A stretch of DNA of 64,000 nucleotides from Candidatus Saccharimonadota bacterium (GTDB taxonomy: Bacteria; Patescibacteriota; Saccharimonadia; Saccharimonadales; Saccharimonadaceae): assembly GCA_024699125.1 (NCBI GenBank), contig JAILQE010000012.1:1-64000 (forward strand), written 5' to 3'. A program made the translations under genes and the position numbers. Of this stretch, positions 1 through 64,000 are shown one piece after another. Every line of letters starts with the position of its first letter. Position 1 is the stretch's first letter. The notes beneath the pieces were generated by a model, which saw nothing but the letters and a program-made list of their open reading frames with translations, had not been told where the DNA came from and searched no databases.

Positions 1-2
1 AC

Positions 3-80
3 TGCATCTTAGATTTTGATAAAGAACTAAAAGAACCAACGGAATCTGACAACGGACCGTTGGAACTTGATGAAGAATAG
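3..80 (+). CDS. C-terminal end of a gene cut by the window edge
   Basis: An open frame runs in from the left edge and stops at TAG 78-80. Only about 25 residues are visible, ending in an acidic tail (LELDEE). It is too short to recognise. It is immediately followed by a stable hairpin. Low confidence because only the tail is seen. Confidence 0.4.
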   Translation, partial: CILDFDKELKEPTESDNGPLELDEE

Positions 81-83
81 AAG

Positions 84-141
84 CCTTGTCTGGACCGACA
101 AGATTTAGCGAGGATAAACCTCATATTGTCGGCAGATAAGG
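84..141. other. Long imperfect hairpin
   Basis: Three nested helices can be drawn: CCTTGTCTG with CAGATAAGG (one G-T pair), then CCGACAA with TTGTCGG, then GAGG with CCTC around a 5-base loop. A T6 run follows about ten bases later. It could end the upstream gene or be a structured RNA leader of the small gene at 253. Confidence 0.4.
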
Positions 142-252
142 TACTGGATGCTTTTTTGACTGCCTATTAGTCAATTGCGGCCACTTATCGATCCGGATAA
201 AGCTTCTATTCATGTCCCGACTCAACTCGCAAGAAATACTTAGTGGAGGTGT

Positions 253-432
253 ATGGCTCGCAAAGTTGAGCCGGAGCAAATATGGCAAATTATTTATTCA
301 ATTTCAAGTAACCATAAATACTCCTTAAAGTTGATTAATATTAGCTCGTGTACTAGTGGGATATCCACTCGGACTGTCGTTTTTAGATGCTTACGAAAAG
401 ATTTATTTGCGATCAGAGGCGACAGCCTATGA
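253..432 (+). CDS. Small protein, possible helix-turn-helix
   Basis: A 59-residue frame starts at ATG 253 with a good Shine-Dalgarno (GTGGAGGTG) just upstream. The middle (residues about 24-52, ending CLRKDL) has the length and pattern of a small helix-turn-helix, but no family is recognised. A 7-bp helix (CTCAACT with AGTTGAG) would place the ribosome site in its loop, so start access could be controlled. It may also be a chance frame. Confidence 0.4.
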   Translation: MARKVEPEQIWQIIYSISSNHKYSLKLINISSCTSGISTRTVVFRCLRKDLFAIRGDSL

Positions 433-437
433 GAAAC

Positions 438-469
438 AAAAAACTGCTCTGGCTTGTATACCAGAGCAG
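438..469 (-). terminator. Terminator of tRNA-Thr(GGT)
   Basis: CTGCTCTGG pairs with CCAGAGCAG around an 8-base loop. On the minus strand it is followed by TTTTTTGTTT, so it ends the tRNA-Thr transcript; it may also end the small plus-strand gene. Confidence 0.85.
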
Positions 470-487
470 TACTATATTTATTCGAAA

Positions 488-563
488 TGGAGCCGCGAAC
501 CGGGTTTGAACCGGTGACCTTCGCCTTACCATGGCGACGCTCTACCGACTGAGCTATCGCGGC
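488..563 (-). tRNA. tRNA-Thr (GGT)
   Basis: Full cloverleaf on the minus strand: acceptor GCCGCGA with TCGCGGC, D arm, anticodon stem TCGCC/GGCGA with loop ATGGTAA (anticodon GGT), T arm ACCGG/CCGGT. The 3' CCA is encoded. Confidence 0.95.
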
Positions 564-637
564 ACATACCACAATGTATTGTTAAATCCGCTCGTTAGCC
601 TCGTTTGGCAGAGTTTTTATTCCAGAGGTAAGTGTCT

Positions 638-679
638 ATCCTTACCATGGATGCGCTCTACCAACTGAGCTATCGCGGC
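638..679 (-). pseudogene. 5'-half tRNA-Thr relic
   Basis: These 42 bases equal positions 32609-32650, the 5' half of the second tRNA-Thr(GGT): acceptor 5' strand, D arm and anticodon arm. Similarity stops right after the anticodon stem, so no T arm or acceptor 3' strand remains. It lies 74 bp 5' of the intact tRNA-Thr on the same strand. Confidence 0.9.
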
Positions 680-718
680 AACTTTAAATATTATATCACA
701 AAAAATCGCATTGGCGAA

Positions 719-1366
719 TTATTTTTCCAAAAGTACCCAGCCGCGATTAACGTAGAAATCTTGGGCGGTTGGCATGTCGAGGTTTTTGAGGGTGAGGTTG
801 ATGAGGTCGTCGATTATAATGATCGAGAACAGGGCGATGGCGATGGTGAGGAATTTTTTGCGAGACATGCGTTGGGCGAGCTTAATACAGTGTGGTAAGA
901 GACAATAAACGAGCAATAGCGCGCCAAGACCAAAAACGCAGGCGCTAGCTGGGCAAACAAAGCCGTTGATGTGACCGATGCCGATGGCGGAGTCCGAGTA
1001 GTCCCAATAGCGGGTGCCGTTCCCTACCGTGTAAACGAGCCAGCCAGCGAACCATTCCAGAAGTCCGGTAGAGATTGCGCCGGTTAGAAATACCGCCCAC
1101 GGGTGCTTGCGCATGCGATAAGTGGTGAGCAGGATGACAATGGCGCCGTAGGCGTAGAGGTTCATCCATGGCAATAAGTTGCCGCCGTTGACGTAGAAAT
1201 TGCGAAAACCACCTTTGAATTCGGCCAGAATAAATTCCCAAGTCCAGCCAATAAACCCGGCGACTACGATAACTAACAAAATCACGCCAAGTCGTTGCCA
1301 TTTGTCTAAGTGGGCTTCTTCAAGGTAGTCTCGGTACTGACTTTTTGCCTTAGCTTGTTTTTTCAT
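719..1366 (-). CDS. Polytopic membrane protein, CmpB/DUF1113-like
   Basis: 215 residues with about five to six membrane spans after a short charged N-terminus. It resembles the putative ABC-transporter type IV family (PF06541): a WEF motif after the first span, an NLYAYGA stretch, a long amphipathic helix, and WDYS followed by a GHINGF-type loop. The function of the family is unknown; a transport or envelope role is often assumed. The start has no Shine-Dalgarno. The 3' end has no clear terminator and runs towards the tRNA-Thr relic. Confidence 0.65.
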   Translation of the reverse strand: MKKQAKAKSQYRDYLEEAHLDKWQRLGVILLVIVVAGFIGWTWEFILAEFKGGFRNFYVNGGNLLPWMNLYAYGAIVILLTTYRMRKHPWAVFLTGAISTGLLEWFAGWLVYTVGNGTRYWDYSDSAIGIGHINGFVCPASACVFGLGALLLVYCLLPHCIKLAQRMSRKKFLTIAIALFSIIIIDDLINLTLKNLDMPTAQDFYVNRGWVLLEK

Positions 1367-1420
1367 AATCTTGATTATGCTTACTGTCTATATGATACCA
1401 TAAGAATTGCTCTTTGCAAA

Positions 1421-1443
1421 TAAAAACCGGCCACTAGGACCGG
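1421..1443 (-). terminator. Terminator of the 1463-2035 gene
   Basis: CCGGTC pairs with GGCCGG on the minus strand, followed by TTTTTAT. Confidence 0.8.
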
Positions 1444-1462
1444 TAGGTTTTGGGTTTTTGTA

Positions 1463-2035
1463 CTAGGTTTTTTCGTACATCTTGTATATCTGATCGAATA
1501 GTGCGTCTTCGTAATCATATAGGTCGATATTGCATTGATTGTAGAACTTTTTAATAACGCCCATGAGTGTTTCTAGGAATTGTTCGGCAGCCCATGCAAC
1601 ATCTTTGGTTCGCAGGTAGAAAAACACGAACGCCCGGATTGCGTCTCCATGGGTTAGGAAATTTTCATATTCCCCACGGCACCCATAATTATCACCATCG
1701 CGACGACAATCAGCGCATTCTTTATGGTCGAACCTTATGATTCTGGCGTATTCCAGCATGACATTTTCTAGCTTCTCGAGGTCTGGGACCTGGCGAGTCA
1801 AATAGAAGTGCTCTTCTGGCGCTACGGCATTTTCTGGGCCCATACGGCCTTGGCGGAAAGAAAATAGTTTAGTGTAGCTATATATTGCTACGTATTCTTT
1901 CTCCCAATACCTGCGTTCGCGAGCATAGATATCGTCTAGCGCGCTGGCGTTAATTTTGCCGTCCAGCGTGTCTCGCATAAACTGGATGGCTTGTTCTTCT
2001 AGATACATGCGAAATTCTTCTCTTGTTTTAGCCAA
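1463..2035 (-). CDS. Unrecognised cytosolic protein
   Basis: 190 residues, no signal peptide or membrane span, mostly helical and charged. Cysteines cluster in HKECADCRRDGDNYGC near residue 105-120, a possible metal site or disulfide group. The start is TTG at 2033-2035, chosen because AGGTGA lies five bases upstream and the frame does not extend further. It is a single-gene unit with a consensus promoter (2078-2106) and its own terminator, the layout typical of accessory genes in this window. No family recognised. Confidence 0.65.
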   Translation of the reverse strand: MAKTREEFRMYLEEQAIQFMRDTLDGKINASALDDIYARERRYWEKEYVAIYSYTKLFSFRQGRMGPENAVAPEEHFYLTRQVPDLEKLENVMLEYARIIRFDHKECADCRRDGDNYGCRGEYENFLTHGDAIRAFVFFYLRTKDVAWAAEQFLETLMGVIKKFYNQCNIDLYDYEDALFDQIYKMYEKT

Positions 2036-2077
2036 AATATCACCTACTTTCTAATGTTCACCCTAAAACCTGAATAT

Positions 2078-2106
2078 ATTATAACATTTTTTGCGCTAAT
2101 GGTCAA
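2078..2106 (-). promoter_or_regulatory. Consensus promoter of the 1463-2035 gene
   Basis: On the minus strand TTGACC, a 17-bp spacer and TATAAT (preceded by TG) give a near-perfect housekeeping-sigma promoter, about 40 bases before the start codon. Confidence 0.8.
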
Positions 2107-2119
2107 TTTGGAGACCAAA

Positions 2120-2138
2120 AAAATAAGCCCCGAGGGGC
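2120..2138 (-). terminator. Terminator of tRNA-Tyr
   Basis: GCCCC/GGGGC hairpin followed on the minus strand by TTATTTTTTT. Confidence 0.8.
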
Positions 2139-2149
2139 GTATTTAATCG

Positions 2150-2234
2150 TGGTGCTGGAAGTAGGACTCGAACCTACGAAGCCCGAAGGCGAGAGATTTA
2201 CAGTCTCTTGTCATTGCCACTAGACGATTCCAGC
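2150..2234 (-). tRNA. tRNA-Tyr (GTA), copy 1
   Basis: Class II tRNA with long variable arm on the minus strand. Acceptor GCTGGAA/TTCCAGC, anticodon loop CTGTAAA (GTA), encoded CCA. A second copy at 42885-42969 differs by compensating bases in the variable arm. Confidence 0.95.
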
Positions 2235-2256
2235 GCTGCAGTCATTATAACACAAA

Positions 2257-3177
2257 CTATTTCAAAAATCCATTGATGATTTTGGATTCAGCTTCTGCTT
2301 CGGTAAGGCCGAGTGAGCAGAGTTTGATGATCTCGTCGCCGGCGATTTTGCCGATGGCGGCTTCGTGAATTAATGCAGCATCTGGGCTTTTAGCATCGAG
2401 GGCTGGTTCAGCGAGTACGCTGGCATCTTCCATTAAAATAGCATCGCAAGCTGAGTGGCCACGGCAGCGGCTGTTGCCAACAATACAAGAAGCAAACTTT
2501 TGCCTTGAAATATCTCTAGCAACGGCGCGCGAATTGATGTCCGCAGTAGAATCTTCTCCAAGTTCGATTTGGTAGACGCTTTCGGCGGTCTGGCGACCAT
2601 GCGTGAGCAAACGTTCCTCAACGACAATGTGAGCGTCCTTTGCGAGATTAGCCTTCGTGATACGAATTGTCGAATCGACACCCTTAAGCTGCTCCATATA
2701 GAGGGTAGCTTCGGAGTTTTCGCCAACTTCGAGTTCGGTGGTTGGGTTCAAAATCTTGCCGCCGGCTCCGCGACCAAGTCCGAGATGGCGCTCAATGTAC
2801 TTAACTTTGCAGTTCTTGCCGATAAAGAAGCGATGAATGCCATTGTGGACAGAGTTTTCGCCACCGCAATTGTAGATACCGCAACCAGCGACGATTGTGA
2901 CGTCGGAGTTGTCGCCGATATGGAAGTCATTATAAACATCTTCCTCGATGCCGGTGACGCTGATGGCTACTGGGATGTGTACGATTTCGTTCTTAGTGTC
3001 AGCTTTGATATAAATTTCTAGGCCGCTGACGTCGGTTTTAGGTTTGATATCAATATTTTCACTAGATTGGCGGCCGACGGATTTGCCGTTGACTCTAAAA
3101 TTATAGGCTCCGGCCGGAATTTCCGTCAGCTCGGCGACTTCGCAGAAAATCTGTTTGACTTCTTCGCTGAGTCTCAT
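2257..3177 (-). CDS. SufB/SufD-like Fe-S scaffold, copy 1
   Basis: 306 residues with the SufBD beta-helix core and little N-terminal extension. Visible landmarks: a conserved CGIYNCG motif near the middle, KILNPTTE, LTHGRQT, CRGHSACDA, and the C-terminal HEAAIGKIAGDE plus IINGF typical of SufB/SufD. The cysteine that follows CDSxLIG in E. coli SufB appears absent. Its start overlaps the stop of the SufC-like gene by four bases, so the two are translationally coupled. By family knowledge this is a minimal two-gene module (SmsCB type) that builds Fe-S clusters with its ATPase. A close paralogue pair lies at 26559-28162. Confidence 0.85.
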   Translation of the reverse strand: MRLSEEVKQIFCEVAELTEIPAGAYNFRVNGKSVGRQSSENIDIKPKTDVSGLEIYIKADTKNEIVHIPVAISVTGIEEDVYNDFHIGDNSDVTIVAGCGIYNCGGENSVHNGIHRFFIGKNCKVKYIERHLGLGRGAGGKILNPTTELEVGENSEATLYMEQLKGVDSTIRITKANLAKDAHIVVEERLLTHGRQTAESVYQIELGEDSTADINSRAVARDISRQKFASCIVGNSRCRGHSACDAILMEDASVLAEPALDAKSPDAALIHEAAIGKIAGDEIIKLCSLGLTEAEAESKIINGFLK

Positions 3178-3845
3178 TTTTGGCCCTCCAGAATTTTTGG
3201 CAAAATCTCGGTGGCTGGGCCGAAGGATTTGATTTTGCCTTTTTCTAGGATCATAATTTGGTCGGCAATTTTTAGAATCCTTTCTTGGTGCGAAATAATC
3301 ATGATGGAGCGGTCTTTGGTTTGGTCTCTAAGTTCGCTGAAAGTGTCGGTGAGTTTCTCGAAGCTCCAGAGATCGATACCAGCTTCTGGTTCATCAAAAA
3401 TCGTCAGTTTGGCTTCTCTTGCCAGAGCGGAAGCGATTTCGATACGCTTCAATTCCCCACCAGAAAGCGTGGAGCTGAGTTCGCGGTCTAGATATTCGGT
3501 CGGGTCGAGACCGACTTTCGTCAAAACACCTTCGACATTTTTGCCGGCAATTTCGAGAAGTTCTCGTACGGTGAGTCCCTTAAACTTAACTGGTTGCTGA
3601 AAAGCAAAAGCGAGGCCAAGTTTGGCGCGCTCGGTAACGCTAAACTCGGTGATGTCTTGGCTGTCAAAAAGGATTTGTCCGGCACTTGGTTTTTTGATGC
3701 CCATCAGAATCTGGGCTAGAGTCGATTTACCAGAACCATTTGGGCCGGTGATTACCAAAAAACTACCCGGTTCAAGCCGAAAAGAAACATTGTCCAAAAT
3801 TTTACGTCCATCAGCGACGAACGAAATGTTTTTGACCTCTAACAT
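3174..3845 (-). CDS. SufC-like ATPase, copy 1
   Basis: 223 residues of an ABC-ATPase. Walker A GPNGSGKST, signature LSGGELKR, Walker B LTIFDEPEAGID, H-loop IISHQER. The EPEAGID and LSGGE(L)KR forms are characteristic of SufC. It should power Fe-S assembly with the SufB-like protein that overlaps its 3' end by four bases. TATAAT lies eight bases before the ATG and no Shine-Dalgarno is present, so the mRNA is probably leaderless. No sufS, sufU or sufE gene lies nearby. Confidence 0.9.
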   Translation of the reverse strand: MLEVKNISFVADGRKILDNVSFRLEPGSFLVITGPNGSGKSTLAQILMGIKKPSAGQILFDSQDITEFSVTERAKLGLAFAFQQPVKFKGLTVRELLEIAGKNVEGVLTKVGLDPTEYLDRELSSTLSGGELKRIEIASALAREAKLTIFDEPEAGIDLWSFEKLTDTFSELRDQTKDRSIMIISHQERILKIADQIMILEKGKIKSFGPATEILPKILEGQK

Positions 3846-3883
3846 ATAAGTTTATTATACCAAATCTGGTGTATTATAGGAGT
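3846..3883. promoter_or_regulatory. 38-bp divergent promoter, both sides probably leaderless
   Basis: Only 38 bases separate the start codons of the SufC-like gene (minus) and the HD gene (plus). The minus side has TATAAT eight bases before ATG; the plus side has a TATTAT box about six bases before its ATG. There is no room for two normal leaders. Confidence 0.65.
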
Positions 3884-4582
3884 ATGAATTCGTATGTTGG
3901 AGCCGAGGTAATTGTGAATCCAGAACTCAAAGCCTATGTCGAAGAGCATATTTTTCCGGAGTATGCCAAAAACGACGGTGGACATAATTTGGCACATATC
4001 AAAGAGGTGATTCGTCGCAGCTTTGAGCTGAATGAAGCTTTTGGTTTGCAGCTGAAACCAGATTTGATCTATACGATTGCTGCTTGTCATGATTGGGGCA
4101 AATATGAAGACCACGAAAAGCATCATTTGATCGCAGCGCGTAATTTCGCCAACGATGACGGTCTGAAAAAGTTTTTCACGGTCGAAGAACGCCAAATAAT
4201 TAAAGAAGCTATCGAGGATCACCGTTCTTCTAAGGAGGATGAACCGCGTAGTGTTTACGGGAAATTGGTTTCTTCAGCGGATCGCAACTCGAGAATCGAT
4301 ATCGTTTTTATTCGTAGTTTTTTCGTGGCGAAAGAGCGTATGCCGGACGAGAATATTGAGGATTATTTGAATTTTACGATTGAGCGCCTGTCTAAGAGAT
4401 ATTCCGAGGAAGATTCGGAAAATATGTTTTTTGAAGACGAGAACTACCGTGATTTCTTAAAAGAAATGCGCGAATTATTAAAAAATGAGGACGAGTTTAA
4501 GAGACGTTATTGCGAAGTGAATCATATTTCGTCTAGACAGCACAAAGTTAAAGAGGAACCTGGCGCAATAGAATATTTATAA
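3884..4582 (+). CDS. HD-domain phosphohydrolase
   Basis: 232 residues. Metal-binding pattern: His34 and His38 in GGHNLAHIKEV, His69-Asp70 in AACHDWGKYED, then EDHRSS and an SADRNSR stretch where HD enzymes carry the last Asp. This is a stand-alone HD hydrolase of unknown substrate, probably a nucleotide or phosphorylated metabolite. ATG 3884 is preferred over the in-frame GTG at 3869, which falls inside the promoter. The tail after residue 190 is charged and not part of the core. Confidence 0.8.
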   Translation: MNSYVGAEVIVNPELKAYVEEHIFPEYAKNDGGHNLAHIKEVIRRSFELNEAFGLQLKPDLIYTIAACHDWGKYEDHEKHHLIAARNFANDDGLKKFFTVEERQIIKEAIEDHRSSKEDEPRSVYGKLVSSADRNSRIDIVFIRSFFVAKERMPDENIEDYLNFTIERLSKRYSEEDSENMFFEDENYRDFLKEMRELLKNEDEFKRRYCEVNHISSRQHKVKEEPGAIEYL

Positions 4583-4598
4583 GCGTTATAATGTAGCC

Positions 4599-4670
4599 AT
4601 GAACGGTAATACGGTAAACGGGGTGGGGTTTATAGGGCACTGTTTGAGGCGCAAGCTGAAGGATACCGCT
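4599..4670 (+). other. Transcribed leader or remnant behind a TATAAT box
   Basis: TATAAT at 4587-4592 is followed six bases later by ATG 4599, the leaderless pattern. The frame (MNGNTVNG...) continues to about 4756 but overlaps the 3' end of the convergent protease gene and is rich in Arg/Lys, so it may not be a real protein. It could be a small RNA or decayed gene. Confidence 0.3.
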
Positions 4671-4705
4671 AAAAAAAGTGAAGGCCGGCCCACGAGGGAC
4701 CGACC
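4671..4705 (-). terminator. Terminator of the archaemetzincin-like gene
   Basis: GGTCGGTCCC and GGGCCGGCC pair with one bulge, followed on the minus strand by CACTTTTTTT. Confidence 0.8.
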
Positions 4706-4710
4706 TTTCT

Positions 4711-5400
4711 TTAGGTGTTTGCTACGACAAACTGCTGCTGTGCAGCGATGTGACGCTTAGCGTCCGCCAGGCAGAGCGGGCAATACCATCTGTCTAGAGC
4801 GCGTGCGTCTTTGGCGTGCTGGACAAACTCCGGCACATTCATACCCTGCTGCATAATGCAGCCGTGCTGGGCGCAATGTATGCCCAGTTTTGGCTCGGTT
4901 TTCCTGCGATAAGGATTCGCAGCCATATTGAGGGTATGGCCGAGCTCGTGCAGCACGACGGCTTTGATAGCCAGCGCTTTTTCCTCTTCGTTGAGACTAG
5001 AGGCATGGCGGTAGCGATAGACGCTCTGCACCGTAACACGCCCACATGCAGCACCAAAGCAGAAATTTAAACGCTTCGTTGTGATGTCGTCCGAGACGAA
5101 AACCACATCAATATGCGGTCTTTTTTGCTGCCAAGGTTCGTTCATCAGCAGGCTGAGCATGCTCTCCGCATCGAGTTGCTGGTGACCGATTTCCAGCTTA
5201 TTGATTTTGTCTGTATGCTGGACGTACCAGTCCGCGCAGTTGTACGAACCATTGCCCCAAGAGCTTCTGCCGTAGTTACGGATTTCTCGCTCCGGGAACA
5301 GCGCCTTAAATTCTTTAAGAGCGCTAACGATTGCGTTCTCCTCGTCCGTCGTGATACCGCTGTCGTAGCAGCAATATATAGGATAAATGTACTGTGTCAT
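4711..5400 (-). CDS. Archaemetzincin-like zinc protease (M54 type)
   Basis: 229 residues. HELGH at 151-155 gives two zinc ligands and the catalytic Glu. About 20 residues later GIHC..HGCIM and then WYCPLC (207-210) match the archaemetzincin signature of a third His followed by a four-Cys structural zinc site. The gap between HELGH and the third His is longer than in typical AmzA. No signal peptide, so it is probably cytosolic. It has a consensus promoter, an excellent Shine-Dalgarno (AAAGGAGGTG) and its own terminator. Confidence 0.75.
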   Translation of the reverse strand: MTQYIYPIYCCYDSGITTDEENAIVSALKEFKALFPEREIRNYGRSSWGNGSYNCADWYVQHTDKINKLEIGHQQLDAESMLSLLMNEPWQQKRPHIDVVFVSDDITTKRLNFCFGAACGRVTVQSVYRYRHASSLNEEEKALAIKAVVLHELGHTLNMAANPYRRKTEPKLGIHCAQHGCIMQQGMNVPEFVQHAKDARALDRWYCPLCLADAKRHIAAQQQFVVANT

Positions 5401-5432
5401 GGTGACACCTCCTTTACGTATGTAATTGTGTT

Positions 5433-5461
5433 ATTATACCACAAAAATACACTATGGTCAA
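5433..5461 (-). promoter_or_regulatory. Consensus promoter of the protease gene
   Basis: TTGACC, 17-bp spacer, TATAAT on the minus strand, about 33 bases before the start codon. Confidence 0.85.
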
Positions 5462-5475
5462 TAATGCTAATAGTT

Positions 5476-5835
5476 TTATTTGAGAATAATAAAGCCTAAA
5501 GATACGGAAATGCCGTTCAAAATGAAAGACAACAAAAACGGCTTGATCGCTCGATAATCTTTGAAAGCGTATTTATAAAGAAAGCCCTCGGCAATAACTG
5601 CCAGGACCTCCATAATAGCCATAGTTATATAAAAACTAACGAGGTCGTAGTGGCCAGCTATAAGATACATAGCTAGGTTCGAGGTCAGTACTACTATAGG
5701 GTTGGTGACAATCTGAGCTAATACTACGATGAGGATATCCCATTTGCGGACGCCCAAAATGATAGCGAGTGTAGTCTCGATCAAAATTGTCAGACCCAGA
5801 CAGGTTAGCAGTAGCTGAATTAACGAACCTAGCAT
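5476..5835 (-). CDS. Small four-span membrane protein
   Basis: 119 residues with about four hydrophobic spans and a RKWD loop after the first. It is the last gene of a five-gene run (8899 down to 5476), starting nine bases after the stop of the SH3-like surface protein. Family not recognised. Being tied to a surface protein with its own C-terminal membrane span suggests a role in placing or partnering that protein, which is inference. Confidence 0.6.
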   Translation of the reverse strand: MLGSLIQLLLTCLGLTILIETTLAIILGVRKWDILIVVLAQIVTNPIVVLTSNLAMYLIAGHYDLVSFYITMAIMEVLAVIAEGFLYKYAFKDYRAIKPFLLSFILNGISVSLGFIILK

Positions 5836-5844
5836 GTATGAGGT

Positions 5845-7458
5845 TTATTCTTCGATTTTTGGTTCTTCAGCCTTTGGCTCTTCCTTAGTTGGTTCATCGG
5901 CTGGTTTGTCGGCCAATTCTTTGTCGGATTTGTCTTCGCCAGGTTTATCTTCGCTAGGCTTGTTGTCGCCATCTTTATCGCCGGCGGTTTTTTCGCCACT
6001 GCGGCGAGCGCGAATAATGATAAGGGCGGTGACTGCGGCAGCAAGTAGGCCGGCACAGACCAAGAGCCAAATCATCGTCATCGTGGAATTATCATGAGCT
6101 TCGGCATAGTCATAGGTTGGAATGTCTGGGATAGGGTTCGTGATGGCATCTTCGATTGCTTTGCCTTTTTGCTTTTCGAGTTCTTCGATTTCTGCTTTTG
6201 GAGCACCTTTTATCCAGCCCGTAATCGTGTCATTTTTGAACGAAATATGGTACCAAACTTCATCGTCGGAGACGCGGTAGTAATAATCAGCATAATAACG
6301 GCTTCCAGCTGCGATGGTTTCGCCAATTTCTTTACCGTTTACCGCGTCGAGAATTGGGCGATCAATTTCGGCATATTGCTCTTTTGTGCCGGTAGAAATG
6401 CTGTCAGCGAGAACGATGTTGTCGACCCATCCAGTGTGTCTGCCGGCTTCATCGCGCCATTCAACATAAGAACGTTCAGTCTCGTCTTCGAAATAGAAGT
6501 TAGGGTTGGTTGAGGCGGTGTTGGAAGTGTAAATCTTGCGCACTTCAACGCTGGCCGGAATTGTAGCAATAGTTGCTCCCGAGTCAACAAATTCAGAAAC
6601 AGTAGCTTCGCCCTCCTTAGCAACCATAGCGTAGCTGTAGTTGTTGTTTACGGAAAATGCTATGTCGTAGCTAAGTGAGTTTTTGTGATACCAGCCGGCC
6701 TTATCGCCGTAAGAAATGTAAACTTGGCTCTCGTACTTACTAAGGTTAAAAACATAGAGTACTGGAAGTTCAGTTAGTGGGGTAGTTTCAATAGTGGCAA
6801 CGACTTTGCCGTCTTCGTATGGCGTATCTTTGAGCTCGACTTTATTGCGAGTAGTGATGATGTTAGAGTTCCATTCACTAGTGGCAATGTCGGCAGTGTT
6901 TGGGTGTTTTTGGAAAATATTAAAGTGGTTAATCCAGCCAGTGTGGCCTTCGTATGAGGTATACATCCAGTACCCGTCGTAGTAATCCGCAGAGACTACA
7001 ATTCCTTTTGGCAAGTGATAGTTGTCGTCGACTTTGCCGAATTGTTCGCCCGGGCCTTTGTATAAATATGCTTCGTCGTTGATAACATATTGTTTTAGCG
7101 GTGATGTTTCTTTCTCAATAGTGGACAAATCAAAGTTCTTGTTGGCCATACTGATGTCTTGTGGCGAGACCGAACATTGCTCATCTATGACATAGTAGCT
7201 TTCTATCTTGTTAGAACTGACGGTGTCTCCATAGTCTTGCATAGCTTTGAACTTCGCTCCGTTAGCGAGCGTCTTGACGGTTTTGCCGTTGCCGTCCTTA
7301 CATTGTGCGCCGTTCGGATTAGTGATTACGAGCTCAAACGTATAAGCATATGGTGCGCCCATGTCTGCCGATGCCCTCCTTGGCAAAATTACTGGTACGG
7401 CGGCCACAGCGGCCGAAGCGAGGCTAAGGCCAAGAGCTAATTTATTCGTCTTTTTCAC
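5845..7458 (-). CDS. Secreted multi-SH3-like surface protein
   Basis: 537 residues. Signal peptide (KK, hydrophobic core, cut near ASA-D at 32), then several repeats with the SH3b look, recurring as WYHKNSL, GWINHF, GWVDN and GWIKG about every 80-90 residues. A span at about 457-480 is followed by a cytoplasmic RARR stop and a 50-residue tail rich in Asp, Glu, Lys and Pro. The start GTG lies inside the 3' end of the 48-residue gene (17-base overlap). SH3b domains often bind peptidoglycan or host wall; in an episymbiont this could mean host contact, which is inference. Confidence 0.7.
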   Translation of the reverse strand: MKKTNKLALGLSLASAAVAAVPVILPRRASADMGAPYAYTFELVITNPNGAQCKDGNGKTVKTLANGAKFKAMQDYGDTVSSNKIESYYVIDEQCSVSPQDISMANKNFDLSTIEKETSPLKQYVINDEAYLYKGPGEQFGKVDDNYHLPKGIVVSADYYDGYWMYTSYEGHTGWINHFNIFQKHPNTADIATSEWNSNIITTRNKVELKDTPYEDGKVVATIETTPLTELPVLYVFNLSKYESQVYISYGDKAGWYHKNSLSYDIAFSVNNNYSYAMVAKEGEATVSEFVDSGATIATIPASVEVRKIYTSNTASTNPNFYFEDETERSYVEWRDEAGRHTGWVDNIVLADSISTGTKEQYAEIDRPILDAVNGKEIGETIAAGSRYYADYYYRVSDDEVWYHISFKNDTITGWIKGAPKAEIEELEKQKGKAIEDAITNPIPDIPTYDYAEAHDNSTMTMIWLLVCAGLLAAAVTALIIIRARRSGEKTAGDKDGDNKPSEDKPGEDKSDKELADKPADEPTKEEPKAEEPKIEE

Positions 7459-7588
7459 GCTTTAATTCCTTCCTGACGAGATAGGCCGTCGTTAATATAA
7501 CAATGAGCGTTAAAGCTGCAGCGATAATAAATGGCAGCGAAGTTGCGAGCCAAGACGGCGTGATGGATGTGATATTAATCTCAGGCAT
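7442..7588 (-). CDS. 48-residue single-span membrane peptide
   Basis: A short frame from ATG 7588 to TAA 7442. It has a polar extracellular start, one span (residues about 17-37) and a basic end (RKELKREKDE). The start overlaps the stop of the 93-residue gene and the end overlaps the start of the SH3-like gene, which supports real coupled translation. No family recognised. Confidence 0.65.
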   Translation of the reverse strand: MPEINITSITPSWLATSLPFIIAAALTLIVILTTAYLVRKELKREKDE

Positions 7589-7862
7589 TCTTTGGGCCTT
7601 CTACGGCTGGAGCCTTTTTGCTGCGGGAGCAAAGGATAGCTAGCATAATGAGGTTGGCGACTAAGATACCGGAGTTGATGATGGTGAAGGCAAGAATCAA
7701 AACTTCTTTAATATTGCTTTCTTCGGCTGGTTCTTCGGTAGTGGTTACCGGACGGCGGCCACCAGGGGTGATGACGTCGGCATAAGAATTAGCGACGAAT
7801 AGACCAGAGATCGCAAAGATAGCAGCGATGGCAATAGCCGAGATGGTTAAAGTTTTCTTCAT
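7581..7862 (-). CDS. Small membrane protein with two spans
   Basis: 93 residues. N-terminal signal-like span ending at SYADVITPGGRRP, a short Thr/Glu-rich linker, a second span (about 52-75), and a basic tail. It starts at ATG 7862 with AAAGGAG in front, overlapping the MFS stop by four bases. The ADVITPGG motif right after the first span resembles the mature start of the SH3-like protein (ADMGAP). Function unknown. Confidence 0.65.
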   Translation of the reverse strand: MKKTLTISAIAIAAIFAISGLFVANSYADVITPGGRRPVTTTEEPAEESNIKEVLILAFTIINSGILVANLIMLAILCSRSKKAPAVEGPKNA

Positions 7863-8899
7863 TTTGACTCCTTTCTTGTTATTTTCATTAAGATGAAGAA
7901 ACAAATAATGGTGGCAATTACGATGAGGGCGCAGTTCGTGAAGAAATTGCCAAGCTTGATGAAGAATACCGGGGCAGTGCCGAGGAATAGCCCAATCGTG
8001 GTGAGGCCAAAGGCTAGGCCAGGGGCTTTTTTGAGTACGGAGACGAGCAATGCGAGCGTAATCGACATCGTCATCGAGAACAGCATGACGCCAATTAGTG
8101 AGACAATCATAACGTTGTCGCCGAAAAGTAAGAATGGTAGAGCGCCAAGCACGCTGATGATGGCGGTTTTGCGGACGCCGATCTTGTCGCACAAAATACC
8201 ACCGAGACCTTTGCCGATGCCCATGAACGAAAATAGCAGGATGGTCTGGAAAGTACTCTTGTTCCAGGAAGTTGGGATGCCGTAGCCCATGTAGCCGCGT
8301 ACGATGACGATAAACACCGCAGCAACGATTAGCAGTCCAGCCGATACAGCCGGATTGGCGTAGTTGAAATTCTTGCAAGGATTTTCGTCTTTGGCGGTCT
8401 TTTTGCGATATTCTTCGGCGATATGGATGAATGGAATGGCGGTAGCTGCGAGAGTTAGAATGACCCAGAATGGGGCGAAGTCACCAAGCAATCTACCAGT
8501 AATGACGCCGAACGAACCGCCAGCCACAAAGATAGCACTAGGGGCAATTTTGCCGTTCGATGAGCGCAAGGTGACTTCGGCGCCCGCTACGTGCATGCAA
8601 GCATTACCAAAGCAGATGAGTATGAGCGGTAGGAATATCGAGAGCTGCGGCAAAAGCGCAAAAATAGCTAGGCCAACCATCATCGTCAGCATACCGATTA
8701 TCCCGAACGGAATTTTATCGAACTTGTCGCTAAGATGGCCGATTAGGGATTGTGGTACAAATGCAAGCGCGTCATAGACAAACGGGATCGTCCAGGCTAG
8801 AATACTGTCGCCGATGTAGGAATAAAGAAAATAGAAGCAAAGCACTTCGGTGACGAAATGGATGTAGAAATAAAGAATTCCCGACGCACTTCCCTTCAT
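7859..8899 (-). CDS. MFS transporter
   Basis: 346 residues and about 10-11 membrane spans. The loop GHLSDKFDKIPFG after the second span and GGILCDKIGVRKTA in the second half are the two A-motifs (GxxxDxxGRR type) of the major facilitator superfamily. Substrate unknown; the layout recalls fosmidomycin-resistance-type exporters, a weak guess. A TGCTAAAAT box lies eight bases before the ATG, so transcription is probably leaderless. It is first in the five-gene run. Confidence 0.8.
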   Translation of the reverse strand: MKGSASGILYFYIHFVTEVLCFYFLYSYIGDSILAWTIPFVYDALAFVPQSLIGHLSDKFDKIPFGIIGMLTMMVGLAIFALLPQLSIFLPLILICFGNACMHVAGAEVTLRSSNGKIAPSAIFVAGGSFGVITGRLLGDFAPFWVILTLAATAIPFIHIAEEYRKKTAKDENPCKNFNYANPAVSAGLLIVAAVFIVIVRGYMGYGIPTSWNKSTFQTILLFSFMGIGKGLGGILCDKIGVRKTAIISVLGALPFLLFGDNVMIVSLIGVMLFSMTMSITLALLVSVLKKAPGLAFGLTTIGLFLGTAPVFFIKLGNFFTNCALIVIATIICFFILMKITRKESK

Positions 8900-8947
8900 A
8901 TATTTTTATTTTAGCATAACTTTTTTGCATGGAAGTATGATTTTAAC

Positions 8948-8974
8948 AAAAAACCGGCCCCCTAAAAGGGCCGG
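8948..8974 (-). terminator. Terminator of the 8986-9753 gene
   Basis: CCGGCCC pairs with GGGCCGG, followed on the minus strand by TTTTTTG. Confidence 0.85.
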
Positions 8975-8985
8975 ATTTTAAGATT

Positions 8986-9753
8986 TTAGTAGTCGGTGCC
9001 GGTGTAGTTTTGGATATCGCCCAAGATCTCTCCTAGTTGTTTGGCGTCGTCATTGAGCCATCTTTGCTCGTATGCGTCATCGCCAGGAACCGTGATGTCG
9101 TATCGCTCATACCATTCTTTGTCGAAGATTTGAACATAAATTTCTTTGTCCCCGTTTACAGTGCCAACATATTTGCGATTTGTAGCATCTTCTGGGACAT
9201 TTTCGAGGCCATCGAAGATTTCGATTTCGGCAAGACCGTATTCGTTGCCTTCTTTGGTGGCGAAGCTTGGAGTATCGTCGCAGTCATCGCCTTCTAGGCA
9301 AGTATGGTACCAGAGACGGAGCCTGCGGAGGCCGCCGTAGCTTTCTGAATATTCGTAGTCTGTGATTCTACCAACTTGGCCATCGAGACGAATAAATAAT
9401 TCCTTAAAGAGGAAGTGCCAGATACCTTTGTCGGAATCTTGCGAGAGGGAGATTTTGTCCTCGTATTTTGGCTCATCTTTTTTTGGCTCGTCCTTCTTTG
9501 GCTCATCCTTTGGTTCTTCTTTGACGGTTTTGCCGGAAGTGACCGTGCGGCCAAGTAGGCTGGTCGAACCATCTACAAAGAATAGATAGCAAAGGCCACC
9601 ACAGCCGATAATGGCGAAGATAGCGAGGACGATGGTTGCGATTTTCCATCCTGTACCACGTTTAACTTTGGTTTCGCTCGCAGTTACCGGAGCGCTGACG
9701 GCTTGAATTTTGTCTTCGAGCGTTTCGGATTTGTTTTCTGATGTTTCGTTCAT
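8986..9753 (-). CDS. Single-pass surface protein with EPKKD linker
   Basis: 255 residues: a 35-residue cytoplasmic start, one span (about 36-62), a linker of repeated EPKKD units (about 80-96) and an extracellular globular domain of about 150 residues with a possible disulfide (CLEGDDC). Type II topology is inferred from the basic residues before the span. Shine-Dalgarno AAGGAG lies ten bases before ATG. The folded domain is not recognised. Confidence 0.65.
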   Translation of the reverse strand: MNETSENKSETLEDKIQAVSAPVTASETKVKRGTGWKIATIVLAIFAIIGCGGLCYLFFVDGSTSLLGRTVTSGKTVKEEPKDEPKKDEPKKDEPKYEDKISLSQDSDKGIWHFLFKELFIRLDGQVGRITDYEYSESYGGLRRLRLWYHTCLEGDDCDDTPSFATKEGNEYGLAEIEIFDGLENVPEDATNRKYVGTVNGDKEIYVQIFDKEWYERYDITVPGDDAYEQRWLNDDAKQLGEILGDIQNYTGTDY

Positions 9754-9861
9754 TTAAAAAATACTCCTTATGGCTTTATTTTAACATAGGAGCGGAAAAA
9801 ACTTCAATATAATAAGGTTACTTACTCTGGCCCATCCCTGGTAATTTCTCGCGTTTTATGT

Positions 9862-9933
9862 TATAATATGTGATGAACGGGGTGGATTTTTTGAGTTTTA
9901 CCCCCGTACCTTAACTGTTTGGAGGAAGATAAT
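9862..9933 (+). promoter_or_regulatory. Promoter and hairpin leader of the radical SAM operon
   Basis: TGTTATAAT at 9859-9867 opens a leader in which ACGGGG and CCCCCGT can pair. The leader also holds a 13-codon frame (start 9874, MNGVDFLS...). A strong Shine-Dalgarno (GGAGGAAG) then precedes ATG 9934. Confidence 0.6.
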
Positions 9934-11016
9934 ATGTTCCCTACCTATGCTCCGTGGCATCCACGGATTCAAGAAGAAACGCTGAAGCAGGCTACTCGTA
10001 ATGGAGGGAGGTTGATGTTGCTAGATGTACAACTTGGCTCGGCCTGCAATGGCCATTGCCCTCGCTGCGATAGTTCGTGTGCGGCACTCAGTGAGCCGGC
10101 AGAACTCGATATCGATGCTGTGGCGGCGCTTGCTGCCGAGATTGATAAGAGAAACGAGGCCCGTATCCCCAATGTGGGCTTTGTCTGCGGATTAGGTGAG
10201 CCGACCTTTGGTCGTAACCTAATCATATTGAAGAAGTTAATCGCCGCGACTGCAGATTGTCATTTCGTTTGGTCCATTTTTAATAATGGAATTTACTGGG
10301 ATGATGAGCTGGAGGAGTATGTAAAGGATGGTCGCTTAGCTGTGATGGTTCAGTATAACAGCGATCGGCCGGAAACTGTGGCCGAAATGCTGGGGGTTGG
10401 ACCGGAATTGGCAGCTAGACACATCGCAAACCGGAGACATCTGTTGATGCTCGCAAGAGAGCTCGGACAGCGCTGCAACAGCGGCGTGACCAATATTGCG
10501 GCATCGATTGTCCCGGAGCGCGGTAACCTTGGCGAGCTGATGGGCATCATTGATCAGTGCGTGAGCAACGGAGTATTTCCGTTGATCGGCGAACTCGAAA
10601 ACGCTGGTGATTCCGAAAACGAGTATTATGCTGAGCATAAACTTAGCAATGAGGAATTGACTGACCTGCACGCGCAGATTGGCCGGCGTTTTGGCATCAA
10701 CTATGAGGTGCCGTTTTGCCCTGCTGCGATTGGCGCAATTCATGTCAATAATCGCAACATCGTGACGGTAGACAAGTTAACCGGGCTGTCGTGCAGCTGG
10801 TTTGGGATGAGTAATCCTGAGCCGTATGAGATCGGCGATATTAGAAAGATGTCGTACGACGGAATCGTTCGTATGGTCATGGCGTATCGCGACGCGCGTA
10901 TCCCGGAGGTTCGTAAAGCAATTCAGGAATATCCTGAAATGGTCTTTGGCGGCTGCGGTGGCAATGCGCGTATGTTGTTGGAAAAATATGTTTCATTGTA
11001 TGGGGGTGGAAAATGA
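9934..11016 (+). CDS. Radical SAM enzyme
   Basis: 360 residues. Cys38, Cys42 and Cys45 form the CX3CX2C [4Fe-4S] site (ACNGHCPRC), and GLGEPT matches the SAM-binding GGEP element. C-terminal cysteines in FCPAA, LSCSW and GGCGG suggest an extra cluster domain of SPASM/twitch type. ATG 9934 is favoured by its Shine-Dalgarno over an in-frame TTG at 9919. It overlaps the next gene by four bases, so the two products probably act together. The reaction is not known; peptide or protein modification is one option. Confidence 0.85.
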   Translation: MFPTYAPWHPRIQEETLKQATRNGGRLMLLDVQLGSACNGHCPRCDSSCAALSEPAELDIDAVAALAAEIDKRNEARIPNVGFVCGLGEPTFGRNLIILKKLIAATADCHFVWSIFNNGIYWDDELEEYVKDGRLAVMVQYNSDRPETVAEMLGVGPELAARHIANRRHLLMLARELGQRCNSGVTNIAASIVPERGNLGELMGIIDQCVSNGVFPLIGELENAGDSENEYYAEHKLSNEELTDLHAQIGRRFGINYEVPFCPAAIGAIHVNNRNIVTVDKLTGLSCSWFGMSNPEPYEIGDIRKMSYDGIVRMVMAYRDARIPEVRKAIQEYPEMVFGGCGGNARMLLEKYVSLYGGGK

Positions 11017-11681
11017 ATAAGACTAAGACTGTGAATAGAAAAATTTTGGGAGATCTCCCCGAGGCCTTCGTTAAGTTATTTGACGAAGTGGCCGCGCGAA
11101 CGATGCCGGCATTTTGCCGCAAAGACGACTTCGAGCCGTACTTGGCGTTTACGATCAAACGCACGTATTATCATGACGGAGGAACAACACACTTTGACGG
11201 TGTTGAAGCGGAAAGTGTTATTTACACAACGTCGGACGGTGACGTTTTTCCTGATAGGCCAATTGACTATGTTAATTGGTCTATCGGCGGACCGGAGACT
11301 CATACGGTCATCACGCCGAGCCCTAGCTCCTTGTGCGACGAAGATGGCGTATTGAGCGTCAGCAACGAATTTTACACGTGTTTCATAGAAGTCGCAAATG
11401 CGTGCGACGTAGAGAAGCTCAAGGGTGGCCGTGGCCGTGTTTCTTGTAAGGGTCGTGAAGGCGACATTCAATTATGCCTGCTGGATCGGGCAAAAAACGC
11501 ATTGATGATGCGCTTGCTGCTTCCCGGCGAGTTTGCTCTCGCTTCTCCAACATTAATCGGGTTGTATCCGCATCCGATTGAAAAGTTAGGTGTGAAAGTC
11601 GACCGAATGGAGACAATAGTCAAAGAGGCTGTTGCTACAGAGCTCAAAAAAGCCCTTTCGGAGACTATTGAAAGCCTATGA
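11013..11681 (+). CDS. Radical SAM partner protein, unrecognised
   Basis: 222 residues, soluble, no signal peptide. It starts inside the end of the radical SAM gene (ATGA overlap) and ends at a strong terminator, so the operon is just these two genes. The sequence has several cysteines (AFCRKDD, SLCDED, YTCFIE, NACD, VSCKG, QLCLLD) and an amphipathic helical end. It could be the substrate, an accessory subunit or a second enzyme; no family is recognised. Confidence 0.65.
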   Translation: MNKTKTVNRKILGDLPEAFVKLFDEVAARTMPAFCRKDDFEPYLAFTIKRTYYHDGGTTHFDGVEAESVIYTTSDGDVFPDRPIDYVNWSIGGPETHTVITPSPSSLCDEDGVLSVSNEFYTCFIEVANACDVEKLKGGRGRVSCKGREGDIQLCLLDRAKNALMMRLLLPGEFALASPTLIGLYPHPIEKLGVKVDRMETIVKEAVATELKKALSETIESL

Positions 11682-11688
11682 AGTTAAA

Positions 11689-11716
11689 AGCTCCTGCAGT
11701 TTTGCGGGGGCTTTTT
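11689..11716 (+). terminator. Terminator of the radical SAM operon
   Basis: AGCTCCTGC pairs with GCGGGGGCT (two G-T pairs), followed by TTTTT. Confidence 0.85.
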
Positions 11717-11736
11717 CTGTGTGTTACAATCGTCGC

Positions 11737-12387
11737 ATGAGACTATTTCTAACTAGCCACGACTTTGGAGACTATCAAAATGAATTACTTAGCTTAATGG
11801 GCTCAGGGCGCAAAGCGCTAATTATCACAAATGCTCGCGATTATTATCCGGACGAAAAAAGAGCGTCCGATGTGTCTAGCAAATTAGCAGTGATGATGCA
11901 AGCGGGTATCGAAGCAAAAGAGCTGGATCTTAGGGCATATTTTGGCAAACAAGATGAACTGGCCGCATTTATAGATTCTTATCGACCGGATTTGATTTTT
12001 GCGATTGGCGGGAATGTGTTTCTTTTGGCGGCGGCCTGCCATTTGAGTGGTTTCGACAAGATTGTTCGTAATGATTTAAAACAGGACAAATATGTTTACG
12101 GCGGCAATAGCGCCGGAGCCATGTTGGCAGCCGACACTTTGAAATATTATGGTCACGATCATCTTATGCCAGAAGCGGTACCGGAAATCTATGGGGTAGA
12201 CCCTATATATAGTGGGCTTGGACTAATCGACCAATATATTATCGCTCACGCTGATATCCCGGACCATGCCGAAGCGACCAAGCTTTATAAAGAACGTATC
12301 GAAAAGGCCGGTCTTAAGGCTTTGCTGCTAAACCAAAGAGCAGCTGTCGTCGTAGATGAGGACAGCCAAAAAATACTTGGTCAATAA
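11737..12387 (+). CDS. Peptidase E-like (S51) protease
   Basis: 216 residues. AIGGNVFLL followed by GGNSAGAML is the S51 pattern, where Ser of NSAGA is the nucleophile; IIAHADIPDH downstream supplies the probable catalytic His. Family members cleave Asp-X dipeptides or act on cyanophycin. TACAAT lies six bases before ATG 11737, and only 20 bases follow the previous terminator's T-run, so the mRNA is probably leaderless. Confidence 0.8.
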   Translation: MRLFLTSHDFGDYQNELLSLMGSGRKALIITNARDYYPDEKRASDVSSKLAVMMQAGIEAKELDLRAYFGKQDELAAFIDSYRPDLIFAIGGNVFLLAAACHLSGFDKIVRNDLKQDKYVYGGNSAGAMLAADTLKYYGHDHLMPEAVPEIYGVDPIYSGLGLIDQYIIAHADIPDHAEATKLYKERIEKAGLKALLLNQRAAVVVDEDSQKILGQ

Positions 12388-12600
12388 TTATTGATAATAA
12401 ATTATCTTGTAGGTTACGCCATCGACAACTTCGGTGACTACCGAGTCGATACCGACCGATGTGGCGCCAGATTCGGTTGCGGTGATATGGCTGGCGTTAT
12501 TGACTGCGGCCGCGCCGCCTCTTAACGTACCATCAAACATCGAGACGTTAACACTGGAATCCGTCAAAGAGTTTGGGGAAATCCTAAGAATATAAAACAA
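12388..12600 (-). pseudogene. Possible C-terminal remnant of a surface protein
   Basis: A 70-codon frame with protein-like composition (...EVVDGVTYKIIYYQ, stop) but no credible start or Shine-Dalgarno; its upstream end runs into the NUDIX relic. It may be the decayed end of a longer minus-strand gene, or just noncoding sequence. Confidence 0.3.
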
Positions 12601-12853
12601 GGACGAAGCCGGCGAGGATATTATCTTTGTGCAATATAACTATTATTATACTTGCGAAGTTGAGGGCAGAGTTGGCGAACAAAGTTTAGATGATGGCGAG
12701 AAAGAGGCTGGTTTTGCCTTAAAATTTGCTCCAATCGACGAAGCTATTGTTGCAAACAGCGCCTTCCGGGGTAGCTCAATGAAACAACGGATGGTGGAGC
12801 GAGAAAAGGGAGAACGATCATTTCCTCGCACCGTGCTCCAGAAGAATCTTTGA
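12547..12853 (+). pseudogene. NUDIX hydrolase relic (C-terminal half)
   Basis: From 12596 the frame reads DEAGEDIIFVQYNYYYTCEV, then GEKEAGFALKFAPIDEAI and MKQRMVEREK, the pattern of the C-terminal half of some NUDIX proteins. A preceding stretch in another frame (LESVKEFGEILRI, 12553-12591) would join it after a frameshift. The NUDIX box itself is missing and no start is available, so it is probably dead. Confidence 0.45.
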
Positions 12854-12931
12854 TACAGTCATGAGAATCTATGTTAAAACGAGACGAGAAAATACGAAAT
12901 ATTTTCTAAGGATATAAAAAAATACAAAATC

Positions 12932-12945
12932 AAGAGCTTGCTCTT
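12932..12945 (-). terminator. Weak terminator after the DUF916-like gene
   Basis: AAGAGCAAGCTCTT hairpin on the minus strand followed by a T-rich tract containing T7. Confidence 0.45.
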
Positions 12946-12960
12946 ACGTTTTTATAATAC

Positions 12961-13920
12961 CTAGAATTTTGCGATTTTCTTAAGGCTTTTTTCCATTTTG
13001 GATTGTCTTTTACGATGACAAATAATTAGAATTATAGCCAGAGCAACCAGTAAGAGCAAAACAACAAACCATACTGGCACGATGATAATTTGTTTTTCGA
13101 TGACTTCAGACTTTCCAAGCACGCTTACGATAGCAGTTAAATGATAAATTCCGAACATCGGAGTATCAGGCCAATAGATTTCCATTTGACTTTGGTTTTC
13201 CGGAAAGATCATAGCGACCTTAGTGCTATCAAAAATTGTTTCTCCTGACGATGAGGTGACTTTAAGAGTTAGGTTTGGCTTTATGTCGACGTTGCCAATA
13301 TTTTCTACTGAAGCTCTTGCGAATACTTTTCCGCCCAGTACGATGTCAGAATTGGATTCTAAAGTAGTGATTTTTGCGTCATTAACGGTCTCTCCTGAGA
13401 CGTCGGCGAAGATCTTAACAGCAGTGCGGGAAACTGTGATAATGGAGCTTGATTCTTCGGAGTTGTCAGGTACAGTTTCGACAAAAATACACGCATGTTG
13501 GCTACCACCAGGAGCAGATTCTGGGACCGTTATGCGATAGTTGATAGTCTCAGCTTTGCCTGGCTCGATAGAAAAGTGGGCACTTTCAGCAAAGTCGAAG
13601 CTAGAAGTTTGGATTTTAATCCAATGATAGATTTGAGTATATTCAGACTGAGTTTCAAAATCCGAACCGCCAGTTTCTTTTATGATCGAATATGGAGCAG
13701 TATAAACTCGGATGTTAAGTTTTTGGTCTCCATGATTAGCGACACGAATAGATTTATCGGCTTGCGTACCCGGATTGAGCGAAAGCTCATCTATAACCGG
13801 CGCTACTTGCATTATAGGGCTATTTCCCGATTCCTTAGTATTTGCAAAAGTGGAAGTGGACGTTATGCTCAAAAAGATGACGCTTAGCAAGCCTGTCAAT
13901 ATAAAACCAAGTTTCTTCAT
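12961..13920 (-). CDS. DUF916/WxL-type surface protein
   Basis: 319 residues: signal peptide (cut near FAN at 27), two Ig-like beta domains, a span at about 280-301 and a basic cytoplasmic end (HRKRQSK). The first domain (LNPGTQADKSIRVANHG...) resembles DUF916, the peptidoglycan-binding part of WxL-system proteins. Its ATG directly follows the TAA of the 1,986-residue gene with no gap, so it is translated by coupling and probably helps anchor or present that protein. Confidence 0.7.
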   Translation of the reverse strand: MKKLGFILTGLLSVIFLSITSTSTFANTKESGNSPIMQVAPVIDELSLNPGTQADKSIRVANHGDQKLNIRVYTAPYSIIKETGGSDFETQSEYTQIYHWIKIQTSSFDFAESAHFSIEPGKAETINYRITVPESAPGGSQHACIFVETVPDNSEESSSIITVSRTAVKIFADVSGETVNDAKITTLESNSDIVLGGKVFARASVENIGNVDIKPNLTLKVTSSSGETIFDSTKVAMIFPENQSQMEIYWPDTPMFGIYHLTAIVSVLGKSEVIEKQIIIVPVWFVVLLLLVALAIILIICHRKRQSKMEKSLKKIAKF

Positions 13921-16900
13921 TTATCCCTCAGACTCATAGGTAATCATTGCGGTGCGGAAGTTGTTGATGAGTGCTGCATCTGCGGTCTTGTCGATCGAGC
14001 CATACATATACCAATCATAGACATTTTGGCCGGTTTCAAGAAAGGTCATCATATAGGTAAAGCGTTTAGTATTGCTACCTTCGTACTCGAAGTAGCGGTT
14101 GCGGTCGACGGCGCCGTAAAAGGTAGAGAGTTCGTAATCGCCTAGTCTAGCTTCGTCGGTCACGCCGAGTAAGCCCTCTAGCACCCAGGCAAGTGTACCA
14201 GTACGGTCAGAGCCATAAGAACAGTGGAGGTAGATATTATCACCGTTAATTACATTTTGCATGGCGCGAGTTACTACTGCACGCAGAGTATCATAATTCG
14301 AGGTATCAACACCTTGCTTGACCGCATACTGGACAACTGTATCGTTGCGGTAGCCAGCTAATCTGCTATCGGAGCTTCCCTCGCCAGGGCTTCTCACATC
14401 GATTTCGAAGTTGGCACCGAGATTAGTGAATTTGTCGGCGTTGGCACCGTTGGCGGTCCAGAGACGTTCAGCGCGGAAGATGCGACCATAGTTAGTGTAA
14501 CCATCAATTGTGCCATTGTAATCAGTATCAACTGGCAGACCACCGATTTCGCGGGTGTTGCGAGTGATTTGAGAACCACTAACTCTGCTATTGTCGCCTT
14601 GGGTAAAGTTCAGAATGCGGTGCTTACCGGTAGCTTTGACTAGGCCGTAAGTTGTTGGGTCGTCGGCTAATTCCCAATAGTAAGTCTTGCCCGGAATCAT
14701 GTTGTAAATGAGGCCATTTGTAGCTCCAGTGTAGGATAAAGCGTTACCGGTCTTTTGTTGGTTTGTGGTGTCATAGAGGTAGACATTGAGCGCACCAGTC
14801 TGACCAGTATCGTAAGCCCTAGACTGGTCACAGTAATTGGAGCCGTCGGTCCAGCCGTAAGCGACAGCTGAATCTAAATAGCCGTTATTGTCGCGATAAT
14901 TATAAATCTTACAGCCAGACTTTTCAAATGTCTCTCGCATGTTTGCTAGGAAGCTAGCCTTGGTTTTAGTCGCATCCCAAGCGTCACGACTATTATAGTA
15001 TATCTGAATTGGATCTGGAGTAATGTTGAATAGTGGGATGCCAGATTCACTGACGTAGACATTGTAGTAGGCTCTCTTGGCGCCGAGTACAGTGATAGTA
15101 GCCTCGCCTGGGTTAATGGCGGTAACTACACCATTGCTGTCAACGGTTGCAATTGAAGTATCGCTTGACTTGAATTGCACGGAAGATCCCATATCCATAC
15201 CTGTTAAGTCAATCGTAGCAGTGGAAGTACCACGAGTCTTCTCGAGATTAATTTCATGATATTCGTTCACTACTGGCACAATTGGATCCCAGATTGGATA
15301 GAGGGTGAGATTGGCGCTTGGCGTAAATATACTGCCTGCTGGGTAGCTAGCACCGGAGCCATCCGCAGCGGTATTCCACTCGGAAAGTACATATAGAGGC
15401 TTGACTGGTGTCGGCAAGGTAACCGTATCGATGCTGTCAAATGTGATTGTCAATCTGATGTTGGTCAAATCAATCTTTGAATTTCTGAATAGCTGGTTAC
15501 TCCCACTCAATCCAGCACCAAAGACGAGTGGTGAATCAAATGTATTGGCGAGATGATTGAAGTCTACGACAGATGTTTCGTTACTGTTTAGGTACATTGC
15601 ACCATTAACACGGCGGAGCCTGAATCCATCAGTGTTATTAATATTGTTGAGGGTATATTTGTCGGAATTTGTCGTTGAAGCATTTGCTACGAAGTTATAC
15701 TTAGTCACAGGGTTGGCAGACGAACCGTAGCGCACGACGAAACCTGGATAAGGTTGGCCAGCCTCGCTCATTGCGGTAACGATATTATTTATATTATCTG
15801 AATTCGTTACATAAGTAGCGGTACCCATATTAAGCGACAAATCAAAGTCCTTAGAGTTTAGAGCCGAGCTAAATAATTTAATATTCGTGTCGAGTGAGTT
15901 GGTGCCATCAAATGATTCATTGCCGAAGACATAAGTTAGGTCATGCTGGGTCACTTGAGTCCACCTTGCATAAAGCGTCATATCTGCCGTAAGTGTGACC
16001 GAAGCCTCATCGGCATATCGAGTGCCGCTACCATTGGCCTCCGTATTCCATCCGTCGAAAGTATAACCATTGATGACGTAGGCGTTAGGATTAAGATTCG
16101 TAGCTATATTCTCGACAATGCTTTGATTTGCCATTGTTCCAGTAGGAGTCGGCGCTCCAGTAGGTGCATTCGCGAGGAAAGTGACAGTATGAGTCGTAAC
16201 GGGAACATCGCTTAGCCAAACTGGGTAAAGTGTTATGTCATCATTTACCGTAACCGTATCTCCACCATTATAGGACGCGCCAGTATTATCGGCAGCGGTG
16301 TTCCAGTGCAGGAACGTGTCATTGGTCTTAGTTGGAGTCGGTAAAGTCACCGTAGTGCCATGATTATACTTAATCTTAAGAAGAATATCACTAACATCGA
16401 CGTCGGAATAGCGGAACGGCTGGCCGTTTTTAAGACCTGCACCGAATGTAAGTGGAGTGTCAAAAGTATTCGCCAAATTATTAAAATTAAGCACAGCTGT
16501 AGTATGATTATCATTCAAGTACAAATACCCACTAGTGCGTTCTAGCTTGAGCCCAACACTCAGTCCTGGGTTCGCATTTAATTTATCGCTTTGAGCTGTG
16601 GTGACATTACCATTTATATTATACGTATTGTTCTTATTGATATTGTCAGAGTTGAATCGCACTACAAACCCCGGCCATGGTGAGCCCGATTCGTCCATAG
16701 AGTTCGCCACATTATTAAAGTTTCCATCCTGGCCAGTTAGGAATGTTGGATTTGCCATGCCGAATGACAGAGTAAAATCATTGCTTATCAATTCTGAACT
16801 AAATAGCTTTATCTTTGTGTCGATGTAACCAGACCCGTCAAAAGATTCGTCGCCAAAGTCATAGTTGACATAATGCTGCAACACCTGTGTCCACTGTGCA

Positions 16901-19881
16901 TAGAGTATCAAATCAGCGGCGAGCGTGACCGACGCCCCATCGGCATATCGAGTGCTGCTACCGTTTGCAGCCGTATTCCAGCCATTAAACTCATATCCAC
17001 TGATGGCGAAACCATTTGGAGTCAGATTAGTAGCCACATTATCAGCGACGGTTTGATTTGCCATTGTGCCAGTAGGCGTAGGTGCGCCAGCCGGTGCATT
17101 AGCAAGAAAAGTCACGGTATGTGTTGCGCCTGGAGCTGTGCTTTGCCAAATTGGATAAAGCGTAAGACTTCTAGACAGTGTAACCGTAGCTCCACCGCTA
17201 TAATGAGCACCAGAGCCATCAGCGACAGTATCCCAATAGAGGAAAGTGTCGTTGGTCTTGGTCGGCGTTGGCAAGGTTACAGTATCGTTATATGCATAGT
17301 TAATCGTCAAAATGATATCAGTTAAAGTAGCATTGGAATAGCGCCAAGGAACATTACTTCCGCTAAGTCCAGCGCCAAAAACCAGTGGCGAATCAAATGT
17401 GCCAGCTAAATTATTATAATCAAGCACAGGGTTAGTGGTAGCGTTGTTGAAATATAATAGCCCGCTCCCTCTTCTTAATTGAACGCCAGACGTAACGGCA
17501 AATTGAGTGCCAGGATCATATTTTATGCTTCCCGTCGCATTCGCAATGATCTTATAGGTATCGTTTTTATCACTAGTGCTTCGGCGAATCACGAAACCCG
17601 GATAGGGATTACTTTCCTGCATAGCAGTCGCAAAGTTATTTAGATTGTTACTTTGACCACTTACGTTAGTCACATTGCTTATGGTGAATGATAGCATGAA
17701 ATCTTTATTGATTAGGCCCGTATCGAACAACTTAGTCTTTGTATCAATATAACTTGACCCATCAAAGACTTCAGTACCATAGTTATAAGTAACCGCATAA
17801 ACCATATTCCACTGTGCATAGAGCGTCACGTCTGCATTCGGCGTAATGCTAGCCCCATTGGCGTAAGACGTACCAGTGCCGTTGGCTGAGGTATTCCAGC
17901 CGGTAAAAGTATATCCAGGAAGCATAAAGGTATTAGGTCTCAAGGTGTCACTAGCGCCTGCAGCAATAGACATCGGTGCCATCGTACCCGTAGCTGTGCC
18001 AGCTCCGGCTGGTTCATTAGCTTGGAATGTAATCGTGCGATAGACAACGGCTTCGTCGCGAGAGATGCACCTCACTGGATAACCAAGATTACGTTTACTA
18101 TTGCTTGGCGCATTAACGGAAGTACTTGATTCATATAGCGTCTCTGCTTCGCTGCTGCTGTTGGCCGCACTAGTCCAAATACCACTACCTCGACCGCCAC
18201 GTGTCATTGGCCCCGTAGCTTCTGACGCATCGACGTAGCCGGCCCTAGTCATATAGAACGGAGCGGCCTCGAGCTTGGCGGAACTGTTTGTGATATTTTG
18301 ATTATTATTTAAGACAAAATTTAATCGTTTTACCTCATCATACGAGCCTTCATTCGTGTAATTTGGGCTAGCCGTTGTAGTAAGTGGTAATCGCCAACCA
18401 GCGGGGCAGATTGAGTTTTGAGGGTTATTAGCGATATTGGCGAGCGTTGAGGAACGGTAGCTAGAAGTATCATTCGACGCTACGGCAGCTGACCAGGTAT
18501 AATAATTACCCACATGGCCATGCACGCCATTGCCTGCAAATGGAGTCGTGCTAAAGAAAGACTGCCACAGGGCTGAAGAATGATCATCGTCGAGTAAATT
18601 GATTGCAGGAGAGTTTAGGGATGTCTGGAAGGTGTCGGTGTAATAATAATCTCCAGGGTCGAGAGAATAATTCGTAGTATAACTGTTAGATGCAGCCCAG
18701 TTGCTAGCAACCATCTCTTCTGCTGTAAGCGTAGCGCGTTCAGGAGTCCAAGTGATCACGTTGGTTGTGCTATCCTGCGAATAGCCTAGAGCATCTGTGT
18801 AGCCGTTAGCGTTGTATACATTGAGGTCGGTGTTTTCGGAAGTTAAGGCCGCGACTTTATTTGGTGTTGTCTCGATATCGAGATCGAGATTCTGCGTCAT
18901 CCAGCAGTGACCATCTGCCATCTTGGCAATCCAGTAGGTCTTGCCGTCACGAATATCAGTGAGTAACTCTGTATCACCAACCCCAAGATAAGGACAGCGC
19001 GCGTAGTTTTGAATAATATTTTGTGACCATTGCGCATAGAGCGTAATAGTCGTATTGACGGCGGTTAAATTAGTTACACTGGCGCCATCAGCGTAGCTCG
19101 CTCCAGAGCCATCAGCTGCTGTATTCCATCCCGTGAATGCGTATCCAGTAACCTCAAAAGTATTAGCCGTCAAAGGAGTAGGTACACCTTTGGTAATACT
19201 CTGGTTTTCCATTGTGCCAGTAGCGGTTGGCGCACCGCTAGGTTCATTAGCATCAAAGGCTACCGTATAATTAACACAAGTATTATCCATTTCCAGCGTA
19301 TACACAATGCGACCGTTATCTGCCATAGAATAAGTACCAGCCAACATAGAACCATCATACGAAGCGCCATAAGTTAGAGTGTGTGTATTATTCACACCAG
19401 GTGTGTAGTCACCCACACCAACATTAAACCATGCTACTGGAGTACTGCTAACCCCGGAATATAGATCGTTGTTAACTAATATACCCCATGTATCTGCACT
19501 AAGCATAGCGGGGGTACTTAATGTACCAGAAGAAGTGGTAAATTTGTTGGTGGTTTCCGAATCGTCTCCATCAAGATAGAGATTAAAATCACCGGTTTCA
19601 TTGTCGTTTATACCGTTAACTGAAATAATGTAGCCGTTTGGACAAGTAGTATTTGCCGTTATGGTGCTGCTAGCAGTACCAATGCCAGACGCACCAGCCA
19701 AATCGATGTTAACTGAACCTGCCCCAGATAACGAAGCAGAATAGGCATCTGCATATACGGAATTCTTATTAACAAAAATACTAAAAATAGATACTAGAAA
19801 AACAAAAAATAGCACACGAGTGGACGATAACCAACTTGAGTAATCGTGCTTGCCAAGACTAACGCTTTGCCATTTTTGCAT
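13921..19881 (-). CDS. Giant secreted repeat protein with C-terminal tyrosine phosphatase domain
   Basis: 1,986 residues. Order: hydrophobic export signal (about 20-45), N-terminal beta domain, B-repeat, FISUMP domain (DIRDGKTYWIAKMADGHCW ... CPAGWRLP), then alternating B-repeats (GWNTAADGSG type) and three LamG-like modules that each begin with FDGSSYIDT or similar, a BIG2-like domain (about 1,590-1,655), and a final 300 residues with tyrosine-phosphatase landmarks: TREIGG, GRIFRAERL, EIDVRSPGEG, and HCSYGSDRTG with Cys about 1887 and Arg about 1893. The last set matches the Y_phosphatase3 family (PF13350). No sortase motif or C-terminal span is present. Transcription probably starts from TTAAAAT at about 19916. 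Confidence 0.85.
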   Translation of the reverse strand: MQKWQSVSLGKHDYSSWLSSTRVLFFVFLVSIFSIFVNKNSVYADAYSASLSGAGSVNIDLAGASGIGTASSTITANTTCPNGYIISVNGINDNETGDFNLYLDGDDSETTNKFTTSSGTLSTPAMLSADTWGILVNNDLYSGVSSTPVAWFNVGVGDYTPGVNNTHTLTYGASYDGSMLAGTYSMADNGRIVYTLEMDNTCVNYTVAFDANEPSGAPTATGTMENQSITKGVPTPLTANTFEVTGYAFTGWNTAADGSGASYADGASVTNLTAVNTTITLYAQWSQNIIQNYARCPYLGVGDTELLTDIRDGKTYWIAKMADGHCWMTQNLDLDIETTPNKVAALTSENTDLNVYNANGYTDALGYSQDSTTNVITWTPERATLTAEEMVASNWAASNSYTTNYSLDPGDYYYTDTFQTSLNSPAINLLDDDHSSALWQSFFSTTPFAGNGVHGHVGNYYTWSAAVASNDTSSYRSSTLANIANNPQNSICPAGWRLPLTTTASPNYTNEGSYDEVKRLNFVLNNNQNITNSSAKLEAAPFYMTRAGYVDASEATGPMTRGGRGSGIWTSAANSSSEAETLYESSTSVNAPSNSKRNLGYPVRCISRDEAVVYRTITFQANEPAGAGTATGTMAPMSIAAGASDTLRPNTFMLPGYTFTGWNTSANGTGTSYANGASITPNADVTLYAQWNMVYAVTYNYGTEVFDGSSYIDTKTKLFDTGLINKDFMLSFTISNVTNVSGQSNNLNNFATAMQESNPYPGFVIRRSTSDKNDTYKIIANATGSIKYDPGTQFAVTSGVQLRRGSGLLYFNNATTNPVLDYNNLAGTFDSPLVFGAGLSGSNVPWRYSNATLTDIILTINYAYNDTVTLPTPTKTNDTFLYWDTVADGSGAHYSGGATVTLSRSLTLYPIWQSTAPGATHTVTFLANAPAGAPTPTGTMANQTVADNVATNLTPNGFAISGYEFNGWNTAANGSSTRYADGASVTLAADLILYAQWTQVLQHYVNYDFGDESFDGSGYIDTKIKLFSSELISNDFTLSFGMANPTFLTGQDGNFNNVANSMDESGSPWPGFVVRFNSDNINKNNTYNINGNVTTAQSDKLNANPGLSVGLKLERTSGYLYLNDNHTTAVLNFNNLANTFDTPLTFGAGLKNGQPFRYSDVDVSDILLKIKYNHGTTVTLPTPTKTNDTFLHWNTAADNTGASYNGGDTVTVNDDITLYPVWLSDVPVTTHTVTFLANAPTGAPTPTGTMANQSIVENIATNLNPNAYVINGYTFDGWNTEANGSGTRYADEASVTLTADMTLYARWTQVTQHDLTYVFGNESFDGTNSLDTNIKLFSSALNSKDFDLSLNMGTATYVTNSDNINNIVTAMSEAGQPYPGFVVRYGSSANPVTKYNFVANASTTNSDKYTLNNINNTDGFRLRRVNGAMYLNSNETSVVDFNHLANTFDSPLVFGAGLSGSNQLFRNSKIDLTNIRLTITFDSIDTVTLPTPVKPLYVLSEWNTAADGSGASYPAGSIFTPSANLTLYPIWDPIVPVVNEYHEINLEKTRGTSTATIDLTGMDMGSSVQFKSSDTSIATVDSNGVVTAINPGEATITVLGAKRAYYNVYVSESGIPLFNITPDPIQIYYNSRDAWDATKTKASFLANMRETFEKSGCKIYNYRDNNGYLDSAVAYGWTDGSNYCDQSRAYDTGQTGALNVYLYDTTNQQKTGNALSYTGATNGLIYNMIPGKTYYWELADDPTTYGLVKATGKHRILNFTQGDNSRVSGSQITRNTREIGGLPVDTDYNGTIDGYTNYGRIFRAERLWTANGANADKFTNLGANFEIDVRSPGEGSSDSRLAGYRNDTVVQYAVKQGVDTSNYDTLRAVVTRAMQNVINGDNIYLHCSYGSDRTGTLAWVLEGLLGVTDEARLGDYELSTFYGAVDRNRYFEYEGSNTKRFTYMMTFLETGQNVYDWYMYGSIDKTADAALINNFRTAMITYESEG

Positions 19882-20231
19882 TTAACCTAATAGCTCCCAA
19901 GCCTTACGATACTATTTTAACATATGCGAAATGATTGTGCTAAAGTTTTCAAAGTAATTCTCAATTTTTTACACAGTACAAAGAATTGATTTATTCGCTT
20001 CTTAAAACTTCAACCGAGTCTTGCTTCGAAGCCAAACAAGCCGAGACGCAACATACAAAGTCGGTACGTATAAAAATGGAAGGGATTTAACCAAGAAATT
20101 TATAGGTGTCAAGCCGTATCCATGGCTCGAAAAATTGAAAAAAAAACGGCTAAAAAATAACCCCAGAAATTTGCAAGGGTTTTAACCGCGATTTACAGGG
20201 GAAAAATGGTGAAAAAGTCGTTTATATTCTG
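19882..20231. other. Long leader/intergenic region without a gene
   Basis: About 350 bases before the giant gene with only a -10 box (TGTTAAAAT on the minus strand, near 19916) and no convincing coding frame. A and T runs dominate. Confidence 0.5.
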
Positions 20232-20340
20232 AATGGTGGATCTTACTGGGCAGGGATGTCGTCGCTTCGCTCCTCCATAGGGATGTCGTCGCTTCGCTCC
20301 TCCATTCGAACCTTGGTTCTCGCCCAGCAAGCTAGGATCG
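20232..20340 (-). repeat. tRNA-Val 3'-end copy with two tandem 27-bp repeats (E1-like)
   Basis: On the minus strand, downstream of tRNA-Val and its terminator: CTGGGC, a GAACC/GGTTC hairpin, two exact 27-bp units (20252-20278 and 20279-20305) containing GGAGGAGCGAAGCGACGA, then GCCCAGTAAGATCCACCAT, which copies the tRNA-Val T-stem, acceptor strand and CCA. The outer CTGGGC and GCCCAG can pair. Confidence 0.8.
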
Positions 20341-20345
20341 CCAAC

Positions 20346-20373
20346 AAAAAAATACCCTTCGGGTATTCTTTTT
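20346..20373 (-). terminator. Terminator of tRNA-Val
   Basis: AATACCC pairs with GGGTATT; both strands carry a T run, so it can act in both directions. Confidence 0.85.
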
Positions 20374-20379
20374 TGGCGA

Positions 20380-20456
20380 TGGTGGATCTTACTGGGCTCG
20401 AACCAGTGACCTTACGAATGTGAATCGTACGCTCTAGCCAACTGAGCTAAAGATCC
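20380..20456 (-). tRNA. tRNA-Val (CAC)
   Basis: Cloverleaf on the minus strand: acceptor GGATCTT/AAGATCC, anticodon stem TACGA/TCGTA with loop TTCACAT (CAC), T arm CTGG-TTCGAG-CCAG, encoded CCA. Confidence 0.95.
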
Positions 20457-20492
20457 ATGCAGATATTATAACATAATTTGGGGAGGGCGTGC

Positions 20493-20498
20493 TATAAT
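20493..20498 (+). promoter_or_regulatory. -10 box of the kinase gene (leaderless)
   Basis: TGCTATAAT (extended -10) ends six bases before ATG 20505; there is no Shine-Dalgarno. Confidence 0.7.
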
Positions 20499-20504
20499 TT
20501 TGGC

Positions 20505-20990
20505 ATGGCAAAAATGTATTTGATGCATGGACTCTCGGGGGCTGGCAAGACTGAATTTGCTAAGCGCTTCGCGAAGGAAAACAACTTGCGATATCTATCG
20601 ATCGAGGATTTTTATGCTGCATTTTTTGGTTCTGAACTCATTCATAAAAACGAGGAAGAAGTTTGGGCCGCCTTTGAAATTGCGATTCGAGTTTCAGAAA
20701 GAGAGCAAGCCGACATTATTGTTGATACTAATTCCCCGCGCCGGGCGGACCGTAATTGGTTTTTTGAGAAATTCCCTACCTACTCTATAAATTTGATTAT
20801 TGTTGATACTCCGGTGAAGGAATGTTTGGAGAATAATCGCCGCCGCGAGCGTCGCATTCCGGAAGACGAAATGCAAAAAATGATTGCGGAGCTTGAGCCG
20901 GTAACGAAAGACGAGTTGCCGCGTTATGAAAGCGTGACAGTCTACAAGAACAACGGCAGAAACTTTGACGCTGGCACGCGCCTAGCTTAA
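20505..20990 (+). CDS. P-loop kinase-like protein
   Basis: 161 residues. Walker A GLSGAGKT at 9-16, a central [11 protein letters not shown] stretch, and a basic lid ENNRRRERR. This is the AAA_33 / zeta-toxin-like group of small kinases that phosphorylate nucleosides, sugars or RNA ends. Substrate unknown. Start taken at ATG 20505 because TATAAT sits six bases upstream. The tail [13 protein letters not shown] is short. It is followed within 20 bases by prfA, which has its own promoter box. Confidence 0.7.
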
Positions 20991-20997
20991 GATATGG

Positions 20998-21003
20998 TAT
21001 AAT
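20998..21003 (+). promoter_or_regulatory. -10 box of prfA (leaderless)
   Basis: TGGTATAAT ends six bases before the prfA ATG; no Shine-Dalgarno. Confidence 0.7.
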
Positions 21004-21009
21004 ATTTTT

Positions 21010-22056
21010 ATGGATAAATACGCCGCAGAATTAAAGGAACTACAAGATTTTATGATGAGTGCCGATGCGCACGCGGACCCAAATTTTGGTGCCAAAATGC
21101 GTCGTATGGCCGAGTTGACCGAGATTAAATCTACTTATGACCAAATCGCACAGGCCGAGCAGGGCCTGGCCGAAGCTAAAGAGCTTGCTGACGACCCAGA
21201 ACTCGGCGCGCTCGCTAAAGATGATATTGCTAATTTAACTGCTAAAATTGCTGAACTAAATGCTAAACTTGAAGAATTGACTATCCCACGCGATCCGGAC
21301 GACGATAAACCTGCTATTCTTGAGATTCGTGCTGGCGCTGGTGGTGATGAGGCTTCACTTTTTGCCGGCGAACTTTATCGTATGTATGTAAAATATGCTG
21401 AACGTCACGGGTTAAAGGTAGAATTGATGTCTCAAAACGAAAACGAAGCCGGTGGTATGAAGGAAGTTATTTTTAAGGTTAGTGGCGACCGCGCCTACGG
21501 CCAGCTCAAATTTGAAGGCGGTGTGCACCGCGTGCAGCGTGTGCCGGTTACCGAATCCCAGGGCCGCATTCATACTTCAACCGCTACCGTTGCTGTGCTT
21601 CCAGAAGCATCCGAAACTGATTTAGAAATTAAACCAGAAGATCTTCGCATTGATATTTACCGTTCAGGCGGGCATGGTGGCCAGGGCGTCAACACGACCG
21701 ACTCTGCCGTACGTATTACTCACCTTCCGACTGGTTTGGTGGTAGCGATGCAGGATGAGCGTTCGCAACAACAAAACCGCGTGAAAGCTATGAATATTTT
21801 GCGTTCTCGCCTTCTTGAACGCAAGAAAGAAGAAGAGCGCAAAAACGCTTCTGAGGCTCGTAAATCCCTCATTGGTACGGGCGATCGCAGCGAAAAAATC
21901 CGTACTTATAACTTCCCACAGGATAGAATTACCGATCATCGTATCCATTATTCCCGCTCCAATGTGACCGCGGCGATGGACGGCGATATTGACGATTTGA
22001 TTGAGGAGCTAACCAAAAATGAACGTGAGCTCGTGGCTGACGGCGGCCAAAACTAA
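21010..22056 (+). CDS. prfA: Peptide chain release factor 1
   Basis: 348 residues. The GGQ catalytic motif lies in [34 protein letters not shown] precedes it. RF1 terminates translation at UAA and UAG by letting GGQ reach the peptidyl-transferase centre. The length is near the usual 355-360 residues. Its 3' end overlaps prmC, whose product methylates the GGQ glutamine, by 38 bases. Confidence 0.95.
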
Positions 22057-22786
22057 ACTTGATCCTGTTGATGCTGAGCTTATTATTTTGAATATACTCC
22101 ATGACGAGATTGATCGTCCTTGGCTGGTTTCGCATAATGATTATATTTTGAGTGAAAGTGAACAACAAAGGGCTGATGAAGACTTGAACCGTCGTATGGC
22201 GGGTGAGCCTTTAGCTTATATTCGTGGTTATAAATATTTTTATGGTCGTAAATTCTTGGTAGATAATTCAGTGCTGATTCCCCGTCCTGAAACCGAAGAT
22301 CTTATTGATTTTGTGTTAGGTCTAAAACCGCAAAAAATTCTTGATGTAGGTACTGGCTCTGGCTGTATTGCTGTTACTTTGGCTTTGGAGCTTCCCCAGG
22401 CGAAAGTTGTTGCCTCTGACATCCATCAGCCGACGGTTGCTATTAAAAATGCCGAGCAACTAAACGCGCGCGTTGATTTTGTGGTTTCTGATTTAATGGA
22501 TGATATTAATGGAAATTTTGATGTGATTGTGGCGAATTTGCCTTATGTCGACAAAAATTGGGATTGGATTGATGATTCTTTGAAATTTGAGCCAGACGAA
22601 GCTCTTTATGCCGATGATGGCGGTCTATATTTAATCAAGAAGCTTATCCTTCAAATTAAAGGACGCACAAAATATTTGATTCTTGAGGCTGATACTTCGC
22701 AGCATCCGGATATAATTAAGTTTGCTAAAGGATGTGGTCTTGAACTTGTCCACGACCGCAGATTTGCGATTTGTTTTAGATATTAA
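22019..22786 (+). CDS. prmC: Release factor glutamine methyltransferase
   Basis: 255 residues. N-terminal helical domain, [25 protein letters not shown], then SAM motif [11 protein letters not shown]. The catalytic tetrapeptide is NLPY instead of the usual NPPY; the Asn and Tyr that contact glutamine are kept. Overlap with prfA and the shared substrate make the call secure. It converges with the next gene, overlapping its end by 11 bases. Confidence 0.92.
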
Positions 22787-23558
22787 AGATTGGGTTGCTA
22801 AACCAAATCACAATAATCGCGATTAGAATTGCGCCAAAGGCTACTGGTGCGGCAATGTCTTTGAATTTGAAATCTTCTTGGTGTTTGATGATGGCCTGGC
22901 GGGCGCTGTTATAAACGAAAGCGAAGATTGTGAGAATGATGGCGAGTTGTGGAATGCGAACGCCAGTGGTTCCAAATGTGTAAATAATGGTCCAGGAATG
23001 GCAAAGCCAAGCGATTTCGGAGAAGATGAGGCCACAAGTGAGAGTGGTAAGTAAGAAGTCGTGGTCATTGGTTTGGATGAGCACGTGGCGGGAGGCGGCA
23101 TAGCCGATGAAGAAGGCGGCGAGTACGATCAGGATTGAATTAAGGCTGGCCGAGGCGATGGTGGCGGCAGACATACCTAAGAATACTGCGACCAAGGACT
23201 GGGCCAGGTTTGCTTTTTCGGACGTGAGTGGCTTAATGAAGATCAGCCAGACACAATAAAAGCCGGCCAAAATAAAGTCGACTGGAAGAATTGAGCTACC
23301 AGTGTAATAGGTAAGCAGGACGATGCTGATGCCCACGATCAAATCTACGAGGCTAGCTTTGAAGTTGGTCAAAATATAGCGTGGTCGCACAGCGAATACG
23401 CGCCATTTCGATGCTAAAACTAGAATAATACCAATCAGGGGGCTGCCGCTAAATATTGTAACTAGAACAGAGCCGAGGCCGAGTAAAATATTCAGAAAAA
23501 CATGCACAGCGGAGCTTGCGATATTACGTGATTTGCGGATGAAAATGAAATCAGCCAT
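22776..23558 (-). CDS. Eight-span membrane protein, unknown
   Basis: 260 residues, mostly hydrophobic, about eight spans with a conserved-looking KWRVFAVRPRYILTNFKAS loop. ATG 23558 (MADFIF) is chosen because TATAAT ends six bases before it; two upstream residues would overlap the promoter. No transporter motif is recognised. It is transcribed away from lepB from a shared 37-bp region. Confidence 0.6.
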   Translation of the reverse strand: MADFIFIRKSRNIASSAVHVFLNILLGLGSVLVTIFSGSPLIGIILVLASKWRVFAVRPRYILTNFKASLVDLIVGISIVLLTYYTGSSILPVDFILAGFYCVWLIFIKPLTSEKANLAQSLVAVFLGMSAATIASASLNSILIVLAAFFIGYAASRHVLIQTNDHDFLLTTLTCGLIFSEIAWLCHSWTIIYTFGTTGVRIPQLAIILTIFAFVYNSARQAIIKHQEDFKFKDIAAPVAFGAILIAIIVIWFSNPIFNI

Positions 23559-23595
23559 AATCATATTATAGCAAAAAAGTGTTATAATGGTTGCT
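23559..23595. promoter_or_regulatory. 37-bp divergent promoter (membrane protein / lepB)
   Basis: Two TATAAT boxes face outward; each ends six or seven bases before a start codon. This is a second example of divergent leaderless transcription. Confidence 0.7.
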
Positions 23596-24261
23596 ATGAA
23601 GCCAACTTTTTTCCAGAAGCACCCACTTGTTAAAGATATTCTTAGTTTGGTGATTTTTGTGAGCGCTGTTGTACTTGGCGCAATCTTTCTTGATACCTTT
23701 GTCTATCGCTCGTACAACGTAGTTGGCGGTAGTATGGAAAATACCTTGCACGAGAATGACCGTGTACTAGTGAATCGTTTAGCTGTATCGCTCGCCCACA
23801 TGTCTGGGCATGAATATGTGCCAGATCGTGGCCAAATTATTGTGTTTGCTGCTGAAGATAAAGAATTAGTGCGATCATACAAGGCACAAGGTGTTGAAAA
23901 CCCAATGACCTGCAATATTCCAAGTAACACCGACGAGCAATATATTATCAAACGCGTGATCGCTTTTCCGGGTGAGCGCGTAACTGTCAAGGACGGTGTT
24001 CTTAAGGTTTATAACTCTGAGCATCCAGATGGTTTTGTTTATGATAATGAATATCGTGACGGCGAGAGTGGTCCTAAGACCGATATTTCTGGTGAAGTCG
24101 ACGTGATTGTCCCAGAAGGTGAATTATTTGTGTCTGGCGATAATCGCGAAGGCTCACATTCTTGGGATTCCCGCAATGGTCTCGGCACGATTCCTTATTG
24201 CCGAATTATCGGGCCGGTTTTCTTCCGGTTATTCCCATTCGATAAAATACGTGGCTTCTAA
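23596..24261 (+). CDS. lepB: Signal peptidase I
   Basis: 221 residues. One N-terminal span (about 12-32), catalytic Ser46 in GGSMENTL, catalytic Lys119 in YIIKRVIAFPGE, and GDNREGSHSWDSR. It cuts signal peptides from exported proteins on the outer side of the membrane, and so serves the surface proteins of this window. ATG 23596 is preferred over the upstream in-frame ATG, which overlaps the TATAAT box. Confidence 0.95.
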   Translation: MKPTFFQKHPLVKDILSLVIFVSAVVLGAIFLDTFVYRSYNVVGGSMENTLHENDRVLVNRLAVSLAHMSGHEYVPDRGQIIVFAAEDKELVRSYKAQGVENPMTCNIPSNTDEQYIIKRVIAFPGERVTVKDGVLKVYNSEHPDGFVYDNEYRDGESGPKTDISGEVDVIVPEGELFVSGDNREGSHSWDSRNGLGTIPYCRIIGPVFFRLFPFDKIRGF

Positions 24262-24262
24262 T

Positions 24263-24347
24263 AAGAATCAAAAAACATGTTTTCTAAGTGAGCGCTTCGG
24301 GCCGCTAGGCCAAGTCTTACTCACTTAGAAAACAGCTTTTTGATTCT
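24263..24347 (+). ncRNA. Structured element E3, copy a, in a long terminator stem
   Basis: An outer stem pairs AAGAATCAAAAA with TTTTTGATTCTT, then GTTTTCTAAGTGAG with CTCACTTAGAAAAC. The inside reads CGC, TTCG, GGCC-GCTA-GGCC, AAGTCTTA. A second copy at 63290-63393 keeps CGC, the GCTA loop and AAG.YTTA but changes the helices with pairing kept. Function unknown; it also serves as terminator between convergent lepB and rmuC. Confidence 0.7.
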
Positions 24348-25466
24348 TTAGACCTCCCCGATCATTTTTATTGAATCGGATTCCGGAAGTTCTTCTACGT
24401 CGCGGAGCTTGCGTTCAATCTGGCGAGAGGTGGTTTTGGCTGATTCAATCTTGTTAGCAGATTCTTGGAGTTTCTTTTGGACGCCGTCTAGTAAATCGCC
24501 GAACTTACTAAATTGAGTTTTGACGGCACCTAGTGTATTCCAAACATCGGCAGAGCGTTTTTCGATGGCGAGCGTGCGGAAGCCCATCACGAGGCCATTT
24601 AACATGACTGGCAATGTGGATGGTGAGGCAATCGCGACGCTGAATTTCTTGCGAATTTCGTCTGATAAGCCTGGGATGCGGATGATTTCGGCATAAAGTG
24701 ACTCGGTTGGTACAAACATTATACCAAAATCGGTGGTCATTGGTGGCTCGAGATACTTAGTTGAGATCTTCTTAGCCTGCTCTTTTACGTCGTTTGCCAG
24801 AGCCTTTTGATAGGTTAAAATATCGTCTTTATTGCCGGCGTCGTAGGCAGCGATTAAGCGAGAGTAGTTTTCTACTGGGAACTTGGAGTCGATCGGCAGG
24901 AAGACATTATCTTCTTTGCCTGGCATTTTGATGGCAAACTCAACGCGGTCGTTGGAGCCAGGCTTAGTGATGATATTTTCTTCGTACTGAGATTTATTGA
25001 GCATATCCTCGATGATAGCACCAAGTTGAACCTCGCCGTAGATACCGCGGGTTTTGACGCCTTCCATGACTTTTTTGAGGTCGCCGACTTCGTTGGCCAT
25101 GTTTTTCATCTCGCCGAGGCCCTGATAAACCTGAGTGAGCTGGGTTGAAATGGATTTGAAGCTTTCGTTGAAGCGTTTTTCGACCGAGGCTTTGAGCTTT
25201 TCGTCGACGGTTTCGCGCATTTCTTCGAGCTTTTTCTCGTTGCCGGTTTGGATGCGTTCCAAGTTTTCGGCGATTTCCTTGCGGTTTTCGCGGAAGTTGC
25301 GATCGATGGCCGGATTTAGCTTATTAACTTCGCCCTCAACGCGGATTAAGCGTTCCTCGAGAGGCTTGAGGTCTACAGTTGCTGATGATTTTTTGCTGAG
25401 TTTAAAAATGATGATGCCAAGAAGAACTAGATTGACACACCCAATAATGATTAAGGCTATTTCCAT
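24348..25466 (-). CDS. rmuC: RmuC-family DNA recombination protein
   Basis: 372 residues: one N-terminal span (about 2-20), a long coiled coil (about 30-150) and the RmuC core (GVKTRGIYGEVQLG, FLPIDSKFPVENY, MFVPTES, RTLAIEKRSADVW). The family limits inversions at inverted repeats and is thought to be nuclease-like. The start is ATG 25466, six bases after a TATAAT box; a longer frame upstream lacks support. Confidence 0.9.
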   Translation of the reverse strand: MEIALIIIGCVNLVLLGIIIFKLSKKSSATVDLKPLEERLIRVEGEVNKLNPAIDRNFRENRKEIAENLERIQTGNEKKLEEMRETVDEKLKASVEKRFNESFKSISTQLTQVYQGLGEMKNMANEVGDLKKVMEGVKTRGIYGEVQLGAIIEDMLNKSQYEENIITKPGSNDRVEFAIKMPGKEDNVFLPIDSKFPVENYSRLIAAYDAGNKDDILTYQKALANDVKEQAKKISTKYLEPPMTTDFGIMFVPTESLYAEIIRIPGLSDEIRKKFSVAIASPSTLPVMLNGLVMGFRTLAIEKRSADVWNTLGAVKTQFSKFGDLLDGVQKKLQESANKIESAKTTSRQIERKLRDVEELPESDSIKMIGEV

Positions 25467-25481
25467 ATTGCCATTATAGCA

Positions 25482-25514
25482 CAAAAATCCCCTCTTGCTC
25501 ATTTGCAAGAGGGG
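25482..25514 (-). terminator. Terminator of the 25523-25945 gene
   Basis: CCCCTCTTGC pairs with GCAAGAGGGG, then ATTTTTG on the minus strand. Confidence 0.85.
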
Positions 25515-25522
25515 CGGGGAGG

Positions 25523-25945
25523 CTACACAAAATTTTTTGTATCCACCGGGCATTCCCAGAGATAGCTATATTTATCGGTAAATCTTAAATCATGTCCGTC
25601 GTGCAAGAATCTATAAAAACCTTTACAGGCCTTATTACGATTAACACGATATTTTTTGCCGTTTACCGTTTCTATGATGAGGCCTTTCTTTGATGCCTTG
25701 TATATTTTTTCAATATTAAGGCTTATAAAGGCCGAGCCATCCGGTCGTTTTGCATCGTTGCAGATTGTGCCATATAAGCGACACGCACCTGGCACGGGAA
25801 ATACGATTTCAGAGTTCTTTTTGTCCAAGAACAAGAGTAGACCTTGTGTAATGGCATTACGATCTCTGAAGCGCAGTTGCGCTGCCGGTGGTCTAGGAAA
25901 AGCCAATCCCCATTCTTTGATAATTGGGAAATTTGGTTCGCTCAT
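25523..25945 (-). CDS. Unrecognised small soluble protein
   Basis: 140 residues, no membrane span. Rich in aromatic and basic residues, with three cysteines (GACRLYGTIC, KACKGF). AAAGGAGGTGAGC directly precedes ATG 25945. Monocistronic, with consensus promoter and terminator, like the other accessory units. No family recognised. Confidence 0.6.
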   Translation of the reverse strand: MSEPNFPIIKEWGLAFPRPPAAQLRFRDRNAITQGLLLFLDKKNSEIVFPVPGACRLYGTICNDAKRPDGSAFISLNIEKIYKASKKGLIIETVNGKKYRVNRNKACKGFYRFLHDGHDLRFTDKYSYLWECPVDTKNFV

Positions 25946-25983
25946 ATGCTCACCTCCTTTCAAGATACTCCCAACCTGATGTA

Positions 25984-26012
25984 ACTATAGCATAAATGGG
26001 GTAAAAAGTCAA
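25984..26012 (-). promoter_or_regulatory. Consensus promoter of the 25523-25945 gene
   Basis: TTGACT, 17-bp spacer, TATAGT on the minus strand. Confidence 0.8.
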
Positions 26013-26013
26013 T

Positions 26014-26110
26014 GTGGACTAGGTTTGAACCGTTGGCGAAGCCCAGTTCCCAAACAAAAAAGCTCCTCTGGAGCAATTACGGTGGAGCCGTTGGCGAAGC
26101 CCGGTCTCCC
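26014..26110 (-). repeat. tRNA-Thr(TGT) 3'-end-linked repeat pair
   Basis: Two imperfect copies (26014-26051 and 26081-26110) share CCGTTGGCGAAGCCC, each preceded by GTGGA like the tRNA 3' end (GTGGAGCCG at 26111). A GCTCC/GGAGC terminator with T6 lies between them. Same kind of arrangement as at the Val, Tyr and Ala tRNA genes. Confidence 0.7.
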
Positions 26111-26111
26111 G

Positions 26112-26187
26112 TGGAGCCGACTGACGGGATCGAACCGACGACCTACGGTTTACAAAACCGTTGCTCTACCAGCTGAGCTAAGTCGGC
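26112..26187 (-). tRNA. tRNA-Thr (TGT)
   Basis: Minus-strand cloverleaf: acceptor GCCGACT/AGTCGGC, anticodon stem ACGGT/ACCGT with loop TTTGTAA (TGT), encoded CCA. Confidence 0.95.
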
Positions 26188-26222
26188 ATAGAATTATCTT
26201 AGCATAATAAATTTTTTTCGTC

Positions 26223-26249
26223 AAAAAGCCCCGATTTTCGGGGCTTTTT
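26223..26249. terminator. Bidirectional terminator
   Basis: AAAAAGCCCCGA and TCGGGGCTTTTT form a perfect stem; it ends the 26257-26472 gene on the minus strand. Confidence 0.85.
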
Positions 26250-26256
26250 GAATGTG

Positions 26257-26472
26257 CTATAGCATAATTTGCTCGATTGGTACTTCTTTGCCTATAAGGA
26301 GATAAGCTCTTTCTTTGTTTTTAGGATTGTATACTATCCTTTCGCCTTCTTCGTTTGTATCGATTACAGCGTCTGGAATTACAAAAAATCCTTGCGGAAA
26401 ACCTTTCTCGTTATATAGATCTCCAATGATTGCACCATCGTTATCTTTATGCCATCTCTTAATGTAGGGCAT
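26257..26472 (-). CDS. Small soluble protein, unknown
   Basis: 71 residues from ATG 26472, preceded by GGGAGGTGG. Charged N-terminus (KRWHKDNDG) and a beta-like body. No family recognised. Its own Shine-Dalgarno, TATACT box and terminator support a real gene. Confidence 0.55.
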   Translation of the reverse strand: MPYIKRWHKDNDGAIIGDLYNEKGFPQGFFVIPDAVIDTNEEGERIVYNPKNKERAYLLIGKEVPIEQIML

Positions 26473-26558
26473 TTTACCACCTCCCTGGTTTGATGTCCTT
26501 GCAAAGTATAACATAAATAATTTCCTATGTATATGTGCTGTGATATAATTTTTCTACT

Positions 26559-27242
26559 ATGTTAGATGTGAAAAATTTGAATTTTAAGATTGACGGACGT
26601 GAGATCCTCAAAGATTTTTCGCTTTCCGTTAAGCCTGGCGAGCTTGTCGTCATTACTGGCCCAAACGGCAGCGGTAAATCTACGCTGGCGCAGGTTTTAA
26701 TGGGCATCAAAAACCCAGATATCGGCCAAATTTTGTTAGATGGCCAGGATATTACTAAACTCGATATTGCCGAGCGCGCAAAAGCAGGTGTTGCACTATC
26801 TTTTCAGCAGCCAGTTCATTTTAAGGGCGTGAAGGTTAAGGATTTACTTGGCGTAGCCTTGACCGGTGAAGATACGGTTTTTGCTGAAAACCTAGATGAA
26901 AAGGCAATTTCTGATGCGCTTTTAAAGGTTGGGCTTAAACCTGAAGAATATTTGGACCGCGAAGTTAATAATTCCCTATCAGGAGGTGAGCTAAAGAGAA
27001 TCGAAGTGGCTTCGGTACTGGTACGTAAGCCAAAGCTCCTCATTTTTGACGAACCAGAAGCCGGTATCGATATCTGGAGTTTTGATAATTTGGTGCAAAT
27101 TTTCCAAGATATCAAGGCGGCTAAAACCACGACGCTGATTATTTCGCACCAAGAGCGCTTGATGAAGATTGCGGATCGAATTATTGTGATTGAAAACGGC
27201 AAAATCAAGGCTGATGGTAAGTTCTCGGAGGTGATAAAATGA
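26559..27242 (+). CDS. SufC-like ATPase, copy 2
   Basis: 227 residues with the same motifs as copy 1: GPNGSGKST, FQQPVHFKG, LSGGELKRIE, LLIFDEPEAGIDIW, IISHQER. TATAAT lies nine bases before ATG. The 3' end overlaps the SufB-like gene by four bases, as in copy 1, so the whole two-gene unit was duplicated or acquired twice. Role: ATPase of minimal Fe-S cluster assembly. Confidence 0.9.
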   Translation: MLDVKNLNFKIDGREILKDFSLSVKPGELVVITGPNGSGKSTLAQVLMGIKNPDIGQILLDGQDITKLDIAERAKAGVALSFQQPVHFKGVKVKDLLGVALTGEDTVFAENLDEKAISDALLKVGLKPEEYLDREVNNSLSGGELKRIEVASVLVRKPKLLIFDEPEAGIDIWSFDNLVQIFQDIKAAKTTTLIISHQERLMKIADRIIVIENGKIKADGKFSEVIK

Positions 27243-28162
27243 TGAATTTGGATGAAATTGAAAAGAGTTTGATCAAGGAAGTCTCTGGCGTGACTGGCGT
27301 GCCGGATGGCGCATATAACTTCCGCCTTAATGGTAAGTCGATCGGTCGTAAAAGTTCTGATAATATCAATGTTGACTCTTTGACAGATAAAGATGGTCTA
27401 AAAATTACAATTCAGCCTGGCACCAAAAATGAAGCGGTGCATATCCCTGTGATTATTGATGCTAGCGGTCATAAGGAGACCGTACACAATGAATTTATAA
27501 TTGGCGAAGGTGCCGAAGTCACGATTGTGGCGGGCTGCGGCATCTATAACTGTGGCGTAGATAATTCGATGCACAATGGTGTGCACGTTTTTCGTGTCGG
27601 CAAAAACGCACGTGTTCGCTACATCGAGAAACATTATGGTATGGGCCCAGGCGCTGGTAAGATTTTGAACCCAACCACTGAATTATATCTAGAAGAAGGT
27701 GCCGAAGCCGAGCTTGAGATGGAACAAATCAAAGGTGTAGATTCTGCCAATCGCAAAACTGTTGCGGAGCTTGCGGCTGGTGCTAAGATTAAGATTAATG
27801 AGCGCCTATTTACTCATGGTCGCCAAACTGTAGATAGTAAAATCCAGGTTACTCTTGTTGGTGAAGATTCTACCGCAGATATTGTGTCGCGCGCTGTGGC
27901 TAGAGATAAATCCGCTCAAAACACTGCTCTTGAAATTACCGGTCAAGCTAAGTGTCGTGGCCACTCAGAATGTGACGCCATCTTAATGGGCGACGCCAAA
28001 GTTAAGGCTACTCCTATTCTTAACGCTGAGAATTTGGATGCTGAGCTGATTCATGAGGCCGCCATTGGCAAAATCGCCGGTGAGCAGCTGATCAAGCTGA
28101 TGACTCTGGGCCTTACTCGTGAGCAGGCTGAAGCCCAAATCATCAACGGTTTCTTGAAATAA
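27239..28162 (+). CDS. SufB/SufD-like Fe-S scaffold, copy 2
   Basis: 307 residues, closely similar to copy 1 along its full length, including CGIYNCG, KILNPTTE, FTHGRQT, CRGHSECDAILM, LIHEAAIGKIAGEQ and the IINGFLK end. Starts inside the SufC-like stop (ATG ATG, either usable). Differences from copy 1 concentrate in the N-terminal third. Both copies keep the motif residues, so both are probably active. Confidence 0.85.
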   Translation: MMNLDEIEKSLIKEVSGVTGVPDGAYNFRLNGKSIGRKSSDNINVDSLTDKDGLKITIQPGTKNEAVHIPVIIDASGHKETVHNEFIIGEGAEVTIVAGCGIYNCGVDNSMHNGVHVFRVGKNARVRYIEKHYGMGPGAGKILNPTTELYLEEGAEAELEMEQIKGVDSANRKTVAELAAGAKIKINERLFTHGRQTVDSKIQVTLVGEDSTADIVSRAVARDKSAQNTALEITGQAKCRGHSECDAILMGDAKVKATPILNAENLDAELIHEAAIGKIAGEQLIKLMTLGLTREQAEAQIINGFLK

Positions 28163-28272
28163 TTATTGAGGTAAAACAGGGGTGGTAATGTTTCCCTTTT
28201 TGTGCTAGAATGAAGAAAAGCGGGCGCTTAATTTTTTTTGCCCGGGAACATTTATTTTTAGGAGGTATGTGT

Positions 28273-29403
28273 ATGATTATTCGCAAAATTGTCCTAACCG
28301 GCGGTCCTTGCGCGGGTAAAACCACTGCTATCAGCTGGATTGTGAATTATTTCACTAAGCTCGGATGGTATGTTTTGGTTGCCGATGAGGCTGCTACGGA
28401 GCTCATTTTGTCTGGACTGCGTCCGGATGATAAGTTCAAAATGAAACTCTTCTTCCAGAAAGCCTTAATTAAAACACAACTTTTCAAGGAAAAACGCTGT
28501 GACAGGGCGGCATCCTCCAAGGAAGATATTGAAAAGGCCCTGATTGTCTGCGACAGAGGTGTTTATGACAATAAGGCTTATATGACAGAGGATGAATTTG
28601 AGGAGTGTTTAAAGTGGATTCCGGATGCGCGCAAAGCATATAAGAGTTATGATGCGGTTTTTCATCTGGTTACTGCTGCTGATGGCGCCGAAGAGTTTTA
28701 TACTACGACCAATAACGAGGCACGTAATGAAGATCTTGAGAAAGCAAGGCTTCTTGATATGAAGACTATGAATGCATGGGTTGGACAGGCGCATTTTCGG
28801 ATTATCAAGAATGATGGTTGCACTTTCGAGCAAAAGCTCGAGAAACTTATTAAAGAGGTTTCTTCTGCCTTGGGTGAGCCTGAGCCTTTCGAAATTGATC
28901 GGAAGTTCTTAATCCAACATCCCGAGGTGGACTATCTGATTTCGCTTCCTAATTGTCAGCGTGTTGAGATTTCGCAGTATTATCTTCCGACCTTTGATGG
29001 CAACGAGGTCCGCGTTAGGAAACGGTCTTTTGATGGTAATACTATCTATACCGAGACTACCAAGATCAAATCTGACGATCCGGCCAAACGCATCGAGCGT
29101 GAAAGACAGCTTACCGAAAGAGAGTTCGAGACATCGGTCGCGTTGGCGGACTATGCTTCTAAGCTTACTGGTAAGCCCTATGTCGTTAAGAAAACGCGCT
29201 ATTGCCTTATGGACCGCGAGCATGGGCAGTATTTGGAAATCGATGTTTTCCCCGATTCTCCCAACAAGGCTCTTCTTGAGGTTGAACTTTCCTCAAGCGA
29301 TCAGGAAGTTTTTATACCTGACTATCTTAAACTTATCAAGGATGTCACGGGCGATACCTATTACTCGAATGCTGAGATTGCGCAGCGAAATAATCTCCTT
29401 TAA
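28273..29403 (+). CDS. AAA_28 ATPase fused to a CYTH domain
   Basis: 376 residues. N-terminal half: P-loop GGPCAGKTT (10-18) and VCDRGVYDNKAY, as in AAA_28/NadR-like kinases. C-terminal half (from about 190): EIDRKFLI, the EXEXK-like start of a CYTH domain, then VRVRKR, YTETTKIK, ERERQLTEREFE and LEIDVF, the ring of basic and acidic residues that binds triphosphate. Such fusions probably act on nucleotides or polyphosphate-like substrates. ATG 28273 fits GGAGGT six bases upstream; a TGCTAGAAT box lies at 28203-28211. Confidence 0.8.
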   Translation: MIIRKIVLTGGPCAGKTTAISWIVNYFTKLGWYVLVADEAATELILSGLRPDDKFKMKLFFQKALIKTQLFKEKRCDRAASSKEDIEKALIVCDRGVYDNKAYMTEDEFEECLKWIPDARKAYKSYDAVFHLVTAADGAEEFYTTTNNEARNEDLEKARLLDMKTMNAWVGQAHFRIIKNDGCTFEQKLEKLIKEVSSALGEPEPFEIDRKFLIQHPEVDYLISLPNCQRVEISQYYLPTFDGNEVRVRKRSFDGNTIYTETTKIKSDDPAKRIERERQLTEREFETSVALADYASKLTGKPYVVKKTRYCLMDREHGQYLEIDVFPDSPNKALLEVELSSSDQEVFIPDYLKLIKDVTGDTYYSNAEIAQRNNLL

Positions 29404-29410
29404 AAAATGT

Positions 29411-29436
29411 CCCCCGGTTTTGCCGGGGGCGTTTTT
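29411..29436 (+). terminator. Terminator of the AAA-CYTH gene
   Basis: CCCCCGG and CCGGGGG around a 5-base loop, then CGTTTTTA. Confidence 0.85.
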
Positions 29437-30139
29437 ATGCGTTGTATTGGTTTGGATCTTGCTGATCTGGCTTATCTTTGATGATGCGGACGATATCTTT
29501 GCCGTCTTTGATGGTACCCTTGATATTTTCCATCGTAAGGGCGGAGATTACTTCAATTATACCTGCTACAGTGGTGAGAACGCCCATAATAATGAACCCG
29601 GTCGTGTTAATGGTGTCGGATGCGAAGATGAAATATGGGCCTACGGCAAGTTCGATTACGGTGAGTACGAGCATGAATTTCCAGCGGAAATCTTTGTTGT
29701 TGCGGTATTTATAGGCGTTGATCACGCCAAGTACGCCGTTGAAGGTGGTGAAACCGCCAGCCATGAGGTTGAGGATCTTATTGGTAAAGCCTTCGTTAAC
29801 TAAAAGAAAGACGCCAAGTACAGCGATAGCGATATATACTAATGCTTCGAGGCTTTGTAAAAGAATGGCGCGACGTCCGGCTTTTTTATCTTGTGGGGAT
29901 GGATCTTCGTTGCCATCTAGGTTGGATTTGACGTAGCCAAGGCGGTAAAATGCCCAAAACGAGAACACGGCGCCCGCTATTGTAATTACTAGAGGCAAGG
30001 TTTTAGTGTCGTTGCCTTTGCCGTTAAGGGCCGCGATAAACATCATTACACCCGAAAACAGCATCATAAGTGACATCGCGATTTTGTTTTTTAGAAAGAT
30101 TTTATAGGCGTAGAGCCCACGTTTCACTAATTTATTCAT
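29435..30139 (-). CDS. DUF308/HdeD-like membrane protein
   Basis: 234 residues with about six spans in two similar halves (span pairs at about 22-65 and 90-185), a glycine-rich pattern like HdeD/DUF308 proteins. A charged cytoplasmic loop (NLDGNEDPSPQDKKAGRR) sits between spans two and three; the tail is charged. TACAAT lies six bases before ATG 30139 with no Shine-Dalgarno. Function unknown. Confidence 0.6.
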   Translation of the reverse strand: MNKLVKRGLYAYKIFLKNKIAMSLMMLFSGVMMFIAALNGKGNDTKTLPLVITIAGAVFSFWAFYRLGYVKSNLDGNEDPSPQDKKAGRRAILLQSLEALVYIAIAVLGVFLLVNEGFTNKILNLMAGGFTTFNGVLGVINAYKYRNNKDFRWKFMLVLTVIELAVGPYFIFASDTINTTGFIIMGVLTTVAGIIEVISALTMENIKGTIKDGKDIVRIIKDKPDQQDPNQYNA

Positions 30140-30173
30140 AACTTGATTGTAGCACAAGTTTTTTAATTTGTTT

Positions 30174-30261
30174 TATAATAGGTTTATCTGTTGCTTTGCA
30201 AAGTCCTTTGAAAATGCGCTATGTCTGTTGGGACCAAAAATACTAGAAATGAGGTGATTTT
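30174..30261 (+). promoter_or_regulatory. Promoter and leader of small membrane gene 1
   Basis: TATAAT at 30174-30179 begins an approximately 75-base leader with GAGGTGATTTT before ATG 30262. Confidence 0.55.
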
Positions 30262-30639
30262 ATGATTTTTAACTATCTCAAATGGAGACTAAAGGCTTTT
30301 ATTGCTCTGGATTTGATTCTTATTTCCTTCATTGTCCTTGCAAAACTTGATTATGTCGCTTATACCGAGGCCGCCTTTGGCTATTTTATCCTATTTGCTC
30401 TGTATTTTGTTCTAATCATAATCGTCCCTAGGCTAAACTATTTAATGGCGCCTGGGTATATGCTCCCTTTTACAGGCATTACTATACGTATTATTATCCC
30501 TTCGATGGTTGAATACTCCTCTATCTTGACGATGATATTTGTTTTTATCGTGTTTTTCCCAACTATTCACGATTTGCATCAGACTTTTATCGTTCGAAAC
30601 AGAGAGAAAGAACTATCCATTATGCCTTATTCGTTCTAA
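30262..30639 (+). CDS. Small membrane protein 1 of three
   Basis: 125 residues with about four spans, a short cytoplasmic start (YLKWRLK) and a soluble tail (RNREKELSIM). Shine-Dalgarno GAGGTG. It is followed by a terminator and two more units of the same design (30800 and 31332). No family recognised. Confidence 0.65.
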   Translation: MIFNYLKWRLKAFIALDLILISFIVLAKLDYVAYTEAAFGYFILFALYFVLIIIVPRLNYLMAPGYMLPFTGITIRIIIPSMVEYSSILTMIFVFIVFFPTIHDLHQTFIVRNREKELSIMPYSF

Positions 30640-30655
30640 CATGCGTAGCGTTTTT

Positions 30656-30686
30656 GCCTGGCCCTACAGTGGCCAGGCACTTTTTT
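30656..30686 (+). terminator. Terminator of small membrane gene 1
   Basis: GCCTGGCC and GGCCAGGC, then ACTTTTTT. The arm resembles those after the next two genes. Confidence 0.85.
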
Positions 30687-30689
30687 ATC

Positions 30690-30718
30690 TTGACTTTTTA
30701 GAGCGCTTATGCTATAAT
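30690..30718 (+). promoter_or_regulatory. Consensus promoter of small membrane gene 2
   Basis: TTGACT, 17-bp spacer, TATAAT, three bases after the previous T-run. Confidence 0.85.
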
Positions 30719-30799
30719 ATAAGAATAGGCTATTGTTGCCGGTGCACCTTAAAATACGCGTTATACGCTAGCATCGGCTCAAATTTTAGGAGGTTGAAT

Positions 30800-31150
30800 A
30801 TGAAGAACGAAAAAATGCGTTGGAACAAGGAGCTCGTACTAATTGATGCGCTCATCATTATCGAGTTTTTAGGCCAAATGTTATTCCTTTTAAGTGATGC
30901 GTACCGACTTGCCTTCTGGGTTTCGCTCGGTATTTTTATCTTTGCTGCGGTTTATTTCTTTATAGACCGCGCAGACTGTCCCGGGTATTTGTTTATGACC
31001 TCTTTGATGCTCGGGTTCAACCCGGTGTTCTTTCTCATCGACTCTTTTAGGCCCGGATGCTGGTTCGGCGTCCTATTCATGTCGATGTTATCGTTAGTCT
31101 CTGCCGTTTCGGCAAACATAAGAATATCCAATGGATATTCTGCGTATTAG
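30800..31150 (+). CDS. Small membrane protein 2 of three
   Basis: 116 residues, about four spans, charged start (KNEKMRWNKE). AGGAGGTTGAAT precedes ATG 30800, so the longer frame starting upstream is not used. Own promoter and terminator. Not recognised. Confidence 0.65.
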   Translation: MKNEKMRWNKELVLIDALIIIEFLGQMLFLLSDAYRLAFWVSLGIFIFAAVYFFIDRADCPGYLFMTSLMLGFNPVFFLIDSFRPGCWFGVLFMSMLSLVSAVSANIRISNGYSAY

Positions 31151-31157
31151 CGCGTTT

Positions 31158-31188
31158 GGCCTGGTTCTTCGTGAGCCAGGCCCTTTTT
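31158..31188 (+). terminator. Terminator of small membrane gene 2
   Basis: GGCCTGG pairs with CCAGGCC, then CTTTTTG. Confidence 0.85.
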
Positions 31189-31254
31189 GTTAATGCATTT
31201 TTGACAAATTTTATACTGATTTACCACTGTTACATGCAAAATTGGCCACTATTC

Positions 31255-31282
31255 TTGCAAATTTCCGTAAAAGTGGTATAAT
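31255..31282 (+). promoter_or_regulatory. Promoter of small membrane gene 3
   Basis: TTGCAA, 16-bp spacer, TATAAT. Confidence 0.7.
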
Positions 31283-31331
31283 AATTTCACTTTGTCCTTT
31301 AAAAATTAATCATACTCTAGGAGGAATTGCC

Positions 31332-31697
31332 ATGAAGAAGTCAGTTTTAAGTGATCGTGTGTATCTGTTATTGTTTTTTATGATAGTGTTCTTTTATTTT
31401 ACCGAGCGCCATCTTTTGCTACTCGGTGAATATTCCTATGCTCAGCATGTCTGCGCTTTAGGAGTTGTCACTGCAGTAGTAATCACTATATTGATGTTTG
31501 GTAAATTTCAAGAAGTAGGCGTATCGTTCGGTGTTGCAGTTTGTGGTTATAGCATGGCCCCCATGGTTGTGTTTTCGTCCTTTTCTGTTGGGCTCGGAAG
31601 TTTCCTTATTATTGTTTTTACATTAGTAGGGCTTATAGGGCATATTGCATTTATTTCGAATCCCCCAGGAAAAGAATTAATACCGGAAGGAGTGTGA
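31332..31697 (+). CDS. Small membrane protein 3 of three
   Basis: 121 residues, about four spans, with a TERH loop after the first. TAGGAGGAATTGCC precedes ATG 31332. Weakly like genes 1 and 2 in size and topology, but no clear sequence match by eye. Own promoter and terminator. Confidence 0.65.
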   Translation: MKKSVLSDRVYLLLFFMIVFFYFTERHLLLLGEYSYAQHVCALGVVTAVVITILMFGKFQEVGVSFGVAVCGYSMAPMVVFSSFSVGLGSFLIIVFTLVGLIGHIAFISNPPGKELIPEGV

Positions 31698-31704
31698 TAT
31701 TTTT

Positions 31705-31730
31705 GCCTGGCTTCGTCCTGGGCTATTTTT
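31705..31730 (+). terminator. Terminator of small membrane gene 3
   Basis: GCCTGG and CTGGGC pair weakly with G-T pairs; TATTTTTTT follows. Confidence 0.6.
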
Positions 31731-31735
31731 TTGCT

Positions 31736-31767
31736 CAAAAAATGCCCTTTTTACGGGGCACTTTTTG
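31736..31767 (-). terminator. Terminator of the SDR gene
   Basis: TGCCCC/GGGGCA-type hairpin with T runs on both strands. Confidence 0.75.
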
Positions 31768-31776
31768 TTTATGACC

Positions 31777-32538
31777 TTAAATGCAGGTATAACCACCATC
31801 TACCGGCAAGATAACACCGGTCACATAGGAAGCTTCTTCGGAGGCTAGGAACACGGCGGCGGCGTTGAGTTCGCCTGGTTTGCCGTAGCGTTGCATTGGA
31901 ACGTGGGTTCTAGCGAATGTCTGGAATTGCTCGGTGTCTAGGACCTCTTTGGTAAGCTCAGTTTCAAAATAACCTGGACAGATCGCGTTGCAGGTAATGC
32001 CGCTTAGGGCTAGCTCTGCAGCCACGGCGCGGGTGAAGTTTACCACGGCACCCTTTGAAGCGTGATATGCAGTAGTGTAAATTTCGGTGTTCCCCACCAG
32101 GCCATACATTGATGCGATATTGATGATGCGGCCATAGTTATTCTTCTTCATGATGGCGGCAAAAGCGCGGGTCATCTTAAAGACGCTGGTTTCGTCTGTG
32201 GCGATGGTAAAATCCCATTCTTCATCTGTCATGTTGACGACGTCGTTGTTTTTAGCTGAGCCGGCGCAGTTGAGCAAGATATCTACTTTGCCAAATTCTT
32301 TCTCGACTTCGGCAGCCACGGCATTGATATTATCAGTATCGGTAACATCGCATTTGTAGGTGACTACTTTGCTGGCGCCAGCTGCGATAAGTTCTGGCTT
32401 AAATTCCTCTAGTTTTTCAACACGGCGCGCCAAAATTGCGAGATCTGCACCTTGTTTGGCGAATGCAAGCGCCATTTGCTTGCCTAGTCCAGACGATGCG
32501 CCCGAGACAACAGCAACTTTACCTTTCAAATTGAACAT
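31777..32538 (-). CDS. Short-chain dehydrogenase/reductase (FabG-like)
   Basis: 253 residues. Rossmann motif SGASSGLG near residue 12, NCAG, catalytic Ser in NIASMYG, and YHASK as the YxxxK motif; the end DGGYTCI is typical. It reduces or oxidises a hydroxyl/keto group with NAD(P)H. The sequence fits 3-oxoacyl-ACP reductase or sugar-acid dehydrogenases equally well, and no fatty-acid gene lies nearby, so the substrate is open. AAAAGGAGG precedes the ATG. Confidence 0.85.
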   Translation of the reverse strand: MFNLKGKVAVVSGASSGLGKQMALAFAKQGADLAILARRVEKLEEFKPELIAAGASKVVTYKCDVTDTDNINAVAAEVEKEFGKVDILLNCAGSAKNNDVVNMTDEEWDFTIATDETSVFKMTRAFAAIMKKNNYGRIINIASMYGLVGNTEIYTTAYHASKGAVVNFTRAVAAELALSGITCNAICPGYFETELTKEVLDTEQFQTFARTHVPMQRYGKPGELNAAAVFLASEEASYVTGVILPVDGGYTCI

Positions 32539-32574
32539 TTATTCCTCCTTTTCTAATAATTTTAACATAAAAAA

Positions 32575-32650
32575 TGGAGCCGCGAACGAGATTTGAACTC
32601 GTGACCTCATCCTTACCATGGATGCGCTCTACCAACTGAGCTATCGCGGC
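32575..32650 (-). tRNA. tRNA-Thr (GGT), copy 2
   Basis: Minus strand, acceptor GCCGCGA/TCGCGGC, anticodon stem CATCC/GGATG with loop ATGGTAA (GGT), encoded CCA. Its 5' 42 bases are identical to the relic at 638-679. Confidence 0.95.
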
Positions 32651-32714
32651 GTCTTACCGCCCTATTATATCATAAAGCGGTAGGATTTAAAGTAGTTTTG
32701 TTTTAAGTTGTGAA

Positions 32715-35700
32715 TTATTCGGTTATGCAGCGGATTGAGTATCCCTGAATCTTGTAATCCATGCCGTTGCCAGGAGTCAAATCTGAGACGTTTACACTAA
32801 AATCTCTAGTGAAGTTTGGGTTATTGCCGTATGTGCTCCAGAATATACCGCTCGAACCTTGTCCTACTGAACCTTCATTTTGGCTCATCATGCCCGATAG
32901 TGTGAAGTTGTATGGAGCCGAGCGGAACAAATTTGAAATATCTTTACCCTGTTCACCACCAACGTAGTTTGGCGCACTTCCATTGTTGTCTGGTAATCCC
33001 ATAGCGAGATATAAATCACCAAATTCGCCAGTGCTCTGACCAGTAGGCATGCGCCATCCAGATGGACAAAGGTCTCCGCTTACATTTGTTCCGCTGACCG
33101 ACTGAGTACCATTACCTGCTGTAGCAGTGTACCAGTTATAATAACTTCCATATCCATATCGCAATTCCGTATTCGTATTGTTTAGGTTCTTGATATTTTC
33201 GTTGTTGTGCTCAAGGCTATTTGTACATTCCTCATCGTACTCTTTACACCAATCAGATAATGACGCAGGATTCTGTACCACGGCTGTCAAGAATTCTGAA
33301 GTAGGATTATTGGTATTTGAGGCATTAATTTTGTCGCCATATTTCGACAGGTCAAGACGCAAGTTTTCGGTCATCCAGCATTTGCCATCGTCCAGTTTTG
33401 CTATCGTATACGTTTGACCATCACGCGTATCTGTTAGGGCCGTAACGGCTCCACTTGCCAAAGCGCTACAATCAAAGCCTTGTAGATTTCCGGTAGATTG
33501 GATCCATTGGGCATAGACTTTTAGTTTAGTACTTTCTGGAATTGGGACTGTTTCATTTGGTCCATACATTGTTCCACTACCATTTTTTTCGGTGTTCCAG
33601 CCTAGAAAACCATATCCTTCCTTCGCGAAGTTTGGCCCACTAAGTTGAATGTCTGCGGTTTCAAATGTCTGGATGCCCATCGCGCCAGTTCCACCGTTGG
33701 CTTTATACGATACTGAGTTATTTGGTTGGGCGAGAGTCCACTGTGCGTAGAGTGTTAGTGGCTCTTTTGATGATACTTCTCCGCCCATATTTTGCTCGTC
33801 ATCATATACATCACCTGTACCATCTTCATTTGTGGTCCAATGTGAGAATTCGTAACCTTCCTTTGTGAATTCGTTTGCTTTCAAAGTGTCTCCGTTCAGA
33901 GTAGATACGCTGACGTAAGCGCTCGTCATGGTGCCTTCGCCGCCATTCGCATTGTAACGGATGTAGCGAGAATTCTTCGGTGTGAAGTAGCCTGGCTTGC
34001 CGTTATCTGGATCGTCAATACGACCATATTCTGCTTCCAGATGACTATAGCTGTATCCCGTGTTTGCACCACCCTTTAGCTTGGTATCGAAGTACGGGGC
34101 GTAGCCGTTTGCGCTACTTAGATCTGTATTATCGTTTGCATAGATTGTTTCTAGGTTGCGCGCTTCATATACGAACCATCCCACATCTGTAACCTTTCTA
34201 GCGTCAAAGTGCGTGAGATCGATTTCTGTTATACCTGCTCCAGTGAAGACTCCATTAATACTTTTTACATTGCTAGTATTAAATGCTGTAATATCTAAGT
34301 TTGTTAGGCTATTTGTCCCCCTAAACATGTTTGCCATGGTCGTAACATTAGACGTATCAAAGTGCGACACATCTATGCTCGTAAGGCTCGTCATGCCAGC
34401 GAACAAACCCGACATGTCTTTGACGCTGCTCGTGTTAAAGTGCGTAACGTCTAGTGTCGTTAATGTCTTTACGTCGTTAAACATATTTGACATAGTCGTG
34501 ACGGCAGAGGTATTGAAGTGAGTGACATCGAGACTGGTAAGGGATTCACAACCTTTTTTGAATTGGTCACCACCAAACATTCCGGACATATTTGTAACCT
34601 TCTCGGTATTCCAGCCAGCAAGATTGAGCGTTGTGAGTCCAGTGCAGCCCTGGAACATCTGAGACATGTTTGTAACATTTCCAGTTTTCCATCCACCAAG
34701 ATCAAGTGAGGTTAGAGACTTACAACCTTCGCCGTTGTAGCTGAGGCCACCAAACATGTTAGCCATAGTTGTGACTTTTTCTGTATTCCAGTTTTTAATA
34801 TTTAGCGACGATAAGCTTGTACACCCGGCAAACATATTATTCATTTTCGTAACGTTGCCCGTATTCCATCCAGAAGCGTTTATTATCGCGAGTGATGAAC
34901 ACCCGGCGAACATGCTTTCGAAAGTCGTAGCAGCATCCGTACTAAGCGTTGTTCCGTCAATCGTCGTCAGACTACTACAACCATTGAACATGCTCGTCAT
35001 GTTTGTAACTGCGCTTGTATTCCAGTTATCTGTTTTAACTTCGACTAGATTCTTACACCCGAAGAACATATTCGACATATTTGTGACCGCGCTAGTGTTC
35101 CAGTTACTGAGATCTAATACGGTAAGGCTTTCATCGCCCTTCAAACCCCAGTCTGGCCTGCCGAACATTTGTGACATGTTCGTGACTTTGCTGGTGTCCC
35201 AGTTTGCAATACTGAGTGACTCAAGCGATGGACAGTTGCGGAACATGGCAGACATATTTGTAACGCGGCTAGTATTGAAGTGTGTAGTTTCTATTTCGGT
35301 CACGTCTACTAACGAATCGAACATTGCTGCCGAATTTGCGTTCAAATGAAATTCCTCAGCTTCTGTCCAATAATAAGCGGTCTCCGTGTTTTTGTCATAC
35401 CAACCATAAATTGGATAGTAGGATCCTTTAATGGATAGAGTTTCGTATGCAATGTTGTTAAGATCTGGCGCCGTGGTTGATTCTTTGATTTTTCTGATTG
35501 TATGGTCGGTAGTAACTAGGCCTTTCATTTTGCTATTAACCGTTGCGCCCGTATCAAATACGGCTGTCATTTCCGCCCATTCAGCATAGAGGTTGACTGT
35601 GCCAGTTACGCTAAGGTTTACAACTTCTTGTTCGTTGTCGTAGTGCTTACCTTTGCCGTCCTGCTTGGAATTCCAGCCCATGAATGCGTAGCCGTTGATA

Positions 35701-38700
35701 AAATACTGGTTGGCTGGTAGATTAAATCGGTCACCAAATTCCTTGGTTAGATCCTCCATTGTGCCATTTACAGTTTCTCCATCTGGTTCGTTACTATTAA
35801 AGATAATGGTATACGGCGTTTTGCCCCACTCGGCATATAGATCGAGCTTGCCGAAAGCGTCATCAAAGGTTTCTTCATCCGAGAAGTGTCTACCGCTTCC
35901 GTCCGGTTCAGTGTTCCAACCGCCAAATACACGGCCATATTGCTGCGTATTAACGGTATATTGGTTTGCATTAAGTGTAACCGTTGAGTTTGCCTGTAAG
36001 TTGAGTTGGCTTTGCATCGTGCCGCTTACTGGGCCTGTTTCTGCGCTTTCGTTTGAATGATAGAAGATGTTGAGCCTGTTCTTATCTGTGAAATAGCCAG
36101 GGTTCGTGGAACCACCATCAATGCGAGCATAGTCTTTATTGAGGTGTGCGCCATTATATGTTGTTCCCATACCGCCTACGATATCTATAGCTTGGCTAAA
36201 CAAGGATGCTGTTTCGCTTACGCCTGTCGTATTGAAGTTTTCGGAGGCGTATACTGTTTCTAATGCACTGCTTCTAAACATATCCGTCATAGACGTTGCG
36301 CTTGCGGTGTTAAATGAACTAATATCTACCATCTTTAATGCTGATGTGCTAAAGAACACGCCGGACATATTTCTTACACTCGAAACGTTAAAGCTATCAC
36401 CGAACGTAATACTTGTAAGTTTAGGTGTCACTTCGAACACGTAATCCATTGTTGTAAGATTGCCATGACCGAGCATAGATACGTCAATTGTCTCTAGGTT
36501 CGGACAACTAGCAAACATGTGGCTGATGTTTCCAAGTAGTGGAGCATTCCAGGCGCTCATATCTACCGTGACCACGCCCGATTTGCTAAACATATATGCA
36601 GTCGACGTTGCTTTGCTCACATCCATTTTCGAGACATTAATGTTTGTTAGTTTAGAGCAAGCATAGAACATATTCGCAAAGCTATTTACTTCTGAGGTCT
36701 TGAAATTTGTGATGTCAAGCGATTCTAAGCCAGAGCATCCTTCAAACATCGAAATCATTGATGTCACATTTTCCGTATTAAAGCTTGACAAGTTGAGCGA
36801 TGTTAGTGCACGACAATTTTTGAACATTGAATGCATGATAGTAACGTTTCCGGTATTAAATCCGCTTAGATCGATGTTTTGCAGCGCTACATCACCCGAG
36901 AATAGCCACGCCATATCTGTAGTGGCTGAAGTGTCGATATTTGAGACTTCTATCACCGTTGCGTTACTCAGGTTCGCAAACATGCTTCTTGCATCGCTAT
37001 TCATTGCAGGAACATTGTCTTCGCTCCAATAGTACAACGTGCCACCCTCCATCCAGGCATAAATCTTGTCCGGTGAAGAGAATGCAGAGATCACGTTTGC
37101 GCTCGTGAAATTACTTGTGTCTGGTACACCTACATATCTACGGACTGCCGTAATATTTGCCAGGTTACCGTCGGCCAATGCCTTCATGGTGTCATTTACG
37201 CCTACGCCAGTATTAAATATAGCTTCTACGTCGCGCCATTGAGCATATAAAGTTATGGTGCCATCAATGGCTACGTTTACTACGTCTACCTGATCGCCAT
37301 AGCTTTTACCGGAACCATCTGGCTCAGTGTTCCAACTTGCTAGTTTGTGGTCGTTGTAGGTGAATCCACAAGCTGGTAAGTTTACATGTTCACCATATTC
37401 TATGTTTTCAACTGGTAGCATTGTGCCGGTAGCATTTTCATTGTTTGCGTCAAATGCGATAGTGTATGGAGTTCTACCCCATTCAGCATAGAGTGTTACA
37501 ATTGCACCATCTTCATCGGTTAGGTTGGTTACGGATTGTTTATCATCATAGTGTATACCTGAACCATCTGCTTCGGTATTCCAGCCACCGTATTTAAATC
37601 CGGCTTCGTCGATTGTAAATTGGTTTTCGCCGAGCGCTTGACTTACGTTATATGTAAATTCTTGTTCCTCCATTGAGCCGCCAATGGTATGTGTACCTGG
37701 GTTCTTATCGAATGCTACAGTGTAGACGTTTGGTCTAAAGTTGGCAGTATAAGTTAGGTCACCGGTTATACCAACTGGCACCATGACAATGATTTGAGGC
37801 GTGCTGCCATTGTCGCCCGTCCAGCCGGTAAAGGTGTAGCCGGCGTGAGTTGGAACGTCTAGCGTGAAGCCGTTTTCTACGGTGTAGCTGGTTGGGTTAT
37901 GCATCAAGGCAAGTTCGTCTTCCGTGAGATCGTCTAGACCAGTGTAAGTGATGCCGTAAGATATAGTGCTCCAGTGTGCGGTATAGCTACAGGCGCCTTG
38001 GCTACCAACCGGGATGGTTACAGACATATTATTTTCGCCATCTAAACCAGTACCGCTCCAGCCGGTAAAGTTATAGCCTGCGCGGGTTGGGTTATTTAGC
38101 GTAATTTGGTCTTCGATAGTATAGCTACCTGGGTTATCTGCGGTGCCGCCGTTCAAATTGTAAGTGATTTCTTGTGGTGTAGCTTCCCAAACAGCATAGA
38201 AATTTACTGTCCAACCATTGTTAGTGCTCAAATTACTGACAGATTGGCCCAAATCATAATCTTTGGTGTTATTCGCGCTTTCAGTCAGGCTCCAGCCAAC
38301 TAGAGTGTAACCTTCGCGGGTGTAGCCAGTGCCATCGGAAAGATTAAATGTGTCACCATATTTAATATTACTTTGAGCCGTTGTGGCACCATTACCACCA
38401 TTATTATGATAATTGATGTGGTATTTTATTGGTCTCCAGATTACGTAGAAATCACAAATGTTGGTAGTAAGATCACAGTTTTGAGTGGTTGCAATTGCCT
38501 GGGTGTCTAGATATGTTAATCCCATATGGATTTCATTAAAATCTGGGACATTAGCTACGCCTGTTAGAGTGTAGCCTGGAGCATTATATCCGTAGCCATC
38601 CTGTGCAGGTAGTTGAATATCGTCGATAACTGTGTATTTGGTATCCAGATCAAAGTATTCTGGGCCAGTGATGCTGGAATTTGCTGGTGCGTTTTTGTGA

Positions 38701-41429
38701 ATTCTAACCGTAAACTCGGTAAGATCCCACATAGCATAAAGCGTAACTTCGTTATCTACTGGTTGGTTTAAGACATTTAATGCTGAACTTCCTGCATAAT
38801 AGATATTATTATCACCGTTACAGTTACGTGTGCTTGCCCAATATTTAAAGGTTGCGGTGCCTGCTATTATATCTGCTGGTTCATAGGTTGCCGTGGTTAC
38901 ATAATTATATTCGCCAGAAGGCTTCCTAAGTTCTACATCTTTAACATTAAATGCAGTGCCCCAGACTTCTTGTTGTGGATCACCCGGAATGAGGTTTGAG
39001 ATATACATCTCTGTTCCTTCCTCTTCTTCGTCGTACACCGTTAAGGCTGATTTGTAACACAAGCTGTCTGCGTAGTTCACCGTGTAGGCATGTCCTTCAT
39101 ATTTAGCGTAAAGATTGACTATGGCACCATTTTCCGTGGTTAGATTTATAATATCCGCGCCCGGAGCAATAGCTACGTCACCATTTTCTGTAAGTGCAAA
39201 GCCAATGAAGTTGTAGCCCGTGTTGGATGGATTGTATGAGTTTGGAATCGCAACATCGTAATACATAGGTTGATCTGCGATTTCGTCTGGGCTGGCACCA
39301 AGCATGAAGTGCAAGGTATATTGAATCGGATCAAAGTGCGCAGTATATTCACGTGCACCGTAAGAACTTTGTGTAATAGTTACAGTCATATTGTCTTCAC
39401 CTTCAAGTCCAGTGCCGCTCCAACCGGTAAAGATGTAGCCGATTTTGGTTGGATTGTTCAGAGTAAAGGTTGCAGTTTCTGGTGAATAGACCGTGTAATT
39501 ATTTGCGGTGCCACCGTCTAGGTTGTAGATAATATCATATGGAATTGAGCCCCATTGTGCGTAGAGGGTGGTTTCTTGATTATCTACGGTGGTGTAATTG
39601 TGAACACTGTTGCCTGGGGTGTATGCAGTACCTAGGCCATCAGCTTGAGTATTCCATCCGGTAAAGGCCCAGCCATCATGCGTGAAGCCATTATTCGGCA
39701 ATACATCTTCGCCGCTATTATCATCGTAGGCAAAGGTATAATTTGCCATGCTGCCTTGGCCGCCATTTGCATCAAAGACAAAGATAAAGTGAATTGGTGA
39801 CCAGTGGGCGGTGTAAGTTTTTGCTTCATATGGTTCAAACGCCACATCTACGCTCATGTTATTCTCGCCGGTGAGTTCGTTACCGCTCCAGCCGGTAAAG
39901 TTATAGCCTTCGCGTGTTGGATTGTTGAGGTGGATTGGGCCTGATTCGGCATTGTACGAATCTGGGTTGCCAGTTGCTGTGCCACCGTTTAGTACGTAGC
40001 TAATTCCAAAGTCAACAGTGCTCCACTGAGCTACGCAGGTGATGGTTTGATCTTTGTCGGTGGCGAGATTTGCAAAATTGGCACCAGCTGGGTAGTGTGA
40101 TCCATCACAAACCCAATCTATGAAGCTATATCCATCTTTAGTAAAGCCATTAAAAGCAAGCGTATCTGGGGTGTCAAAGGTGACGGTTTGATCTGCAACT
40201 TGGCCGCTCGTAGCGCCATTACCATCGTAGTGAATAGTATAGGTGCCGGCTTGCCAGTTAGCATTCAAAGTAACCGTTGCGCCGTCTACACTAGAGAGGT
40301 TTTTGATTGAATCGCCATCGTTGAAGCTTTCTGAAGCTAGGCTCCAATTCGTAAAACTGTAACCTGGGCGGGTGAATTGATTTAGTGGTAAAGTTTTGAT
40401 TTCGTCATAAGCCACCGTGATGTCTTCCATTGTACCAGTGGCAGTGTCTGCGTTTTTGTTGAATTTTACGGAGTAGTGAATTGGGGTGAATTTTGGAGTT
40501 AGATCGATATCGCCGGTGATTGGCGCGTTTGGATCATAATCATTGCCGTCGCCATCGGCGTAGCCGTCAAAAGTGTACCCTTCTGGTGCGTCTGGGGCTG
40601 GAATATCGCCACCTGGCTCACCGTAATCAATGGTTTTGTTGGCGGTGCCACTACCGGTTGGATAAGTGATATTCAGTTTGTTGTAAAAGCCGAGTTGGTT
40701 TTTGATTGTAATAGTGTCGCTAATTGTAGAAAGAGCGGTAAGAGGAGCTACGATAGAAAGTGCCAACGTAACAGCTAGCGTAATTCCGGCAGCTTTTTTG
40801 TGTTTCTTTACATAAAATGCGATTGCGATAATAACGCCAATAAGGAGAACCAAAAATGGAAAGATCGGCACCGCTTTGCTGCCGTCTTTTTCGGTGGAAC
40901 CGGTGTTTGGAATAGCGGTATCGTCGTAGGTGTTTGGCACCACGATGACTTCTTCCTCCTCAACGTTTCCAGACTCATCCTCGTATGAAATCGTGATTAC
41001 TACATCGGCCTTTTGATCGCGGTTGGTAATGTCTTCGACTGTAGTTTTGTAGATAGTCTTTAATACGAAGTCAAAGGATTCGCCTTCGGCCACAGTTGCT
41101 TCAAAATCCTCATTATATTCGTACGCGAGGTAAGGATTTTCGCTTGTAGCCGAGATTTTTATAATCTTATAAGTCTTGGAATCGGAGTTTAGAAGCCCAA
41201 GCTTATAGGTCACGTACTCGTTTAGAGCGTGATATTCGACCCTTGTTGATACTTCCGTATCGTTAAAGTTGATAATTTCAGCCTCTGTTTGTGGAGACTT
41301 CTCCGTAATTTCGGCTGATGTTAGTTTAAAGGTGTTGCCACTGGCGCCTGCTATGCGAATCGCGGTTATTGCACCGAAAAACGCAAAAAAGATGCCAAAT
41401 AAAACACCTAATTTACCTCGCTTTTTCAC
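32715..41429 (-). CDS. 2,904-residue surface protein: B-repeats, DUF285 repeats, FISUMP
   Basis: Signal-like span at 7-27, an N-terminal beta module (about 30-168), IPNTG at 173-177, a span (about 189-207), KKHKK, and a second signal-like span (215-233) ending at an ALS cut-like site. Then about fifteen InlB-type B-repeats (GYxFTGW...LYAxW), two blocks of BspA/DUF285 repeats (FNTSxVTxMSxMFxGC type) separated by B-repeats, two or three more B-repeats, and a C-terminal FISUMP domain (DTRDGQTYTIAKLDDGKCW ... CPSGWRMP). Start GTG 41429 with AAAGGAG upstream. Likely an adhesin on the cell surface; no C-terminal anchor is seen, so anchoring may come from the two N-terminal spans. Confidence 0.85.
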   Translation of the reverse strand: MKKRGKLGVLFGIFFAFFGAITAIRIAGASGNTFKLTSAEITEKSPQTEAEIINFNDTEVSTRVEYHALNEYVTYKLGLLNSDSKTYKIIKISATSENPYLAYEYNEDFEATVAEGESFDFVLKTIYKTTVEDITNRDQKADVVITISYEDESGNVEEEEVIVVPNTYDDTAIPNTGSTEKDGSKAVPIFPFLVLLIGVIIAIAFYVKKHKKAAGITLAVTLALSIVAPLTALSTISDTITIKNQLGFYNKLNITYPTGSGTANKTIDYGEPGGDIPAPDAPEGYTFDGYADGDGNDYDPNAPITGDIDLTPKFTPIHYSVKFNKNADTATGTMEDITVAYDEIKTLPLNQFTRPGYSFTNWSLASESFNDGDSIKNLSSVDGATVTLNANWQAGTYTIHYDGNGATSGQVADQTVTFDTPDTLAFNGFTKDGYSFIDWVCDGSHYPAGANFANLATDKDQTITCVAQWSTVDFGISYVLNGGTATGNPDSYNAESGPIHLNNPTREGYNFTGWSGNELTGENNMSVDVAFEPYEAKTYTAHWSPIHFIFVFDANGGQGSMANYTFAYDDNSGEDVLPNNGFTHDGWAFTGWNTQADGLGTAYTPGNSVHNYTTVDNQETTLYAQWGSIPYDIIYNLDGGTANNYTVYSPETATFTLNNPTKIGYIFTGWSGTGLEGEDNMTVTITQSSYGAREYTAHFDPIQYTLHFMLGASPDEIADQPMYYDVAIPNSYNPSNTGYNFIGFALTENGDVAIAPGADIINLTTENGAIVNLYAKYEGHAYTVNYADSLCYKSALTVYDEEEEGTEMYISNLIPGDPQQEVWGTAFNVKDVELRKPSGEYNYVTTATYEPADIIAGTATFKYWASTRNCNGDNNIYYAGSSALNVLNQPVDNEVTLYAMWDLTEFTVRIHKNAPANSSITGPEYFDLDTKYTVIDDIQLPAQDGYGYNAPGYTLTGVANVPDFNEIHMGLTYLDTQAIATTQNCDLTTNICDFYVIWRPIKYHINYHNNGGNGATTAQSNIKYGDTFNLSDGTGYTREGYTLVGWSLTESANNTKDYDLGQSVSNLSTNNGWTVNFYAVWEATPQEITYNLNGGTADNPGSYTIEDQITLNNPTRAGYNFTGWSGTGLDGENNMSVTIPVGSQGACSYTAHWSTISYGITYTGLDDLTEDELALMHNPTSYTVENGFTLDVPTHAGYTFTGWTGDNGSTPQIIVMVPVGITGDLTYTANFRPNVYTVAFDKNPGTHTIGGSMEEQEFTYNVSQALGENQFTIDEAGFKYGGWNTEADGSGIHYDDKQSVTNLTDEDGAIVTLYAEWGRTPYTIAFDANNENATGTMLPVENIEYGEHVNLPACGFTYNDHKLASWNTEPDGSGKSYGDQVDVVNVAIDGTITLYAQWRDVEAIFNTGVGVNDTMKALADGNLANITAVRRYVGVPDTSNFTSANVISAFSSPDKIYAWMEGGTLYYWSEDNVPAMNSDARSMFANLSNATVIEVSNIDTSATTDMAWLFSGDVALQNIDLSGFNTGNVTIMHSMFKNCRALTSLNLSSFNTENVTSMISMFEGCSGLESLDITNFKTSEVNSFANMFYACSKLTNINVSKMDVSKATSTAYMFSKSGVVTVDMSAWNAPLLGNISHMFASCPNLETIDVSMLGHGNLTTMDYVFEVTPKLTSITFGDSFNVSSVRNMSGVFFSTSALKMVDISSFNTASATSMTDMFRSSALETVYASENFNTTGVSETASLFSQAIDIVGGMGTTYNGAHLNKDYARIDGGSTNPGYFTDKNRLNIFYHSNESAETGPVSGTMQSQLNLQANSTVTLNANQYTVNTQQYGRVFGGWNTEPDGSGRHFSDEETFDDAFGKLDLYAEWGKTPYTIIFNSNEPDGETVNGTMEDLTKEFGDRFNLPANQYFINGYAFMGWNSKQDGKGKHYDNEQEVVNLSVTGTVNLYAEWAEMTAVFDTGATVNSKMKGLVTTDHTIRKIKESTTAPDLNNIAYETLSIKGSYYPIYGWYDKNTETAYYWTEAEEFHLNANSAAMFDSLVDVTEIETTHFNTSRVTNMSAMFRNCPSLESLSIANWDTSKVTNMSQMFGRPDWGLKGDESLTVLDLSNWNTSAVTNMSNMFFGCKNLVEVKTDNWNTSAVTNMTSMFNGCSSLTTIDGTTLSTDAATTFESMFAGCSSLAIINASGWNTGNVTKMNNMFAGCTSLSSLNIKNWNTEKVTTMANMFGGLSYNGEGCKSLTSLDLGGWKTGNVTNMSQMFQGCTGLTTLNLAGWNTEKVTNMSGMFGGDQFKKGCESLTSLDVTHFNTSAVTTMSNMFNDVKTLTTLDVTHFNTSSVKDMSGLFAGMTSLTSIDVSHFDTSNVTTMANMFRGTNSLTNLDITAFNTSNVKSINGVFTGAGITEIDLTHFDARKVTDVGWFVYEARNLETIYANDNTDLSSANGYAPYFDTKLKGGANTGYSYSHLEAEYGRIDDPDNGKPGYFTPKNSRYIRYNANGGEGTMTSAYVSVSTLNGDTLKANEFTKEGYEFSHWTTNEDGTGDVYDDEQNMGGEVSSKEPLTLYAQWTLAQPNNSVSYKANGGTGAMGIQTFETADIQLSGPNFAKEGYGFLGWNTEKNGSGTMYGPNETVPIPESTKLKVYAQWIQSTGNLQGFDCSALASGAVTALTDTRDGQTYTIAKLDDGKCWMTENLRLDLSKYGDKINASNTNNPTSEFLTAVVQNPASLSDWCKEYDEECTNSLEHNNENIKNLNNTNTELRYGYGSYYNWYTATAGNGTQSVSGTNVSGDLCPSGWRMPTGQSTGEFGDLYLAMGLPDNNGSAPNYVGGEQGKDISNLFRSAPYNFTLSGMMSQNEGSVGQGSSGIFWSTYGNNPNFTRDFSVNVSDLTPGNGMDYKIQGYSIRCITE

Positions 41430-41548
41430 AAAATAACTCCTTTTTTGCTACTGCTTATATTTTAGCATGAACGAAATAGACATAACAACACGTGATTTTT
41501 ATAAAATTTATGTTTAATTACTTGATTAATTAGTATATTTCTTGCATG

Positions 41549-41577
41549 AAAAATCGCCGCACGTAAAGCGCGACGAT
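41549..41577 (-). terminator. Terminator of the 41586-42596 gene
   Basis: ATCGTCGCGC pairs with GTGCGGCGAT (G-T pairs), followed by TTTTT on the minus strand. Confidence 0.75.
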
Positions 41578-41585
41578 TCTTCGGG

Positions 41586-42596
41586 TCACTGTGATTCTAT
41601 CTCTTCTGACAATCTGCTGAAATTTTCATCGTAATTGAAATACTTTCGGCTGTACCATAGCATCATTTGTAGCCATGTACATTCGGGTTTCATGACATCA
41701 CGTACTTTGTCATTCAAGTTCAAATCCTTCCAGCCCGGCGAAACACCCTGTCGCTTTTCAATCAACCAAGCCATATCATCGGTTACGATATTTTTGGCTG
41801 CTGTAACGAGTTTTGCCTCCGGAGTTCTACCTTCTTCGTACTCTAGATACAACTGCTCGAGCGGATAGCCAACCTGGAGTTTTTCGATCAACTTGTTGAA
41901 TTCGTCAACGTTACTTCCGATTTGCTTATCGGAATCTTTTTGAGAGATTGGAATGTCCTTCGGGATAAACTTGCGGATTAAATTCATTGTTAACGCTTTT
42001 TTAATGTTAACAGGGTATTCGAATGCAAGATGCGTAATTACCGTTGCAAACTGTGAAAGAATCGTATTTTCCGCGATTGTCTCAATATCGTCAAGAACTC
42101 TATCAGCTCCATAGAATACCCAACCTGCTCGAGGAACATTTGTGTTTCGGTATGTTGTCAAAATGAAATCCTCAGAATCGTTGTCGATATCAAAATCCTC
42201 CGAGCTGACGCTATCTTCATCAAAAGCAACATCGTTTACTTTGTCGACGAAGGATTTAACTTCGGATATGTTTTCTTCATCGTCAATTTCTTCGAGTAAC
42301 TTAACGAACCATTCATTATTTTGGCCTATCCTCTGGACTTTTCTTGCAATATGTCCCGGAAGCCACGATACGAGCTCTTCAACCACGATATATGCTATTA
42401 CATCCTCGAGGTTTATCGTATTACCTTTCAGTGTTGCGATCGCGATAATCTGGTTGACGAAAGTCGTTTTAAAGGCAGTTAAATATCCAACGTCATTTTC
42501 TCTGAAAAACTTAGTTTCTCTTTCGTTCGACAACATTAGTTCGCGAAGTAGGTCAGCAACCAACTTCGCTTTCTCTTTTTCGTCTTGTTTCTGCAT
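41586..42596 (-). CDS. Degenerate HD-like protein
   Basis: 336 residues, soluble, acidic centre. Residues about 195-295 follow the layout of YfbR/HDDC2-type HD hydrolases (ALTMNLIRKFIPKDIPIS, then LEYEEGRTPEAKLVTAAKNI), but the metal-binding HD pair is replaced (RK) and the later Asp-Lys is Lys-Asn. It is therefore probably not a working hydrolase; it may bind a nucleotide or protein. TAGGAGGTGTTTT precedes ATG 42596, with TATAAT and an ATGACA -35 box upstream. The HD reading is by eye and should be treated as tentative. Confidence 0.5.
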   Translation of the reverse strand: MQKQDEKEKAKLVADLLRELMLSNERETKFFRENDVGYLTAFKTTFVNQIIAIATLKGNTINLEDVIAYIVVEELVSWLPGHIARKVQRIGQNNEWFVKLLEEIDDEENISEVKSFVDKVNDVAFDEDSVSSEDFDIDNDSEDFILTTYRNTNVPRAGWVFYGADRVLDDIETIAENTILSQFATVITHLAFEYPVNIKKALTMNLIRKFIPKDIPISQKDSDKQIGSNVDEFNKLIEKLQVGYPLEQLYLEYEEGRTPEAKLVTAAKNIVTDDMAWLIEKRQGVSPGWKDLNLNDKVRDVMKPECTWLQMMLWYSRKYFNYDENFSRLSEEIESQ

Positions 42597-42681
42597 AAAA
42601 CACCTCCTACATAGAATCACATTGTTAAAGTAAAAAATGGCTCAAAGGCCATAAAAATTATAACATAAGATATGGGTTTTG

Positions 42682-42836
42682 TCATCAGGTGGAGCGCTGG
42701 AAGTAGAGTGGAAGTAGGACAGCCGCTTTGCTTCGCAAAGCGACAACGCAGGGCGTCGGCTCAAAAAAGTTTGAGTAAACTCAACTTTTTACTCGCCTCC
42801 TTCTGCGTCCGAACCTACGGTTCTCGTCCTAACTCC
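42682..42836 (-). ncRNA. Structured element E1 at tRNA-Tyr, with tRNA 3'-end copies
   Basis: Core 42747-42807: outer helix CGCAG/CTGCG, inner helix GGC/GCC, A-run/T-run hairpin, and fixed strands (minus) AGGA and GACGCC. Around it are pieces of the tRNA-Tyr 3' half: GTAGGTTCG on one side and GTCCTACTTCCA (twice CTACTTCCA) on the other, as if the element sat in the T loop of a broken tRNA copy. A 19-base CGCTTTGC hairpin is added at 42724-42742. Confidence 0.75.
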
Positions 42837-42843
42837 AAATGTC

Positions 42844-42885
42844 ACGAAATAAAAATAAAGCCCTGTGGGCTTATTTTTATTTCGT
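42844..42885 (-). terminator. Terminator of tRNA-Tyr copy 2
   Basis: ACGAAATAAAAATAAAGCCC and its complement form a long stem around TGT; works on both strands. Confidence 0.85.
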
Positions 42886-42969
42886 GGTGCTGGAAGTAGG
42901 ACTCGAACCTACGAAGGCCGAAGCCGAGAGATTTACAGTCTCTTGTCATTGCCACTAGACGATTCCAGC
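42885..42969 (-). tRNA. tRNA-Tyr (GTA), copy 2
   Basis: As copy 1 except in the variable arm, where GGC..GCC replaces GCC..GGC, a compensating change. Encoded CCA. Confidence 0.95.
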
Positions 42970-43003
42970 ACGCATAGATATTATAGCAAATTTTATGCCA
43001 AAA

Positions 43004-43780
43004 TCAAATAACTTTTTTCGGGCGCGAGATTTTTGCTGCAGTCTTAGCAATTGGTTTTCTGATCGGTTTTGTCACAGTTGAGGCTGCGGCAACGGATTTT
43101 TTGGCGATACGTCCCAAAGCCGGTTTGGTGCGGCGTAAAATTGGCGCAGGTTTCTTTTTGGCGCTATCCTCAGCAATTTGCTCCTCGATGCGGGCCGAGG
43201 TTGCGATGATATTCTCTGCATCCTCCATGGTTTCGTATAGCGCCAAGATTTGACGCAAAGTCGTAACATTACGATCGAGTTCGTAGGCATTTTCGAGTGC
43301 CTCAATAGCTTTTTTCGGGTTACCGAGTTTTTCTTCGGCCTTGGCTAGCGCAATATAACGAGCTGGAACATCGCCCTCAAGTTCGATGGCCTGTTGGAAG
43401 GCCATTTCGGCCTTTTCATAGGCACCAGTCTCAAGATAAATCAGGCCCACGTTGTGGATTGAGGCTGGGTTATTATCTAGAGATTGAGCAATTTCAAAAC
43501 ACTCCACGGCCTCATCATATTTTTGACCTTTAGCGTACAAAATGCCAAGACGGTTGTAGGCTGCGGCATTTTTTTCGTCTACTTTAAGAATGGCAAGCAA
43601 AGCTTTTTCGGCGCGCAAAGGCTTGCGCTCACGCATGGACGTTTGGGCAATTTGCCATAGTTTTTTAACCTGAGTTGCATACTTTGGCGATTTTTCCTCT
43701 TCCTTTTTGGCACGTGGTTCTAGCGGCAAGAAAAAGATTAGAAAACTGGCGATAAGAATAATACAGATAATTGCTATCAT
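43004..43780 (-). CDS. Membrane-anchored TPR protein
   Basis: 258 residues: an N-terminal span (2-19), about four TPR units between 45 and 195 (AAAYNRLGILYAKGQKYDEA is typical), and a basic, Pro/Ala/Lys-rich tail of about 50 residues that could bind nucleic acid or acidic surfaces. It starts four bases after the FISUMP gene and is probably in one operon with it; a TAAAAT box in the last codons of that gene may also drive it. Confidence 0.75.
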   Translation of the reverse strand: MIAIICIILIASFLIFFLPLEPRAKKEEEKSPKYATQVKKLWQIAQTSMRERKPLRAEKALLAILKVDEKNAAAYNRLGILYAKGQKYDEAVECFEIAQSLDNNPASIHNVGLIYLETGAYEKAEMAFQQAIELEGDVPARYIALAKAEEKLGNPKKAIEALENAYELDRNVTTLRQILALYETMEDAENIIATSARIEEQIAEDSAKKKPAPILRRTKPALGRIAKKSVAAASTVTKPIRKPIAKTAAKISRPKKVI

Positions 43781-43784
43781 AATA

Positions 43785-46208
43785 CTATTTTAACACGCAA
43801 CGAACGCTATATTGAGTGTTTTTGTACTCATTTTGGAGGGTTTGGATCAATTGTAGGTCACTTGAGTGGTAGAGCGAAAGACCTTTTGCATGGTCGCCAT
43901 CGACAGATTCGGAGGTCCAGAAGCGGACTGCTCCACCAGGTAGAAGCACGCGCCCATATTCTGTTGAATAGCCTGCAAAGGTAATGTAATGTGGGCCATC
44001 AAGCAGGGTGGTAAGGTCTAGATCAGCCTTAAAGGTGATAGCATCGTTTTCATCGGTTATCGCCGAGTCGCTTGCAGTGTTAAAGGCAACATGTTCGTCA
44101 GTGAGTAAGCCAGAAAGCGTGCTACCAGAATCTGGATCAGTAATTAGCTTTGGTAAAGTCCAGCCCTTTGGACAGATGGACTCAGTAGCGACACCATCTT
44201 CGAGTTCGCTTCCAGCTGCGGCGGCTTCCCATGAGTAGTATGAACCAACATGATAGTGCCAGGAAGAATCAGAGTCGGAGAGCGTGGTGGAGTCGGCACT
44301 CGTATCTAAGCCACCTACAAAGTAGATATCTCCGCCATCTTTGTAGCGAACGTTAGATTCGGCATCTACCGTCAATGTCTTGTCGGCGGTTACATCCGTC
44401 ATTGCTGCAGTAAGCAAGGTGCCTTTCTTTGAGATTTCGAAGTCAAGGTTTTGTGTCATCCAGACCACACCGTTAATCTTGGTGATGAAGTAGTTCTTGC
44501 CATCGCGATAATCCATAAGTTGGTATGCAGTGTCTGCGGTCATAGTAGCTGCGACAGTGCTGTTGACGTCTTGCATACAGACTGCTTCAGAAATATTGGA
44601 CGCGGATGAGTTGCATGGTGTACGCCAGACTGCGTAAATAGTGGTTGGCTCACCCGGGATAAGTGTTAGGAGATCTTCGGTGTTTGAAAAATCTGGGAGG
44701 TTGGCATCTGCCGTAAGTGCCCAGCCGAGGAAGTTTTTGCCGGCCAAAGTTGGGGCTTCGGTGCCCATTGGGAGCGTCATCTCGATGCTTTCATCCCAAG
44801 TTATGCGGTGGTACTGTGCTGGTGCGTTTGAGCCACCATTTGCATCATAGGTCAAAGTGAATTCATTTGGTGGATTTGCGACACAGCGGACCGAGAAGCC
44901 GTCGGTACGGGAGCCTTCTTCAATGCTGATATTGTTGCTCGTGATCTCAAAATATTTAATATCGTTTGCGGTGGTGCCAGTAGATGATGTCCAGAGATAT
45001 AGGGCGCCGCTGTCTGGGTTTGCACCATCATAGATACCGATTACGTTGCCAGTGGTACTATCAAAGTGGCCGCTGCGAACTAGTGGGCGATTAACCGTAA
45101 AGAGCGAGCCTTCGCTTGGGGTTGGAAGACGCCAGCCTTTTGGACAAACAGATTCGGCGGCGGCGGTGTTGGCGGCACTTACGCTTCCGCCGGTGCCAGC
45201 AGTGGCTGAGCTCCATGAGTAATATGAGCCAGCGCTAAACTTGAATTCGTCGCCATATGGACTAAGGTCATCGGTATCGATTGGAGTTTTGTAACCTTCC
45301 GGGAAATACAAATCTTCGGTAGCACGGTAATAATATATGTCGCTTGTCGAGGTGGCCCATGGTTCAACCATGGTCATAACGCGCTCTTCAGTGACGTCTG
45401 AGCTGGCTGGGCGAAGCACGGTGTATACCGGCACGCCGCCTTCGATATCATTTGTGAATTCTAGATCAAGATTTTGCTCCATGAAGATTTGGCCATCGTG
45501 TTTGACGACCCAGTATGACTTACCATCGCGGTTATCGCGTAGTTGATAGCTAGTGTCTTCTTGCATGCTCGTAGCAACTTCAGCGCTCATTTGTTGCATG
45601 AATTCGATGCTACGGATCGTATCAGGAATAACATTTGGCACCACCTGAAAATCGATCGTGCAAAGATAATGGCCGGAAGCCGTCTCGTTATTGATGCGAG
45701 TGCCGATTACAGTGCTAACTGTACGATCCTGAACCGGCGAATCGTAGTTTTCGATTAACATATTCGTAGTGGCTGGGAGGAAGAGATCTGGATCCTGAGC
45801 CGGGAAGCTGAGCCCCCAACGATTAAGTGGAAAATCTTCGGTAATATTTGGGGCTTCATTTGGAATGGTTGGGATACGCTTATCCATATCTGCGGTGTTT
45901 ATAAAATCGGTATTAACAACTGAAGCATAGGCTGTGTAACCAGTAACGTGATTAGTGCTGACATCAAAACCAAACTCTGCATAGTGTAAAATACTATCCG
46001 AGCGAATCTCGAACTCAAAACGTTCTGGTATAGTTACATTAAGAATCGTATCAATGTCAACACTAAAGCGTGCCTTGGTGTTTTGCTTTGGTGCAACATT
46101 CTCAGGGACGGCATTTGCGGAAGAAATAAAAAGACCAGTTGCAAAAACAGTAGCGCCTAGCCATAATGCCTTACCAAAAGCTCTCTTCACTCTATTAGCC
46201 TTAAGCAT
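43785..46208 (-). CDS. Secreted protein with two FISUMP domains
   Basis: 807 residues. Signal peptide (about 1-34, cut after SANA), an N-terminal beta domain (about 40-225), FISUMP domain 1 (DNRDGKSYWVVKHDGQ ... CPKGWRLPTP ... FSVRCVA), one B-repeat with the GRNFLGW-like core (about 462-540), and FISUMP domain 2 (DYRDGKNYFITKINGVVW ... CPKGWTLP ... YSVRCVLK). FISUMP domains are known from Fibrobacter surface proteins; function unknown. No anchor. TATAAT ends six bases before ATG. Confidence 0.85.
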   Translation of the reverse strand: MLKANRVKRAFGKALWLGATVFATGLFISSANAVPENVAPKQNTKARFSVDIDTILNVTIPERFEFEIRSDSILHYAEFGFDVSTNHVTGYTAYASVVNTDFINTADMDKRIPTIPNEAPNITEDFPLNRWGLSFPAQDPDLFLPATTNMLIENYDSPVQDRTVSTVIGTRINNETASGHYLCTIDFQVVPNVIPDTIRSIEFMQQMSAEVATSMQEDTSYQLRDNRDGKSYWVVKHDGQIFMEQNLDLEFTNDIEGGVPVYTVLRPASSDVTEERVMTMVEPWATSTSDIYYYRATEDLYFPEGYKTPIDTDDLSPYGDEFKFSAGSYYSWSSATAGTGGSVSAANTAAAESVCPKGWRLPTPSEGSLFTVNRPLVRSGHFDSTTGNVIGIYDGANPDSGALYLWTSSTGTTANDIKYFEITSNNISIEEGSRTDGFSVRCVANPPNEFTLTYDANGGSNAPAQYHRITWDESIEMTLPMGTEAPTLAGKNFLGWALTADANLPDFSNTEDLLTLIPGEPTTIYAVWRTPCNSSASNISEAVCMQDVNSTVAATMTADTAYQLMDYRDGKNYFITKINGVVWMTQNLDFEISKKGTLLTAAMTDVTADKTLTVDAESNVRYKDGGDIYFVGGLDTSADSTTLSDSDSSWHYHVGSYYSWEAAAAGSELEDGVATESICPKGWTLPKLITDPDSGSTLSGLLTDEHVAFNTASDSAITDENDAITFKADLDLTTLLDGPHYITFAGYSTEYGRVLLPGGAVRFWTSESVDGDHAKGLSLYHSSDLQLIQTLQNEYKNTQYSVRCVLK

Positions 46209-46251
46209 ATTTTTATTATAGCATAAGGCTTTTAAAAATATGCAACAATTT

Positions 46252-46920
46252 TTATATTAAATCTGCCACGAGATGAAGTTTTAAATGGCCATTTTTTTCG
46301 ATGTTAGAATAGGCCGTGAGAAACTTTGGGATTTTCTTTACGAAGACTTGATTTTTGGTTTTGAAATACGATTTATAAAGCATTTCAATTGTGACGCCGA
46401 GCACTTCGAGCGCGAAGGCGCGGGTGCCGTCTTTTTTCTTGGCGATGGTTTCGGCGAGTGCTGGCAAATCTTTTGGCGTAGCGGTGATAAATTGGCGGGC
46501 TAGATTTTTTACTTCGTCGCTTGCAACAATATCGCTGTCGAGCGTAGTATTGGTTTTTAGAAAATATATCAGCGAGCGCGACAAAACAGTTGGTAAGATT
46601 TGAGATGGATTGCTGGTGAGTAATACGAAATGATAATGTTCGCCTGGTTCTTCAAGATTTTTGAGTAGAGCGTTGCCCGAGCTAGCGTTCAAGGCCTCGG
46701 CTGGGCGGATAATAATATATTGTTCGCGGCGTTCTTTGCTGTTTAGGAGCGCAGTGATTTTGCGTACTTGCTCGATACTAATCGTTGCTTTAGCTTCTGG
46801 CTCAATTTTGAGCGCGTTCTTAATTTCGACGTCGTTTAACTGATTTTTTGGCAGTACAAAAATGGCGCAGCCGGTGTTTTTGGCGATTTCTTCGATGCTA
46901 TTTATGTCGTCAAAGAACAT
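46252..46920 (-). CDS. holB: DNA polymerase III delta-prime-like subunit
   Basis: 222 residues. ISIEQVRKI, AEALNASSGNALLKNLEEPGE, LTSNPSQILPTVLSRS match the clamp-loader delta'/tau fold after the P-loop region. The N-terminal P-loop part is reduced, as often for delta'. It helps load the sliding clamp. The start ATG 46920 overlaps the end of the pseudouridine synthase by 11 bases; a longer frame upstream is not coding. Confidence 0.8.
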   Translation of the reverse strand: MFFDDINSIEEIAKNTGCAIFVLPKNQLNDVEIKNALKIEPEAKATISIEQVRKITALLNSKERREQYIIIRPAEALNASSGNALLKNLEEPGEHYHFVLLTSNPSQILPTVLSRSLIYFLKTNTTLDSDIVASDEVKNLARQFITATPKDLPALAETIAKKKDGTRAFALEVLGVTIEMLYKSYFKTKNQVFVKKIPKFLTAYSNIEKNGHLKLHLVADLI

Positions 46921-47788
46921 CGCTAAATTCCTTTGGCAGGGGGGCCGAAAAGGTTTTGCGTTCCCCACCCGGCAAAGTGATTTCAAGCTCAGCAGCATGC
47001 AAGAATAGACGCTTATCGGCGCCGCTACCGTACACGACGTCACCGAGGATTGGTGTACCAATGTATTTTAGATGAACTCTGAGTTGGTGCGTGCGGCCAG
47101 TTTTTGGCTTGAGCTCCACTAAACTATACTTATCATCGGACTTTACGACTTTGTAGTAGGTTTCGGACGGGCGGCCGCCAGCTTCTACACGGAAGGTGTT
47201 TGGGCGCTTTAAGTCACGGTTGATCGGGAGGTCAATATTGGCTTCGTCTAGTTTTGGACGACCTTCGACAATGGCATAGTAGGTTTTGTGGGCTTTCCTA
47301 TCTTGGAATTGTTTTCTTAAGAAAGTCTGAGTTTCTTCGTTTTTGGCTAAAATCACCACGCCGGATGTATCGCGGTCCAAGCGGTGCACGAGCAGGCCAT
47401 AATCTTCCAAGGTTTTTTCTGGACAATATTCGCCTTTCGCCATGCTGAGTAGGCCGGCAGGTTTATTTAAAACTAAAACGTTGTCGTCTTCGTAAATCAC
47501 GTCTGGTTTTAAATCGGCGTTTTTGATATCTTCAGGGACCTTGAGATCGAGCTTAACGTCTGCAACGAATTTCTGATTTGGTTTTTTGGCTACCACGCCA
47601 TCAACCGTGACGTAGCCGAGCTCGATAAACTTTTGCAGGGTGGAGCGATTGTAGCTTTTGTATTTATTAACCAGCAAAATATCTAGGCGTTCCTTTGGAA
47701 CTTCCTCTGGGGCCTCGTCGAGCACCGTATCGCCGTTGATCACGCGCGACATTTCGGGCTTGCTGAATTTTTTGCCGGTAATAATCAT
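46910..47788 (-). CDS. RluA-family pseudouridine synthase
   Basis: 292 residues: S4 RNA-binding domain (RLDILLVNKYKSYNRSTLQ...), then the RluA core with HRLDRDTSG holding the catalytic Asp, KTYYAIVEG, KPKTGRTHQLRVH and LFLHA. It makes pseudouridine in rRNA, most likely 23S (RluC/D type). ATG 47788 follows TTAGGAGCC, which lies across the stop of trpS seven bases away. Confidence 0.9.
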   Translation of the reverse strand: MIITGKKFSKPEMSRVINGDTVLDEAPEEVPKERLDILLVNKYKSYNRSTLQKFIELGYVTVDGVVAKKPNQKFVADVKLDLKVPEDIKNADLKPDVIYEDDNVLVLNKPAGLLSMAKGEYCPEKTLEDYGLLVHRLDRDTSGVVILAKNEETQTFLRKQFQDRKAHKTYYAIVEGRPKLDEANIDLPINRDLKRPNTFRVEAGGRPSETYYKVVKSDDKYSLVELKPKTGRTHQLRVHLKYIGTPILGDVVYGSGADKRLFLHAAELEITLPGGERKTFSAPLPKEFSDVL

Positions 47789-47795
47789 GTGGCTC

Positions 47796-48809
47796 CTAAC
47801 GCAAGTTAAAGGCTTTTTGGGCTTCGAGAAGTTTCTTGTTGGCAACTTCATTAGCGTAGGTTTCACCCTTGGCTAGAAGTTCGTAAACCTCACCATCTGA
47901 AATGCTGGCGAGCTTGGATTGGAACTCAGAAAGCATAGCCGAAACGCTTGATGCGACCTTTTTCTTGAGGTCGCCGTAGCTAGTTTGGCCAGCCCAGGTG
48001 GCGACTACGTCTTCCAAAGGAAGACCAGTGAGTTGGGATTCGATGACAAGAAGGTTAGAAATGCCAGGTTGGTTAAACATGTCGAACTTGATTTTACCGA
48101 GCGAATCGGTGGTGGCGGACATGATTTTCTTGGCGGCTTTTTCCGGATCGTCGTCGAGCATGATTTTGGAGTTCTCGGCGGCGGTAGATTTGCTCATTTT
48201 CTTTTCTGGGTTCAAAAGATCGCGAATACGGAGGCCTTCGTCGAGTTTCATAAACTTAACTTGGTCTGAAGTTTTAGCTGGCACGGTAAAGATTTCGCCA
48301 AAGCGATTATTGAAGCGCATCGCAAGGTTGCGGGTGAGTTCGATGTGCTGGAATTGATCTTCGCCGAGCGGAATATAGGTAGCGTCGTAAAGCAAAATAT
48401 CTGCAGCCATCAAGATTGGGTAGTCAAAAATACCAACGTTGCAGGATTCCTGGCCTTTGGATTTTTCCTTATATTGAATCATACGGGAAGTTTCGCCCAT
48501 GGTGGCAACACAGTTCAAAATCCAGCAAAGTTCGGAGTGAGCTGGCACGTAGGATTGGCGATAAATGTGGACATTGTCGTTAATTTCAAGTCCAGCAGCT
48601 AGATAGTATTTGAGCGTGCGGATGGTGTTCTCCTTGAGGTCACCATCAACATCGGAAATAATCGAATGAAGATCAGGAACAAAAATATTAACTTGCCATT
48701 CTTTGCTGTACTCATTGGCAAGGCGAACCATCGGAAGAAGGGCGCCAAGGTAATTACCTAGGGTTAGTATACTGTTTGACCGGATGCCGGTGAGAATGGT
48801 TTTGTTCAT
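47796..48809 (-). CDS. trpS: Tryptophan-tRNA ligase
   Basis: 337 residues. TLGNY takes the place of HIGH (Thr first, as in several bacterial TrpRS), KKMSKS is the second class I motif, and DLHSI, YPILMAADILLY and GEDQFQHIELTR are diagnostic. It charges tRNA-Trp with tryptophan. A TATAAT box with a GAAAGGA leader precedes the ATG; it heads the trpS-rluA-holB run. Confidence 0.95.
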   Translation of the reverse strand: MNKTILTGIRSNSILTLGNYLGALLPMVRLANEYSKEWQVNIFVPDLHSIISDVDGDLKENTIRTLKYYLAAGLEINDNVHIYRQSYVPAHSELCWILNCVATMGETSRMIQYKEKSKGQESCNVGIFDYPILMAADILLYDATYIPLGEDQFQHIELTRNLAMRFNNRFGEIFTVPAKTSDQVKFMKLDEGLRIRDLLNPEKKMSKSTAAENSKIMLDDDPEKAAKKIMSATTDSLGKIKFDMFNQPGISNLLVIESQLTGLPLEDVVATWAGQTSYGDLKKKVASSVSAMLSEFQSKLASISDGEVYELLAKGETYANEVANKKLLEAQKAFNLR

Positions 48810-48869
48810 ATTTTTCCTTTCTATATTGATTATAACACAATAGTTATGATATAATATAGGTACCCTGTT

Positions 48870-48945
48870 GGGGCATTAGCTCATTTGGTAGAGCGCTTCC
48901 ATGGCATGGAAGAGGTGAGGAGTTCGAATCTCCTATGCTCCACCA
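48870..48945 (+). tRNA. tRNA-Ala (GGC)
   Basis: Acceptor GGGGCAT/ATGCTCC, anticodon stem CTTCC/GGAAG with loop ATGGCAT (GGC), encoded CCA. TATAAT lies about 20 bases upstream. Confidence 0.95.
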
Positions 48946-48977
48946 TTTTTGTTTAAAAACAAACTTCAAAATAAGTC

Positions 48978-49018
48978 GATTCGGATCTCGCTTCGCTCGA
49001 TGCGAATCTCTTTTTTTT
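48978..49018 (+). terminator. Terminator of tRNA-Ala(GGC)
   Basis: GATTCG/CGAATC closes a stem whose inside carries TCGCTTCGC, the same motif as the tRNA-Val-linked repeat; T8 follows. Confidence 0.8.
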
Positions 49019-49021
49019 GAC

Positions 49022-49053
49022 AAAAAAAACGCTCCGGCCTTTCTTCCGGAGCG
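49022..49053 (-). terminator. Terminator of the 49072-49770 gene
   Basis: CGCTCCGG pairs with CCGGAGCG, then TTTTTTTT on the minus strand. Confidence 0.9.
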
Positions 49054-49071
49054 GGGTGATTGGTTGATTGT

Positions 49072-49770
49072 CTAGCTACGGGTTTCCCCAAAGAAATTCT
49101 TGAGATTGGAAAGCCGAGCACAAGGTCTCCCCTGGTATTCGTCGGGCTCGTATTCGTCGGTATCATCGTCTAAATAGACAACTTTACCTGCGTCTACGAT
49201 GCCTTCCGGACGATTGTCCTCGTCGCCCCAGCCCGGCTCAGCCGCAGTGTCGCGAGGTCCGCGCACCCGAAGTCTGCAGCCGTTGACTATCATGTTCAGC
49301 GGGGCATATTCGCCATCAACTTCTCTGATAAGTCCTATTGAACAGGAGATATCTAAGAAGTCGCTGACGTGCTCCCACTCCACCATATGGCAGGTGTTCA
49401 TGGTAATCGCGAGCGGCGAGTGGACGACCTTCATCAGCGGGAACCGGCTTTCATCCCAACCGTCATTTACACGATATTCCTCACGGAACGTCATGAAATG
49501 CTCGATTTCCTGGATGTAGCGGTACCGGATGCCGGAGTACTGTCTATAGATACGAATTCCGTGGCCATAGACTTTTTCGTACTCGCTGAGCGCCCGTCCT
49601 AAAGCAAACGCGAACGACGTACGATCAATTTCGTCGTCGCATGTCACCTGAGCGCGGCCATTATTCTCTTCGAACTCGAAAACGATCCTTTCGATCTTTT
49701 CGTAGTCGAGACAATAGGCGCTGATTGCCGGTACAACATAAATGGCACAGGCAAACTTCTGGTTGAACAT
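49072..49770 (-). CDS. Unrecognised soluble protein
   Basis: 232 residues, no signal or span, acidic, with an Asp-rich stretch (YLDDDTDEYEPDEYQ) before the end. ATG 49770 follows AAGGGGGG at nine bases. A leader of about 100 bases can form two exclusive hairpins (49849-49903), so expression may be controlled by RNA folding. No family recognised. Confidence 0.6.
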   Translation of the reverse strand: MFNQKFACAIYVVPAISAYCLDYEKIERIVFEFEENNGRAQVTCDDEIDRTSFAFALGRALSEYEKVYGHGIRIYRQYSGIRYRYIQEIEHFMTFREEYRVNDGWDESRFPLMKVVHSPLAITMNTCHMVEWEHVSDFLDISCSIGLIREVDGEYAPLNMIVNGCRLRVRGPRDTAAEPGWGDEDNRPEGIVDAGKVVYLDDDTDEYEPDEYQGRPCARLSNLKNFFGETRS

Positions 49771-49848
49771 AATTCTACCCCCCTTGCATTGTGTTATTTT
49801 TTGCTGTTGGTTGCAGCCCTCGCAAGTTTTAATGTCTTGCGATACATC

Positions 49849-49903
49849 GCGGGTATAATACCCCCGCTTCTGCTGCCTTTTTGGCCACAGGAGCGGAGGT
49901 ATT
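49849..49903 (-). promoter_or_regulatory. Two mutually exclusive hairpins in a 5' leader
   Basis: Plus-strand coordinates: GCGGG 49849-49853 pairs with CCCGC 49863-49867, or AATACCCCCGCT 49857-49868 pairs with AGCGGAGGTATT 49892-49903. The two helices share 49863-49867. They lie about 80 bases before the start of the 49072-49770 gene. Confidence 0.5.
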
Positions 49904-50057
49904 ATCAACCTATCAACCTTAATGTGCTATTCTTTCGAATTACTGTAATTATAATATATTTTTGACGTTCTGTAAACAATATGGCGATGCCTTTTAAAAT
50001 AACAGAGAGAACCTAAATCCAATTTTGTAAAACTGACTTCAACAAATTTATAGCATA

Positions 50058-50087
50058 AAAAAAATAACCCCATTTACGGGGTTATTA
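50058..50087 (-). terminator. Terminator of the sortase gene
   Basis: AATAACCCC pairs with GGGGTTATT; T8 follows on the minus strand. It includes the sortase stop codon. Confidence 0.85.
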
Positions 50088-50747
50088 GTCAATTCTACTA
50101 GCGAATATCACCAGGCGCTGCGTGGCGTCACCGCCGCCTAAGGATTTGCCGTGGCAGGTCATAATCGAAAGATCATATTGTATACCGCCAAATTTGGCCT
50201 TAGCGACTTGCCCCATATAATTTATGCCGTCGCCGAGTTCGATGGTACCTTTGGCCACATTTTTATCAAAGATCACCGTTTTTGCGATTTTATATGTGTG
50301 GGTTGCCCCATCGATGCCCACCTTAAAAGTGGCACCAACTCCTAAACTTTTCAGGCTGCCAAAGACCGCAGCATTATTATGGCCATAAAGGAAGCGACCA
50401 TCATAGTTGCCCTTTTTGTAGCGATTGACATGATTACCTGAGTCGATGGTGGTATCTGACACGGTAGTGATGCTAAGAGTCTTGCCGGCAATTGTAATGG
50501 AATCTTTAACTGGCGCTGCTACGGGCACAGTTTTTACTACTGGCGCCTGAGTTACAGGAGTTTTTGTTTCGGAAACGACTGTTGCTTTCGGCTTTTGAGC
50601 CTCTTCTACTAATTGCTCTACGACGCGCGTTTCAACGCCCGCATCAGCAATGTCTGTGATAACCGTAGTTTGATCGGCCACTGAAAAAGCTGGGGTGAGG
50701 ACCCCTGTTAAAAATATAGATAGTATCAAAAAAAGGTGTTTTTTCAC
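50085..50747 (-). CDS. Sortase-like transpeptidase
   Basis: 220 residues: signal peptide or anchor (about 4-24), a Val/Thr/Pro-rich linker (about 50-82), then a sortase fold with His123 in YGHN, Cys198 in MTCHG and Arg211 in TQRLVIF, in the right order. Sortases join surface proteins carrying LPXTG-like motifs to wall or pili. The 2,904-residue protein here carries IPNTG. Start GTG 50747, with GGGAG and GAGAGG nearby; TATAAT about 45 bases upstream. Confidence 0.8.
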   Translation of the reverse strand: MKKHLFLILSIFLTGVLTPAFSVADQTTVITDIADAGVETRVVEQLVEEAQKPKATVVSETKTPVTQAPVVKTVPVAAPVKDSITIAGKTLSITTVSDTTIDSGNHVNRYKKGNYDGRFLYGHNNAAVFGSLKSLGVGATFKVGIDGATHTYKIAKTVIFDKNVAKGTIELGDGINYMGQVAKAKFGGIQYDLSIMTCHGKSLGGGDATQRLVIFASRID

Positions 50748-50830
50748 CTCTCAAACACTCCCAGTGATTACTATCTATAATTATAGCACACTTTTGGCAA
50801 AATGTCAATGTAGCACCCCTTAACATGCCG

Positions 50831-50839
50831 TGCTATAAT
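50831..50839 (+). promoter_or_regulatory. Extended -10 box of the HD pseudogene
   Basis: TGCTATAAT, 50 bases before the GTG start. Confidence 0.55.
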
Positions 50840-50890
50840 GCCATCAAGGTTAGTGTGGCGTTCTTTAACTTAGAGAGGAAGGTGATTTTT

Positions 50891-51747
50891 GTGGTAATTA
50901 CTCATACCCTTGAGGGGATACGCGCCGCTAAAATTTATATCAATTTCCGGCTCGAAGATTTTATGACTCGAATCGGGCATGAAGATGTTGTTTCTGAGCT
51001 TAGCTTTGGACTTCCTATAGAGGAAGTCCAGGCCTACAAACAAGCCAAGTTGCAGAGGGCGGAGGAACTTCGCGAGAAGCTTGGTCTTTCAAATTCGAAC
51101 TTCAAAAGCCTTGGTACCCAGGTTATAAGTTGCCATAATGCTGGTATAGTGCAGCTATTTACTGTGCTCAATCTCGTCAATCGGAATTTGTTCACGCCGG
51201 AAGAGTTTCAGTATATTATAATGACACTTGTTCTCCACGATTATCCCGAGTACGCAAAGGGAGACACGCGTGATTATATCAACACTCGCGCCCAAAGTGT
51301 CGACGTCGACGAGAGACATATTCTTACTCGAGACGTCGCTGGCTGCGAAAACACTGTGTTGGTTGCTTGGGTGCTCTTCTACGACCGTATCATGCGCGAA
51401 TACAAATTCGACAACGGCCCCGGTAATTTCATGTTTATGGTGATAAATGCGATTTTCTAGCTTCTCTTTTAGTGTATGAATCTATTGGGCTTGGCGGCGA
51501 TATCCGCTATAAAGACCTAGGTAAGCTTAACACATTCGATATGCGAAGCATCGAGATCACAAGGTCGCATCGGCCGGCGGATGTTTTCCTTTGCAATCTC
51601 TTGCTCAACTATCCAGACACCATCAAACAAAAGTGGTTCCCGCTCTTCATGGAGTTTATGAAGTCGGTAGCTTGGGTCGCAAGAGAAGGTCAAGATGAAG
51701 ATTCCAGAAATCTGAGATGGCTTGATGAGTATCTCGCAAACTTTTAA
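50891..51747 (+). pseudogene. YfbR-like HD hydrolase with a single frameshift
   Basis: The first frame starts at GTG 50891 (AAGGTGA upstream) and carries LVLHDYPEYAKGDTRDY, the HD-PE-GD pattern of YfbR/HDDC2-type 5'-nucleotidases. It breaks at about 51441. The continuation in another frame reads DKCDFLASLLVYESIG, the DK(CD)-type metal and core helix expected next, and ends at 51747. The total length is one base short of whole codons, so one missing base explains it. It may be a true mutation, a sequencing error or, less likely, programmed. Confidence 0.75.
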
Positions 51748-51760
51748 CCCACTAACCTTT

Positions 51761-51788
51761 GGTCTAGGCTATTGCCTAGGCCTTTTTT
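51761..51788 (+). terminator. Terminator after the HD pseudogene
   Basis: GGTCTAGGC pairs with GCCTAGGCC, then TTTTTT. Confidence 0.85.
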
Positions 51789-51816
51789 ATGCTAAAATAT
51801 TAAAAAAGGAGGTTAA

Positions 51817-52755
51817 ATGAGCAAATTTGATGAGCAGTATCTGGACCTGTGCGAGAGGATTCTGAAACATGGCGAAAAAGTCACCACCGACCCTTCTGTG
51901 CTTAGTAAGACTACCGCAAAATCTACCAGCACTAACATGCCAACCCACTTGGCGCAAACTGCCAAGCCTACCACTACTTATTCGTTGCCACACCAGGTTT
52001 TAACCTTTGATCTTGAAGAAGAATTCCCAATTCTCACCACTAAATTTGTAGCCTTTAAATCGGCCGTGCTTGAGATGCTTTGGATTTACCAGGCCATGAG
52101 CAACGACGTACGTTGGCTACACGAACGCGGCATTAAGATCTGGGACGAATGGGAGATCGACGAAAACGGCGACTACATGGGCAAACACTTCGGCAAAGAA
52201 TTCGCCCACACCATCGGCACTGCCTATGGCTGGATTGTAAATAAGTATCAGCTCACTCCTTCTCTTATTGAAACCCTTAAAACCGACCCGGCCAACCGCC
52301 GCATGATTATGTCACTCTGGCAAAATGAGTGGCTACCTACTGCCGCTTTACCTTCCTGTGTTTGGAATTCGCAATGGAATGTTACTGGCGGTCGTCTCAA
52401 CATGATGGTTACTGTGCGCTCTAATGACGTGCCGCTCGGCATGCCATTCAACGTGGCTCAATATGCGGTGCTTTGTCATCTCCTGGCTCAAGTCACCGGT
52501 CTAAGGCCTGGCCAATTTACCTACGTAATCAACAATGCCCACATCTACGAAAACCAAATCGACGGCATCAAAGAACAACTTGCTCGCCGCGACGAGAAGA
52601 TCAAAAAAGACGGCAAGCTATTTGACGCGCCAAAGCTTTGGATTAATCCAGAAATCAAAGATTTCTTCAAGTTTGACAACTCCAAAGAGCTCAAAGATAT
52701 AAAACTAGAAGGCTACGAGCATCAAGGCAAAATCTCGATGCCGGTTACGGAGTAA
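51817..52755 (+). CDS. thyA: Thymidylate synthase
   Basis: 312 residues. Nucleophile in LPSCVW, then RSNDVPLGMPFN, QYAVLCHLLAQ and NNAHIYENQ. It makes dTMP from dUMP using methylene-THF, producing DHF. The residue after the Cys is Val. AAAAGGAGG precedes the ATG. It ends one base before folA, whose product restores THF; glyA follows. Confidence 0.95.
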   Translation: MSKFDEQYLDLCERILKHGEKVTTDPSVLSKTTAKSTSTNMPTHLAQTAKPTTTYSLPHQVLTFDLEEEFPILTTKFVAFKSAVLEMLWIYQAMSNDVRWLHERGIKIWDEWEIDENGDYMGKHFGKEFAHTIGTAYGWIVNKYQLTPSLIETLKTDPANRRMIMSLWQNEWLPTAALPSCVWNSQWNVTGGRLNMMVTVRSNDVPLGMPFNVAQYAVLCHLLAQVTGLRPGQFTYVINNAHIYENQIDGIKEQLARRDEKIKKDGKLFDAPKLWINPEIKDFFKFDNSKELKDIKLEGYEHQGKISMPVTE

Positions 52756-52756
52756 A

Positions 52757-53230
52757 ATGTTTAGTATTATTGCTTGTATTGGTAAAAATCGTGAACTCGG
52801 CAACCAGGGCGGGCTGGTTTTTCAAATCAAAGAAGATATGCAATTTTTTAAAGAGACCACTATGGGCCACCCAGTGATTATGGGCGACCGCACTTTCACA
52901 TCTTTGCCGCATGCGCTGCCTGGCCGCACTAATTATGTTTTGACGCGCCACCCAGAGCGCTTGCCAGAAGGCGTAATTGCTGTTAATGATATCGAAGCGT
53001 TTATTAAAGAACACACTAACGAGGAAGTATTCGTGATTGGTGGCGGATTTGTTTACAACGAATTCCTGCCATATGCCGACAATTTGTATTTAACAGAAGT
53101 AGACGCTGAGGCCGAGGCCGACACGTTCTTCCCAGAATTCGACAAATCAAAGTATGAGAAAACTATAATCAAGAAAGGTCAAAGCGATGATTTAACCTAC
53201 GCCTTCGCCAAATATACCAAACTTAATTAA
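52757..53230 (+). CDS. folA: Dihydrofolate reductase
   Basis: 157 residues: SIIACIGKNRELGNQGG, the FKETTMGHPVIMGDRTF helix and loop, and EVFVIGGGFVYNEFL, the NADPH-binding GG. It reduces DHF made by the neighbouring thymidylate synthase. Start one base after the thyA stop. Confidence 0.95.
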   Translation: MFSIIACIGKNRELGNQGGLVFQIKEDMQFFKETTMGHPVIMGDRTFTSLPHALPGRTNYVLTRHPERLPEGVIAVNDIEAFIKEHTNEEVFVIGGGFVYNEFLPYADNLYLTEVDAEAEADTFFPEFDKSKYEKTIIKKGQSDDLTYAFAKYTKLN

Positions 53231-53239
53231 GGAGCTAAT

Positions 53240-54607
53240 ATGGATCCAGTATTTAAACTAATTGAGGGTGAGAAAAAACGCCAAAGCGAAGGGCTGGAGC
53301 TAATTCCAAGCGAAAACTACGTTTCTGCGGCGGTATTAGAGGCGATGGGGTCGGTTTTGACCAATAAATATTCCGAAGGTTACCCAAATTTTGAGGGCGT
53401 CCCGGGTTGGAAAGAAGATAAAATCGCTAAGGAAATCTTGCCAAATTACCGCTACTACGGTGGCCAAGACAACATCGACCGTATCGAACGCATTGCGATT
53501 GACCGCGCTTGCCGTTTGTTCCACGCCGACCACGCCAACGTGCAACCACACTCTGGCGCCCAGGCCAACAACGCTGTGTACTTTGCTTGGCTCGAGCCAG
53601 GCGACACTGTGCTTGGCATGTCTCTACCTGCCGGTGGCCACCTTACACACGGTGCCCCTGTCACTTTGTCTGCCCATATCTATAATTTCGTAGGCTATGG
53701 TGTAGCTGAAGATGGCGATATTGATTACGGTGATTTTGAGAAAAAGGCACTTGAATGCGATCCGAAAATCATGCTAGTTGGCTATTCCGCCTTCATGAAA
53801 ATCCCTGATTTCGACCGCGTAGCCGAAATCCGCAAGAAAGCCGTTGAAAAATTCGGCCATGAGATCCTCTTGATGGCCGATATGGCGCACGTGGCTGGTC
53901 TCATCGCCGGTGGCGTCCATCCAAACCCACTCGATCACGGCTTTGACGTAATGACAACCACCACCCACAAGACTCTCCGTGGCCCACGCGGTGGCATCAT
54001 CCTTTCAAAAGGCAACGTTGCTTCCCCGCTCAAAAGACCAGAGAAGACTCTTGCAAATATTCCAATCTTGATTGATCGCGCCGTGTTCCCTGGTACCCAG
54101 GGTGGTCCACTCGAGCATGTGATTGCCGCAAAAGCTGTGGCCTTTGGCGAAGATTTGAAACCAGAGTTTAAAGAATATGCTACGAATATCGTTAAAAATG
54201 CCAAGACCTTGGCCGCTGAGCTCATGAATTACGGCTTCGTGCTTCAAGGTAACGGCACCGAGAACCACCTTATCCTTGCTGATGTCAAAAAGAGCTTCGG
54301 CTTTGACGGTAAGGTTTATGAGCGCGCGCTCGATATGGTTGGCCTGACCTTGAACGCTAACGCCGTAGCCTCTGACAAAGGTGGTGCTTTCCGCCCATCT
54401 GGCGTGCGCCTTGGTACTCCAGCTATGACCACTCGTGGCCTTGGCGTTGAGGAAATGAAGACCTTGGCTGGTTGGATGAAGAAAGTTGCCGATATCTGCG
54501 TAAAAGTTGGCGATGAAGACAAGCTCGGCGATTACAAAGCTGAGCTCGATGCGATCCGCGAAGAAGTTCGTGAACTTGCGCTTAAATTCCCAGTTCCTGG
54601 TATCTAA
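53240..54607 (+). CDS. glyA: Serine hydroxymethyltransferase
   Basis: 455 residues. PLP lysine in TTTHKTLRGPRGG, plus SENYVS and RPSGVRLGTPAMTTRG. It transfers a one-carbon unit from serine to THF, giving the methylene-THF used by ThyA. With thyA and folA this makes a complete thymidylate cycle in one operon. It is slightly longer than the typical 415-430 residues. AAGGAGC precedes the ATG. Confidence 0.95.
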   Translation: MDPVFKLIEGEKKRQSEGLELIPSENYVSAAVLEAMGSVLTNKYSEGYPNFEGVPGWKEDKIAKEILPNYRYYGGQDNIDRIERIAIDRACRLFHADHANVQPHSGAQANNAVYFAWLEPGDTVLGMSLPAGGHLTHGAPVTLSAHIYNFVGYGVAEDGDIDYGDFEKKALECDPKIMLVGYSAFMKIPDFDRVAEIRKKAVEKFGHEILLMADMAHVAGLIAGGVHPNPLDHGFDVMTTTTHKTLRGPRGGIILSKGNVASPLKRPEKTLANIPILIDRAVFPGTQGGPLEHVIAAKAVAFGEDLKPEFKEYATNIVKNAKTLAAELMNYGFVLQGNGTENHLILADVKKSFGFDGKVYERALDMVGLTLNANAVASDKGGAFRPSGVRLGTPAMTTRGLGVEEMKTLAGWMKKVADICVKVGDEDKLGDYKAELDAIREEVRELALKFPVPGI

Positions 54608-54609
54608 AA

Positions 54610-54648
54610 CCACAAAAATAAGCCCTGCGGGGCTTATTTTTGTTGTGG
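54610..54648 (+). terminator. Terminator of thyA-folA-glyA
   Basis: CACAAAAATAAGCCC stem with its complement; T5 follows in both directions. Confidence 0.85.
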
Positions 54649-54802
54649 AGCGTGCGGGAAGAGCTCCCTAACGCTCCCCCAAAAATAAAAAAGTGAGAGC
54701 AAGCTCTCAATTTTCGTGGTCCTCCCGCTTACGCGGTAGACCACAGGGCGTCACCTCAAAAAAGCCAAAGCAAGCTTTGGTTTTTCTCGGTTCCTACTGT
54801 GG
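54643..54802 (-). ncRNA. Structured element E1 at tRNA-Ala(CGC), with tRNA 3'-end copy
   Basis: Core 54741-54802: outer helix CCACAG/CTGTGG, inner helix ACC/GGT, CCAAAG/CTTTGG hairpin with A and T runs, fixed strands (minus) AGGA and GACGCC. The outer helix uses the CCA end of the tRNA itself. At 54643-54660 a copy of the tRNA-Ala 3' end (TTCCCGCACGCTCCAC) follows and can fold as an acceptor/T-arm mini-helix (GGAGCGT/ACGCTCC). Confidence 0.75.
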
Positions 54803-54875
54803 TGGAGCGTGCGGGAATCAAACCCGCGACCTCAGCAATGCGAATGCTGCGCTCTATCAGCTGAGCTAACGCCCC
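54800..54875 (-). tRNA. tRNA-Ala (CGC)
   Basis: Minus-strand cloverleaf: acceptor GGGGCGT/ACGCTCC, anticodon stem CAGCA/TGCTG with loop TTCGCAT (CGC), encoded CCA. Confidence 0.95.
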
Positions 54876-54914
54876 GTGCCTATAATTTTATCACATCTAA
54901 TTTTTTATATAAAG

Positions 54915-54945
54915 AAAAGCCCGCCGATAGTGCTGGCGGGCTTTT
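54915..54945 (-). terminator. Terminator of the 54950-55519 gene
   Basis: GCCCGCC pairs with GGCGGGC; TTTT follows on the minus strand. Confidence 0.8.
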
Positions 54946-54949
54946 CGGG

Positions 54950-55519
54950 TCACGCTTCTAATATAGGATGATAGTTATCCGCTTCGAATGCCGTCTCAAT
55001 GTCTATCGTAATATCGTCTGTTACTCTTGCATTAAACATGCAAATAATCTGATTTGCCTTCTCGGTGCTTTCGATTTTTTTAGTCGATATCACGACGCTA
55101 TTCTTCTTTTTCGGACATTCGAAAATACTGCAATTGTGGCTTGACGCTTTCCAACTAACCAGTTTGCCAGGTTCGTCGACATTCTCGACATATAACCCAT
55201 ACGCGGTCGGGTTTGGAACGAGCTCCGAGAACTCACCATCCGTGAAGTATACGATTATTCCGGTTCGAGAGGACTGTCCAACGAGTTGCTTTCCGAATAC
55301 AAGACGAACTCCTTCCTGCGGATCCGCGTTGTCCTGAACATATCCTCGTATTGTCTGGTCGCTGCGATCCACCATCAAATACCCGTTAATATGGATACGA
55401 GGATCTATTTCTTCTTTCTCGTTTTCCTTCTTCTTTTTCTTTTTGACGATTACCGTCTGTGTGACCCCAATTTCGTAAAGTGCGTAAACTTTAGGTTTTG
55501 TTAGTTTTTCATCACTCAT
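54950..55519 (-). CDS. Unknown protein, tandem paralogue A
   Basis: 189 residues, soluble. A Lys/Glu-rich stretch (KKKKKKENEKEE) follows a short beta strand; the body is beta-like, with GYLMVDRSDQTIRGYVQDN, then GLYVENVDEPGKLVSW. It aligns by eye with the next gene upstream on the same strand (GYVITSDKKKFHGFVDD, GYVGAWPDGPGTLMVF). AGGAGGGT precedes the ATG. Family unknown. Confidence 0.6.
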   Translation of the reverse strand: MSDEKLTKPKVYALYEIGVTQTVIVKKKKKKENEKEEIDPRIHINGYLMVDRSDQTIRGYVQDNADPQEGVRLVFGKQLVGQSSRTGIIVYFTDGEFSELVPNPTAYGLYVENVDEPGKLVSWKASSHNCSIFECPKKKNSVVISTKKIESTEKANQIICMFNARVTDDITIDIETAFEADNYHPILEA

Positions 55520-55604
55520 TTTGCATACCCTCCTATGAAAATTTTTTTAGAGCGATAGGGGTATTATAGCATATTTTGCCATATTTTTCCAACGTGAAGG
55601 CTTG

Positions 55605-55626
55605 AAAAAGCCCGCTCATGCGGGCT
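55605..55626 (-). terminator. Terminator of the 55616-56158 gene, holding its stop codon
   Basis: AGCCCGC pairs with GCGGGCT, T5 follows; the TGA stop lies in the loop, so the gene ends inside its terminator. Confidence 0.8.
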
Positions 55627-56158
55627 CTTCCGGGGGTGATTGTAGCGGTACATAGTCGTTGTTTTCCCAGAGTCGGTAGACTGTTCCGTAATCGTGGAAA
55701 ATTTTATTGAATAATGTCTCGACAGTGCTTAACTCTTTTTTCTCTGTGATCTTCGTAAACCTTCCGTAGACATCTTCATTATCTGGCGATCCATTAAACA
55801 ACTCTATTTCATCTGCGAATACCATGAGGGTGCCAGGGCCATCCGGCCAAGCTCCTACATAGCCATAGAGCTTCGTGTTAAATAAACCTCCGCCTTCGAC
55901 TCCGATATAAAACTCCGTCGTCTTGCCGTTTCGATGCCCACCGACAAAGCGTCTTGCCATTGGAGCAGCGCTCCATAACTTGTGCTTCGATGACATGCGC
56001 TCGTATTCTCCCATTAGCAAATAGTCATCAACAAAGCCGTGAAACTTCTTTTTGTCGCTCGTGATGACATATCCGCTCATGATCTGCTTATCCTCTTCAG
56101 TTGGTTTTTGCTTGCCGCTATATATCTCAATCTTGTAGTATTCACCCACCAATACCAC
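55616..56158 (-). CDS. Unknown protein, tandem paralogue B
   Basis: 180 residues at most; the start is unsettled because AAAGGAGGTGG precedes GTG, TTG and GTG codons in the same frame (56150-56158 region). Body as in paralogue A: a GYVITSDKKKFHGFV strand pair, a basic loop (RRFVGGHRNGK) and GYVGAWPDGPGTLMVF. TTATAAT lies upstream on the minus strand. No signal or span. Confidence 0.6.
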   Translation of the reverse strand: MVLVGEYYKIEIYSGKQKPTEEDKQIMSGYVITSDKKKFHGFVDDYLLMGEYERMSSKHKLWSAAPMARRFVGGHRNGKTTEFYIGVEGGGLFNTKLYGYVGAWPDGPGTLMVFADEIELFNGSPDNEDVYGRFTKITEKKELSTVETLFNKIFHDYGTVYRLWENNDYVPLQSPPEEPA

Positions 56159-56218
56159 CTCCTTTCAAGGTACGTACAAATATTATAACATTTTTCGCCT
56201 TTTTTCGCTACTTTTTTG

Positions 56219-56247
56219 TTTACATTTATTATTATTTGTGCTATAAT
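56219..56247 (+). promoter_or_regulatory. Promoter of the long structured transcript
   Basis: GTTACA, 17-bp spacer, TATAAT (extended by TGTGC). Confidence 0.75.
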
Positions 56248-56518
56248 AATATATACAGTGTAGCGATACAGTTCTATGAGTATCGCCGTGACCACTGTGT
56301 TTCGGTGTGGGATGAAGCCCCCATCTCAATTAGCCGTCGGGCTACGAGTAGAAAAGAGCTTCAAATGACAAACTAACTCAAACAATATAACTGGGAGAGT
56401 GACCTACAACAAAGCTTCATCACTCATGCACCTTGGAGCAGCTTCTCCTCTAGAAATCTATATAGTATTCAATCAAAGCGTAAAGTCATAGATTTCTATA
56501 GAGAGAAAGGATGTGACC

Positions 56519-56632
56519 ATGAAGTCACATGATCAACTCACTTCTAGCGAAGATTCCTACAGTTCCGTTAACTGTATGATGCGCCGAGTTAAGGACTTGG
56601 TATGCATTATAAAAGCCCGAAAAGGCAGATAA
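56519..56632 (+). CDS. Possible 37-residue protein inside the structured transcript
   Basis: ATG 56519 follows GAAAGGATGTGACC, a fair Shine-Dalgarno. The product (MKSHDQLT..., ending KARKGR) is basic at its C-terminus and unrecognised. The start codon falls in the loop of the ATGTGAC/GTCACAT hairpin. May be chance. Confidence 0.3.
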   Translation: MKSHDQLTSSEDSYSSVNCMMRRVKDLVCIIKARKGR

Positions 56633-56697
56633 TCACGAGACTTACAGGAAAAAACTTACACCGTTCGCTACGAAGTGGCTCACAATTTCATATCGTG

Positions 56698-56729
56698 GGG
56701 TCCGCAAATCACCGACGCGGACCCTTTTT
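56698..56729 (+). terminator. Terminator of the structured transcript
   Basis: GGGTCCGC pairs with GCGGACCC around 11 bases, then TTTTT. Confidence 0.85.
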
Positions 56730-56749
56730 CCTGCCCCATTTTTTTTCAG

Positions 56750-56864
56750 ACATCAAAAAAGTACCATATTGTGGCATTTCGGAGCGCGGCAGCGCGAGAA
56801 TTAGCGCCGGTCGCCCATGGCGATGGGCCGACCGGACGCGGCCACAATTGGTACTTTTTGATGT
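56750..56864 (+). ncRNA. Structured element E2, copy a
   Basis: Outer stem ACATCAAAAA...GTACCA...ATTGTGGC paired with its complement up to TTTTTGATGT. Inside: CGGAGCGCGGCAGCGCGAG, then AATT-AGCGC, helix CGGTCG/CGACCG with CCCAT/ATGGG inside, then GACGCG. Copy b at 61014-61103 has the same fixed strands but different helix sequences. On the minus strand it serves as the rpsI terminator. Confidence 0.75.
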
Positions 56865-57265
56865 TAACGCTTGCTGAACTGTTCTTTCTTGCGGGCAGAG
56901 CGCAAACCATATTTTTTGCGTTCTTTTTCGCGTGGGTCGCGTTTCATCATGCCAGCCTTCTTGAGCACTGGACGTAGGTCTGGAGCTTCAAGAGTGATAG
57001 CTTTTGAAATAGCGAGCTTGATAGCGTCAACTTGGCCAGCCAAGCCACCGCCTTTGACTACGATGGTAATATCGTAATCTTTTTGCTTGCCAGCGATGGC
57101 AAGTGGATCGGTGATCTCAGCGAGCTGAGTTTTGTTGCCAGAAAGATATTCTAGAGCAGGCTTGTCGTTGATGGTGATTTCGCCTTTGCCTTTGTAGAGG
57201 CGGGCGGTAGCGGTCGCAGCTTTGCGGCGGCCAAGACCATAGGTATATTTCTTAGTAGTAGCCAT
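56864..57265 (-). CDS. rpsI: 30S ribosomal protein uS9
   Basis: 133 residues. YGLGRRKAATATARL, GKGEITIN, and the basic end ...KKYGLRSARKKEQFSKR that reaches the P site. Its start overlaps the rplM stop by one base. Last gene of the ribosomal run. Confidence 0.97.
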   Translation of the reverse strand: MATTKKYTYGLGRRKAATATARLYKGKGEITINDKPALEYLSGNKTQLAEITDPLAIAGKQKDYDITIVVKGGGLAGQVDAIKLAISKAITLEAPDLRPVLKKAGMMKRDPREKERKKYGLRSARKKEQFSKR

Positions 57266-57690
57266 TATTTAATCTCCTTTGGGTTTTGAGCGGCGTGAGC
57301 ATGCTCGGCACCTTCGAAGATGCGAAGGCGAGCGAGGCGGTCAGCAGCTAATTTGTTCTTTGGGAGCATACCCTTAACGGCTTCGCGAATTGCGAGGCTT
57401 GGGTCTTTTTCGATGATCTCTTCAAGTTTGAGTTCACGAAGACCACCTGGGAATCCGCTGTGGCTGTAATACTTTTTATCGGTCATTTTGTTACCGGTAA
57501 CCACAAGATTCTTAGCATTGGTTACTACTACGTAGTCACCATTGTCGATATGTGGGGTGTAGGTAACTTTAGATTTGCCCATCAATTTGTCGGCAATAAC
57601 GACGGCGAGTTTGCCAAGTGGCAAGACAGAAGCGTCGATTACCCACCATTCGCGGCTAATTTCTGAGCCTTTTTGTGAATAAGTCTTCAT
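57265..57690 (-). CDS. rplM: 50S ribosomal protein uL13
   Basis: 141 residues, including SREWWVIDASVLPLGKLA, GDYVVVTNA and the YYSHSGFPGG loop. Paired with rpsI as in most bacteria; overlaps rplQ by one base. Confidence 0.97.
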   Translation of the reverse strand: MKTYSQKGSEISREWWVIDASVLPLGKLAVVIADKLMGKSKVTYTPHIDNGDYVVVTNAKNLVVTGNKMTDKKYYSHSGFPGGLRELKLEEIIEKDPSLAIREAVKGMLPKNKLAADRLARLRIFEGAEHAHAAQNPKEIK

Positions 57691-58085
57691 TATTTAGCCT
57701 CCTTCTTAGCGGCTTTCTTCTCGAGTGAGATTTCATCTACAAAAGAGATGGTACCCATTTCGGAATTGTCGCCGCGACGGAAACCGGTGTGCTCAATTTT
57801 GAGATAGCCAGAGTCACGTTTGATTTGTGGGGCGATTACATCTACCAAGAGGTCGGCAGTTTCGATGTCGCCCAGTCTTGCGATAATCAAGCGACGGTTA
57901 GCTAGGCCACCTTTTTTGGCGAGAGTAATTAATTTCTCAGTTGAGCGACGGATTTCTTTGGCACGCGCGAGCGTGGTTTCGATAGATTGATATTTAATCA
58001 GGGAGCACATCAGCCCACGAGTGAGTGCTAGCCTCTGATCGGTTTCGCGGCCGAACTTGCGGCCTTTGTATCCGTGGCGATGCAT
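57690..58085 (-). CDS. rplQ: 50S ribosomal protein bL17
   Basis: 131 residues: MHRHGYKGRKFGRETDQR, LTRGLMCSLIKY, TTLARAKEIRR, then GYLKI..TGFRRGDNSEM. Usual place after rpoA, one base apart. Confidence 0.97.
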   Translation of the reverse strand: MHRHGYKGRKFGRETDQRLALTRGLMCSLIKYQSIETTLARAKEIRRSTEKLITLAKKGGLANRRLIIARLGDIETADLLVDVIAPQIKRDSGYLKIEHTGFRRGDNSEMGTISFVDEISLEKKAAKKEAK

Positions 58086-58086
58086 A

Positions 58087-59037
58087 TTAAATATTTAACT
58101 CCGTTAACTTTTCTTTAACTTCGTCTAACGCTTTAGCACCAAAGCCTTTGAGATCTTTGAGATCGGTCTCAGAGAGCATGACGAGGTCACGCACGGTCTT
58201 GATGTCGTTGTTGATAAGGGCGTTAGCGGTGCGAGCGGAGAGGTCGAGCTCTTCAATTGGGAGCATCAAACCAGATTCATCTTCTTCGCTCTTGGTGCCT
58301 GGGGCTGGAGCAGATTCGACAGTAGTGCTGCCAGCGAGGGCAGTATATTGATTGACGAGGATAGCAGCAGCTTCTTCAAAGGCTTCCTTTGGAGTGATGG
58401 TGCCATCGGTATCAATAGTGATGGTGAGTTGTTGAAGGTTGGTGTCTTGACCAACACGAGTATTCTCAACTTTGTAGCGTACGCGAAGAACTGGAGTAAA
58501 GACAGCGTCGAGGGCGATCATATCACCGTGAACACGTTCTTCACCAGATTTTTCAAGTGAAAGATAGCCGCGGCCAGTTTCGACGACAAAGCTCATCTTG
58601 AGGACGAATTTTGGGTCATCGATGTGGCAGATAACTTGGTTTGGATTGGCGATTTCAACTTCGGCTGGAAGTTTGATATCACCAGCAACCACGCGTTTGT
58701 CACCATCTTTTTCAGATTGATCAGAACCTTTAATTTCAAGGCTAAGTTCAACTGGAGCATCGGTGTGGCATTTGAAGCGAATGTTCTTCAAATTGAGCAT
58801 GATATCAACGACGTCTTCGCGGATGCCTGGGATGGCAGCGAATTCGTGGGTTGAACCAGCGATGCTAAAAGAAGTGATAGCGGCACCTTTAATGCTAGAA
58901 AGGAGAACGCGGCGAAGTGAGTTACCAAGAGTGTTACCGTAGCCATAGTAAAGTGGCTTGATGACAAACTCGGCACTGTTCTTACCTAGCTCTTTAACTT
59001 CAGCAAGAGCAGCTTCGTGAATAGTTTTTGTAGTCAT
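58087..59037 (-). CDS. rpoA: RNA polymerase alpha subunit
   Basis: 316 residues. N-terminal domain with GNTLGNSLRRVLLSSIKGAA for dimerisation; a Gly/Ser/Glu linker (about 232-246); C-terminal domain (LDLSARTANALINNDI..., GFGAKALDEVKEKL) that contacts UP elements and activators. Complete, so activator contacts at promoters are possible. Confidence 0.97.
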   Translation of the reverse strand: MTTKTIHEAALAEVKELGKNSAEFVIKPLYYGYGNTLGNSLRRVLLSSIKGAAITSFSIAGSTHEFAAIPGIREDVVDIMLNLKNIRFKCHTDAPVELSLEIKGSDQSEKDGDKRVVAGDIKLPAEVEIANPNQVICHIDDPKFVLKMSFVVETGRGYLSLEKSGEERVHGDMIALDAVFTPVLRVRYKVENTRVGQDTNLQQLTITIDTDGTITPKEAFEEAAAILVNQYTALAGSTTVESAPAPGTKSEEDESGLMLPIEELDLSARTANALINNDIKTVRDLVMLSETDLKDLKGFGAKALDEVKEKLTELNI

Positions 59038-59051
59038 ATTCTAGTTTCTCC

Positions 59052-59669
59052 TTAGCGTGAGTAATACTCAACGATTAATTGTTCGTTAATGCCTGGTTCA
59101 GCCTCTTCGCGTTTTGGCAAACCAGTAATTTCGATTTTCATTTTCTTAGCGTCGGCTTTCAACCAGGAAACTGGAGTAGCGCCGGCTGCGCTGATGATAT
59201 TTGGGAGATTCTTGAAATATTCAGAAGTAGTAGATTTAGAACGAACCTCTAGAACATCACCCGGGTTCAAACGAATTGAAGGAATATCAATTCGGCGACC
59301 GTTCAAGAGAAAATGTCCGTGCGAGACGAGTTGGCGAGCTTGGCGGCGAGTAGTCGCGAAGCCAGCACGAAAGACGGCGTTATCGGCGCGGCGCTCGAGG
59401 TACTCGAGCAAGTTTTCACCGGTAAGACCTTCGGCTTCAGTAGCCTCTTTCATAACTTTCGCAAATTGTTTCTCAAGAAGACCGTACAAACGGCGGACTT
59501 TTTGTTTTTCGCGGAGCTGAGTAAGATAAAGGCTGCCGCCACGTACGCGCATATCGCCGTGCTGACCTGGAATACCAGATTTCTTAGCCATGACTTTATG
59601 AGCTTTTGGAGCGAGAGCGAAACCTTCACGACGGCTCTGCTTGACGATTGGAGAATGATCACGTGCCAT
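59052..59669 (-). CDS. rpsD: 30S ribosomal protein uS4
   Basis: 205 residues from ATG 59669 (MARDHSP). The S4 RNA-binding domain includes RRADNAVFRAGFATTRRQARQLVSHGHFLLNG-type residues at about 90-130. An upstream in-frame extension is not supported. Confidence 0.97.
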   Translation of the reverse strand: MARDHSPIVKQSRREGFALAPKAHKVMAKKSGIPGQHGDMRVRGGSLYLTQLREKQKVRRLYGLLEKQFAKVMKEATEAEGLTGENLLEYLERRADNAVFRAGFATTRRQARQLVSHGHFLLNGRRIDIPSIRLNPGDVLEVRSKSTTSEYFKNLPNIISAAGATPVSWLKADAKKMKIEITGLPKREEAEPGINEQLIVEYYSR

Positions 59670-59670
59670 A

Positions 59671-60129
59671 TTACGGTTTCCTTTCTCCCTTTGGACGCAC
59701 ACCACCGTGCGCGATTGGGGTTACATCAGTAATGCTATCAATTTTAATGCCAACAGTAGAGACGGCGCGGATTGCGCTATCGCGGCCAAGACCAATACCT
59801 TTTACGTAGACATCTACGGAATTAAGAGCGTGATCTTTTTTGGCGGCGCTCAAAGCTTTTTCAGCTGCAATTTGAGCGGCATAGGCGGTACCTTTTTTAG
59901 AACCGCGGAAGCCGTTAGCGCCAGCTGATGAAGCGGTGAGGATTTCGCCTTTTTTGTCGGTGACACTAATGATAGTGTTGTTAAACGTAGCTTGAATATG
60001 CAATTCACCTGCGTTAACGATTCTTTTACCTTTTTTGCCAGCTTTGGACTTTTTAGCTTCTGGAGCTTCAACGGCTTCAGCAGTTTCAGGAGTCTCAGTG
60101 GCAACAGTTTTAATTTCTTCTTCTGCCAT
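59671..60129 (-). CDS. rpsK: 30S ribosomal protein uS11 with acidic N-terminal extension
   Basis: 152 residues, about 25 longer than usual. The first 35 residues are Glu/Ala-rich followed by basic KKSKAGKKGKR. The core has HIQATFNNTIISVTD, GFRGSKKGTAYAAQ, and the end TPIAHGGVRPKGERKP. Confidence 0.95.
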   Translation of the reverse strand: MAEEEIKTVATETPETAEAVEAPEAKKSKAGKKGKRIVNAGELHIQATFNNTIISVTDKKGEILTASSAGANGFRGSKKGTAYAAQIAAEKALSAAKKDHALNSVDVYVKGIGLGRDSAIRAVSTVGIKIDSITDVTPIAHGGVRPKGERKP

Positions 60130-60141
60130 GATTTATCCTTT

Positions 60142-60528
60142 CTAAGTTTTACTTGCTGCTTTAGGTTGTGTACCACCGACCGCGATCGCCTTACCCTTAC
60201 GTGTACGTGCGTTCGTACGAGTACGTTGGCCGTTGACTGGCAATTTTGCCTTGTGGCGGATACCTTTATAAGAGTTGATATCCTTTAAACGTTTGATATT
60301 GTTGCTCACGAGGCGTCTCAAATCACCCTCAACATGATATTTCGCGGAAATAATGTCGTTGATTTTTTGTTCTTCAGCCTCGGTGAGATCTTTCACCCGA
60401 GTGGTAGGCTCGATTTTAGCCTCCGCAAGGATGGCTTTTGAGGTTGTACGTCCGATTCCGTAAACGTAAGTCAGGGCAATCCAGACTTGCTTTTCGGAAG
60501 GGATGACAACACTAGCTATTCTAGCCAT
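60142..60528 (-). CDS. rpsM: 30S ribosomal protein uS13
   Basis: 128 residues: [36 protein letters not shown], and the basic tail [12 protein letters not shown]. Sits between rpmJ and rpsK as in the alpha operon. Confidence 0.97.
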
Positions 60529-60534
60529 ATATTT

Positions 60535-60651
60535 TTAACCCTGCCTTTGCTTATTCTTAGGTTTTTTCTTGTTGATAACACGAAGTACACCTTTGCGGCG
60601 CACAATAATGTCATCAGGGGAGATTTTTTTAACACTTGCACGTACTTTCAT
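60535..60651 (-). CDS. rpmJ: 50S ribosomal protein bL36
   Basis: 38 residues ([14 protein letters not shown]..., ending KNKQRQG). The usual four zinc ligands (CxxC...C...H) are absent, so it is the zinc-free form. Too short for many gene finders; position after infA and before rpsM is standard. Confidence 0.93.
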
Positions 60652-60733
60652 AGTGTCAAAATATCCTTTCCTGTTATGTTGTATTTTTTACAACACGCGC
60701 AATACATGTTGCACAAAATTACAACAGTTGATA

Positions 60734-60958
60734 TTAATCTTTGAGACGAAAGCTGATTCTGCCCTTTGTAAGATCGTAAGGGGTTAACTCAACCTCGACT
60801 CCGTCACCCGGGACAAGACGAATGTAATTCTTGCGCATGCGTCCGCTCATATGGGCAACAATAATATGACCATTCTCGAGTTCAACCCGAAATTGGGTAT
60901 TAGGCAAAGCCTCAACGACTTTACCCGTGAGTTTAATCACTTCTTTTTGACTAGCCAT
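60734..60958 (-). CDS. infA: Translation initiation factor IF-1
   Basis: 74 residues: [42 protein letters not shown], the OB fold of IF-1. TACACT-like box near the start. Confidence 0.97.
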
Positions 60959-61013
60959 AAATTACCATTCAAGTGTAGCACATAAAAGCGTTATTGTAAA
61001 GAGGAAAAATACT

Positions 61014-61103
61014 AATTTTTGGGGTCGCGTCGCCTCGGCCCGTCGCCACGGGCGAGGCGCGCTAAATCCTCGCGCTGCCGCGCTCCGGACTACCCCAAAA
61101 ATT
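61014..61103 (-). ncRNA. Structured element E2, copy b
   Basis: Minus strand: outer stem AATTTTTGGGGT/ACCCCAAAAATT; inside CGGAGCGCGGCAGCGCGAG, GATTTAGCGC, helix GCCTCG/CGAGGC with CCCGT/ACGGG, then GACGCG. Compared with copy a, both the outer and inner helices differ with pairing kept. It lies between the sortase and infA genes and may stop transcription between them. Confidence 0.75.
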
Positions 61104-61109
61104 ATATTT

Positions 61110-61823
61110 TTACTCGTTTACGATAACCGCTCTTAGGAACTGCCTTGAAAGGTAAGTTTTTTGCTTGTCAGACCACTCGCCGGTGCAAGTGATAATAGTT
61201 ACGGATTCTTTGCCTGGCTCTGGGGATTGCTGTGCGGTGCGCATATAGGCATCTGCTTCAGATAGTAAAACAGATTTGTTTTCTACGACTTTGTACTTAA
61301 AAATAGTGCCGTCACCACGCTCGATCTCGATGATATCGCCTTCGGCTACCGCTGGGAGATTCTTAAAAATCCCGATTTTGCTTGGGCCACCATTGTGGCC
61401 GTCAATTAAGAGAGTGCCGCCTTGGCCTGGTTTGCCTGAGCCACCGTACCAACCGGCATCAAAAATATTAGCCGGGGTGCCAAGCTCGCCGCTCGCTTTT
61501 ACCCACACGGTAATCACGCGGGCTTTATAAACGCCAATTTTGGAGATTGTAAGATAGCGTGGTTGGTCGGCTGGGACAGTGTATTCGCGAACTTCTGGCT
61601 CGGTAGGCTCGGTTTCGTCAACTTCTTCGATAGTCTTCTCGACGCTGCTCACGCCTTCGACTTGGGCACGCTCAGAGCCTTCTTTTTCGTTATAATACTG
61701 AGCCTCAAAAACTGATGTTTTAATGATAAAAATCAACAGTAAGAGCCCAATAATGCCCCAAATTACGTAAGGGATGAACTTTTTCCAATTATTTATCTTC
61801 AGGTTCGTCATTGCTGTAGTCAT
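61110..61823 (-). CDS. Sortase
   Basis: 237 residues (or 233 from the second ATG, 61811). One N-terminal span (about 16-36), an acidic linker (about 58-82), then the sortase barrel: His143 in LIDGHNGG, Cys213 in ITCTG and Arg227 in LSRQFLRA. It overlaps the secY end by 35 bases, in the place where adk and map usually sit. A second sortase lies at 50085. Likely substrates are LPXTG-like proteins such as the IPNTG protein. Confidence 0.85.
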   Translation of the reverse strand: MTTAMTNLKINNWKKFIPYVIWGIIGLLLLIFIIKTSVFEAQYYNEKEGSERAQVEGVSSVEKTIEEVDETEPTEPEVREYTVPADQPRYLTISKIGVYKARVITVWVKASGELGTPANIFDAGWYGGSGKPGQGGTLLIDGHNGGPSKIGIFKNLPAVAEGDIIEIERGDGTIFKYKVVENKSVLLSEADAYMRTAQQSPEPGKESVTIITCTGEWSDKQKTYLSRQFLRAVIVNE

Positions 61824-63231
61824 CGTAGGTTACCATTAACGCGCGCGAGTCGAGCGAGCGGAGGTTCTCGAGTGCCACCGTCACTACGATAAGAAGCCCA
61901 GTACCAGAGATTGACAAACCAATCGGATATCCGATAAACATAATAAAGATATAGTCGGTAATGAATGGTAACATGGCGATGAGGCCAAGAGCAAGGGCAC
62001 CAAAGAAGTTAAGACGGTTCACAACCTTGCTGAGGTAGTTAGCCGTGGTAATACCTGGGCGTACGCCTTCAATAAAGCCGCCTTGTTTTTGCAAGTTATC
62101 GGCAATTTCTTTGGTATTAAAGATGATTGACGTGTAGAAGTAGGTAAAGGTAAATACCAAGATGAAGTAGACTACTGGATATACAAACCATTGTGCGGTG
62201 ATGCCGTCTGGATAGGCGGTTTGGAAGTTATTCGCTGATGGTGCCGTAAACAACGTAGTAAGGGTAGCACCGAATTGGTTGTCTGGATTAACCGTAGTAA
62301 TCACCTGGCCAATAAGTGCCGGAAGCGACAAGAAAGCGGTCGCGAAGATCACTGGGATCACGCCTGCGGCAATCAATTTGATTGGAAGGATTGATTTAAT
62401 GCCACCATATGACGAGTTGCCATGCACACGCTTGGCGTAGTTAATCGTAATAATACGCTGCGCCTCGTTGATCTTTACTAGGAAGTAAATTACCACGATG
62501 AGAGCAATCACGAAGAATACCAAGATCCAGAAGATCTCTGGGTTTACTGGGAGCTCGAGCCAGCCAAACAAGTTGAGTGGGCCAGAAGCGGTAGTATCAA
62601 AGAGAGCCGTGCCGAGAGAAGCCAAGGTGGTAGGAAGTTGTGAAATGATGGATGCAAAGATGATCATCGAAGCACCGTTGCCGATTCCCTGCTCAGTAAT
62701 GAGCTCGCCGAGCCACATCAAGATAATAGAGCCAGCCGTCATGGCGGTGACCGAAAGTGCCCAGTCGCTCATGGTTGGCACAAAATCGGTGGCGATGTTA
62801 GCCGAAACGGTAGATTGATAAAGAATAAAGATGTAAGCAATTGATTGGACGATTGCAAGAGGCACCGCAATCATACGGGTCCATTGGTTGATCTTGCGAC
62901 GGCCAGTTTCACCATCTTGAGAGATTTCTTCGAGAGACGGAATAGCTTTTGTAAGAAGTTGAATAATAATGGAACCGGTAATATATGGTGAAAGACCGAC
63001 GAGGATAATACTGAATGAGGCCAAACCACCACCAGAAATGAGGTTCAAGAAACTAGAGAAATCAGACTTTTCAAGCAAGTTCGAAACGGCTTCTTTAAAG
63101 GTAGAAGCGTCACCCATTGGCACTGGAATGTGTGCAAGCAAGCGGTAAGCCACAAGGATGCCAAGGATAATAAATATGCGTTTCAGCATATCTTTATTTT
63201 TGAACGATTTGAAAATAGTCTTGAAATGCAT
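61789..63231 (-). CDS. secY: Protein translocase SecY
   Basis: 480 residues with ten spans. MGDASTFK after the first span, LSPYITGSIIIQLL, ISQDGETGRRKINQ and SIIFNTKEIADNLQKQGGFIEGVRPG are hallmark stretches. It is the channel for the signal-peptide proteins of this window. ATG 63231 follows AGAGGTTCT; a longer frame upstream is not needed. Confidence 0.95.
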   Translation of the reverse strand: MHFKTIFKSFKNKDMLKRIFIILGILVAYRLLAHIPVPMGDASTFKEAVSNLLEKSDFSSFLNLISGGGLASFSIILVGLSPYITGSIIIQLLTKAIPSLEEISQDGETGRRKINQWTRMIAVPLAIVQSIAYIFILYQSTVSANIATDFVPTMSDWALSVTAMTAGSIILMWLGELITEQGIGNGASMIIFASIISQLPTTLASLGTALFDTTASGPLNLFGWLELPVNPEIFWILVFFVIALIVVIYFLVKINEAQRIITINYAKRVHGNSSYGGIKSILPIKLIAAGVIPVIFATAFLSLPALIGQVITTVNPDNQFGATLTTLFTAPSANNFQTAYPDGITAQWFVYPVVYFILVFTFTYFYTSIIFNTKEIADNLQKQGGFIEGVRPGITTANYLSKVVNRLNFFGALALGLIAMLPFITDYIFIMFIGYPIGLSISGTGLLIVVTVALENLRSLDSRALMVTYDDYSNDEPEDK

Positions 63232-63289
63232 AGAACCTCTGTCAATTACTTTAATTATCATATCATAAATCTTTTCGAAAATAAACAAA

Positions 63290-63393
63290 AAACAGCCAAA
63301 TTCCTTTTCGGAGAGAGTAACCTTGGGCTAGCGCCCTTGTTCGCCATAGGCGTACGAAGTTGCGCTCTCTCCGGAAAGGCGATTTGGCTGTTT
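63290..63393 (-). ncRNA. Structured element E3, copy b
   Basis: Minus strand: AACAGCCAAAT stem, CTTT/AAAG, CGGAGAGAG/CTCTCTCCG, inside CGC, a CTTCG-GTAC..GGCG hairpin, GGGC-GCTA-GCCC and AAGGTTA. T6 follows on the minus strand, so it ends rpoC before secY. Compare with copy a at 24263-24347. Confidence 0.7.
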
Positions 63394-63410
63394 ATTTGCT
63401 TAGTTTTGCC

Positions 63411-64000
63411 TTAGATTTCGGCAAGTTCTTCTTCAGTTGGCTCTTCGTCGGAAGCTTCAACTGGAGTTTCGATTGGCGTAACGCCGGTACCTACAGGGAT
63501 CTTGCGACCAATGATCACGTTCTCCTTGAGACCCTTCAAGTGGTCAACACGGCCATTGATGGCAGCATTGATAAGTACACGAGTTGTATCCTGGAAGGAT
63601 GCAGCTGAGAGGAAGGAATCTGAGAAGATAGATACTTTGGTGATACCAAGGAGCAAGTTGTTGTAGGTGGCAAGTTTCTTGCCAGCAGCTTCGAGCTCTT
63701 TGTTGGCAGCCACTGCAGCAGCTTTCGAAATCACATCGCCAGAGACGAATTCAGAGTCACCTGAGTCAACGATTTGAACGCGTGAGAACATTTGGCGAAC
63801 CAAGATCTCAAGGTGCTTTGGAGAAATCTCATGGCCCTGAGCGGCATACACGTTAAGAACATCGTTCATAATGTAGCGTTCAGTAGCTTCGATGCCTTTG
63901 TACTTCATGAGGTCTTGGAGGTTCAAAGAACCAGAGGTGAGACGATCACCGGCGGTGAGGACGTCACCAGACTTCACGAGCATTTCGGCGTCTCCAGGGA
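63411..64000 (-). CDS. rpoC: RNA polymerase beta-prime subunit, C-terminal part
   Basis: The frame enters from the right edge and ends at 63411. The conserved end is visible: GDRLTSGSLNLQDLMKYKG, YIMNDVLNVYAAQG, KHLEILVRQMFSRV, and GITKVSIFSDSFLSAASFQDTTRVL. The last 35 residues are acidic. The catalytic part lies outside the window. Confidence 0.95.
   Translation of the reverse strand, partial: PGDAEMLVKSGDVLTAGDRLTSGSLNLQDLMKYKGIEATERYIMNDVLNVYAAQGHEISPKHLEILVRQMFSRVQIVDSGDSEFVSGDVISKAAAVAANKELEAAGKKLATYNNLLLGITKVSIFSDSFLSAASFQDTTRVLINAAINGRVDHLKGLKENVIIGRKIPVGTGVTPIETPVEASDEEPTEEELAEI

Follow-up and report, generated by a model that had tools for sequence, protein, structure and literature searches.

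On the reverse strand of the window, the 64,000-nucleotide stretch of DNA that was analysed, positions 13921-19881 form an uninterrupted open reading frame for a giant protein of 1986 aa, with no internal stops. The stretch belongs to a gut Saccharibacteria genome of 765 kb that is 98.8% complete. The relatives of the protein and the size of the genome are the grounds for placing it in Saccharibacteria. A tRNA gene (20383-20456) lies on the same strand just upstream. The features of the protein and its downstream neighbour are listed below, with (-) for the reverse strand and the basis of each assignment in brackets.

13921-19881 (-): giant repeat protein, 1986 aa, predicted to be exported, with a C-terminal phosphatase (ORF with Pfam/NCBIfam domains)
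19750-19881 (-): putative signal peptide, aa 1-44, h-region aa 17-39, candidate cleavage between VYA and DA (hydropathy; cleavage site by eye)
19030-19269 (-): InlB B-repeat 1 (PF09479)
18058-19008 (-): FISUMP domain region, about aa 292-608 (TIGR02145, best stretch aa 456-607)
17812-18036 (-): InlB B-repeat 2 (PF09479)
17302-17793, 16375-16893 and 15445-15966 (-): three repeated domains of ~160-170 aa with FDGxxxIDTxxKLF, LamG-like by eye (sequence only)
17155-17301 (-): InlB B-repeat 3 (PF09479)
16894-17121 (-): InlB B-repeat 4 (PF09479)
16225-16374 (-): InlB B-repeat 5 (PF09479)
15967-16191 (-): InlB B-repeat 6 (PF09479)
15298-15444 (-): InlB B-repeat 7 (PF09479)
15085-15192 (-): BIG2 domain, aa 1564-1599 matched (PF02368, over cut-off)
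14572-15054 (-): beta-rich domain with two conserved Cys (C1657, C1684), ahead of the phosphatase (alignment of relatives)
13924-14565 (-): Y_phosphatase3 domain, aa 1773-1986 (PF13350, predicted model and Foldseek)
14539-14556 (-): TREIGG, the RxxGG motif (motif and alignment)
14197-14226 (-): P-loop HCSYGSDRTG, with Cys1887 as nucleophile, Asp1892 as likely general acid and Arg1893 for phosphate binding (motif and alignment)
12961-13920 (-): 319-aa membrane protein directly after the phosphatase gene, weakly like WxL-interacting proteins (PF06030, under cut-off)

The original prediction, made from the letters of this stretch, described an exported protein with B-repeats, FISUMP, LamG-like and BIG2-like domains that ends in a Y_phosphatase3 domain. 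Most of this list was recovered by profile searches of the window protein. B-repeats were over the Pfam cut-off in seven stretches (E 7e-55), as was Big_2 (27.5 bits versus a cut-off of 22.8). FISUMP was over the curated NCBIfam cut-off (51.9 versus 41.65 bits) and its Pfam counterpart, PF09603, was under cut-off (21.4 versus 33.9 bits). The LamG-like assignment was not recovered, with no Pfam match at E<=1. Export also agrees with the sequence: the single hydrophobic segment, aa 17-39, has a basic n-region and is followed by SVYA and then DA, a plausible cleavable signal peptide as judged by hydropathy alone, without a dedicated signal-peptide predictor. In the explanation that we prefer, the B-repeat, FISUMP, LamG-like and BIG2 part would reach out from the cell as a long stalk that carries putative binding modules.

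The phosphatase domain and its P-loop

PF13350 matched aa 1773-1930 with 57.3 bits (E 2.9e-15), well over the gathering cut-off of 22.2, and the window copy scored 61 bits in the genome search. All four motifs on which the Y_phosphatase3 assignment had been based are present: TREIGG at aa 1776, GRIFRAERL at 1799, EIDVRSPGEG at 1826 and HCSYGSDRTG at 1886. The last 387 residues were aligned with 43 relatives that share 33-56% identity with the window protein. Across these 44 sequences, R1777, G1780, G1781, R1803, H1886, C1887, G1890, D1892 and R1893 are invariant. An AlphaFold2 model built from this alignment is confident (mean pLDDT 90, pTM 0.90). In a Foldseek search with this model, two solved structures came out on top, 8dhi, a C. 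difficile PTP (E 9e-9), and 1ywf, PtpB of M. tuberculosis (E about 1.8e-7); TM-scores by target were modest (0.45-0.56). The same two entries ranked first in a profile-sequence search of the PDB (2e-10 and 1.7e-6). A single-sequence query returned designed repeat proteins, which are chance matches; relatives were found with profiles only.

The predicted model thus has a cysteine-phosphatase fold with a CX5R P-loop. The original prediction hinged on a Cys-Arg pocket, and a structure lacking one is not indicated, because the model matches 8dhi and 1ywf and the residues are invariant despite 33-56% identity. Taken together, the alignment and the structure prediction argue that the motifs are more than chance and that the domain is likely to be catalytically intact.

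The second motif, DxR, has decayed in many relatives: D1828 is kept in 31 of 44 sequences and R1830 in 24, which could reflect altered catalysis or substrate. The P-loop is a variant. PtpB-like atypical lipid phosphatases of the MptpB/LipA type are defined by HCXXGKDR, in which both Lys and Asp are strictly conserved, the Lys as an aid to phosphoinositide binding and the Asp for catalysis (PMC3091653). In window-type proteins the P-loop reads HCxxG[A/S/T]DR; the Asp is present and the Lys is replaced by Ala, Ser or Thr in 57 of 57 domains. The window protein thus belongs to PF13350 but lacks the P-loop that defines the lipid-phosphatase subfamily, and because of this replacement phosphoinositides are unlikely to be its preferred substrate. 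A catalytically dead binding domain would fit both the absent Lys and the change of D1828/R1830 to N-G in many relatives. However, the P-loop residues Cys, Asp and Arg are the same in all 44 aligned sequences, and we consider a pseudophosphatase improbable.

In the case of a working phosphatase, which we prefer, the catalytic unit would comprise the PF13350 domain and the two-Cys beta-domain. Cys1887 would attack the phosphate and Arg1893 would hold it, while Asp1892 in the P-loop would act as general acid, as for MptpB and myotubularins (PMC3091653). Phosphoproteins or small extracellular phosphate esters at the envelope would be more likely substrates than phosphoinositides. The beta-domain, which comprises the ~160 residues that precede the phosphatase, always accompanies it in the family. 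Every one of the 43 sequences that span the beta-domain has its two Cys, as would fit an extracellular disulfide. A fold search with the beta-domain alone gave no significant PDB match.

Copies in the genome and distribution among relatives

Three phosphatase-bearing giant proteins are encoded in the genome: the window copy, a copy on contig C12 with 93% identity to it across the part of the phosphatase region that was aligned, and a divergent one on contig C10 whose P-loop is HCSAGSDRAG. They are among about nine giant B-repeat open frames (823-2910 aa). Another giant protein in the window (32715-41429, 2904 aa) has 14 B-repeats, DUF285/BspA-type LRR and a C-terminal FISUMP domain.

Comparison of the window and C12 copies separates the two ends of the protein. 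In the stalk, protein identity is about 32-80% and silent sites are saturated or nearly so, whereas from aa 1540 onward identity is 92-96%, dS is 0.33-0.82 and dN/dS is 0.04-0.20 (0.04 in the beta-domain, 0.20 in the phosphatase). The stalks diversify and the enzyme end is kept, under purifying selection. For this one gene pair dS is lower at the enzyme end than across the stalk, which points to gene conversion or replacement there in addition to purifying selection.

PF13350 matches were found in 40 of 393 sampled genomes of the class, most of them from the genus of the window or a few genera close to it, and six of the 36 sampled same-genus genomes carry the window-type protein. In a phylum-wide sample, strong matches to the two-domain unit were confined to the window's own genome and one other of its family. 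A scan of 84,980 species genomes gave 62 loci with 54 full relatives, all from MAG loci, of which 36 are labelled Saccharibacteria and 18 Bacilli, Erysipelotrichaceae, Bacillales, Firmicutes or Clostridium. The layout of B-repeats, beta-domain and phosphatase is common to Saccharibacteria and Bacilli, in most cases with Big_2. One 2550-aa relative (L069, 2301-9950) has a DUF285 repeat array after the phosphatase domain, which is therefore not terminal.

The Bacilli genomes with the window-type phosphatase are small (0.9-1.7 Mb), and in one Bacilli order the full unit occurs in seven of 241 sampled genomes. Mis-binning of these MAG loci was considered, but their GC content (26-32% versus 45% in the window) and Firmicutes-type neighbours (FtsH, a SipW-like peptidase and a LysM amidase, with TilS and MraY recognised by eye) argue against it. 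At five loci (L022, L028, L054, L066 and L067) the genes directly upstream of the phosphatase encode a SipW-like signal peptidase together with small proteins that are TasA/camelysin-like as judged by eye, which suggests that the Bacilli copies are exported with a fibre system. In the tree, most Bacilli form one clade, four sit beside Saccharibacteria and one Saccharibacterium falls among Bacilli. These three label changes would allow several separate transfers, yet a single Bacilli clade is not rejected (AU test, p 0.37), so only one transfer is claimed, and at least one between the phyla is needed. Viral contigs gave 37 pattern hits, of which none encodes a relative, plasmids gave no match to the phosphatase domain, and INPHARED phages gave no more than a weak stalk-repeat match.

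Nearly all hosts named in the locus records point to the ruminant digestive tract. Plant phosphate esters are plentiful there, and the protein, which unrelated inhabitants of this gut have in common, could scavenge extracellular phosphate from phytate, nucleotides or sugar phosphates. Pho16B, a secreted PF13350 enzyme, has phytase activity (PMC6409689). However, the P-loop of Pho16B has the canonical Lys that the window-type family lacks, the window protein has no Pfam match to the PTP-like phytase family at E<=1, and a 1500-aa stalk would be superfluous for such a task. We regard scavenging in a plant-fed gut as doubtful, about as likely as action at a host surface.

Membrane topology and proposed function

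The window copy reaches its C-terminus directly after the phosphatase domain and has no C-terminal anchor; its sole membrane signal is the signal peptide. Past the phosphatase, about two dozen Saccharibacteria relatives have an Asn/Ser-rich linker and a conserved [Y/F/H]xxPLGV-like motif, followed 20-35 aa later by an Ala/Gly-rich membrane helix and a short charged tail (L016, L023, L024, L031, L035-L037, L039-L041, L043, L044, L047-L050, L053, L056, L057, L059-L062 and L065). The motif and helix look like an unrecognised anchoring or sorting signal distinct from the LPXTG sortase anchor, which was not seen anywhere in the phosphatase family. Even so, the genome has two sortase-family (PF04203) genes, at 61110-61823 of the window and at G000:C4:14157-14558.

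For the window copy, the 319-aa membrane protein is a candidate partner. The two genes meet at TAA followed by ATG with zero gap, with GAGG upstream. The protein scored 18.8 bits with the WxL-interacting family PF06030, under the cut-off of 27.3. Because its relatives adjoin the phosphatase gene elsewhere (L010, L031/L012 and L036), we infer that it may hold the window phosphatase at the surface.

These observations also bear on the last idea of the original prediction, that the domain acts at the surface of a host. Saccharibacteria are known mainly as episymbionts. In a narrower form of the explanation that we prefer, the stalk would bind a microbial host or neighbour and the phosphatase would modify the partner's surface phosphoproteins or phosphoglycans. 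B-repeats and FISUMP are typical surface-protein modules, diversification affects the stalks and spares the enzyme end, and the C10 paralogue, L020 and L032 have two N-terminal membrane helices that would put the phosphatase at the free outer end. However, a C-terminal helix right after the phosphatase, as in the two dozen relatives, would place the enzyme next to the producer's own membrane with the stalk pointing outward. Bacilli have the protein too, which speaks against a tie to episymbiosis, and few genomes of the window's own genus carry it. Action at a host surface is therefore not established; it is possible but weakened, and a contact enzyme of this kind is somewhat unlikely.

An enzymatic domain at the end of a giant exported repeat protein could also be the effector of a polymorphic-toxin-like protein, and the domain has a weak similarity to the Tc-R-P polymorphic toxin DSP-PTPase (PF22785, 14.1 bits, under the cut-off of 27). 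Yet the family has the same terminal domain everywhere with no swapping, many homologues run on into a membrane anchor, and the next gene encodes the membrane protein weakly like WxL-interacting proteins rather than one of immunity type. A toxin effector is very improbable.

The explanation that we prefer, and hold with reasonable confidence, is that the locus encodes a Sec-exported, surface-associated cysteine phosphatase on a modular stalk, with the membrane protein encoded next to it perhaps retaining the window copy. Taken singly, the family of the catalytic domain, the B-repeats and FISUMP are not new. In the open-licence literature searched, no report was found of their combination, the P-loop signature, three copies in a 765-kb genome or the sharing between Saccharibacteria and Bacilli, and no paper on Saccharibacteria tyrosine phosphatases was found. 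To our knowledge, very little is known about the surface molecules of Saccharibacteria and their roles. A reduced genome here spends three giant genes on an enzyme, predicted to be exported, whose catalytic end is conserved and which unrelated small-genome Bacilli of the same habitat also have. A more speculative reading, to which we give little weight, is that horizontally shared extracellular phosphatases on fast-diversifying, adhesin-like stalks let reduced-genome gut bacteria of two phyla edit phosphates on the surfaces of the cells they touch. If true, this would be the first reported case of an episymbiont with a system for removing phosphate outside the cell. The sharing of the gene offers a hint as to which microbes are in physical contact, and since a 390-residue fragment suffices for study, the extracellular phosphate target is a concrete biochemical question.

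Comparison with known phosphatases

Among PF13350 proteins, the PtpB-like MptpB and Listeria Lmo1800 share with the window protein the fold, the RxxGG and DxR motifs and HCxxGxDR[TA]G with its catalytic Asp, and several members of their group are secreted, as is predicted here. The window protein differs from them in its P-loop, which has Ala, Ser or Thr in place of Lys, in its giant repeat stalk and in the extra two-Cys beta-domain; identity is 15-17% in structural alignments. Of the solved structures, the C. difficile PTP (8dhi/8dhj) comes closest in both the sequence-profile and the fold search but, unlike the window protein, it has 249 residues, no stalk and the canonical HCTAGKDRTG.

Myotubularins (HCSDGWDR) resemble the window P-loop in using its Asp as general acid with no Lys at the position in question (PMC3091653). 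They are eukaryotic intracellular lipid phosphatases, compared here at the P-loop. Within the same bacterial class, stand-alone PF13350 proteins (L078-L084, mostly ~370 aa) have the canonical HCxxGKDRT, and in the tree a long branch (SH-aLRT 100) sets them apart as a distant clade. They carry an N-terminal membrane region and represent a second, distantly related phosphatase line.

Stand-alone proteins with both domains also occur in gut bacteria and phages. A Prevotellaceae protein (L071, 402 aa, HCISGADRTG) joins a beta-domain to a PTP with an A-type P-loop as in the window family and has an N-terminal hydrophobic, signal-like stretch; it has no B-repeat stalk and is distant from the window protein (30% identity). 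Predicted phage proteins of ~600 aa match the beta-domain and phosphatase jointly (BFVD A0A8S5V632, 598 aa; TMq 0.63, E 9e-20). Because the phage proteins match both domains and L071 has a related layout, the two-domain unit was probably a free-standing enzyme first and was fused to B-repeat stalks later.
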